A DNA stretch of 34,336 bases from positions 1-34,336 of the IMG/VR virus record IMGVR_UViG_3300010371_000081, one strand, 5' to 3'. Shown piece after piece: positions 1 to 34,336 of the stretch. The first letter of the stretch is position 1. Each line of letters opens with the position of its first letter. The stretch comes from a virus. The notes beneath the pieces were generated by a model, which saw only the letters and a list, made by a program, of their open reading frames with translations, did not search any database and had not been told where the DNA came from. A program made the position numbers and the translations under genes.

Positions 1-79
1 ACCGGTGTAACCAGTGAAGTCGTGCTGGTGCATGCGAGCGCGAATGAACATTATGATATTGTGGTCGGCTGGTAGATGC

Positions 80-352
80 ATGCTGATTTCGTATCTCCTC
101 ATCGTCGCCGTCGTCTGCGCCTTCGCGGGCGGGATGATCCTCGACGCGCAGGGGCGATTCGGCGCCGGGCTCGTGCTCGGATTTCTGTTCGGCCCGTTCG
201 GGTTAGCGCTCGCCATGGTATTGAGGATGAGCCATCCGGCGTCGGCGAAGGCGGATGAACGGAAGTGCCCGGAGTGCGCCGAGGTCGTGAAGCGCGATGC
301 AGTCAGATGTCGCTTCTGTGGTGCCGGACTCGCGATGCGGAGAACATCATGA
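80..352 (+). CDS. Small membrane protein with C-terminal zinc ribbon
   Basis: Product of about 90 residues. I chose the ATG at 80 because it opens directly into a hydrophobic segment (MLISYLLIVAVVCAFAGG). The same frame is open from an ATG at 14, but that adds a Cys/Trp/Arg-rich stretch that does not look natural. A second hydrophobic segment (GLVLGFLFGPFGLALAMVL) follows, then a cytosolic tail with a CPEC...CRFC zinc-ribbon knuckle. This two-helix plus zinc-ribbon layout is common in small bacterial and phage membrane proteins of unknown function. The stop overlaps the next gene's start (ATGA at 349-352), so the two are probably translationally coupled and may act together. No catalytic motif is visible. 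Confidence 0.6.
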   Translation: MLISYLLIVAVVCAFAGGMILDAQGRFGAGLVLGFLFGPFGLALAMVLRMSHPASAKADERKCPECAEVVKRDAVRCRFCGAGLAMRRTS

Positions 353-831
353 GTATGACGACATGCCGGGAGTGCAGCCGGCCGGTGAGCACCGAGACGA
401 AATCCTGCCCGCATTGCGGCGCCAGCACTCCGGGCACGAAATCAGTCGTCGGAACGAAAGGAGCGCTCGTCATCGGCGGCCTCTGCGTGCTGACCATGGG
501 CATGTGCATGGTCGGCGCCGCACGCGACTCGTCGTCCCCCTCAGCGAGCACCACGCCGACATACGATATCGGCCAGCGCGTGACGCTCACGAAATCGGCG
601 TTCGAGTGCCACAATCGCGACAATCTCGAACGGTTGATTGACATCGCGAAGGACGATCGGGTTGCTGCGGTCCGTTTTCTCGCCGATCCGCTGAACGGTT
701 GCCGCATGGCGCCCGCGCAGTCTGACGCGATCGTTGAGGACTATTCTCCGTTTCACGCCGCAGTCAAAGTCCATGAGCAGGGCGACCCGACCGAGTGGTG
801 GGTCAACACCGGCCATGTGCTCGGCGGCTAG
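349..831 (+). CDS. Zinc-ribbon membrane-anchored protein, unknown function
   Basis: Product of 160 residues, starting at the ATG that overlaps the previous stop. The N-terminus is a zinc ribbon (CREC...CPHCG, residues about 6-23), followed by a flexible Gly/Thr/Ser stretch and one transmembrane helix (GALVIGGLCVLTMGMCMVGA, about 38-57). A Ser/Pro/Thr-rich linker then leads to a domain of about 90 residues that should lie outside the membrane and has two cysteines and a WWVNTGHV end. Shares the zinc ribbon plus helix design of its upstream partner. The family is not recognised. The frame and codon use support a real gene. Confidence 0.6.
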   Translation: MSMTTCRECSRPVSTETKSCPHCGASTPGTKSVVGTKGALVIGGLCVLTMGMCMVGAARDSSSPSASTTPTYDIGQRVTLTKSAFECHNRDNLERLIDIAKDDRVAAVRFLADPLNGCRMAPAQSDAIVEDYSPFHAAVKVHEQGDPTEWWVNTGHVLGG

Positions 832-887
832 GGGTCTTGCCACAACGATGACCGCCGCCGACGACCTCCCACCCCTCGCCCCGCCAA

Positions 888-933
888 GATTAAAGCGTTC
901 TAATAATTGACGGTTTGCTGACCCTCGTACACG
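888..933 (+). promoter_or_regulatory. Possible promoter in an AT-rich island
   Basis: The 831-976 gap contains an AT-rich stretch unusual for this window (aagattaaagcgttctaataa) followed by TTGACG at 907-912, a good sigma-70 -35 match. TACACG at 928-933 is a poor -10 with a short 15-bp spacer. It would serve the DUF6941-like and HicAB-like genes. Weak evidence; host promoter rules are unknown. Confidence 0.25.
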
Positions 934-975
934 TTCGCTACTCCGACAGTCTGCGCTGGTCCCGAGCCTCATCCC

Positions 976-1392
976 ATGCAACTCGAAATTGCGGCACTCG
1001 CCGACTGCGCGAACGTCACAGCGGACGGCAAACTGAACATCATGGGCGTGTTTGACGAAATAAGCGCGCCCAAATTCCCCGCGCTGCACCCGTTCATGGT
1101 GCTCGTCGTGCGCTTGCGGCTCGACTTTGAAGACGGCGGTCGGTCGCACGAACTGTCCGTCGCGATGGAGGACGAGGACGGGCGGCAGGTGTTCAAGGCA
1201 GACTCGCACGTTCCGACCCAAGCGATCGCAGCAGGCGCATCCGCTCATGTGAACCAAGTGCTCAATTTCGCGAGCATCGGATTCCGGGAGCCCGGCCACT
1301 ACATCTTTCAATTGCGTTGGAACGGATCGGATCTCGGTCGCGTTCGCCTGACCATCAAGGCCATCCCCGCCGGCCCGGATCAGTCGAAGTGA
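976..1392 (+). CDS. DUF6941-like protein
   Basis: Product of 138 residues beginning MQLEIAALADCANVTADGKL. The opening pattern (L-AD-A-V-DGKLN-I-MGVFDEISAPKFPALHPFMVLVVRL) resembles the DUF6941 family of small beta-rich proteins found scattered in bacterial and phage genomes; the match is from memory of the pattern. The rest alternates beta-strand-like segments ending GHYIFQLRWNGSDLGRVRLTIKAIP, typical of a beta-sandwich. No signal peptide or membrane segment. Biochemical function of the family is unknown. The stop overlaps the next start (GTGA at 1389-1392), suggesting one transcript with the HicA/HicB-like pair. Confidence 0.6.
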   Translation: MQLEIAALADCANVTADGKLNIMGVFDEISAPKFPALHPFMVLVVRLRLDFEDGGRSHELSVAMEDEDGRQVFKADSHVPTQAIAAGASAHVNQVLNFASIGFREPGHYIFQLRWNGSDLGRVRLTIKAIPAGPDQSK

Positions 1393-1661
1393 CTCAGCCG
1401 AACACCACTCCGTTTCGGACACGCGTCCTTGCCGAGATGCGAGACGATCCCGCTGGGTGGTCGTCTATCGATGTCGAAGCGCTGCTCACGGCATGGGGCT
1501 TCATCCCAGACCCGGCCTATCAGTCCTCCCGGTGGGGCGAGCGCCGCTGGATTCAGGAGAACCGACCGGAACGTTTCGATCTCGACGTCGTACTATCCCC
1601 GAGGGATGTCGTATCCGCAGCCGTCGTCTTGCGGGTCGTTGAGATCGTCGGCAAGTTGTAG
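1389..1661 (+). CDS. HicA-like toxin-type protein (catalytic His not seen)
   Basis: Product of 90 residues from a GTG that overlaps the previous stop. HicA toxins are small double-stranded-RNA-binding-fold mRNA interferases. The layout fits a subgroup with an N-terminal helix (VLAEMRDDPAGWSSIDVEALLTAWGF), then a strand region and a C-terminal helix (VVSAAVVLRVVEIVGKL). The next gene is clearly HicB-like, which supports the call because hicA normally precedes hicB. The odd point is that the usual Gly-Ser-His motif, whose His is needed for RNase activity, is replaced by SSRWGERRW (about residues 46-54). It may be inactive or use another residue. The call rests largely on context. Confidence 0.5.
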   Translation: MTQPNTTPFRTRVLAEMRDDPAGWSSIDVEALLTAWGFIPDPAYQSSRWGERRWIQENRPERFDLDVVLSPRDVVSAAVVLRVVEIVGKL

Positions 1662-1698
1662 GAGGTGCGAGGGCATGCACCGATTCTTGCGCTCATAG
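1661..1698 (+). promoter_or_regulatory. Strong Shine-Dalgarno with 7-codon leader frame ahead of the HicB-like gene
   Basis: The best ribosome-binding site in this operon (aGGAGG, about 1660-1665) does not face the HicB-like frame. It faces an ATG at 1675 that opens a 7-codon frame (MHRFLRS) ending in TAG at 1696-1698. The tandem ATG-ATG of the HicB-like protein lies only 2 nt later (1701/1704). This fits a short leader with translational re-initiation; chance is possible. Confidence 0.35.
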
Positions 1699-1700
1699 GC

Positions 1701-2009
1701 ATGATGACGTTGACCGTTGAGGGATACCCGATCGGCCGTTCAGTCGAAGCCGCTGGTGACGGCACGGAGTTGTTCGCCGTGTGGCCGCTTGAGCTTCCTG
1801 GATGTATCGCGCAAGGTGAGTCGATGACGGACGCCGTGGCGCGCCTTCGCGACATCCTTCCGAATTACCGCGCCGCACTCGAGGCGCGCGGAGCCGCAGC
1901 GCCGCCGCCGCGTGCGTTGCCGCCGGTCACCATTGGGTTCGCGACGTTCGCGACGAACGCGGGCGCGATCTACGAGCCTGACCTGCTCCGCTCCGGGGTC
2001 CCAGCCTAG
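1701..2009 (+). CDS. HicB-like antitoxin
   Basis: Product of about 102 residues. The core ELFAVWPLELPGCIAQGESMTDAVARLRDILPNYRAALEARGAAAPPP matches the HicB fold (ferredoxin-like, partial RNase-H-like): a strand, the PxLPGC-xxGES turn, a long helix, and a closing proline run. HicB binds and blocks HicA and often represses the operon through a C-terminal DNA-binding domain. Here the tail after the core (VTIGFATFATNAGAIYEPDLL) shows no helix-turn-helix or ribbon-helix-helix motif. The start could be 1701 or 1704; the frame is open further upstream from a GTG at 1665, but that codon sits inside the Shine-Dalgarno. With the preceding gene it forms a HicAB-type toxin-antitoxin pair. Confidence 0.7.
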   Translation: MMTLTVEGYPIGRSVEAAGDGTELFAVWPLELPGCIAQGESMTDAVARLRDILPNYRAALEARGAAAPPPRALPPVTIGFATFATNAGAIYEPDLLRSGVPA

Positions 2010-2042
2010 GGATCGCATCGCGGTGCAAGCGCTCTGTGTGAT

Positions 2043-2387
2043 ATGAGCGGCCACGAACTTCCGCCGCCGGCGCCGCGCATCACCGTCCAGGCCTACATCC
2101 CGCGCGTCGCCTTCGACGCGCTCGAGACTCAGGGCCTCCGGTTCGAATACTCAACCAAGGTGCCGCACACCCAGCGCGGCCAGGTGCGGCTCACGATGCA
2201 GCTCGCGGTGGCGACGCAGCTGCTCGAGCAGATCCGAGCCCGCGGCGAGACGACGGAATCGGCGCCGCTCGTCCTCGCCTGCGCGGCGGCGGCGAAGAAC
2301 CTGATCGCGGCGATCGACGAGGCGCTCGCGCTCCAGTCGCGGCCGTTCGGCCTCGACGTCGGGCGGTCGCGGCCGGATCCGGCGTAG
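2043..2387 (+). CDS. Hypothetical protein, helix-rich
   Basis: Product of 114 residues starting MSGHELPPPAPRITVQAYIP. No family is recognised. An N-terminal stretch with beta character (RITVQAYIPRVAFDALETQGLRFEYSTKVPHTQRGQVRLTMQLAVATQLLEQI) is followed by Ala-rich helices (LVLACAAAAKNLIAAIDEALAL). No signal peptide, membrane helix or metal motif. No clear Shine-Dalgarno before the ATG. It is the last plus-strand gene before the convergent junction with the SGNH fibre gene. Codon use is like its neighbours, supporting a real gene. Confidence 0.55.
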   Translation: MSGHELPPPAPRITVQAYIPRVAFDALETQGLRFEYSTKVPHTQRGQVRLTMQLAVATQLLEQIRARGETTESAPLVLACAAAAKNLIAAIDEALALQSRPFGLDVGRSRPDPA

Positions 2388-2389
2388 CG

Positions 2390-2425
2390 CGATCGCTCAG
2401 TTTCGCTCAGGTCGACGAGCGATCG
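2390..2425. terminator. Inverted repeat at convergent gene ends
   Basis: A perfect 9-bp inverted repeat, CGATCGCTC at 2390-2398 and GAGCGATCG at 2417-2425 with an 18-nt loop, sits where the plus-strand operon (stop at 2387) meets the end of the minus-strand SGNH fibre gene (stop at 2407-2409). The right arm lies in the last codons of that gene. There is no T-tract on either side, so it is at best an atypical, possibly bidirectional, terminator. Confidence 0.4.
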
Positions 2426-5217
2426 ATGATCAGCACGCCTTGCGCTTTCGCGATCGTGCCGTCGGGCCACACCGCCTTCGCCTCGGCGATGTAGCTCCCC
2501 GGCGTCGCGTCGTCGGCCGCCTGAATGCGATAGCTCACCTTCCCGTTCGGTCGATCGACCGCGACGAGGTCGGCGCCATCAATCAGCAGCGTCGCCGGCG
2601 TGTGCGGGTTCCATGCGCTGAAGGTGAGCGTCGCGCCGGTCAGATCTTGCGGCGGCCGCGGCGCGCTCGGCGCGCTGCCCGGCGGGAGCGCGCCCAGGAA
2701 TTGCATCGGGAGCGTTTTCACTTCGCCCTGATAGATGCGGGCCGTCGACATGAGCGTATCTCCATCGTTGTCGTAGAAGGCGAGCTGAGTGCCCGCGTCG
2801 TCGAACGTCAGGTCGGAGCCGGCGTCGTCGAACGCGAGCTCGAGCGGGCCGTCGACGAGCGGGGGGATTGCGGCGGGGTTGAAGAGCGCTTCCCACGCGG
2901 ACGCGATCGTCGCGGCGACGCGCCCGAGCCAGCTCGCCGGCGATGTTATGGCGGCGCGGACGCCACCGAGCTGCTCGATCGGTGCGACGGCCGACTGGTT
3001 TACCGCGCTCAGATGCTCGTCCGCGGCGCTGCTCGCGGCGATCGCACGCGCCAGCGATTCGCCGGCCGACGCCGACGCCAAGGAAGCCCGCGACAGACTC
3101 TCGTCGCTCGCGCTCCGGCTGCCGGCGACGCGCCCGAGCCATTCCATCGCGACGACGAGGCTGTTGGAGATGGCGGTCACCGTGAGCCCGAGGGCTTCCC
3201 ACGGCGCGACGCCGGATCCGGCGATGCGGCCGAGGTTTTCATCCGCAGTTACACCGGTTGCTGCCGCGCGGCCCAGGGTCTCGTCGCTTGCGATCGACGC
3301 CGCGGCGGCGCGTTGCACGTTCTCATCGGGGCTCGTCGATACGCTCGACGCCGGCGCGACGCTCTCATCGGCGCTCGCCGCGGGCGTCGCGATCCGCCCG
3401 AGATTCTCGTCCGGCGCCGCGAGCGTCGTAGCGATCCGGCCGAGGTTCTCATCCGGCGCGCTCGTGGCCGTGGTGGCGCGTTGCGCGTTCTCGTGTGGCG
3501 CGGTCGACGAGCCACTCGCCCGCTGCACGTTTTCGTCGGCGACGGTCGTCGTCGAGGCGACGCGGCCCATATTCTCGTCCGGCGCGGCGGTCGTCTGCGC
3601 GACGCCGCCGACCGATTCCCAACTCGAGCCGCTCGCCGTGGAGACGGGCGTCGACGTGACGCTGATCGGTGTGGCGGGCCGGAGCGCGCGCATGATCATC
3701 GCGACGCGGCCGCTGAGCCCTTTCGCCGTCGGCCGCATCGGCGGCGCGATGGTCGCCGGCTGCGTGAGCGCGTTGCTCAGGAGGCCGGCCGCGAAGAGCT
3801 GATTGAAGATGTACGTGCCCGTGAGCCCGTAGCTCAGGTCCATCGAGTGGATGCCGTCGGCGTTGTAATACGTCGTGTTGGTCGTGACCGTATCGGAGCC
3901 GCCCGAGGGATCCCGGTACGGAAACACACCGCCGCCCGCGTCGAACACCTGGCTCAGATCGAACACGAGGTCCGCGCCCGAACCGCCGCCCAGCATCCAG
4001 CTATTGACCGCCAGCCGCTCGGTCTCGCTCGACGTGCCGAACCAGCCGCCGAGGGGAATGATCGTGCAGATGCCGACCCGTGCGCCGGCGGCCTGGAATG
4101 AGGCGACGCCGGCCGCGAGCGCCGACTCGAGCGCGGCGGTATTGCTGCCCGAGACGTCGTTCGCGCCGAGGCGGATGATCACGACTTCGCGATAGCCCGC
4201 TGCGCGCCTGGCGGGGCTGCACATCGCGGCCAGGTGATCGGCGTACGTGTGCGTCTGTCCACTGAGCACCGTACAGCATTCGACCCCGGCGATCGACGGC
4301 GTGCCGCGGTTGATGACGTCGATCTTGAGCGACTGCGCGTTGATCAGCTTCTGCAAAGTCGGCGGATACCCGGTCCCCGTGGGATCGACCGGCACCGTGA
4401 CGCTCGGGGCGCTCGACTGCGTGCCGAACGTCAGCGAATCGCCGAGACAGAGGATGAGCCCTTTGGAATCGGCCTGGCGATAGAGATCGACGTTGTCGCT
4501 CAGCGTCTCGTCCGCGACCATCACTTCGATCGCGGCGCGATCGGCGGCGAGCAGCGCGTCCGCGAGCCAGAGGAAGCCGCGCACCCGCATCGCGCCGAAC
4601 GCCGTCGAGTACTTGCCGAGCGAGATGAAGCCCGTAGTCGCCGTGTTCGACAGCGGCTCGATCAGCGGCGCGCGGCCGACCGGCTCGTACATCCAGACAT
4701 TGCCCGACGATCCGCCGGGGTCCGCGCTCACCATCCCGTAGTGACTCGGCTTCGAGATGATGAAGAGCGACCGCACGCCGGACGCCGGCAGGAGCTTGGG
4801 CGCCGTGTCGCTCGCGCCGAAGAACTTCGTGATCGATCCCGAGCGCTGAATCAGCGCGAGCTGCGCGCCCGCGTCGCTGTCGATCGCCAGCGGCCAGAAC
4901 GACGGCGCACCAATCAGCTCGCCCCAAAGGACGAGCGTCGCCGGCGTCGTGTTGTTGATCGCCGTGGCCGCGAGCGCGGTCGCCTGGCGGATGAACGACG
5001 CGCTGCCGTCGGTGATGACGTAGTTGGCATCGACGGTCGGTGCCGTGCCGCCCGCCCCGCCGTTCGGCAGGAGCGTGGGGCCAAAGCCCGTGTTGCCCCG
5101 GTAGTCGTCCCACCCGGTCAGATTACTCCCGGAGGTGGCGACGCCCGCGCTCCGATGGTAGATCGCCGCGATGCGGCCGGAGCCGATCGCGGCGATACAG
5201 GTGTCGACAGCGCTCAC
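2407..5217 (-). CDS. Tail fibre/spike with SGNH hydrolase domain and 14-residue repeats
   Basis: Product of 936 residues from a GTG start. Residues 1-245 look like a LamG/concanavalin-A-type jelly roll. Residues 252-475 form an SGNH (GDSL) esterase: block I GDSL at 259-262 with nucleophile Ser261, block III GAND at 351-354, and block V DGIH with Asp454 and His457. All catalytic elements are present. Residues 533-780 are tandem 14-residue repeats. The last 115 residues (STARIYQGEVKTLPMQF ... NGKVSYRIQAADD...) resemble the Ig-like BppU N-terminal fold of baseplate proteins. SGNH domains on fibres usually de-O-acetylate surface glycans, so the inferred job is host-surface deacetylation at the tail tip. 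It is the most downstream gene of the late module. Confidence 0.8.
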   Translation of the reverse strand: MSAVDTCIAAIGSGRIAAIYHRSAGVATSGSNLTGWDDYRGNTGFGPTLLPNGGAGGTAPTVDANYVITDGSASFIRQATALAATAINNTTPATLVLWGELIGAPSFWPLAIDSDAGAQLALIQRSGSITKFFGASDTAPKLLPASGVRSLFIISKPSHYGMVSADPGGSSGNVWMYEPVGRAPLIEPLSNTATTGFISLGKYSTAFGAMRVRGFLWLADALLAADRAAIEVMVADETLSDNVDLYRQADSKGLILCLGDSLTFGTQSSAPSVTVPVDPTGTGYPPTLQKLINAQSLKIDVINRGTPSIAGVECCTVLSGQTHTYADHLAAMCSPARRAAGYREVVIIRLGANDVSGSNTAALESALAAGVASFQAAGARVGICTIIPLGGWFGTSSETERLAVNSWMLGGGSGADLVFDLSQVFDAGGGVFPYRDPSGGSDTVTTNTTYYNADGIHSMDLSYGLTGTYIFNQLFAAGLLSNALTQPATIAPPMRPTAKGLSGRVAMIMRALRPATPISVTSTPVSTASGSSWESVGGVAQTTAAPDENMGRVASTTTVADENVQRASGSSTAPHENAQRATTATSAPDENLGRIATTLAAPDENLGRIATPAASADESVAPASSVSTSPDENVQRAAAASIASDETLGRAAATGVTADENLGRIAGSGVAPWEALGLTVTAISNSLVVAMEWLGRVAGSRSASDESLSRASLASASAGESLARAIAASSAADEHLSAVNQSAVAPIEQLGGVRAAITSPASWLGRVAATIASAWEALFNPAAIPPLVDGPLELAFDDAGSDLTFDDAGTQLAFYDNDGDTLMSTARIYQGEVKTLPMQFLGALPPGSAPSAPRPPQDLTGATLTFSAWNPHTPATLLIDGADLVAVDRPNGKVSYRIQAADDATPGSYIAEAKAVWPDGTIAKAQGVLIIDRSST
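2878..3621 (-). repeat. 42-bp coding tandem repeat (14-residue units)
   Basis: Within the SGNH fibre the glutamate of the motif x-P-D-E-N-L-G-R-x-A recurs with exact 14-residue spacing: residues 534, 548, 562, 576, 590, 604, 618, 632, 646, 660 and 674. After a single 4-residue insertion it continues at 692, 706, 720, 734, 748, 762 (Ser here) and 776. That is 18 units. The DNA units are diverged, so the period, not the sequence, is conserved. Probably a rigid fibrous shaft. Confidence 0.85.
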
Positions 5218-5235
5218 CGGGACTCTCTCAGTTTG

Positions 5236-5793
5236 TTAATTGAGCGCGATCACTTCCATGTCCTGCACGGTCATCGTCTCCGCGGTCGACCCCGAGCGCT
5301 TGGCCTGCACGCTGATGATCTTCGCGGCCGTGAGATCGCACGCGCCCGAGACGACGGCGGCCGATGCCGGGACCAGGACCGGCTGCAACGTGGAGGCGAT
5401 CACGCCGACGTTGGCGCCAACCTCACCGGTGACGAAGAGCGTCCCGGCCGAGCCGATCGAGCGACAATGCACCAGAATGTCCGCGGTCCATGACAGGTTC
5501 GTCTGACTCGCCGTGAGCGCGACCGCGGCGGATGATGCGAGGAGGACGCCGTTCGCGTCGGTCCCGTCGCCGTAGTACACGTCGATGGTGAGATTCCCAG
5601 GCGTTGCACCGGTCGTGATCTTACCGAAGAGGCGAACGCGGATCTTCTTCCCTGGCCGCGCGAAATACTGCCCCCCGAGCACCGGGAAGTTCGACGGCGG
5701 ATAGAGCGCCTTGTCCGTGCTCGCGAGCGTCACCGCCGCGACGTCGGCGGCGATGAAGGGCTCGCGCAGATCGTTGTAAAATGCGCCGTCCAT
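5236..5793 (-). CDS. Putative virion/tail structural protein
   Basis: Product of 185 residues. The ATG at 5793 is chosen because it has a near-perfect Shine-Dalgarno (AGGAGG, 6-7 nt upstream); the frame upstream is Arg-rich and unnatural. The protein is beta-rich and Gly/Ala/Thr/Val-rich, with segments such as KKIRVRLFGKITTGATPGNL and VYYGDGTDANG, reading like a jelly-roll or Ig-like virion protein with few charges. It sits between the SGNH fibre and two other small late genes, so an accessory tail or fibre-associated role is likely. No enzyme motif. The family is not recognised. Confidence 0.6.
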   Translation of the reverse strand: MDGAFYNDLREPFIAADVAAVTLASTDKALYPPSNFPVLGGQYFARPGKKIRVRLFGKITTGATPGNLTIDVYYGDGTDANGVLLASSAAVALTASQTNLSWTADILVHCRSIGSAGTLFVTGEVGANVGVIASTLQPVLVPASAAVVSGACDLTAAKIISVQAKRSGSTAETMTVQDMEVIALN

Positions 5794-5795
5794 GG

Positions 5796-6176
5796 TCAGC
5801 CCTCCTGGGACGCCGCCGGATCCGGCGGCGATTCGGGCTCCGCGGGCAACGGATCGCCCTCGTGGCGATCGGGATCGTCGGCGGCGATCGGGTAGTAGCC
5901 CGGCGTGTACCGAATCTCGAGCTCGCACGTCGGGCAGGCGCCGACGCGCGGCACGCCGTCCAGCGGCCCGGCGCAGATCACATCGTTGAAATCCGCGCCG
6001 CATCCCTTGCGGCCCGCCGCGTCCTCGGCGGCGGCCTCCTCGAGGCGCCCGTCGGCGAGCAGGGCGTTCTTCACCGTCGCGCTTTCCGGATGGAGGGCGC
6101 CGCGGCAGCGACGCGGGCCGTTGGCGCGGACGTGCGCCTCGGCCTCCGCGCGCGTGAATACCGGTTGCGTGTCCAT
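5796..6176 (-). CDS. Small Cys-rich hypothetical protein
   Basis: Product of 126 residues. Its ATG shares a base with the stop of the preceding gene (TAATG). An Ala/Glu-rich helical N-terminus is followed by CGADFNDVICAGP...ACPTCELEIRYTP. The CPTC pair with two upstream cysteines suggests a zinc-binding knuckle. The C-terminus is acidic and proline-rich (DPDRHEGDPLPAEPESPPDPAAS). No membrane segment. Stops 2 nt before the next start, so it is in the same transcript. No family recognised; a zinc-stabilised accessory virion protein or chaperone is possible. Confidence 0.55.
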   Translation of the reverse strand: MDTQPVFTRAEAEAHVRANGPRRCRGALHPESATVKNALLADGRLEEAAAEDAAGRKGCGADFNDVICAGPLDGVPRVGACPTCELEIRYTPGYYPIAADDPDRHEGDPLPAEPESPPDPAASQEG

Positions 6177-6913
6177 TAGGTCGTGCCCCCCGCTAATTGC
6201 AAGGTGAAGGTCGACTTGGCGGCCGGGTCGTTGGCCGGCAGCGTCTGTTGCGCCCAGACGCCGATCGCCGCGCCCGACGCGAGATCGGTCCCCGGCACAT
6301 TCTGCGCGATGTTGTCGTCGACGAAGGTGACGCTCGCCGGCGCCGTGACCCGGTTGGTGACGGTGACCGCATCGTTGACGGCGGTTGCGAGCCCGATCTG
6401 GATGCGGGCTTGCGGATCGGCCGTCAGGGTGACGTTCGCGCCGAGCAGCGCGTTCGCGCCGTTCGTGTTCTTGCCGAACTGTTTCTCGTAGCGCGTCTGG
6501 ATCGAGCTCGCCGAAGAGGAGTTCTGGAATTGGATGTGCCGCTTCGTCTCGTTGAGCCCGATCGTGCCGATCGTCGTGCCGCCCGAACCCTGCTTGAGCG
6601 TGACCGTGCGCGTGCCGCTCGAGCTCGCGATCGTCACCGATTGGAGGCGCTCATAGGTGTTGACCGAGAGCACCTCGACGGCGTTCGTCAGCGCCACCGT
6701 CTCGGTGATGACCGAGCCCGCGGCATTGCGGCCGACGATCGTCACGTTCCGCGTGTCGGCGCCGTCCGACGTCAGCGAGAGCTTGGCGCTCGCGGTGAAC
6801 TGCGTGAGCGCGACGCGCGCCGTGGTGTCGATCGCGCCGCCGGTCGTCGATGCGTCGTCCGTCGGCACGCTCGCCGACGAGTAGAAAATCAGATCGCTCG
6901 AGACGATGGACAT
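6176..6913 (-). CDS. Beta-rich phage structural protein
   Basis: Product of 245 residues starting MSIVSSDLIFYSSASVPTDDA. Composition is Thr/Ser/Val/Ala-rich, with many regular strand-like segments (NVTIVGRNAAGSVITETVAL, TIASSSGTRTVTLKQGSGG) and no cysteine, like small tail or fibre virion proteins in many phages. It contains pieces such as SVNTYERLQSVTI and NGANALLGANVTLTADP that suggest repeated beta-sandwich units. Follows a secreted lectin-like gene by 3 nt and overlaps the next gene by 1 nt. The inferred role is tail-tip or fibre-associated. Not recognised at the family level. Confidence 0.65.
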   Translation of the reverse strand: MSIVSSDLIFYSSASVPTDDASTTGGAIDTTARVALTQFTASAKLSLTSDGADTRNVTIVGRNAAGSVITETVALTNAVEVLSVNTYERLQSVTIASSSGTRTVTLKQGSGGTTIGTIGLNETKRHIQFQNSSSASSIQTRYEKQFGKNTNGANALLGANVTLTADPQARIQIGLATAVNDAVTVTNRVTAPASVTFVDDNIAQNVPGTDLASGAAIGVWAQQTLPANDPAAKSTFTLQLAGGTT

Positions 6914-6916
6914 CCG

Positions 6917-8137
6917 TCAATCCCTCCAGACGGTGAGGTGGTCGTAGTCGATCGAGAACGGCCAGAGGATCGACGTCGAGACGGAGCCGAAGGTGAGCTT
7001 CACGATCGGCGCGTTCACGAAAAAGCCGGCCAGGTCTTTGGCCTGGCACCATTGCGCAGGGTTGTGATTCTCGCCCGGCTGCGACGGATACCCGATCGCC
7101 GCATCGTTCACCGCGCCGGGCACGGTGACCCCGCAATCACTCGCTTTCACGCTCAGGATCAGCGTGCCGTCATACCAGAGCTGGGCCACGCCGTCGTTCG
7201 CGGTCGCCGACGAGCGCGAGACGTACTTGTGCGTGAGCCGATGCCATTGGCCCTGGCCCTGGTACATGAACGGCGGGCGCACCTGGCCGGCCTGGCAGAC
7301 CGTGTTGTTCCCGGCGTTGGCGAAGAAATTCCAGATGGTCCCGCCGCCGACGTTGCTCTTCTGCGGGACGTTGTTGTAGCAGGTCTGATACGCGGTCGAG
7401 AACTGCGCGCGGTCCGTGGTCGTCCAGAGTTCGAGCCACTTCACTTTGACGATGTGCGGGCCACCGCCCGCGTCGTCGAGCGTGAACCCGCCGCCGGGGG
7501 TGACGCGGACGTCGTAGGAGATGTAGAGCGTGTGGCCGACCGTGCCCGCGAGCGCGTCACCGAGCGTGTGGCTCCAGGCGTGTCCTTCTTGGCCGCCGGC
7601 GTTCGCCTTGCCGTCGTAGACCAGGCGAAGGGCGTGATCGGTAGTGACGCCCGAGGAGCCGGTCACGATTTGGCACGCGCCAATCGGATTCGTCGTCGTG
7701 TCCTGTGTGGTGCTCCCGTTCGTGCAGCGCCAGCCGCCCGCGACCGCGCCGGCGAGCGCGGCGTAGTTCATGTCGTCGCGCACGAGCAGGGTCTGCGTCG
7801 CGGCGTTGAACGTCGGCTCGGTCGCGCCGATCGCCGCGGCCGGCGCTGTGGAAGTCGCCAGCGCCGGCGCCGCGATGGGCACGGTATCCCGTACGGTGTC
7901 GTGCACGGTCACCGTCTGCGTCACCGTCTTCGTGACGATCGTCGTGTCGTGCACCACGACGGTATCGTGCACCGTTCTGATCACCGGCGGGACCGCGCAC
8001 GTCGCCACGCGCGCGCCGGTCGAATCCGGCGGCGAGAGGACACACGCAGACGTCTGCGCCGTCAGCGGCAAGGTGAAGCCGACGACGAGCAGCGCCAGGA
8101 TGCCGAGCAACTTCACGAGGGATTTCAGATCTTTCAT
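6917..8137 (-). CDS. Sec-secreted lectin/polysaccharide-lyase-like protein
   Basis: Product of 406 residues. The ATG at 8137 opens a clear signal peptide (MKDLKSLVKLLGILALLVVGF, cleavage near LTAQ-TS); the frame continues upstream but is Arg/Ser/Pro-rich and shadows the neighbouring gene. Residues 54-88 are an HDT-rich low-complexity linker (TVHDTVVVHDTTIV...TVTVHDTVRDTV). The remainder looks like a concanavalin-A-type jelly roll of the heparinase/alginate-lyase-like kind, with paired strands (HTLYISYDVRVTP, VKVKWLELWTT), a W-H-R-L strand and a terminal FSIDYDHLTVWRD. A signal peptide is unusual among tail genes. It may be exported to modify or shield host glycans, or be a host-derived moron. 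No catalytic residues assigned. Confidence 0.65.
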   Translation of the reverse strand: MKDLKSLVKLLGILALLVVGFTLPLTAQTSACVLSPPDSTGARVATCAVPPVIRTVHDTVVVHDTTIVTKTVTQTVTVHDTVRDTVPIAAPALATSTAPAAAIGATEPTFNAATQTLLVRDDMNYAALAGAVAGGWRCTNGSTTQDTTTNPIGACQIVTGSSGVTTDHALRLVYDGKANAGGQEGHAWSHTLGDALAGTVGHTLYISYDVRVTPGGGFTLDDAGGGPHIVKVKWLELWTTTDRAQFSTAYQTCYNNVPQKSNVGGGTIWNFFANAGNNTVCQAGQVRPPFMYQGQGQWHRLTHKYVSRSSATANDGVAQLWYDGTLILSVKASDCGVTVPGAVNDAAIGYPSQPGENHNPAQWCQAKDLAGFFVNAPIVKLTFGSVSTSILWPFSIDYDHLTVWRD

Positions 8138-8150
8138 ATCGAGCCTAGCG

Positions 8151-8954
8151 TTAGAAGTGGAGCGAGAATCCAGCGGCGAGTGTCGGACCGCGCGCATTGC
8201 GATCGAGCGCGGCCTGCTTCGCGTCCTTCGCTTGCTTGTCGAGTTCGTAGAGCGTGATCGCGGCGGCGCCCGCGGCCAGCGCCCCGATCGTGGCCGATGC
8301 GATGCGGGACGGACACCGTCCGATCGGGCCGATGAGGTGGCACGGCGGGTCGGCATCCTTCAGCGCGCGCACCGCCGAGGCGAGGTCTGTTTTCGTCTGC
8401 GCGAGATCGAACTGGCTCAAACCGAGCGCTCGATCGAGCGAGTCGCCTCGCGCGTTCGCCTTGGCGGTGGCGCTAGTCGCCGATTGCACGGCCGAGCGGA
8501 GTGAGTCCGCTTCGTGCGTGCGGGCTCCATACGCGGCCCAAAGCCACGCGGTCGCCTTCCGGACAGTGTCGGGGATCGCTGTGGTATCGACGCGCGCAGC
8601 GGCCGAATTGAAGGCGGCATTTGCCAGCACGGCCAGCGACTCGGCGCGCACCGATTCCTTCGCGGCCTCGCGCCGCGCGGCGTTGGCGCGATCGATCGCG
8701 CGCGCTTCTTCGATGGCGGCCGTCGTTGCGGACTGACGCAGCCGCACGATCTCAGAGGAATCGACCGCGTTCGTGACAGCGTGTTGTGCGATCTGCTTCG
8801 CGAGCGGCGCGGGGAGCGCGGTCTTTCCGCCGGACACCGAGCAGCGGCCGAGGATGAACAGCGCCACCGCGGCGGCGAGGAAGAGTGCCGCTCGCGTCTT
8901 CGCGAACAGCTGGGCGCGCTGCTCCAGGCGCTTGATGCCGTCGGCGGCGCTCAT
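8151..8954 (-). CDS. Spanin-like (Rz-type) membrane coiled-coil protein
   Basis: Product of 267 residues. A short cytosolic N-terminus is followed by one transmembrane helix (AALFLAAAVALFILG, about 22-36). Next is a long Ala/Glu/Arg-rich region of about 150 residues with coiled-coil character. A second hydrophobic patch (IASATIGALAAGAAAITLY) follows, and the C-terminus ends GFSLHF. The N-in helix plus periplasmic coiled coil is the layout of inner-membrane spanins, which help disrupt the outer membrane at lysis in Gram-negative hosts. It is longer than classic Rz (about 150 residues), and no lipoprotein partner with a lipobox is evident nearby. The start overlaps the previous stop (ATGA, 8951-8954). 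Confidence 0.5.
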   Translation of the reverse strand: MSAADGIKRLEQRAQLFAKTRAALFLAAAVALFILGRCSVSGGKTALPAPLAKQIAQHAVTNAVDSSEIVRLRQSATTAAIEEARAIDRANAARREAAKESVRAESLAVLANAAFNSAAARVDTTAIPDTVRKATAWLWAAYGARTHEADSLRSAVQSATSATAKANARGDSLDRALGLSQFDLAQTKTDLASAVRALKDADPPCHLIGPIGRCPSRIASATIGALAAGAAAITLYELDKQAKDAKQAALDRNARGPTLAAGFSLHF

Positions 8955-9298
8955 CGCGGCACTCCGTCGATCGCCGACGTCGCGCGAATCTCGACCGATC
9001 CGAGCGCCGAGAGTCCGGCCATCAGCACGGAGGCGGTATGCACCGCGTCGCGTTCGTCGAAGTTGACCATGAGATCGACGCCCGTCTCGTGCGTGCTCTT
9101 GACGCAGAGCCGAAGGCGATCGGTTGGCACCGGCGCATTGTTCGTCTCACCGCAGCACATGTAGCTCTCAGCGCCCGGCGACGCGTAGCGCGCGAGCGCT
9201 TCGCAATCCGTGCGGCCGCGCGGGCATCCGGGCGGGCCGAAAATGCCGTTGTCGCCATGCACGGCCGGGCCGTCGCGATCGCGCGCGTTATCACTCAC
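8951..9298 (-). CDS. Small Cys-rich hypothetical protein
   Basis: Product of 115 residues from a GTG that overlaps the previous gene's stop (GTGA, 9295-9298). The N-terminal half is Gly/Asp/Arg-rich with five cysteines (GPPGCPRGRTDCEALARYASP ... SYMCCGETNN), then a predicted alpha/beta region (DRLRLCVKSTHETGVDLMVNFDERDAVHTASVLMAGLSAL). No signal peptide or membrane helix. Function not recognised. Its position between a 3-helix membrane protein and the spanin-like gene, with 4-nt overlaps on both sides, ties its expression to the lysis-like cassette. Confidence 0.55.
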   Translation of the reverse strand: MSDNARDRDGPAVHGDNGIFGPPGCPRGRTDCEALARYASPGAESYMCCGETNNAPVPTDRLRLCVKSTHETGVDLMVNFDERDAVHTASVLMAGLSALGSVEIRATSAIDGVPR

Positions 9299-9669
9299 GC
9301 GCTCACCCCGCCGAGATACCAGAGCTTCCCGGTGACGCAGGCGATCCCCGCGCCGACCGCGAGCGCGATCAGATCGGCGCCCGTGAAGGCATCGTGATCG
9401 TGGGGCCGGAGGACGATGTGCCAATACACCCACGTCAGCGCGGGCACGACGAGGAACCGGCCGAGCACGTCGAAGCGCATCGTACGCGCGACGTGCGTGA
9501 ACGGCGTGCCGCCCGGCGTCCCGAGCATGTAGAATTCGGCCGCGACGAAGTAGGCGAGCCAGATGCCCCAGACGATCGCGCCGGTGATCGAGAGCGTGAC
9601 GGCGACCTTCGCGACGGTCGTGACGACGGTCGTTCGGACGCGCGCGCTCGCAATGGCGGCCGCGGTCAC
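9295..9669 (-). CDS. Multi-pass membrane protein
   Basis: Product of 124 residues from a GTG overlapping the preceding stop (GTGA, 9666-9669). About three hydrophobic segments are visible: VAVTLSITGAIVWGIWLAYFVA, LGRFLVVPALTWVYWHIV and DLIALAVGAGIACVTG. Family not recognised. In its position among small coupled membrane-protein genes, a holin-like or envelope-modifying role is possible, but sequence alone does not show it. Confidence 0.55.
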   Translation of the reverse strand: MTAAAIASARVRTTVVTTVAKVAVTLSITGAIVWGIWLAYFVAAEFYMLGTPGGTPFTHVARTMRFDVLGRFLVVPALTWVYWHIVLRPHDHDAFTGADLIALAVGAGIACVTGKLWYLGGVSA

Positions 9670-9785
9670 CCGCCGCGCTCCCAGTCGTAGTTGCGGAAGC
9701 ACAACCACACCACGAACGCCAGCGCGGCGATCGCGAGGACCGCGAGACCGATGCCCGTGCAGACGTGCCAGAAGAGGCGCGCCAT
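9666..9785 (-). CDS. 39-residue single-helix membrane protein
   Basis: Sequence begins MARLFWHVCTGIGLAVLAIA, followed by AFVVWLCFRNYDWERGG: one transmembrane helix with a short charged tail. Its ATG shares a base with the previous stop (TGATG at 9783-9787), and its own stop overlaps the next GTG, so it is locked into the coupled cassette. Small one-helix proteins in such positions can be antiholins or pinholins; no specific evidence here. Confidence 0.5.
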   Translation of the reverse strand: MARLFWHVCTGIGLAVLAIAALAFVVWLCFRNYDWERGG

Positions 9786-10495
9786 CAGAGCTTCTTGAAC
9801 TCGTCGAGCAGCTCGTGCATGCCGACTTTGAGATAGCTCGGCACGCGCTCGATCCATTCGACGATGCGGCTGTGATGCTCCACCGGGATCGCCTTCGTCT
9901 CGACGACGGGCGCGGGTTCGGCGGGCGTCGCCGGATCCGGCGCCGGCGTGTCGCCGGTCTGCCCCACGGTCACAGGCGCATCGGGCACGTCGCTCAGCGG
10001 CGTGATCTTGAGGCTCTCTGCTCCACGCGCCGGCGCGGCGATGACCGTACCGGGCGCCGCGATTGCCGCGGCGAGCAACGCCGGATCCGTCTCGAGGAAG
10101 ACGAAGCCCGGATGCCACTGCTCCTCATGCGGCTCGTAGTCGGTCCCGTCGATCAACGGCACGGGAACGAGCGGCGCCATCGACTCACGCTCGCCGGCCT
10201 GCTCGGAGCCCCGCATCGCTTCCCACGTCACGCCGTTGTCGGGCGAGGCGTAGACCTGTTCGGCGAGCTTGGGATTGCGGGCCGAGAAGAGCAGCGGCAC
10301 GCCGTCGTAGTTGTTCGTGGTCATAGATCGATCACTGAAGGGGGAGAGAGGCGCGTAGTAGGAGCCGTGGAGGGCGTGCGTGACCGTGTATTGCGCGGCC
10401 AAGATTTCGACCGGTCGGAGCGGTGAGACGATGACCGCCGATGCGCCTTCGAGCGCTTCGCCGTCCGTCGCTTGGCCGGGCTCCAGGCTGTCCAC
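9785..10495 (-). CDS. Hypothetical protein with Pro/Ala-rich linker
   Basis: About 236 residues if it starts at the GTG at 10495, immediately after the previous stop. An internal ATG at 10324 would give 179 residues; neither has a good Shine-Dalgarno. I prefer 10495 because codon third-position GC stays high across the longer version. Segments include NNYDGVPLLFSARNPKLAEQ and SPDNGVTWEAMRG, then a Pro/Ala-rich disordered stretch (TPAPDPATPAEPAPVVETK), then an amphipathic helix (RIVEWIERVPSYLKVGMHELLDEFKKL). No membrane helix. Function not recognised. Confidence 0.5.
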   Translation of the reverse strand: MDSLEPGQATDGEALEGASAVIVSPLRPVEILAAQYTVTHALHGSYYAPLSPFSDRSMTTNNYDGVPLLFSARNPKLAEQVYASPDNGVTWEAMRGSEQAGERESMAPLVPVPLIDGTDYEPHEEQWHPGFVFLETDPALLAAAIAAPGTVIAAPARGAESLKITPLSDVPDAPVTVGQTGDTPAPDPATPAEPAPVVETKAIPVEHHSRIVEWIERVPSYLKVGMHELLDEFKKL

Positions 10496-10496
10496 G

Positions 10497-10985
10497 TCAC
10501 GGCGCGGCCTCTGGCGGAGGAACTTCCGAGTTGCCGACAACGAGGAGGAACGGCTGGCCCTGCATACGCGTGACGAAATCGGCCACTGCGTCGCGCGATT
10601 CGAGCACGCCTTCGCCTTCCGCGCCCGCGTGCGGCCCGCTATCGAGCTTCACGTACCCGAAGCGTCGCCCGAGCGCGATGCAGCCGAGCAGTTCGATCGC
10701 GAGATTGGCCGGATGGATTTCGATGTCCTCGCGGCCCGGAACGTCTTGGACGCCGTAGACCTGGCCGTGATGCTTCACCGAGTCCCGCATCGCGCATACG
10801 AACTCGCCGGTGCAGATGCAGGAGACATCGGGCGCGTTCCCAGCGTCGGGTAGCTCGACCGTGACCGCGAGTTGTCGATGCTCGGCGTCTTCCCAGCGGC
10901 CGAACGTCGCCGTGGCATTCGGCCCCGCCGGGGCAAAGCGGGTGAGATAGATGCGCGGGAGCGTCGAGCGGTCGATGTCACTCAC
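10497..10985 (-). CDS. DUF5675 family protein (lysis-cassette candidate)
   Basis: Product of 162 residues from a GTG overlapping the previous stop (GTGA, 10982-10985). The central signature DVPGREDIEIHPAN (about 81-94) followed by LGCIALG (100-106), then VLESRDAV, matches what I recall of DUF5675, a phage/bacterial family often near lysis genes. The His91...Cys102 pair recalls the HG...S-GC-R layout of L,D-transpeptidases, suggesting but not proving a cysteine-based cell-wall activity. No signal peptide. As no conventional endolysin is visible in the window, this is the best candidate for a wall-active enzyme here. Biochemistry is inference. Confidence 0.65.
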   Translation of the reverse strand: MSDIDRSTLPRIYLTRFAPAGPNATATFGRWEDAEHRQLAVTVELPDAGNAPDVSCICTGEFVCAMRDSVKHHGQVYGVQDVPGREDIEIHPANLAIELLGCIALGRRFGYVKLDSGPHAGAEGEGVLESRDAVADFVTRMQGQPFLLVVGNSEVPPPEAAP

Positions 10986-11458
10986 GGCGACAACCAGCAG
11001 GCCGAGGCCAAATACCCGCCGAGAATCGTCGTGGCGGCGAGCGCGACACCTTGCCACGAATGCGCCGAGAGGCCAGTGACGGCGATCAGGGGGACGCTCG
11101 CAAGGAAGGCGTCGGCCGCCGCGTCACGCGGGTCAACGGGACGATGTTCGAGGAGCTGCGCGACGTGCGGCGCGACGCCAACCGTCACCGCGGCAATGCT
11201 GGCTGAGGCGACCGGGCCGCGGCGGAAGAGCAGATGCGCCAGCTCGGTCGTCGACACCGAGAGGCCGACGCGAATCGTCTCGTGTTCCCAGCGGGGCGCG
11301 ATGAAGCCGCCTTTGGTGCCCGCGCTCACGTAGGAGTCGAAGCGGCGCTCGGCGAGATTGCAATCCGGCTTCGTCGAACCTTGCGCGGTGACGACCGCCG
11401 CCGTTCCGCAGAACGCGAAGGCGCCGAGTGCGAGGAGCAAGAGGACGCGCGTCTTCAC
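10982..11458 (-). CDS. Exported/membrane protein, unknown
   Basis: Product of 158 residues from a GTG overlapping the previous stop (GTGA, 11455-11458). A signal peptide or anchor (KTRVLLLLALGAFAFCGTAA, cleavage near VTAQ) precedes a domain with His and Asp residues and several hydrophobic helices (VASASIAAVTVGVAPHVAQLL, FLASVPLIAVTGL, GVALAATTILGGYLA). There is a faint resemblance to YfiM-type small membrane proteins (His ... Gly ... D-AAD pattern), too weak to assign. Part of the coupled cassette. Confidence 0.5.
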   Translation of the reverse strand: MKTRVLLLLALGAFAFCGTAAVVTAQGSTKPDCNLAERRFDSYVSAGTKGGFIAPRWEHETIRVGLSVSTTELAHLLFRRGPVASASIAAVTVGVAPHVAQLLEHRPVDPRDAAADAFLASVPLIAVTGLSAHSWQGVALAATTILGGYLASACWLSP

Positions 11459-11781
11459 GGCGTGCTCCCGGCATTGCCGTTCCGCCAGCGCGCGACGAAT
11501 GGGAAGATCGCCCCGAGAATCGACTTCGCGCTGTCCGTCACCGCGGCGACCGCACCGGGGATTGCGGCGAGGATCACGAGCACACCGAAGCCGATGCCGC
11601 CGAGGAAGAAAGCGAGATGTGTGGTCGAAGCCGGGGTCGTCTCGTGCTCCTCATGCCAGAGGAGCCAGCCGTTCACGACGCACACGCCAAAGCCGACGAG
11701 CACCAACGCGAATCGCGCGAGGGCGCGGGCGAAGGCGCCTTCCTGCGGCGCCGTGGCGGTCGGCCCGGTGGGTGTCGTCAC
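11455..11781 (-). CDS. Two-helix membrane protein, holin candidate
   Basis: Product of 108 residues from a GTG overlapping the previous stop (GTGA, 11778-11781). Two strong transmembrane segments (ALVLVGFGVCVVNGWLLW and LAFFLGGIGFGVLVILAAIPG) are separated by a charged loop (HEEHETTPASTTH). The C-terminus is basic (FVARWRNGN). Size, two helices and basic tail fit class II/III holins, and the neighbours include another membrane protein and a DUF5675 protein. Holins share no reliable motif, so this remains a topology- and context-based guess. Confidence 0.5.
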   Translation of the reverse strand: MTTPTGPTATAPQEGAFARALARFALVLVGFGVCVVNGWLLWHEEHETTPASTTHLAFFLGGIGFGVLVILAAIPGAVAAVTDSAKSILGAIFPFVARWRNGNAGSTP

Positions 11782-12101
11782 GCGGTCGCCCCCCGCTGCG
11801 CCGAGCGTCGGTCGTGGAGGAGTGTCTTCAACTGCTCCTCGATCCGCGCCAACGTCTCGGGCATCTTCTTGAGGTCCCGGAGGTCGGATTCCGATTCATC
11901 GACCCGACGTTCGAGCGCCGGAATGCGCCGCTCGTGGTCCGCGAGCTTGGACAGTTCCGGCTTCAAGTCGCGCCGGAGGAGCGTCATCAGCGCGGGGAGC
12001 AGAATGAGGCGGGCGACGACGACGAAGGCGGTCAGGGTCGCCGCCGGCGAGCGGAGCGCGGCGAGCCATCCTGGCGTATCGGAGAGCGCTGGGACCTGCA
12101 T
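11778..12101 (-). CDS. Membrane-anchored coiled-coil protein
   Basis: About 107 residues from the ATG at 12101, which has GAGG about 11 nt upstream; an ATG at 12119 is also in frame but lacks a Shine-Dalgarno. One transmembrane helix (TLTAFVVVARLILLPALMTLL) is followed by a charged heptad-like helix (PELSKLADHERRIPALERRVDESESDLRDLKKMPETLARIEEQL). The layout resembles small phage proteins next to holins. It is the first gene of the coupled cassette after a 230-bp gap that carries a copy of the 26-bp repeat, so transcription may start there. Confidence 0.5.
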   Translation of the reverse strand: MQVPALSDTPGWLAALRSPAATLTAFVVVARLILLPALMTLLRRDLKPELSKLADHERRIPALERRVDESESDLRDLKKMPETLARIEEQLKTLLHDRRSAQRGATA

Positions 12102-12119
12102 GGCGGCGCGCTGCCTCAT

Positions 12120-12350
12120 CAGAGCATGGACGGAATCCGAGGAGTTCCAGGACGAGCAGGGAAGTGGCGTTCGTCCACGGCAGGATACGAATGGGCGAGT
12201 GCCGCTGCCGTGCAGGTTATTCAGCGGAGCGAAGTCGCGGGTCGTGATCGCTTCCGTTTTCTAAAGCGCAGGATAGGACGGGCGTCCGACGCGCGCGGGG
12301 AAATCGGGTGCAGTTTGAGCCACCCTTCGAACCGCCATTCGCGGAGCGCC
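12120..12350. other. 230-bp intergenic region ahead of the lysis-like cassette
   Basis: No credible gene in either strand. It holds one copy of the 26-bp repeat (12246-12271) and two TATCCTGC-type blocks, one abutting the repeat (12269-12280 as caggataggacg) and one at 12181-12187 (caggata). The likely place for transcription control of the downstream minus-strand cassette. No terminator with a T-tract is seen. Confidence 0.5.
12246..12271 (-). repeat. 26-bp intergenic repeat, copy A
   Basis: Identical over 26 bp to 28184-28209, with core TTCCGTTTTCTAAAGCGC on the plus strand. Contains a short inverted repeat CGCTT-N10-AAGCG, like an operator or protein-bound hairpin. Lies upstream (in the transcription direction) of the membrane/lysis-like cassette. 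A caggataggacg block directly overlaps its right end; the same block occurs 22 bp from copy B. Confidence 0.8.
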
Positions 12351-13637
12351 CTACGCCGTCGCGCGCATCGCGCTCATGGCCTGCACCGCGGCGCCCCATC
12401 GGACCGAGAGCAGCGCGGCGTAGCCAGGAACGCCACCGCGGTCGCTGAGCGTCAGCGTGGCATCGTGCCAGGCCGACGCGATCGGATTGACCTGCGAGGC
12501 CGTGAATCCCGCCGATTGCGTCCCCAGCGTCTCGGTCGCGCCGGCGATCGATTGCCCGAGTTGGACCGATCCATCGGCAAAGAGCGCCGCGCGCACTTCG
12601 TTGAGCTGCCCGAAGCTTGGCGTCCCGACGGCCGAGGAGACCGCCGTTGAACTGTTCAAATGCTCGACCGCGTAGACGCCGCCGCTATTGAAGATGAATA
12701 AGGCCGGCGTGGTCGAGGCGCCGATGCCGATGAGCCCCGGCGTGGCGCCGGTGATGAGGTTGCCGCGCTCGATGTGCTTGACGTAGAGCGTCGAGACTTG
12801 CGGCGGCGCCGTGACGGTGAACGTGAGCGTCTCGCCCAACCGGCTCCCGGTCGTCGTCGTGGTGACGATGAGCGAGGTCGGTATGAGCGCGTCCTCGACC
12901 TGAAAGCCGGTCCCATAGAATGCGGTGGCCGTGCCGCCGAATCCGGAGTTGTCGTTGGCGTAGATGAAGTGCGAATGCGCGTGCGTGACGGAGGCCGATT
13001 GTCCCTTCACCTCATAGCCGCCGCTCGCGATCTTGACCGCAGAGATGATCGTGCCGACGCCGGTCGAGGAAAACGTCATCGTGCCGTCGGCGGCAACGGT
13101 GGCCTGGACGACCGCGCGCGCGACGGCGCTTGTATCGTCCCACACGGGGAGGACGAACACAGTGCCCGTCGCTCCGGGAAAGGCTTTGATGCGGAACGAG
13201 TATGCCTTCCCGCCGTCCGAGGCGAAGGTGATCGGTTGCCGAATCGCGCTCGTATTCGCGTTCGCGAACAAGCACCACGAGAGCCCGGCCGCCGTGAGCG
13301 CGGCATTCGTCGGCAACGTTCCGCTGACATTGACCCAGGGCGTCGTCGCGACGGTGCAATTCTGCTTGACGAGATTCGTCGTCGCCGGCTCTAGCAAGAG
13401 CGCGACCGCATCCCGCACCCCGTCACCATCGGTGTCGATGGCGATGAACCGCGGCTGATTGGGCAACGCGGGACCGTAGACGCCATTCGAGTCGATGACG
13501 CCGACGGACTGTGTATCGTTCCGCGCGAACACTCCCACCTGTCCCGTCCGGGCGGTGAGGGAGAGGTCCGCGGCTTCCCACTGAAAGAGCCGTCCGGTCT
13601 GCCGGCCCACGTCGAGCGCCCCATAGGGGAAGGTCAT
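12351..13637 (-). CDS. Tail/head spike-fibre protein with carbohydrate-binding-like domain
   Basis: Product of 428 residues with a good Shine-Dalgarno (GGAG about 6 nt before the ATG). After a short N-terminal adaptor comes DTDGDGVRD (68-76), a calcium-binding-type loop. It leads into LLLEPATTNLVKQN, a signature I associate with phage 'head spike fibre' proteins whose jelly-roll carbohydrate-binding module follows (AYSFRIKAFPGATGTVFVLP ... THAHSHFIYANDNSG). A second beta-sandwich at the C-terminus resembles a LamG fold (NEVRAALFADGSVQLGQSI ... TLTLSDRGG). Location after the Dit-like gene supports a receptor-binding tail spike or fibre. Confidence 0.7.
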   Translation of the reverse strand: MTFPYGALDVGRQTGRLFQWEAADLSLTARTGQVGVFARNDTQSVGVIDSNGVYGPALPNQPRFIAIDTDGDGVRDAVALLLEPATTNLVKQNCTVATTPWVNVSGTLPTNAALTAAGLSWCLFANANTSAIRQPITFASDGGKAYSFRIKAFPGATGTVFVLPVWDDTSAVARAVVQATVAADGTMTFSSTGVGTIISAVKIASGGYEVKGQSASVTHAHSHFIYANDNSGFGGTATAFYGTGFQVEDALIPTSLIVTTTTTGSRLGETLTFTVTAPPQVSTLYVKHIERGNLITGATPGLIGIGASTTPALFIFNSGGVYAVEHLNSSTAVSSAVGTPSFGQLNEVRAALFADGSVQLGQSIAGATETLGTQSAGFTASQVNPIASAWHDATLTLSDRGGVPGYAALLSVRWGAAVQAMSAMRATA

Positions 13638-13656
13638 TGGAGTCTCCTAAAGGCCG

Positions 13657-14427
13657 TCACGCGACGTAGGAGCGGAAATGGGCGACGCGCAGCGATGCCG
13701 CCGCGCAGGAAATGGCGAACGACCGCGGCGGTCGCAGCTGGAAAAAGGCGCCGGGCGTCAGATTGCCGAACAGGCTCGTGCCATCCTGGAGCACGATCGT
13801 GCCGGCTTTGCAATCGATCGTTTCGGTCTGGCTCGCGGTGAGATTCCCCGCCACTGTCATGCGCTGGACTTCCTGGCCCGTCTGATCGGTGAGGAGGTAG
13901 ATGCGCGGTCCCGTCGAGGGGCCGAGGGCCGTGATCGTCAACCGACTGACCGGCCCGGTGCCGATCGGGAGGCCGATGGTCGAGCCGGCCGGGATGTTCG
14001 TGATGATCGGATCGCGGTCGTACCAGAGCGGATCGAACGCGGTGAAGGAGAGCTGCGCGTTCACTTCCGGCGTGACGAATTCTTTGTAGGGCGTCGTCAC
14101 CTGACTGCGCGTGAGGTAGCCGTACATCACGCGCGTTGGCGCGTCGAGGCTCGACAACTCGACCTGCCCGTTGAGCATCGCGACCAGCGCATCGATGCGC
14201 GCGGCGCGGTCGGTGAAGCTCGTCGCGGGCACGAGGAACGTGATCGTCGGCGTTCTCGCATCGACCGTCGAGCCGACGCTGACCGGCCGCAAGCCCGGCT
14301 CCAACGGCGTCGCCACCGTCTGATACGTTCGCCCCGGCACGTCGTGGAACCCCGCGATCGCCGAGACGTACAGCCCGAGATCATCCTCGACGGACAACCC
14401 ATTCAAGGCGATGGAGTGCAAGGTCAT
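13657..14427 (-). CDS. Distal tail protein, Dit-like
   Basis: Product of 256 residues with an AGGAGG Shine-Dalgarno about 8 nt before its ATG. N-terminal residues 1-130 fit the Dit N-domain that forms the ring joining tail tube and baseplate, including GRTYQTVATPLEPGLRPV and the mid-protein motif SFTAFDPLWYDRD, which is typical of siphovirus Dit/tail-component proteins. The second half (SRLTITALGPSTGPRIYLLTD ... IDCKAGTIVLQDGTSLFG) is the galectin-like C-domain. It lies downstream of the large hub protein; in most siphoviruses Dit precedes the hub. Confidence 0.75.
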   Translation of the reverse strand: MTLHSIALNGLSVEDDLGLYVSAIAGFHDVPGRTYQTVATPLEPGLRPVSVGSTVDARTPTITFLVPATSFTDRAARIDALVAMLNGQVELSSLDAPTRVMYGYLTRSQVTTPYKEFVTPEVNAQLSFTAFDPLWYDRDPIITNIPAGSTIGLPIGTGPVSRLTITALGPSTGPRIYLLTDQTGQEVQRMTVAGNLTASQTETIDCKAGTIVLQDGTSLFGNLTPGAFFQLRPPRSFAISCAAASLRVAHFRSYVA

Positions 14428-14439
14428 TTCGGCCGCCTC

Positions 14440-17400
14440 CTATGCCGCTTCCAGCGAGGTTTGAATCGCCGCGATGGATTGCGTGGCGAAGGTCGAGACG
14501 TTCGACAGTTCGATCTCTGGTTGTTGCATCGCCTGATCGGGCCCCACCCCGCGATAGAGCACGCTCACGCATTTGGGGCGCGCCACGATGCCGCGCGTCG
14601 GGTCGATCAACGTGACCGTCACGCCTGGCAGGAACGGGTTTTCGTCCTGGCGCACCGTGCAGCGATACTGCACGCTTGGGCTTCCGCCTTGGACGAGCCG
14701 GAGATTCGCGAGCTGCCAGAGCGCCCGCGGGCCTTCCGAATCGAAGATGTCGCGCGGCGGAGAAATCGCGGCGACGGAGGTCGCCGTGAGGCAGACCGAG
14801 CACGAGACGACGTAGAGGATGTAGTCGCCGGCCAACCCGCTGGGCGGCGTGATCGTGAAGCGACCAACGCCGGGCGAATTACAGCCGCCGCCCAGATCGA
14901 ATCGCTGACTCAACCGGAACTGTTGCAGCTGCGCTTGCGCGGTCACCGTCGCGAGATTGGCCGTGTCGAGCGTATTGTCGGCCGTCGCAAAGGGTGCCCG
15001 GGCGCCGAGCGTCACCGTCTGCCCACTCGCGTTCGAGTAGCCCGCGACGACGATGTTGAGCGCGACCCACGCGACGGCGTCGGCCACGACAAAGGGGAGC
15101 GGCACCAATCCCGTCACCGGCCCCGTGCCATTGATGAGGACCACGGCATTCTGCTGGCCGTCGGCGAAGGGGATGGTCGGCTGCGTGTAAAAGAGCGTCG
15201 TGCCGCTCAGATGCCCGCCGAGCGAGGTTGTGAGGATCGTGATCGTCGCGTTCCCCGAGCCGTCCGCCACGGCGCGCTGCGCGGCGATCGCCAGATCGGA
15301 CGAGCCGGTTCCGGTCCCAGCCGCGAACACGTCCCCGACCTGGATCTTCTGATTGGCGGGCAACCCGCTCACCGCGATCGACGCGCCGCCCGCCGTGTAG
15401 GTCGCCGTCAGCGTCACGCTCCGCTGGAACACTGGCGCGGCCTCGCTCACGCGGAAGCGATTGGCGATCCCCGTCGCGGCCGCGGCACTCGTCAGCCCGC
15501 GGCTCGTATCGTCACTGCGCCACTCATCGAACGTTCCGCCCCGCCAGTAATTCGTCTTGCCGAAGATCGATGTGCTGGGTGAGGCGTCGATCGTCTTGCC
15601 GTACGTCGCGATCGACAGCGGGTCCGTGAGGCGCGTGAGATAGTCGAAGCTCGGGTTCGCGCGGAACTGAATCCGAGCCCCTGAGCGAAGTCGCACCGGA
15701 CCGCCCGATCCGCTCGCCGGCATCGTCACCGTTTGCGCGGCCTGGTTCGTCGCCTGGACGGTCCAGTGCTCGAAGGGGGAGCAGTCCACGGTCAGCGCGA
15801 GGCGCCGAATCCCGCCGACGCTGTCGTAGCTGAACAGGTTCGACGTTTCCGCCGTCGTCGGCCCGCGCTCGAGCGCGTAGAACTGCGCCGATCCCAAGTC
15901 CCCAACGGTGCCGGTCCAGGCCGTGCCGTTCCAGCCGACGACGTACCGCCCCGCATTGCCGACGACGTAATACCGTCCCCCCGCGCTCACAAGATCGACG
16001 GCCGAGAGGCTGATGCCGGCGACGGCGGGCATGGACGCGAGCCCTGAGAACGAGGGCGTGCCGCTGATCGTCGCCGTGCCCCACGCGAGCGTCGAGCCGG
16101 TGCGGGTGACCCCCATCGTCGTCTGCGCGGCGTTCTCCGCCATCACGAACTGTTGCCCGACGCTGACGGTGCTCGCCACGACGGCGCCGTTCGGGGCGGC
16201 CCACACGGCGAAGGCGGTCGCGCCCGGGCTGTAGACCACGAGCCGATTGGACGCGGTGTGATACAGATATTTGAGAATCGCCCCGCCACTCGGGCCGCCG
16301 GTCCAGGTCGCGATCGTGCCGGCGGCGAGATCGATGATTTGGGTCGGCGTCGCCGCCGTTGGCGTGACGTAGGCTTTCGCGAGTTCCGGGACCACGGAAA
16401 GCGCGAGCGGATTCGAGGAGGTCGTGAGCGTCGCAGCAATCGCCGGCGTGGCCGGATTCACGAGCAGCACCGTCGCGAGGTTGCTGTACGCAATCACGAG
16501 GCGGTCGTGCGAGGCATCGTACCCCATGGCCAGCACGGTGCCGCCCTGCGCCAGATTGAGGCTGACGCTCGTATCGCTCTCGACGTCGTGCCCCCGAAGC
16601 GTCTCCGTGCCTTCGATCCACCACACGTAGCGCCGCGTCGTATCGAACGCGATGGCGCTGGCGTTCGTGATCGACTGGAGACACGTCGGCACGTTCGCCG
16701 TGAGCGCTTCGAGCCCGTTCAACTGATCGTCATAGAAGATCGGATTGACGAGGCCATCGGGATCGCTCAACGTCACCACGCTGCCCGTGCCCCCGCCGGA
16801 GGCGGTCCCGTTCCACTGCGATTGGCCCAGATTCGTGGGCTCCGTCTCGGAATCCGCCGTGCTGCCGTCCGGCTCGACGCGATTCACGAAATTGTCATCG
16901 CGGACGATCGTCCGGTCCAGCGCCAGCACGTTCCGTCCGACCATCGCCACGGGCGGCGTCGCGCTCTCGTTCTGGTTCGAGAGATTCAACGTCCACGTCG
17001 TCTCGCTCGCCCGGTTGGCCCAGCAGGTGTAGCCCGTCGCCTGTTCGAGCCACGCCATGATCGCCAACGGGGATTGCGCCCGGAACGTGTTCGAGAGCTT
17101 GCCCATCGGCGTCACCGTGCCCAACGACCAGCCCGTGAAGCCTTGGGCCGCAATCGCGGGGAGCACCGTTTCCGTCAGCACAACGCTCGGCGGCTTGGCG
17201 ATGATGTCGACCGTCTTCGTGGCGACGCCGCCGTTGACGCTCCGAATCTGCTCTTCGGCGAAGTCGTCCAGGATCGTCGCGCAGCGAAGCGTGATGAGCT
17301 TCCCCAGCGTGTCGTCGAGTTGGATGATGCGATACTCCCACACCCGATCCGGTCCGCCGACGACGGGCTGGTTGATGCGCAGGACGTTCGTGAACGCGGC

Positions 17401-17586
17401 GAATGGCGCGGCGGCCGAATCGAACGGCATCGTCACCATCGCGTAGCCGCGGGAGCCGGACGAGGCGTCAGCGCGTTCTTGCCACTCGCAGGCGTTCCAA
17501 TCGGTGATCTGCGCGAGCGCCACCCCGTCGTTCGACGTGAAGTCGTCGTACAGGGTCAGCGTCGTGCCGGGGAGAAAGACGCTCAT
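14440..17586 (-). CDS. Tail hub/tip protein (Tal-like) with inserted beta-propeller
   Basis: Product of 1048 residues. Residues 1-270 resemble the Tal/gp27-like baseplate hub fold: a short N-domain (LPGTTLTLYDDFTSNDGVAL), WEYRIIQLDDTLGKLITLRC, then a helical and strand domain with SPLAIMAWLEQATGYTCWA. Residues about 305-600 read as a YVTN/WD40-type beta-propeller: repeated units such as AIAFDTTRRYVWWIEG, VLAMGYDASHDRLVIAYSN, LVNPATPAIAATLTTSSNPLAL and LKYLYHTASNRLVVYSP. Hub-like sequence resumes after it, ending with a C-domain (GVTVTLIDPTRGIVARPK). Hubs initiate tail assembly and contact the host. No peptidase motif was seen. Follows the tape measure by 18 nt. Confidence 0.75.
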   Translation of the reverse strand: MSVFLPGTTLTLYDDFTSNDGVALAQITDWNACEWQERADASSGSRGYAMVTMPFDSAAAPFAAFTNVLRINQPVVGGPDRVWEYRIIQLDDTLGKLITLRCATILDDFAEEQIRSVNGGVATKTVDIIAKPPSVVLTETVLPAIAAQGFTGWSLGTVTPMGKLSNTFRAQSPLAIMAWLEQATGYTCWANRASETTWTLNLSNQNESATPPVAMVGRNVLALDRTIVRDDNFVNRVEPDGSTADSETEPTNLGQSQWNGTASGGGTGSVVTLSDPDGLVNPIFYDDQLNGLEALTANVPTCLQSITNASAIAFDTTRRYVWWIEGTETLRGHDVESDTSVSLNLAQGGTVLAMGYDASHDRLVIAYSNLATVLLVNPATPAIAATLTTSSNPLALSVVPELAKAYVTPTAATPTQIIDLAAGTIATWTGGPSGGAILKYLYHTASNRLVVYSPGATAFAVWAAPNGAVVASTVSVGQQFVMAENAAQTTMGVTRTGSTLAWGTATISGTPSFSGLASMPAVAGISLSAVDLVSAGGRYYVVGNAGRYVVGWNGTAWTGTVGDLGSAQFYALERGPTTAETSNLFSYDSVGGIRRLALTVDCSPFEHWTVQATNQAAQTVTMPASGSGGPVRLRSGARIQFRANPSFDYLTRLTDPLSIATYGKTIDASPSTSIFGKTNYWRGGTFDEWRSDDTSRGLTSAAAATGIANRFRVSEAAPVFQRSVTLTATYTAGGASIAVSGLPANQKIQVGDVFAAGTGTGSSDLAIAAQRAVADGSGNATITILTTSLGGHLSGTTLFYTQPTIPFADGQQNAVVLINGTGPVTGLVPLPFVVADAVAWVALNIVVAGYSNASGQTVTLGARAPFATADNTLDTANLATVTAQAQLQQFRLSQRFDLGGGCNSPGVGRFTITPPSGLAGDYILYVVSCSVCLTATSVAAISPPRDIFDSEGPRALWQLANLRLVQGGSPSVQYRCTVRQDENPFLPGVTVTLIDPTRGIVARPKCVSVLYRGVGPDQAMQQPEIELSNVSTFATQSIAAIQTSLEAA

Positions 17587-17604
17587 CGGATGCTCACGCT
17601 TCGC

Positions 17605-20600
17605 TTACCGCTTCTGGGCGCCGACGGTGATGCGCGCTTGGCTCAAGCGCTGGCCCAAGGCGCGATCGAGCGCGGCCGAGACCTGCGGCACGTTCAACGT
17701 CGCGATGAACGACTCGAATGACTGGCCCTCGACGTAGAAATTGAAGGTGTTCGTCATCGAGCCCACGCTCGAGATCGAGCCGAAGTCGAAACTGCGCGCG
17801 CCGAGCGACGACCCCAGGGACAAGGCATCGGAAATCTTCGGCAGGTACGCGGTGAGCGTGGTGTCGATCGAATTGAGATAGCCGAGCACCCCGTTCGCTT
17901 GCGCGTCGGAGATGCCGGTCACCGTGCCGGTGACGACGGACCCCGTCGGGCTGATGCCGGTGGAGGGGATGCCGGTATCGATCCCAGCCGATGGGGCGAC
18001 GCCCGCAGCGCCGACCGCGCTCTGGAGGCTGCTCTCTTCCGAGCGAATCTGGTCGACGAGCGATTTGATCTCGCCGACATACGTGCCGTAATTCGGATCG
18101 CTCGGGTCGAGCCCCTGATAGAGTCCCTGGAGGTAGCTGATCGCGCTGTCGTCGCCCTGGATCGTGCCGAGGTCGAACGGCGAGAGATCGATCGCGAAGG
18201 ACGACCCGAACTTCTGATTCTGCGCGTTGTACCCGGCCGCGAAATTCGAAATGGCGCCGGGACCCGAAATGCCGAGGATGTCGTTCGCCGTACTGACCGA
18301 ATCGTTGACGGCGCCGATCGCATCCGCGAACTGCTCGACGGCAAGCGCGGCCTGCTCGGCGGCGTCCTTCACTTTGATCTGCGCGAGCGCTTCGTCGTCG
18401 AGGGTCGTGTCGAGCCCCGCCGCTGCGTCGTCGTCGCGTTTGTCTTGCGCGGCCTGGAGTTCTTCGCGTTGCTGCTCCGCGAGTTGATCGCGTTGGAGTT
18501 GCTGTTTCTGCGCGAGGGTGAACGCTTCGGCGGATTCGATCCCGAGCGTGAGATTCGCGCGTTGCGTCTCCGCAGCCTCATCGGCTTCCCGCTTCAGCTC
18601 GGGCATTACAGCTTCGAGCGCGCCCTTGAGTGCCTCGAGGCTCGCCTTTGATCCGTCAAGTGTGATACCCAAGGCCTTCGCCGCTTCCTGCATGGCGACG
18701 ATATTCTGCTCGGTGTTGCCGAGGAACGCGCCGCCGAGGTTGTTCGTCACGCCCGTGAGCGCAAGGCCAGCCACGCCTTGCGTCAGGCCGCCCGTGACGC
18801 TCGCGCCGCGGCCGGTCTGGATGGCGGCGCGCAAATTGTCGAGCGCCTTCGTGTTGTCCTGGGTGTCTTTCTGCTGCTGGAGCTCGGCGGCGCTCGGCGC
18901 GTGATGAAAAAGGCTCGTGACCAATCCCGCGAGCGCGGTGACACCTTCAGCCACGCCGCCGACGACGTTACCGGTGAGCGCCTTCGCGATGCCGTCACCG
19001 AGCGAGACGACGTTCTGGAGTGCGGCGGCGGATTTGTCATCGAGCCCGCCCAAGGCCTGCGCGGCGGCGACGATCGAGCGGCCCACGGTGTCCCAACCCG
19101 CCGCGATCTCTTTGAGGAGACTGACGTCCTCTTTCTTCGGCAGGCCCTTGGGAATCTTGTTGCCAAGATTATCCATGGCCTGCGAGATCAGGTCGACCGC
19201 TTTCCTGTAGTTCTCGGCCTCGGTTGGATCAAGCGATTCCGCTTCCTTCTGCTTGTACACGTCGAGCAGGCCGCTCAGGTCCGAGAGCCCGCCTTCGACG
19301 TCGAGGTTGCCCTTGGCGACGGCGCTCTGTACCTGCAATGACGCTTGCTGCGCATCCGAGACGGCCTGGACCGAGGGACGAATGGCGGCATAGGCCCCCT
19401 GTAGATCATTTAGCCGGGCCGTGAGTTCCGCGACACGCGCGGGGTCGCCGGTCTCGATCTGTTTCTTGATCGCGTTCGTCGTATCGTCGACGGACTGATC
19501 GAACTGCGCGAGCACGTCGCCGGAGAGATGCGCAAGGGCATCGCCGAGGGCCTTGAATGCCTCGTCCGAGTTCTTGGTTTCTTCGCGCAACGCTTGCAGC
19601 ACGCGGCGGATATTCTCGACGCCATCCGCGACGGCCTTCGCTTGCGCCGCGACGTCGGCTTTCGTCGTGATGCCAGATAGTGGATTTTTCGCCGCGCCTG
19701 CTGCCCCCGTCGCGCCACTGCCGCCGCTCGGGGCGCCGAACGTCCCCGACGCGCCGGTGCCACCAAACTGTCCCGATCCCCCGAACTGAAAACCACCCTT
19801 CGTGTTCGCCTCGATCACGGCGTTCGTGATGCCCCCGATGCCCTGTCCGAGCTGCAGGATGCCCGTGAAGCTCAGATGCGAGATCGTCGTCAGCAAATCG
19901 GCGAACCCCTTCAGGAACTCCGGGCCGCCGACATTCTTGAAGATGCCTTCGATCGCGACGGTCAGTTGCGTCTTGATGGACTGCGCCGAGCGGTCGGCGC
20001 CATCCCGCGTGTTCTCGATGGCGCGATTGAAATCGTCCATGTAGCCGGTCGCGATCTGTGCTTGACTCGCGAGCTTGTCGAAGCCGGCCTTGTCGGCGAT
20101 TTGTCCAAGGTCCGTTCCAACCGACCGGGCCGTCGCGCCTTTTTGAATGAGCGCGACGATGGCCCGGATGCCTTCATCGGCGCTCAGGCCGAACTCTTGG
20201 AAGATCGGCGTCGCTCGTTGGAAGGCCGTCAACAGATCGTCAATGCTCGCCTTGCCCTTGGTCGCCTCGGCGAGTTTGGCCGCCGTATCGAGCGCCTGAT
20301 CGCCGGTGAGGCCAAATTCGCGACGGAGCTGCTGCAGCACCTGGACGGAGGTATCGAGCGAGGCGCCGGTCGCATCCGAGAGCGCCGTCGCCGCCGTGAG
20401 TTGGGCCTGAAGGTCCGACGCGCTCGAGACGCCGAGCTTCGAAATGGCGACGGCCGCCTGTTGCATCGACTCCAGCGACCGGCCGGACGACACGGCAAGC
20501 TCACTGACCCCGTCGCGCAGCGCGCCAATCCCTTCCGTGAACGTCGGCAGATTGTTCGCGATCGTGCGGAATGTGGCGTCCGACGCGATGCCGAGATCGA

Positions 20601-20781
20601 CGATGTCCTTGATGACGGCCCCGAGCGAGAACGCGCCGGCGACGCCAACGATCCCGCCGAGAATATCCTTGAACGAGAAGAGCTTCTGCGTGACCTTATC
20701 GGCGCTCGATTCGATCTGCTTGAGCGCGGCCGACGCGGCGTCCTTTGCCCTGATCGTGAATGAGACTTCTTTGTCGGCCAT
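17605..20781 (-). CDS. Tape measure protein
   Basis: Product of 1058 residues. The N-terminal region (EVSFTIRAKDAASAALKQIESSADKV, then FKDILGGIVGVAGAFSLGAVI) and the following helical repeats (RSLESMQQAAVAISKLGVS, TGDQALDTAAKLAEATKG) match phage tail tape measure proteins. A Gly-rich linker (about 325-365) separates this from coiled-coil helical segments rich in Ala, Gln and Glu, including a long run around ETQRANLTLGIESAEAFTLAQ. The C-terminus (SMTNTFNFYVEGQSFESFIATLNVPQVSAALDR) is the conserved end near the hub. At about 0.15 nm per residue this implies a tail near 160 nm (family rule, inference). Starts 22 nt after the GT chaperone stop. Confidence 0.9.
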   Translation of the reverse strand: MADKEVSFTIRAKDAASAALKQIESSADKVTQKLFSFKDILGGIVGVAGAFSLGAVIKDIVDLGIASDATFRTIANNLPTFTEGIGALRDGVSELAVSSGRSLESMQQAAVAISKLGVSSASDLQAQLTAATALSDATGASLDTSVQVLQQLRREFGLTGDQALDTAAKLAEATKGKASIDDLLTAFQRATPIFQEFGLSADEGIRAIVALIQKGATARSVGTDLGQIADKAGFDKLASQAQIATGYMDDFNRAIENTRDGADRSAQSIKTQLTVAIEGIFKNVGGPEFLKGFADLLTTISHLSFTGILQLGQGIGGITNAVIEANTKGGFQFGGSGQFGGTGASGTFGAPSGGSGATGAAGAAKNPLSGITTKADVAAQAKAVADGVENIRRVLQALREETKNSDEAFKALGDALAHLSGDVLAQFDQSVDDTTNAIKKQIETGDPARVAELTARLNDLQGAYAAIRPSVQAVSDAQQASLQVQSAVAKGNLDVEGGLSDLSGLLDVYKQKEAESLDPTEAENYRKAVDLISQAMDNLGNKIPKGLPKKEDVSLLKEIAAGWDTVGRSIVAAAQALGGLDDKSAAALQNVVSLGDGIAKALTGNVVGGVAEGVTALAGLVTSLFHHAPSAAELQQQKDTQDNTKALDNLRAAIQTGRGASVTGGLTQGVAGLALTGVTNNLGGAFLGNTEQNIVAMQEAAKALGITLDGSKASLEALKGALEAVMPELKREADEAAETQRANLTLGIESAEAFTLAQKQQLQRDQLAEQQREELQAAQDKRDDDAAAGLDTTLDDEALAQIKVKDAAEQAALAVEQFADAIGAVNDSVSTANDILGISGPGAISNFAAGYNAQNQKFGSSFAIDLSPFDLGTIQGDDSAISYLQGLYQGLDPSDPNYGTYVGEIKSLVDQIRSEESSLQSAVGAAGVAPSAGIDTGIPSTGISPTGSVVTGTVTGISDAQANGVLGYLNSIDTTLTAYLPKISDALSLGSSLGARSFDFGSISSVGSMTNTFNFYVEGQSFESFIATLNVPQVSAALDRALGQRLSQARITVGAQKR

Positions 20782-20803
20782 TTAGCGATACCCCATGAGC
20801 CGA

Positions 20804-21492
20804 TTACGCGGACGGGAACGCTTCGTCCGCGATCGCTTTCCGCACGCGCGCGCCGGCCTCCTCGCTCCCGAGCGCGAGCCCGATCCCACGCGCCGTATCG
20901 ATCGCGTCGAGCGCGCGGCCCATGCTGATGGCCGCGAAATAACTCCAGACGAGCCGCACCGGCACGCAGCCGTCGACGGTATCCCACCGGCCCGGCGCAT
21001 AGACCCACGCGGCACCAAACCGCATCTCGCAATGGAGGAGCGCGGTCTCGAACGCGATGCGCCGCCCCGTGCGTGCGCCATCTACGGACTCAGGGGCGGT
21101 GTTGAGCCGAGCGAGCCGATCCCACTCGTCCGCGGGTTCGTCGGCGTCGCCTTCGTCATCGTGAGCGGCGGCGCCGTCCGTCCGCTCAGGCACGCGAAAA
21201 AATCGATCAGCGCCGCCCGCTGGGCCGCCGGCTCCAGGCCGAGAATCAACGTGACCGGATCGCCGCGGAGGCGGTAGCTCAGCCGCCACGGAAACGCGCG
21301 GCGCAACAACCACCGGAGCGCGCGCTGTTGCCGCTTGGCATCCTTGCCGGCGACCACGCGCATCTGTTCGTAGCGCTGGACTGCGACCGCGCTGACGTGC
21401 CGCGCGCCGAACGTCCGGCCGCCCACCGTGAAGGACCACGGCTGGTGGGCGGCGCGGAACGCGTCGACGTCGAAGCCTTTGGCTGTAGCCAC
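20804..21492 (-). CDS. Tail assembly chaperone GT, -1 frameshift fusion
   Basis: Made when ribosomes slip -1 at T TTT TTC (21202-21196). The first 99 codons are shared with the G product; the remaining 130 are read in the -1 frame, giving about 229 residues and ending at TAA 20806-20804. The T extension is acidic first (DDEGDADEPADEWDRLARL) and then helical (IAFETALLHCEMRFGAAW ... WSYFAAISMGRALDAIDTA), a plausible tape-measure/tube-binding T domain. The -1 frame is open far upstream as well, but that part is only the antisense-like shadow of the tail tube gene. The T domain has no usable start of its own. Confidence 0.8.
21082..21492 (-). CDS. Tail assembly chaperone G (zero-frame product)
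   Basis: Product of 136 residues, beginning MATAKGFDVDAFRAAHQPWSF. It lies between tail tube and tape measure, the invariant position of the lambda gpG chaperone that coats the tape measure during tail assembly. Residues such as GARHVSAVAVQRYEQMRVV and the Arg-rich ALRWLLRRAFPWRLSYRLRG give a compact mostly helical domain. After about residue 98 the zero frame continues in a short Thr/Pro/Ser-rich tail and stops at 21082, as expected for the unshifted product. Confidence 0.8.
   Translation of the reverse strand: MATAKGFDVDAFRAAHQPWSFTVGGRTFGARHVSAVAVQRYEQMRVVAGKDAKRQQRALRWLLRRAFPWRLSYRLRGDPVTLILGLEPAAQRAALIDFFACLSGRTAPPLTMTKATPTNPRTSGIGSLGSTPPLSP
21162..21202 (-). promoter_or_regulatory. Programmed -1 frameshift signal (slippery site + hairpin)
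   Basis: Reading the minus strand, zero-frame codons are GAT TTT TTC, giving the heptamer T TTT TTC (X XXY YYZ) at 21202-21196. A 7-nt spacer (GCGTGCC) leads to a hairpin: TGAGCGG (21188-21182) pairs with CCGCTCA (21168-21162), 7 bp, and an inner CGG/CCG extends it past a bulged A with a 6-nt loop. Slippery site, spacing and stem fit the classic -1 frameshift model. Confidence 0.85.
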
Positions 21493-21501
21493 GCTCGGGG
21501 C

Positions 21502-22530
21502 TCAGTCGAAGACGATGTTGACGTCGTCGGCCGCGGAGGCCGTCGAGTTGAACGCCGCGATCGTCAGATCGACCGTCGCCGTCGGCCCGTCGCCCGAGGG
21601 CGTCACGCCGATGACCTGCGCCTGCGGGAAGTTGATCGTGTAGCGGTTGTACTGGGTGCCGCCGTACTTGAGCGCGAAGGCGAAGGACTGCGCCGTGTCG
21701 TAGAGCTGGTACGGATCGAAGCCGGCCGACGAGGTGAAGGGGGTCGTGACGAGCGCCGTCGCTTCGAGCGTCAGCTTGATGATCGGCGCCCGGTCGTCCG
21801 GCACGAACCCGAGATGCCCGCCGCCGCTCGACTGCGCGACGCGGGCCGCGAGCTTCCGCTGGAGATCGAACGACGAGGAGCGCACGACCGCGTTCGTCGT
21901 GAAGCTGCCGAAGGTCGGGACGACCGACGAGGCGAGCGGCGGCAGTACGGTCTGCAGTGGATACGTGATCGACGGCGCCGCGACATCGGTCGGAAGCGAC
22001 GACCAGAGGCCCGACGCACCGAACGTCCACATCGGCGGCGCCGGATCGGGCGCGTCGAACTTGAGGTTTCCGAGCACCCCGGCCAAGGTCCAGAGCTCGC
22101 CCCGGGTGTAGAGGCCCATGGTGAGCGAGGCATACCCGGTGCCCGGCGCGGTTGGCGTGTAGAGCCATTTCTCCGAGCCGGCCGACGTCGTCACCGCGGC
22201 ATCGAAGCCGGCGGCCTTGAGCAGATTGTGAAGGGACGGGACGACCGTTGCGGAGTAGGCCGCGCCGCCGCCGCGGACCCGCACCGGCACGTCGCCGGTC
22301 ATGCTCCGGCCCGAGGGTGCCACGCGGGCCGTGGTGCCGAAGTTCGAGACCGAGGGACCCAGGTCGCCGTCGAAGGCGTAGGCGGGCGTGAAGACGGCCG
22401 CAGTATCGCGACTCTTGAACTGCATCTGCACGCCGTCCGATGTCGTCGACAGCGCGACGGCGGTTCCGTACGTGACCTCTGGCTTCGCCAAGAGGCCGAT
22501 GACACTGAGCAGTTTCGCCGGCGTAGCCAT
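21502..22530 (-). CDS. Major tail tube protein
   Basis: Product of 342 residues from an ATG with GGAGG 11 nt upstream. Sequence opens MATPAKLLSVIGLLAKPEVT and shows the general tail-tube style: beta-rich, N-terminal 'LLAKPEVTYGTAVALSTTSD' block, Gly/Ser/Thr loops and few charges, repeated strands (GYASLTMGLYTRGELWTLAG, APIIKLTLEATALVTT). Placement directly before the frameshifted chaperones and the tape measure is diagnostic. It is longer than many tube proteins (150-250 residues), so it may carry an extra surface domain. Expected to be among the most abundant virion proteins. Confidence 0.8.
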   Translation of the reverse strand: MATPAKLLSVIGLLAKPEVTYGTAVALSTTSDGVQMQFKSRDTAAVFTPAYAFDGDLGPSVSNFGTTARVAPSGRSMTGDVPVRVRGGGAAYSATVVPSLHNLLKAAGFDAAVTTSAGSEKWLYTPTAPGTGYASLTMGLYTRGELWTLAGVLGNLKFDAPDPAPPMWTFGASGLWSSLPTDVAAPSITYPLQTVLPPLASSVVPTFGSFTTNAVVRSSSFDLQRKLAARVAQSSGGGHLGFVPDDRAPIIKLTLEATALVTTPFTSSAGFDPYQLYDTAQSFAFALKYGGTQYNRYTINFPQAQVIGVTPSGDGPTATVDLTIAAFNSTASAADDVNIVFD

Positions 22531-22549
22531 GGCGAGAATGACCTCCGCA

Positions 22550-22563
22550 ACGCCTCACGGCGT
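22550..22563 (-). promoter_or_regulatory. Small GNRA-loop hairpin before the tail tube ribosome-binding site
   Basis: On the minus strand ACGCC-GTGA-GGCGT makes a 5-bp stem closed by a GNRA-type tetraloop. It ends 3 nt before the GGAGG (22546-22542) of the tail tube gene. Such hairpins can protect or position the ribosome site of highly expressed genes. Short, so it could be chance. Confidence 0.35.
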
Positions 22564-22627
22564 GGCACCAGAGAGTGAAACGAGTGAACTGCCGAACGAA
22601 CGACCGACCGAACTGCCGACTAACGAG

Positions 22628-22780
22628 CTACTCCTCTACCGTCGCCGGCGATGCCGGCGCTACCGGTCCGCCGCGGCGCGCGACTTCAGCGGCAATCCAT
22701 TCCGCGACCGCCTCGCGACTCTCCGCAATCGCTTCCCTGGGAATCTCGACGCGCTCGTCACCGATCATGATGAATTCCAT
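22628..22780 (-). CDS. 50-residue small phage protein
   Basis: An ATG at 22780 with AGGAG 9 nt upstream opens a 50-codon frame: MEFIMIGDERVEIPREAIAE, an amphipathic helix (SREAVAEWIAAEVARRGG) and a short Pro/Ala/Glu tail. It falls in a gap between the tail terminator-like gene and the tail tube gene that would otherwise be about 270 bp without a gene. Codon use is like its neighbours. Function not recognised. Confidence 0.65.
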   Translation of the reverse strand: MEFIMIGDERVEIPREAIAESREAVAEWIAAEVARRGGPVAPASPATVEE

Positions 22781-22802
22781 AAAGACCGCTCCTATGCTTG
22801 CC

Positions 22803-23324
22803 TTACGGCGCCTGATCGCGGAGCCGCATGGTGAGAATCACATAGCCCGAGATGATTGTGGTCGCCGCCTGATCGGGCTTCGGGAAGTCGATCGCCTCGA
22901 CCATCGAGATCACCGTTTCGAGATTGACATCATTCCGGATGCGCGATGCACTGTGCGCATCAGAGCACAAGAGCCGGAGCGATTTGATCGTGGCGCGGAG
23001 GTAGTAACTGACATCCCGCACCGCGTTTTCCGTCACGTTGGAATCGACGGCGATCCGCACGCGGACTTTCATATCCCCGTCGGCGGTGACGACTTGCGCC
23101 ACGCCGTCGAGATCGGTCAGCGCATCGACCGACACCGTGACGCTCGGATAGGGCTGCGCCGGTTCGTTGCGCGCCGCCATACCGTTCCGCGTCTCGTCGG
23201 CCACCGTCGCGATCGCAACGGGCGCGGTATCGCCGGCGTCGATTGGGATCACCGCGAGTTGCGCGGTGACGCCATTTGGGCCGGCGAGCCAGTCGGCGAC
23301 GATGCGATCGGCTTCGAGAATCAC
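22803..23324 (-). CDS. Tail terminator/minor tail-type protein
   Basis: About 173 residues from a GTG at 23324 with GAGG 5 nt upstream. The frame continues upstream without a better start; the ATG that overlaps the previous stop is in another frame. Alpha/beta sequence (ILEADRIVADWLAGPNGVTA, VIPIDAGDTAPVAIATVAD, PYPSVTVSVDALTDLDGVAQVV, VRVRIAVDSNVTENAVRDVSY) fits the small head-tail or tail terminator proteins that cap the tail tube. Its order (after a connector, before the tail tube) supports that. Not matched by a specific motif. Confidence 0.55.
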   Translation of the reverse strand: MILEADRIVADWLAGPNGVTAQLAVIPIDAGDTAPVAIATVADETRNGMAARNEPAQPYPSVTVSVDALTDLDGVAQVVTADGDMKVRVRIAVDSNVTENAVRDVSYYLRATIKSLRLLCSDAHSASRIRNDVNLETVISMVEAIDFPKPDQAATTIISGYVILTMRLRDQAP

Positions 23325-23343
23325 GACGACCTCGTTGGCTTGC

Positions 23344-23649
23344 TCATGCGAGCAGCACCTTCGTCTTGCCGCGGCCACCGCTCCGCACACCGTGAATGCG
23401 GTAGTCCACGTCGTCGACGGTGATCGTCAAGTTCTGCGCGAGGCCGTCGAGCACATCCTCCTGCACGGTCAACACCCGGCGCGTGACGATCGTGAGACCG
23501 CCCATCGCGTCGGGTTCCGGGAGATCATCCGAGGTGAGAAATCCCCGCGTACACTGGACCGGGGCCGACGACGACACGGCGAACTCCACCGACACCGTCA
23601 GGCTGGTGTCGGCGAAGATCGCCGCGAGGTCATCGGTCAGGACGCTCAT
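23344..23649 (-). CDS. Head-tail connector/stopper-like protein
   Basis: Product of 101 residues: MSVLTDDLAAIFADTSLTVS, then a beta-rich body (FAVSSSAPVQCTRGFLTSDD, GLTIVTRRVLTVQEDVLDGL, ITVDDVDYRIHGVRSGGRGKT). Small beta-barrel proteins of this size between capsid and tail terminator are typically head-tail stoppers (lambda gpFII / HK97 gp7-like). The xVDDVDYRI...G strand pair is typical of such folds. Starts 3 nt after the capsid stop codon region, same transcript. Assigned by size and position. Confidence 0.55.
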   Translation of the reverse strand: MSVLTDDLAAIFADTSLTVSVEFAVSSSAPVQCTRGFLTSDDLPEPDAMGGLTIVTRRVLTVQEDVLDGLAQNLTITVDDVDYRIHGVRSGGRGKTKVLLA

Positions 23650-23652
23650 CGA

Positions 23653-25899
23653 CTACAGGGCATCCTTGATCGTGGCGAATGCCGTCGGGTAGCGGTCCGC
23701 CACGTCGACGAAGTTCCACGAGGTGATCTCGATCATGTTCTGGTTCTTCTTCGAGTACGGATCGACGAGCGTCTCGAAGCCGGCGCCGAACATGCCGATC
23801 AGGATCTGATCGAACGCGCCGAAGATGACCGCGGAGCAGCCCGTGGCCGTGCCCTTCGTCAGGTTCGACGGCGCCTGGTTGGAGGCGATGGCGCGATAGC
23901 CGTTCACGATGCCGTCCATCTCGCCCGGCACGTTCTGCCAGATCGGAATGCCCGAGTTGGTGTTGCCGAGCACGCCCGACTTCTTCGCGACGCCCCGCTG
24001 CTTCGTGTTCGTGATGTACGAGAGCGAGCCGATGCCGTCGGCGTTCGCGTTGCCGATGGCGGACTCGAGGTCGATCCAGTTGCCCCAGGCCATCGTGCCA
24101 CCCTGCGGGCCGAGCGCCGCGGCCGTGCCGACGTTCGTGTCCTGCAGGAGGCCGAGCGGCTGGTTGGACGAGCCCAGGCCGTTCAGGCCCGCGAGATCGA
24201 TCGCGACCGCGATCACCGTGGCGAGGTCCGCCATGATGAGCTGGTCGAGGGCGTAGTTGCCCGACGCCGCCGAGAAGAGTGCCTGTCGCGACACGCTCGT
24301 CGACGACTGGATCGTCTTGAACGCGAGCGAGACCGACGTGGTGGTGAGATTGGACGCGGTGTTGTCCGAGCCCGGATTCTCACCGACCCAGTTCGCGGTC
24401 GCCGCCGTGAGCTGCTTCGGGAAGGTCACCGGACCGGTGAGGCCCGGGATGACCGTCGCGCCGGCGCGCATGACCGACGTCTTGTTCCGGAGCAGGGGGA
24501 TGAATTCTCCCGGCTGCGTGAACTTGAAGATGCCGCCGGTCGAGGCCGTGGCCGAATCGACGCCCGCGCGGAAATACTGATCGCCGGAGATCGAGAGCGG
24601 GACCATGACGCCGCCGTTCCGGGCATCGGGGCTCTTCTTCCGCGCCTCCTGCATGATCTCGCGCTCGAAGCCGAGGTCGATCGACCGGGCTTCGCGCTCG
24701 AGCTCGGGGCACGCGACGAGCAGCGCGCGGCTGAACGAGAAGCGCTTCCGCTCGTTGGCCGGCACCTCGACGCCGCTCGTGATCTGCGGACCGTCCTTGA
24801 TCCGCTTCTCGAGCACGGCGTTCACTTCCTTGAGCACGTCGTTCACGGATTTGCCGGAGCGCAGCCACTCGGCCGCACGCTCGGTCAATCCGTGCTGCGA
24901 CGCGATCGTGTTGATGTTCTCCGCGCGCGTCGCCTCGTCGGCGCGCGCGCGGTCGACGATCGCCGTGACCTGCGCGGCCGCCTGCGCTGCGTCCGCAGCA
25001 GACCGACCCGACGTCGTCTCGACGTTGGCGTTCTGGTCTGCGGTCGTGGTTCCGTTGGTTCCGTTCGAGGCCCCGCCCGGGGCCGTGCCATTGTCGGGCA
25101 TGGTGCGCTCCTCGGCCTTTCGGGCCTCAGTGGGTGATGTGGGTACTGCTGGTGCCGAGCGTTCGCCCTCGGCTGGCGTTTGCATTTGCGTCGTTGATCC
25201 GTCCGGCATCGTCACGAGATCGAGAAACCGTATGAGCGCCGCTTGTCCATCGGCACTCTTGGCGCGCCCGACACCGACGTCGTAGTCGGCAGGAACCGGA
25301 ACCGTCGACACCTCGAGCGGCATCCACGCGGTGTAGCGGCGGATCGGAATGCCGTCGGCGCCGCCCTTGGTCTGCGTGTATTGATCGCCGACGACGTAGC
25401 CGACCGAGACCTTCTTCCGGATGCCATCGCGCATGTCCTGCGCGATCTCCTGGCTCCGCTGGGCACGACTCATCCGCGCGTCGCCGCGAAGGACTTTCTT
25501 CTCGACGCGCACGTTCTCGACCAAGCCGTGCTGCTGATCGGCGTCGTAACTCCGGTGCGAGGCGATGAAGGGGAGCCCGTCGCGCGCATAATCCATGATC
25601 ACCGACTTGGGCGCGTGGTCGAGCACTTCCCAGTACCGCGGGTCCTCGGACGAGGACCACCAGTCATAGCGGAGCACCGGTGTTTCGCTCGAAATCGAGA
25701 GCGCGATTGGCGCGTTCGGGTCGCGCCCTTGGGCGCCGTCGACCTCGCCGTTGCCCCCGTCGCCTCCGTCACTCCCGCTCTCGTCATCGATTTCGGCGAC
25801 GCGGTAGTCGATCCGCGGCATCCCCTGCGGATACGCAGCGCGGAGCTTCGTGAGCTCGTCGGGCGTCGGCTTCTTGAAGGCGGGAGCAGGAGCCGTCAT
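23653..25899 (-). CDS. Prohead protease-major capsid protein fusion (HK97 fold)
   Basis: Product of 748 residues. Residues about 70-215 are an HK97-family prohead protease: SIS-SETPVLRYDWWSSSED, FIASHRSYDADQQHG (His115 as likely catalytic base) and RKKVSVGYVV (Ser165 as likely nucleophile). Residues 215-300 are a Pro/Thr/Gly/Asn linker, 300-425 a coiled-coil delta/scaffold segment, and about 430-748 the HK97-fold capsid protein (GEFIPLLRNKTSVMRAGATV, TFPKQLTAATANWVGENPG, FKTIQSSTSVSRQALF, NWIDLESAIGN, GFETLVDPYSKKNQ). Proteases are normally separate genes, so the fusion needs cleavage or the internal start at 25101 to give enough capsid. The start overlaps the portal stop (ATGA, 25896-25899). 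Confidence 0.9.
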   Translation of the reverse strand: MTAPAPAFKKPTPDELTKLRAAYPQGMPRIDYRVAEIDDESGSDGGDGGNGEVDGAQGRDPNAPIALSISSETPVLRYDWWSSSEDPRYWEVLDHAPKSVIMDYARDGLPFIASHRSYDADQQHGLVENVRVEKKVLRGDARMSRAQRSQEIAQDMRDGIRKKVSVGYVVGDQYTQTKGGADGIPIRRYTAWMPLEVSTVPVPADYDVGVGRAKSADGQAALIRFLDLVTMPDGSTTQMQTPAEGERSAPAVPTSPTEARKAEERTMPDNGTAPGGASNGTNGTTTADQNANVETTSGRSAADAAQAAAQVTAIVDRARADEATRAENINTIASQHGLTERAAEWLRSGKSVNDVLKEVNAVLEKRIKDGPQITSGVEVPANERKRFSFSRALLVACPELEREARSIDLGFEREIMQEARKKSPDARNGGVMVPLSISGDQYFRAGVDSATASTGGIFKFTQPGEFIPLLRNKTSVMRAGATVIPGLTGPVTFPKQLTAATANWVGENPGSDNTASNLTTTSVSLAFKTIQSSTSVSRQALFSAASGNYALDQLIMADLATVIAVAIDLAGLNGLGSSNQPLGLLQDTNVGTAAALGPQGGTMAWGNWIDLESAIGNANADGIGSLSYITNTKQRGVAKKSGVLGNTNSGIPIWQNVPGEMDGIVNGYRAIASNQAPSNLTKGTATGCSAVIFGAFDQILIGMFGAGFETLVDPYSKKNQNMIEITSWNFVDVADRYPTAFATIKDAL
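25099..25113 (-). promoter_or_regulatory. Internal Shine-Dalgarno and ATG inside the protease-capsid fusion
   Basis: In the linker after the protease domain, GAGGAG (25113-25108) lies 6 nt before an in-frame ATG (25101, Met267, followed by PDNGTAPGG). This is as strong a ribosome site as any in the window and would yield a separate 482-residue scaffold-capsid product. Confidence 0.65.
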
Positions 25900-27542
25900 G
25901 AGACTTTCCTCACTGGGATCGCTGAACGCTGGGGCAGCGGATGAATCGGCAGTGCGCGCGCGAACGACTTGCTCGACGCGTCGGCGGCACCGCTCCCGTC
26001 GCCTGCGGCATCCGGCGCGGTCTGATCAGTGCCCCCGGGATCGGTTTCGCCGGTCGGGCGATCGGTGATCGTCGTGGCGAGCGTCGATGGCACGTTGTAT
26101 TGCTGAAGGAGGCGAATCTCTTCCGCCCGCTCTTCGATGATCTCCTCGAAATCGACGCCCCGCTCGGCGCACATGCGCGTCAACGAGTGCACGCCGGCCG
26201 CGACCTCGATCAGCTCGCCCTGCACGTCCTTGAGCGGATCGATCCAGTCGAAGCCGCGCGGCTGGAAGAGCACGCGCGTCCACCGGTTCACGTCGAAATC
26301 CGTGATGCCCGAGATGCGCTGATTGAGCAGCGCCATCTTGAGCCAGCGGCGGTAGATGCGGTCGAGCACGTGCACGACGATGAACTGTTGCCACCGGCGC
26401 CAGTGATCGCGCTCGTCCAACATCCCCACGCGGAGCGAGCCGTAGTTCGCTTGGCTCAGGTCGCCGGTCAGCGTGCCGTACGAGACCGCGTAGCCCATCG
26501 CGGCATATTGCGCGAGCTTCGTCGTGAAGGACGGAAACGCCGCCGTCGGATGTTGCGGGTCCCAGAGTTGGAGATGGCCCTTGCCGCGGAGATCCATCAG
26601 CGTCCCCGGGTCGGCTTCGGCCGGGATGTCGGGCGACTCGTTGACCGCGGACGGGTCGACGTTCGGCGCCGGGCCGTCGCCGTTCGGCAGATCCTCGATC
26701 GTGCCCATCTTCGCTGACGCGATGCGCGCGGCCACGAGCTCGGCTTCGATGTAGCCGTCGAGCATCTTGATCGTGGTCATGATCGCGGCTGCGTGCGGAA
26801 TGCCCCGCGACTGCTTTGCGCGCTTCGGGATGAAGGCGTGAATGATCTGCTCGGCCGGGATGCATACGCGCTTCCGGTCGATCGCGCCGTCGTTCGGGTG
26901 ACGCGTCCAGAGGTGATAGGCCGCCGGCGCGCCGAAGCGGTCGAACTCGACGCCCTGATGGATCATCGGGAGCGCGTTCGCGCCATCGCCCGATGCTTCC
27001 CGGTTGAGCGTCTCGTCCAGGAGGTCCGGGTCGAGCAACTCGAGCATGAAGCCGTACGGGCCGAACGCCGGCCCTTCCCAGAGGCGAATCAGAATTTCGC
27101 CATCCGTCGCCCACTCCGCCGTCGCGAGATTCAAGCACTCGGTGAGCGAGAGCTTTTTCGTGACGTCGCAATTCTCGGGGCGCGACCAGTCGAGCCACGC
27201 CGTTTCGATCCCCGCATTGGCGCCGCGGTGGAGATCGGTGCCGTCCTTGAGCTTGTTCTTCGCTTTCAGGCGAATCCCGGTCGGACCGATCACCTTCTCC
27301 GCGACCAACGTCGAGTACTTGGCACCGAACGGCGAATTGCGATCGAGCTCGCGTGCGCGATTCCGGAGCGTGCGCAGTTCGTAGCGGGTCTCCTGATCCG
27401 CCGAGCGCGAGGCCGCCATGACCCAGTCGGAGGTCAGGCGGTTGAAGAGCGAGCCCGCGAACGCGTTCCGCTGCGCACGCGCCGGCGTCCGGGGCGCAAT
27501 CGCGCGCGCCAGCGCCGAGCGGAACTTCGCGATCGCACCCAC
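25896..27542 (-). CDS. Portal protein, lambda gpB family
   Basis: Product of 548 residues from a GTG that shares a base with the previous stop (TAGTG). N-terminal basic helix, then DQETRYELRTLRNRARELDR-N and YSTLVAEKVIGPTGIRLKAK, ATAEWATDGEILIRLWEGP, and IPAEQIIHAFIPKRAKQSRG: the pattern of lambda-family portals (Phage_portal_2). Twelve copies form the channel at the capsid vertex for DNA entry and tail attachment. The C-terminus is Pro/Thr/Gly-rich. Overlaps the protease-capsid start by 4 nt. Confidence 0.9.
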   Translation of the reverse strand: MGAIAKFRSALARAIAPRTPARAQRNAFAGSLFNRLTSDWVMAASRSADQETRYELRTLRNRARELDRNSPFGAKYSTLVAEKVIGPTGIRLKAKNKLKDGTDLHRGANAGIETAWLDWSRPENCDVTKKLSLTECLNLATAEWATDGEILIRLWEGPAFGPYGFMLELLDPDLLDETLNREASGDGANALPMIHQGVEFDRFGAPAAYHLWTRHPNDGAIDRKRVCIPAEQIIHAFIPKRAKQSRGIPHAAAIMTTIKMLDGYIEAELVAARIASAKMGTIEDLPNGDGPAPNVDPSAVNESPDIPAEADPGTLMDLRGKGHLQLWDPQHPTAAFPSFTTKLAQYAAMGYAVSYGTLTGDLSQANYGSLRVGMLDERDHWRRWQQFIVVHVLDRIYRRWLKMALLNQRISGITDFDVNRWTRVLFQPRGFDWIDPLKDVQGELIEVAAGVHSLTRMCAERGVDFEEIIEERAEEIRLLQQYNVPSTLATTITDRPTGETDPGGTDQTAPDAAGDGSGAADASSKSFARALPIHPLPQRSAIPVRKVS

Positions 27543-28144
27543 TAGAACGCCCCCGGGAAGCGATGCCGCATACTGGGGATCGTGCCGGATGGGCCGAACG
27601 CGAACTCGACACTCCCGATTGGCCGGCGTGCGTTGATGATCGCCGAGACCTCGGCCGCGTACTTATTCCGAAGCCGCTCAAGCTCTTCGAGCGACGCCTT
27701 CCGCGTCGCCGTCCCGTCGACCGTGTACTCTTCGATCACCTGCTGCCCGGTCACACGTGCATCGATCGCCGCTTCGATGGCGGCGAGCGTGCGGAACGCG
27801 CGCGGCTGATCTGCGAATCCGGCCGAGAGGTCCGGCGCCAGCGAGACCGTGATCTGCTCGAGCGTGACCCGCCGCCCGGTGCCGTCCGATGCCCAGACGG
27901 TGAGCTGATAATGGCCGCTCGGCAGCTTCGACGTCCCGGCGTTGCCGACGAAGTAGACGTGGAAGTCGGAGCCTTCCGCGGCGCACGACGTCGCTGCCAT
28001 GACGGCGTTGTCCGCGCCCGTGAGACGCGCGGAGCCCGTCCAGCCAGAATAGGCGGACGGGATCGCGACGAGGAATTCGATGGAATCCCCGGCGACGACG
28101 TGGCGCGGCGCTCGATGTGTGAGCGGAGGAACGGAGACCGTCAC
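27542..28144 (-). CDS. Connector with Ig-like N-domain and gpW-like C-domain
   Basis: About 200 residues from a GTG at 28144; a GTG at 28168 is also in frame but lies inside the repeat-bearing intergenic region, and neither has a Shine-Dalgarno. Residues 1-105 form a beta-sandwich (DSIEFLVAIPSAYSGWTGSA, HYQLTVWASDGTGRRVTLEQ) similar in style to BppU/Ig-like phage domains. The C-terminal 75 residues (LAAIEAAIDARVTGQQVIEEYTV...SLEELERLRNKYAAEVSAI) resemble the gpW head-completion fold. Its place between terminase and portal is exactly that of gpW in lambda. The N-terminal Ig-like extension is unusual for gpW. Confidence 0.6.
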   Translation of the reverse strand: MTVSVPPLTHRAPRHVVAGDSIEFLVAIPSAYSGWTGSARLTGADNAVMAATSCAAEGSDFHVYFVGNAGTSKLPSGHYQLTVWASDGTGRRVTLEQITVSLAPDLSAGFADQPRAFRTLAAIEAAIDARVTGQQVIEEYTVDGTATRKASLEELERLRNKYAAEVSAIINARRPIGSVEFAFGPSGTIPSMRHRFPGAF

Positions 28145-28183
28145 GCATGGCAGGATAGGACGCCGCACGCCAGGGTGCGCGCC

Positions 28184-28209
28184 GATCGCTTCCGTTTTCT
28201 AAAGCGCAG
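28184..28209 (-). repeat. 26-bp intergenic repeat, copy B
   Basis: Identical to 12246-12271 over 26 bp. Lies between the winged-helix gene stop (28232) and the gpW-like gene start. Contains CGCTT-N10-AAGCG. A caggataggacg block (28151-28162) sits 21 bp to its left. Directly to its right, on the minus strand, GGCTGTAGC is repeated twice in tandem (28231-28214), just after the winged-helix stop. Confidence 0.8.
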
Positions 28210-28231
28210 CGCCGCTACAGCCGCTACAGCC

Positions 28232-28597
28232 TTATCCCGTGCCCGTCGACGTCGTCGGGAGCGGCATGGTGGCGAGTTCGCGGAGTTGCCGCGGCTCGCG
28301 CGCCGGGTTCGAGTGCACGAGGCGGTAAGAGAAACGATCCGACTTTCCGATCCGCTCCCGCTCGCGCTCGACATATCCGAGTTCAATCAATCGTCGCAGC
28401 GAAATCGACGCATTCGTCTGTGAGATGCGGAGCGCGTACTCGATCTCGACGAGCTTGACCGTCCGATATTGGACCGTATCGAGCACATGAAACAGCCACG
28501 TGTACAATTCCCGCGGATTACCGCGGAGCGCGACGTCCTGCATCGCAGTGACGGCGGCGGGGAGCACCGGCAGCATCGACGACGTCGGATCGCTCAT
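28232..28597 (-). CDS. Winged-helix DNA-binding protein
   Basis: Product of 121 residues from an ATG at 28597 (GGAGG 11 nt upstream); an in-frame GTG at 28615 overlaps the terminase gene. Residues about 38-95 form a winged-helix: TVKLVEIEYALRISQTNASI (helix 2, turn, recognition helix SISLRRLIELGYVERER) followed by a basic wing (RERERIGKSDRFSYRLV). This is the MarR/ArsR-like style of small transcription regulators. The N-terminal helix (ELYTWLFHVLDTVQYR) probably dimerises. Placed between the large terminase gene and head-tail genes, next to a copy of the 26-bp repeat: a candidate late-gene regulator, or alternatively a packaging accessory. Confidence 0.7.
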   Translation of the reverse strand: MSDPTSSMLPVLPAAVTAMQDVALRGNPRELYTWLFHVLDTVQYRTVKLVEIEYALRISQTNASISLRRLIELGYVERERERIGKSDRFSYRLVHSNPAREPRQLRELATMPLPTTSTGTG

Positions 28598-28602
28598 CGG
28601 TG

Positions 28603-30627
28603 TCAGCGCCTCCACGAGTTGATATATCCGCCAGGCGGACGGCGGGGAGGACGTGCGGCTTGCGCTGTTTGGCGCGGCGTCGGCACGGCGGGGCCTGCGG
28701 CCGGCGCCGCCTCAACGCCGCCGTCGACGGGGGGCGCCGGCGTCGCGCCGGACGCGGCCCGCTGTTTCTCGCCCTCGGCCCGCGCCCGTGCAACCCACGT
28801 CGACAGCTGGTCGTAGACGCCCGCGCCGAGCAGGTGCAGCATGTGGAGATTGCCGACCTCGAGATCGATCGCCTCGTTGCGCGCGCCTTTTGGAGACACC
28901 TCGTAGACGCGGTACGGCACGCCGTGCGAGTAGTAGAGAACGGCCTTCTCGCGCCCGAATTGCGCGAGATATTCGTCGTCGCATCCTCCGTCGGGGAACG
29001 GCTTCGGGAAATGGAGGAAGCCGGGCGGGCAGGAGCGATCGGCCGCGCGCTCGAGCTTGAGCCGCGGGAAGATGATGTCCTTGGCCGTGTCCGCACCGAT
29101 GGGGAAGACGCGCACGCCGTACTTGTTTCGCTTGGACGGCCGACCCGCGATAATCGGTCGGCCGCGAACCGAGGATCCCTTCGTCGCGTACACGGGGCAG
29201 ATCGCGCGCTTCTGTCGCGGCGCCACGAATCGGTAGACGGGGTGCACGTTCTCGCCGTCGCCCGAGTCGATGCCACAGACCGTGATGTGGAGCGCGGAGC
29301 CCGATTCGTGCGCATACGGCTTGAGCAGCAGGGGATCGAGCCGCTCCCACACGTCCGGCAGCGCGGTGCTCCCGCGGATCCGGTGATGCGCGATGAGCCA
29401 GGATTCCTGACCGGCGCCCCATCCCCTGACGAGGAGTTCCAGCCAGTCGCGTTGCACGTCCACGAACGCCGTGAGGACGCCAACGCCGGCAGGGACTTCG
29501 GCCGCATACACTTCGCGGCGCGCGCCGATGGCGTCCGTATCGATCGATTCGCCATCCGTCTCCCACGTCTCACCGAGCGCCGTGTTGACGAACGTGCGAA
29601 GCTGCTCGGGGCTCTTCTTGGCCTCGAGGAATTCGGTGATGAGATATTCCCAACTCACCCATGGGGAGTAGAGCGCGTTCAAGTGGAAGCTCGCCGTCTT
29701 GAACGTCGCCGACTCCGCAACCCAATCGGCCAGTCCGCCCATCGCGCGATCGCGGAGCATGTTGGGCTTGTGCGTCTCGGCGATGCAGGCCCCGCATTTT
29801 TCGCACACGTACTCGGCGTTGTCGAAATCGAGGTTTGCCCACCGTAGCGATTGCAGCGCTTCGCAGTGCGGACAGGGGACGCGATACCGCCGCCGGTCGC
29901 CGCCGTTGAAGGCCGTCTCGATCCGCGACACGCCCTTCACGGTCGGTGTTGAAAAGAGACCTTCCTTCCTATTCCAGAAATTGAGCGTGCGCTTCTTCGC
30001 GAGCGACACCGGGTCGCCTTCCTCGCCGGCTGAGGGCGGGAAACGGTCGACCTCGTCGTCGAGGACCACGCGGATCGGCCGCGATGCGAGGCCCGCGGCG
30101 GAATTGGCGCCCGCCATCGTGATCTGGCCGCCGGGGAACTGCTTGTGAAGGATCGTGTCGTCGCCGTCGCGGCGCCCCGTGTCGGGCAGGAGCGCGGCGA
30201 ACCGCGAAGAGGCGCGGAGCATTTCACGCAGGCGATCTTTCGAGAAGGCGCGCGCCATCTCGATCGTCGGCTGCAGCACCAGGATCGGCGCCGGGTCCTG
30301 ATCGATGAAGTAGCCGATCACGTTGAGCACGATCTCGGTCTTGCCGACCTGTGCGCTCGACATCACGACTACCCGCTCGATGGACGGATCACAAAACGCG
30401 TCCATGATGCCGCGCTGATACGGCGCACGGTCGGTGCGCCACCGGCCCGGCTCGGCCGAGGCAATGCTCGTGAGCGCGCGAAACTCGTCTGCCCATTCTG
30501 ACACCGTGTACTTGGGCGGCGGCGTGAAGATCGACCCGCGAAGCGCGCGCTCGCGCTGGATCGCGACGTGGTATCCGCAGAGCTGGTGGACGGCGTGCGC
30601 GCCAGGTACGTCGGTCGCCGCGATCAT
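28603..30627 (-). CDS. Terminase large subunit, lambda gpA family
   Basis: Product of 674 residues. ATPase: Walker A SSAQVGKTE (90-98) with Lys96, Walker B VVLDDE (187-192), Q-motif-like PYQRGIMD upstream. A zinc ribbon (Cys252, 255, 276, 279) follows, and the nuclease part contains DVQRDW (Asp390) and CGIDSGDG. This layout matches the gpA family (PF05876), which cuts at cos and drives DNA into the prohead. The C-terminal tail (APPVDGGVEAAPAAGPA...) is Pro/Ala-rich and disordered. The start overlaps the small subunit stop (ATGA, 30624-30627), so the holoenzyme is made from one transcript. Confidence 0.95.
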   Translation of the reverse strand: MIAATDVPGAHAVHQLCGYHVAIQRERALRGSIFTPPPKYTVSEWADEFRALTSIASAEPGRWRTDRAPYQRGIMDAFCDPSIERVVVMSSAQVGKTEIVLNVIGYFIDQDPAPILVLQPTIEMARAFSKDRLREMLRASSRFAALLPDTGRRDGDDTILHKQFPGGQITMAGANSAAGLASRPIRVVLDDEVDRFPPSAGEEGDPVSLAKKRTLNFWNRKEGLFSTPTVKGVSRIETAFNGGDRRRYRVPCPHCEALQSLRWANLDFDNAEYVCEKCGACIAETHKPNMLRDRAMGGLADWVAESATFKTASFHLNALYSPWVSWEYLITEFLEAKKSPEQLRTFVNTALGETWETDGESIDTDAIGARREVYAAEVPAGVGVLTAFVDVQRDWLELLVRGWGAGQESWLIAHHRIRGSTALPDVWERLDPLLLKPYAHESGSALHITVCGIDSGDGENVHPVYRFVAPRQKRAICPVYATKGSSVRGRPIIAGRPSKRNKYGVRVFPIGADTAKDIIFPRLKLERAADRSCPPGFLHFPKPFPDGGCDDEYLAQFGREKAVLYYSHGVPYRVYEVSPKGARNEAIDLEVGNLHMLHLLGAGVYDQLSTWVARARAEGEKQRAASGATPAPPVDGGVEAAPAAGPAVPTPRQTAQAARPPRRPPGGYINSWRR

Positions 30628-31148
30628 TCGCCGTCGTCCGGCACGTCTTCCGAGTCGGCCGACGCCGGCACGTCATCGGCCCGCCGGAGTTCATCGAGCA
30701 CTTCGATGACAAGGGGCTCGATCCGCGCCTGCGCTTCCGGAATGGTCGGCGCGCCGAACGCGGCGGCCGCCACCCGCGGCGCCAGGTTCTGCAAACGCGC
30801 GCGCGCGCGGGAGAACGCTTCGCCGGTAATTTTGGCGAAATCCGACACCGTCATCAGCTCGCCGCGCTTCTCCGAGAGCTCGAGCTCCGCGAGCTCCGCC
30901 TCGGCCGCCATTTTTCGCTGCTTCGCCTCGTCCAAGTCCTTCGGCGCCGCTTGGCGTCGGCCCTTGTCGACGAGATAGTCGTGATACCACACGCGACCCG
31001 CCGGCATCGGGATCGCGATCTTCCGCGACGACTGCTTTTCGTGCGGCATGCCCTGTTGAAACAGGCGCTCGAGCTGCGATTCGGAGACGCCGTAGGTCTC
31101 CGCGAAGTGGCGCTTGCTGATACTCGTCGTAGCGTTGCGGACGCTCAT
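30624..31148 (-). CDS. Terminase small subunit, Nu1-like
   Basis: Product of 174 residues from an ATG at 31148; the longer frame upstream is not natural sequence. An N-terminal winged-helix type motif (SISKRHFAETYGVSESQLER, then LFQQGMPHEKQ and RVWYHDYL) binds DNA, as in lambda gpNu1, which recognises cos. A long charged coiled coil (LDEAKQRKMAAEAELAELEL) and a C-terminal helical part (VIEVLDELRRADD) for the large subunit follow. Directly overlaps the large subunit gene. Confidence 0.85.
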   Translation of the reverse strand: MSVRNATTSISKRHFAETYGVSESQLERLFQQGMPHEKQSSRKIAIPMPAGRVWYHDYLVDKGRRQAAPKDLDEAKQRKMAAEAELAELELSEKRGELMTVSDFAKITGEAFSRARARLQNLAPRVAAAAFGAPTIPEAQARIEPLVIEVLDELRRADDVPASADSEDVPDDGE

Positions 31149-31155
31149 CGGCACG

Positions 31156-31908
31156 TCACGGAATCGCGACCTCGACAAAAACCTCGGGCTCCGGCAGGTC
31201 AGCACGTTCCCGCGGCAGCCCGAGCAGATTGAGCGAGATCGTATTCGGGAAGAGTGGCCCCATCGGTGGACGGTGCCACCACACCCGATAGTCGTGGCGT
31301 TTGAACCACCCAAGTTCTGCCGGCACGTTCTGCTCGCGATCGGCTTCTGCCGATATCACGGGGCGACACCGAGCGACGGTCTGTTCCGCACCGAGCAACA
31401 CGTCGAGCTCATAGCCTTCGACGTCGATCTTGATGAAGTCGACGCGCGGGAGGTTGAGATCATCGATCGGCATCGACCGAACCGTTTCACACGGCGCGTC
31501 GTGTGGTACAGCCCTGAGATCGAGTGCGCCGAAGTTGTTCGGATGGCCGTAGTCCATCTCGGGGACGCGGACCGTGCCGGGCTCACGACTGGCGGCGCGG
31601 TGGAACGGCACGACGTTCCGCGCGCCACAGAGCTCGAGCGAGCCGCACAGCATTTGGAAGAGATGGCGCTGCGGCTCGAAGGCATAGACGCGCCCGGCAT
31701 AGCCGACGAGGGATGCCAGCGCGAGCGTGTGACCGCCGACGTTGGCGCCGACGTCGAGCGCCACGCTCCCATCACCGAGATACGGCACCCACGTCGCGAA
31801 TTCCGCCTCGCTGAATCGCCCATGGTGGATGAGCTGTGGCGTGACGTACCGATCGAACGGGGGCAGGAGCATCGTCCCGTAGCGCGTCTGTGCGAGGATC
31901 GCTGTCAT
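31156..31908 (-). CDS. FkbM family methyltransferase
   Basis: Product of 250 residues, class I SAM-dependent fold. Motif I VALDVGANVGGHTLALA (Asp52 to Asn56), motif with FEPQRH, and the FkbM hallmark FIKIDVEGYELDVL (158-171). FkbM enzymes O-methylate sugars and related hydroxyls. It overlaps the upstream glycosyltransferase by 4 nt and ends 7 nt before the small terminase start, so it is expressed with the packaging genes. Likely methylates the sugar attached by its partner. Substrate unknown; it may decorate virion or host glycan. Confidence 0.85.
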   Translation of the reverse strand: MTAILAQTRYGTMLLPPFDRYVTPQLIHHGRFSEAEFATWVPYLGDGSVALDVGANVGGHTLALASLVGYAGRVYAFEPQRHLFQMLCGSLELCGARNVVPFHRAASREPGTVRVPEMDYGHPNNFGALDLRAVPHDAPCETVRSMPIDDLNLPRVDFIKIDVEGYELDVLLGAEQTVARCRPVISAEADREQNVPAELGWFKRHDYRVWWHRPPMGPLFPNTISLNLLGLPRERADLPEPEVFVEVAIP

Positions 31909-33350
31909 CGGCGTGTATCCAGAATCGCTCGCGTTACCTGCTCAATGGCAGATCCCCAATCACCCGCAGCGCGCTGCCGGACCAACGTCGCCGATGGGTA
32001 CCAGGGAGAGCCGGAGCGATCGAGCAGCCAGCGCCATTCCGCGATGAAGGGCAGCATCACGAGCGTCTTCACGCCCATGGACCCGGCCAAGTGCGCGACC
32101 GACGTGTCGCACGAGACGACGGTCTCGCAGCGGGCGATCTGGCGGGCCGTCTCGAGGAAATCGCCTGTCGGGCAGGCGTCGAGCGGCTCGCTCACTGTGT
32201 AGCCGAACTGCAGCGACTGGAACGTCAGGCCGTGCGAGTCCGCCAAGTCGAGCAGCGGAAAGCACGCTTCGAACGGCATGGATCGGGTCCGGTCGTTCGA
32301 ATGCGTGGTCGATCCGCGCCAACAGAGCCCGATGCGGCCGGATTCGACCGAGATCGGCTCGCCATCGGCCTGCACCGGCCGCCATTCGACCGGCGGCGGA
32401 ATCGTCTCGAGCGTCGTGCCGAACACCGCCGGCAGCGACAGCATTGGGAGCTGATGGTCGAACGCGCTTCGCTCGATGGTGACTCCGCGTTCGAGGACCG
32501 TAACGTCCGCCAGCTCGCGGTGCGCGGCGCAGACCGCCGCGACCAGCGACATGAGGCCCTTCGGCACCTCGATCGCCAACGCGTCGACCAATGGGCGCAC
32601 GAGCGGCAGGTACCGGAGCATCATGAGCGCGTCGCCGGCGCCCTGCTCGGCGTGGAGGAGGAGTCTGCCCCCCGCGGAGATCGTCCACCGCGGCCACGGC
32701 AGGTCCGGCCGGCCGTAGCTGTGGAGGAACTCCGGGCAGTCCCAGCGCGACTCGTAGTCGGCGAACCCGCGCGCGTACTCGCCCCTCAAGAGGCGGAGAA
32801 ATGACACGTTGAACCGCGCGTCCGGGGTTGTCGTCGGGCACTCCATCGCCCGAGACCACGCCTCGTCGGCGCTCGCCCGATCACCGAGCGCTCCCAGTGC
32901 GCCGCCCAGGTGCATCCAGCTTTCGCCTTGCTGGGGGTCGATGGCGAGCGCGTTCCGGTAAAGCTGGATCGCGTCCGCGAGCTCGCCGGCATCGTGCTTG
33001 AACTTGGCGAAGTTGTGCACCGCGCCCGCGTTGTGCGGTGCCGCGGCGATCGAGAGCGCCATGAGGCGCATCACCTGCCCGTCGGCCGACGGGCGACCGT
33101 TCTGCTTCGCGTGTTGGTTGACCGTCCGACCCAAGAGCGCCGCGTAGTGGAGCGCGATCGGATTCCTGGGCTCCGCCTTGAGCACGCGGACATAGACCTG
33201 GAGGGCCTCGTTCAGCAGGCCGCGCTTATGGAGCGCGAATCCTCGAGCGAAGAGCTTCGCCACCTTCGGTGACTGGGCGACGGTGAGTTCCGCTGCCGTC
33301 GCTGGCCGATTCGGCTGCCGCGGTGAGCCGCGGAAACGACGCGGCGTCAC
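31905..33350 (-). CDS. TPR-containing glycosyltransferase (GT9/GT41-like)
   Basis: Product of 481 residues from a GTG with GGAG 6 nt upstream. Residues about 30-190 hold TPR helices (PKVAKLFARGFALHKRGLLN, DAIQLYRNALAIDPQQGESW). Residues 215-481 form a GT-B-like glycosyltransferase with LLLHAEQGAGDALMMLRYLP (230-249), IGLCWRGSTTHSNDRTRSMP (340-359) and VVSCDTSVAHLAGSMGVKTL (411-430), followed by EWRWLLDRSGSPWYP. These motifs match TPR-fused GTs often paired with FkbM methyltransferases in host glycan clusters; here the pair is in a phage packaging operon. Target protein unknown. Confidence 0.8.
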   Translation of the reverse strand: MTPRRFRGSPRQPNRPATAAELTVAQSPKVAKLFARGFALHKRGLLNEALQVYVRVLKAEPRNPIALHYAALLGRTVNQHAKQNGRPSADGQVMRLMALSIAAAPHNAGAVHNFAKFKHDAGELADAIQLYRNALAIDPQQGESWMHLGGALGALGDRASADEAWSRAMECPTTTPDARFNVSFLRLLRGEYARGFADYESRWDCPEFLHSYGRPDLPWPRWTISAGGRLLLHAEQGAGDALMMLRYLPLVRPLVDALAIEVPKGLMSLVAAVCAAHRELADVTVLERGVTIERSAFDHQLPMLSLPAVFGTTLETIPPPVEWRPVQADGEPISVESGRIGLCWRGSTTHSNDRTRSMPFEACFPLLDLADSHGLTFQSLQFGYTVSEPLDACPTGDFLETARQIARCETVVSCDTSVAHLAGSMGVKTLVMLPFIAEWRWLLDRSGSPWYPSATLVRQRAAGDWGSAIEQVTRAILDTRR

Positions 33351-33489
33351 GATAGCTCCAATGACATCAACCGCATGCAGTTATGCAGCCGATATACACG
33401 GGTACGGCGGCGGCTGCGCGGACCCTCGTGCGCGCCTGCCAGAAGGGACCCCAGCGCGCCAGAATGGCTAACCATCGTAGTCGTGGTTA
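33351..33489. other. 139-bp gap ahead of the glycosyltransferase gene
   Basis: No gene fits. On the plus strand, gcgcgcctg (33430-33438) and cagcgcgc (33452-33459) can pair with one bulge, forming a GC-rich hairpin without a T-tract. Just downstream in the minus direction, the stretch near 33380-33405 is relatively AT-rich and could hold a promoter for the glycosyltransferase-packaging operon. Neither is firm. Confidence 0.3.
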
Positions 33490-34188
33490 TCACTTCGCCG
33501 TCGCCATCGCATAGTCAATCGCCTTCGGGAATTCGATCTCCCACGCGGCCAGCGCGGCTTGGAGCGCGGTCTCGTCGAAGTGGAGCGAGGCGGGGATCGG
33601 GACGGACTTCCTGAACCAGTAGAGCACGCGGTTGCCGTCGCGGCCCGGGTGCTGGCGTTCGAGGATGAACGTGCCTTTCGCGTTCTTGACGAGGAAGACG
33701 CGACCCTGATCGATCGGCGCTGGCTTGGGTTCGCCTTTTCGTCGGCGAGGTTTGAACTGCTTGCCTGAGCGCTTTTGAATGGCGTCGAAGAGCTTGGCGA
33801 CCGATAGCGGATCGCCGCGGCGGATGATGATGTTCGGGCTGTCCTCGCGGAACACAGGAACAGCGAGCGACTTGCCGCTGATCGATTCTTTCTCGCCGCC
33901 GATTTCGAACTTGGCGAGCTGGTTGCGAGCGGGATTGACGCGAATGGTTGCGGCGAGGTTCGTCTTCGTGGCGAAGTCTTGGCCGGGCTTCCGGTAGATC
34001 GTGTTCGTGATGAAGTCGGCGGCGCGAAGATCGAACTCGGCCGGCAGTTTTGCCTGGACCGCCTTCTGCGCGACGTTGGCCGTATTGTTCAGGCCCAGCG
34101 ACAGCGCGAACGGCATCTGCTGCCGGAGGCCCGAGATCATCCCGGCGATCCCGGATTGATCGTCGACGTCGACGGTGAGGTCGATCAT
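33490..34188 (-). CDS. Minor tail protein Z-like
   Basis: Product of 232 residues starting MIDLTVDVDDQSGIAGMISG. The N-terminal third (MPFALSLGLNNTANVAQKAV then AKLPAEFDLRAADFITNTIY) matches the pattern of minor tail Z proteins (PF06763 style: helix with 'ALN-TA', then 'FDLR' before an Arg-rich segment). The middle has basic RKGEPKP stretches and the C-terminus alternates helices (ETALQAALAAWEIEFPKAID). lambda gpZ completes the tail for head joining. In this phage the gene lies upstream of the terminase genes instead of among tail genes. Assigned by pattern only. Confidence 0.5.
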   Translation of the reverse strand: MIDLTVDVDDQSGIAGMISGLRQQMPFALSLGLNNTANVAQKAVQAKLPAEFDLRAADFITNTIYRKPGQDFATKTNLAATIRVNPARNQLAKFEIGGEKESISGKSLAVPVFREDSPNIIIRRGDPLSVAKLFDAIQKRSGKQFKPRRRKGEPKPAPIDQGRVFLVKNAKGTFILERQHPGRDGNRVLYWFRKSVPIPASLHFDETALQAALAAWEIEFPKAIDYAMATAK

Positions 34189-34195
34189 CGGTGTA

Positions 34196-34336
34196 TCAGC
34201 GCCAGTCCACGAGGCCGTTCCGCGCCAGTCGCGCCTTCACGTTCGCATCCTGCTCGGCCTTGATCGCCCCGAACCGTTGAGCGGTCGTCTGATACGAGCT
34301 ATGCCCTTGGTACGATCGTTCTCCGGTCTCGGCGCA
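34196..34336 (-). CDS. C-terminal end of a gene cut by the window edge
   Basis: A minus-strand frame open from the window edge to TGA at 34198-34196 gives 46 residues (...SYQGHSSYQTTAQRFGAIKA, then EQDANVKARLARNGLVDWR). It stops 7 nt before the Z-like gene's start, so it is probably the upstream gene of the same transcript. Its start lies outside the window; function cannot be judged. Confidence 0.45.
   Translation of the reverse strand, partial: CAETGERSYQGHSSYQTTAQRFGAIKAEQDANVKARLARNGLVDWR

Follow-up and report, generated by a model that had tools for sequence, protein, structure and literature searches.

The locus raises the question of why a phage should keep the same 26 nucleotides in two separate gaps between its genes. 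The sequence analysed (the window), 34,336 bases long and 67% G+C, is a linear virus record, probably incomplete, from a soil phage. Its structural genes lie on the minus strand in the order terminase small subunit, terminase large subunit (gpA type, 28603-30627), winged-helix DNA-binding protein (127 aa, 28232-28615, adjoined on its upstream side by the large subunit gene), head-tail joining protein (PHROG 5774, 27542-28144), portal protein (25896-27542, in the proposed head operon), major capsid protein and tail genes, followed on the same strand by a block of small membrane and unknown genes. The capsid gene (23653-25899, minus strand) encodes 748 aa with the Phage_capsid domain confined to the C-terminal third, which suggests a fused protease/scaffold domain.

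The repeat and its two gaps

One copy of the element (copy 2; 28184-28209, minus strand; gene-strand sequence CTGCGCTTTAGAAAACGGAAGCGATC) lies in the gap (28145-28231) that separates the winged-helix gene from the head-tail joining gene, where it begins 22 nt past the winged-helix stop codon. The identical copy 1 (12246-12271, minus strand) lies in the gap 12120-12350, flanked upstream by a tail protein gene (PHROG 5939; 12351-13637, minus strand) and downstream by a gene for a small predicted membrane/coiled-coil protein (11778-12119, minus strand). The latter protein, the first to be encoded after copy 1, is holin-like by position only, no family match having been found for it, and the block that follows copy 1 is likely a lysis block, as assigned from position and gene size and not from a family match. 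A DUF5675 protein is encoded in the same block (10497-11057, minus strand) and had no match in the relatives checked. A short frame at 12117-12179 (minus strand) begins with GTG at 12179 and ends in a TGATG that overlaps the ATG at 12119, and it might be translationally coupled to the first lysis-side gene.

As an earlier note made from the sequence had claimed, the two copies agree at 26 of 26 positions, lie in true intergenic gaps and have the same orientation relative to the minus-strand genes. No other direct repeat in the window is as long, the runner-up measuring 19 nt, and the longest repeat in simulated sequence (third-order Markov, n = 60) did not exceed 21 nt, so the repeat is not a product of chance. 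No third copy was found in the window with up to 3 mismatches allowed, and the best other gene-strand site there matches the element at no more than 17 of 26 positions. The CGCTT-N10-AAGCG pattern described in the same note is present as well, and is confined in the window to the two element sites (0.09 expected). The dyad has 12 of 20 symmetric positions in the window versus 10 of 20 in the relative L207 (see below), where the outer arms are lost; since perfect symmetry is not conserved there, the dyad is less certain than the site itself.

A late promoter, an operator and a packaging-related site had all been suggested as roles for the repeat. The last is not supported, because the copies are not near the terminase start, because there are two of them, and because in L207 the element follows the winged-helix gene into an unrelated head module. 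A cos or pac site, expected as a single site near the terminase small-subunit gene, was rejected in the same way, the two copies lying ~2.4 kb and ~18 kb downstream of that gene. Explanations by Rfam families, tRNAs or terminators were also tried, and nothing was found. The reading as a late promoter or operator, on the other hand, gains support from the comparison with relatives.

Candidate promoters at a fixed distance

The octamer TAWCCTGC occurs four times in the 34-kb window, every time on the gene strand and within the two element gaps, its first bases (reading down the gene strand) being 28157, 12275, 12219 and 12187. By chance 0.41 occurrences would be expected for both strands, and none of 100 shuffles reached four. 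Two of the octamers, the candidate -10 boxes TATCCTGC (28150-28157, minus strand, ahead of the GTG at 28144) and TAACCTGC (12212-12219, minus strand), stand exactly 26 nt downstream of copy 2 and copy 1, respectively, this being the number of bases between the end of the element and the initial T of the box. A second TATCCTGC box, 58 nt downstream of copy 1 (12180-12187, minus strand), is a possible secondary promoter, and a further TATCCTGC box lies over the upstream edge of copy 1 (12268-12275, minus strand), a possible extra promoter that would be blocked by a bound protein. The "caggatag" blocks reported earlier near both copies are real, being the reverse complement of TATCCTGC, and their arrangement does differ between the gaps; what had been overlooked is TAACCTGC at 12212-12219, which makes the spacing the same at both copies.

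From its pattern and position, TAWCCTGC looks like a sigma-70-type -10 box, with the reservation that the sigma-70 consensus may not be that of the host. A search of both window gaps for a sigma-70 -35 hexamer at 16-18 nt upstream of the -10 box found none. If transcription is assumed to start 7 nt past the -10 box, both copies of the element would be placed at about -65 to -40, copy 2 in the candidate promoter of the head-tail joining gene and copy 1 in the candidate promoter ahead of the lysis/membrane-protein gene block.

The first of these promoters also bears on the start of the head-tail joining gene. Downstream of copy 2, TATCCT is followed after 7 nt by the GTG at 28144, and so begins 13 nt ahead of it. 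TATCCT, or CATCCT in the case of L008, is likewise found 6-7 nt ahead of the same head-tail start in the relatives L007, L008 and L030, and upstream of GTG 28144 there is no head-tail gene start common to the relatives. Alignment with the relatives and the position of the promoter indicate that the gene probably starts at GTG 28144, as in the coordinates given above, and would be leaderless, the longest-ORF start at 28168 probably being wrong. Leaderless genes of high-G+C bacteria carry a TANNNT box some 12 nt ahead of their start codon (PMC3160421), and this arrangement is seen at the head-tail gene in the window, L007 and L030.

Versions of the site in related phages

A scan with the winged-helix alignment led to L207, L208 and L209. 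The first two are near-identical overlapping contigs and thus represent one independent close relative, and the L209 contig stops inside the winged-helix gene, before the position of the element. The L207/L208 winged helix is 65% identical to that of the window and is the only window protein, among those tested, with a match in these contigs, whose head module (DUF4055 portal-like, Mu F-like and P22-type coat proteins) is unrelated to that of the window. At the 3' end of the winged-helix gene, CAGGACTTTAGAAAGCTGAAGCGATC matches the element at 21 of 26 positions and is followed, after exactly 26 nt, by TATCCTGCC, the candidate -10 box at this distance being TATCCTGC. The next best match in these contigs reaches 16/26; the chance of a 21/26 match is ~3e-4 for the locus, with its position not yet counted. 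In L207 the element overlaps the last winged-helix codons, so part of its conservation could be coding. Conservation in close relatives, which the earlier note had taken as a touchstone, is seen in both records whose DNA can be read downstream of a closely related winged-helix gene, and the element is absent where the winged helix has diverged or is missing. Element and winged helix occur together, a pattern that fits the pointing of the earlier note to this protein.

L008, the single analogous case found, is a phage of 38.4 kb that is syntenic with the window, with a terL 56% and a winged helix ~31% identical. The window's element is absent from L008, which carries an element of its own (CCTGACTTCYATTACGCAAGTAG...) in the gap after the winged-helix gene and in the gap between the tail genes and the lysis-side genes. 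The 75-nt regions upstream of its two -10 boxes are identical at 56 of 75 positions, ungapped and in register with the -10 box, and the next best sites for this region in the 38 kb reach 35/75 on the gene strand and 38/75 on the other. Both promoters have the form TTGNNN-17-NATNCT with a GTG 6-7 nt downstream, the -35 sequences being, by inspection, TTGATC and TTGCTG at a spacing of 17 nt. The similarity between the gaps begins within the last winged-helix codons, and one of the element copies has poor symmetry. Apart from L008 itself, a pattern scan for this element hit nothing but chance sites in A+T-rich phages. The phage of the window and L008 therefore resemble each other in carrying, in both of these gaps, an element that is particular to the lineage and keeps a constant spacing to a -10 box. 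Together with L207/L208, this comparison suggests that the sequence of the element tracks the similarity of the winged helix and its position tracks function. On the contig of L008 (L192), a gene for a 446-aa putative integrase (1700-3314) adjoins a partial tRNA-like 3' half, which suggests that the phage had integrated as a prophage; a complete tRNA was not detected with ARAGORN.

Other relatives have other solutions at this locus. The winged helix and the -10 box are present in L007 and L030, with no recognisable element; both are short contigs in which the second gap is not covered. A different small HTH-like protein takes the place of the winged helix in L004, L005, L006, L202, L204 and L010. 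Small GerE/sigma-70-region-4-like HTH genes lie between the terminase and head-tail genes in L004 (5053-5280) and L010 (4995-5225), the GerE/sigma-region-4 match being found in the L010 protein and no Pfam match in that of L004. L003 (5630-5740) and L201 (1075-1165) lack an HTH gene. What precedes the head-tail gene there resembles a promoter that leads into a very stable G+C hairpin and a run of Ts, and it recalls a late promoter controlled by antitermination at a terminator further downstream. A simple terminator scan left the hairpins of L003 and L201 unscored. Exact scans with an 18-mer core in viral contigs and with a 22-mer core in genome contigs gave no match, and terL relatives in genomes, at most ~54% identical, indicated no host.

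A proposed late-promoter site and its regulator

The winged-helix protein, proposed here as the cognate regulator, scores 25.0 bits against HTH_27 (curated cutoff 22.2) and falls below the cutoff of MarR_2; the Pfam scan returned HTH_27, MarR_2 and HTH_34 only. Its AF2 model has a confident core at residues 20-100, with block pLDDT values of 79-93. By sequence the protein matches MarR chains in the PDB, and by fold it matches ArsR and MarR proteins, the best being the ArsR protein CzrA (2e-3) and none falling below an E-value of 1e-3. It contains no cysteine. No match to it was found in named phages or plasmids, nor, in a search made without a positive control, in ~690 genomes from the phyla of G014 and G017. 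The recognition-helix regions differ between the window, L007, L008 and L030, as would be expected if the sites of these phages differ too.

We consider the most probable explanation, at roughly 0.6, to be that the element is the upstream site of two late promoters, for the head-tail and lysis genes, and is bound by the adjacent winged-helix protein, likely with an activating effect. The protein would be made along with the packaging genes, would bind the element at about -65 to -40 of both promoters and would recruit RNA polymerase to them, the head/tail operon and the lysis block thereby being switched on together. Recruitment is the most likely action of the bound protein since both promoters combine a good -10 box (TAWCCTGC) with no recognisable -35. 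We infer the binding from sequence comparison, the nature of the -10 box from its pattern and position, and activation over repression solely from the missing -35; the L008 promoters do have TTG at this position.

The main rival, which we hold to be unlikely, makes the element an operator at which both late promoters would be repressed, by the winged-helix protein or by some other repressor such as one acting in a lysogen. Winged helices of the MarR/ArsR type are mostly repressors, and it is to this type that the regulator is assigned; the extra TATCCTGC in the gap of copy 1 overlaps the upstream edge of the element and would be blocked by a bound protein; and the TTGNNN -35 with its 17-nt spacing implies that the L008 promoters may not need an activator. 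Against this, a position at about -65 to -40 is upstream of the core promoter and typical of an activator, the window promoters are without a -35, and the regulator would be expressed along with the packaging genes, in lytic growth.

An improbable alternative is a UP element, an A+T-rich tract contacted by the alpha subunit of the host RNA polymerase with no phage regulator involved. The tract CTTTAGAAAA, at about -60 to -51 within a 67% G+C genome, is what such an explanation would start from, yet the G+C-containing half GAAGCGATC is conserved to the same degree as the A+T tract, L207 included, the L008 element (CTTCYATTACGCAAGTAG) is not an A/T tract, and a UP element needs neither identity over 26 bp nor the company of a winged-helix gene.

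Two further explanations are very improbable. The element could be an RNA signal in the transcript, either a boxA/nut-like antitermination site, given the presence of TGCGCTTTAGAAAACGGAA, which we take to resemble the boxA sequences of rRNA operons, or a hairpin, as the element alone can form one of 6 bp (-6.5 kcal/mol, z -1.8); the hairpin does not form in a longer context, however, Rfam gave no match, the 26-nt register to the -10 box is left unexplained, and the element, being upstream of the inferred start sites, would be missing from transcripts begun there. Nor is the identity likely to be the functionless outcome of a recent event in which a DNA segment or 3' gene tip was duplicated: segments do appear to have been copied between gaps, since the L207 element forms the coding 3' end of the winged-helix gene and the L008 similarity starts in the last codons of its own, but in the window the identity ends sharply at 26 bp between unrelated flanks with the -10 box still in register, two phages each have a pair of different sequence in the same two gaps, and 21 of 26 positions are kept in L207.

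A broader and more tentative proposal, to which we give somewhat less than even odds, is that a gene for a MarR-like winged helix forms, together with its site and a leaderless-type promoter, a previously undescribed late-control cassette. The cassette may be passed on whole between phages whose head genes are unrelated, each lineage having its own version of the site copied to the head and lysis promoters and the regulator and sites co-evolving, with sister lineages swapping in a LuxR/sigma-region-4-like HTH protein or a promoter with a strong hairpin. The analysis thus offers a concrete regulator-site-promoter hypothesis for late control in uncultivated G+C-rich environmental phages, in which transcription is almost unstudied. 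The winged-helix variants, each with its own duplicated site, would provide a natural series of orthogonal regulator-promoter pairs, and the -10 motif and leaderless starts give hints on the host.

Comparable arrangements are known. P2 late promoters have their activator site near -55 and a weak -35. In P2/186-type phages, a short site (TGT-N12-ACA) recurs upstream of several late operons and is bound by the small phage activator Ogr/delta (PMC3931495). Like these, the window has the same site in two gaps at a fixed 26 nt from the -10 box, and the L008 pair is in register too; unlike them, its regulator is a winged helix free of cysteines rather than a CX2CX22CX4C zinc finger, is encoded between the terminase and head-tail genes, and is accompanied by only a chance-level 3 matches to TGT-N12-ACA in the window, none of them in either gap. 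In Mu, the single activator C serves several late promoters (lys, I, P and mom), lysis included, and acts from a site that precedes the -35 region (PMC4461284). A single phage activator for several late promoters, one of them for lysis, is likewise what we propose, with a different site sequence and a protein that has no Mor/C-family match. The RinA type of staphylococcal phages is described as a small transcription activator that is encoded by the phage and takes part in packaging (PMC9867676); the likeness lies in a small phage-encoded protein proposed as a transcription activator, whereas the window protein has no RinA-family match and its late genes are served from two gaps with the same site. 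With leaderless TANNNT genes (PMC3160421) the window shares the TATCCT 13 nt ahead of the head-tail GTG, and differs in the additional duplicated upstream element. With MarR/ArsR regulators it shares the sequence matches (HTH_27, MarR_2 and PDB MarR chains) and those of fold, in a protein that differs in being compact, with a core of ~75 aa and divergent flanks. Since TGT-N12-ACA, cysteines and a Mor/C domain are all missing from the gaps or the protein, the winged helix belongs to neither the Ogr nor the C family, and P2 Ogr and Mu C are the closest functional parallels to the proposed control.
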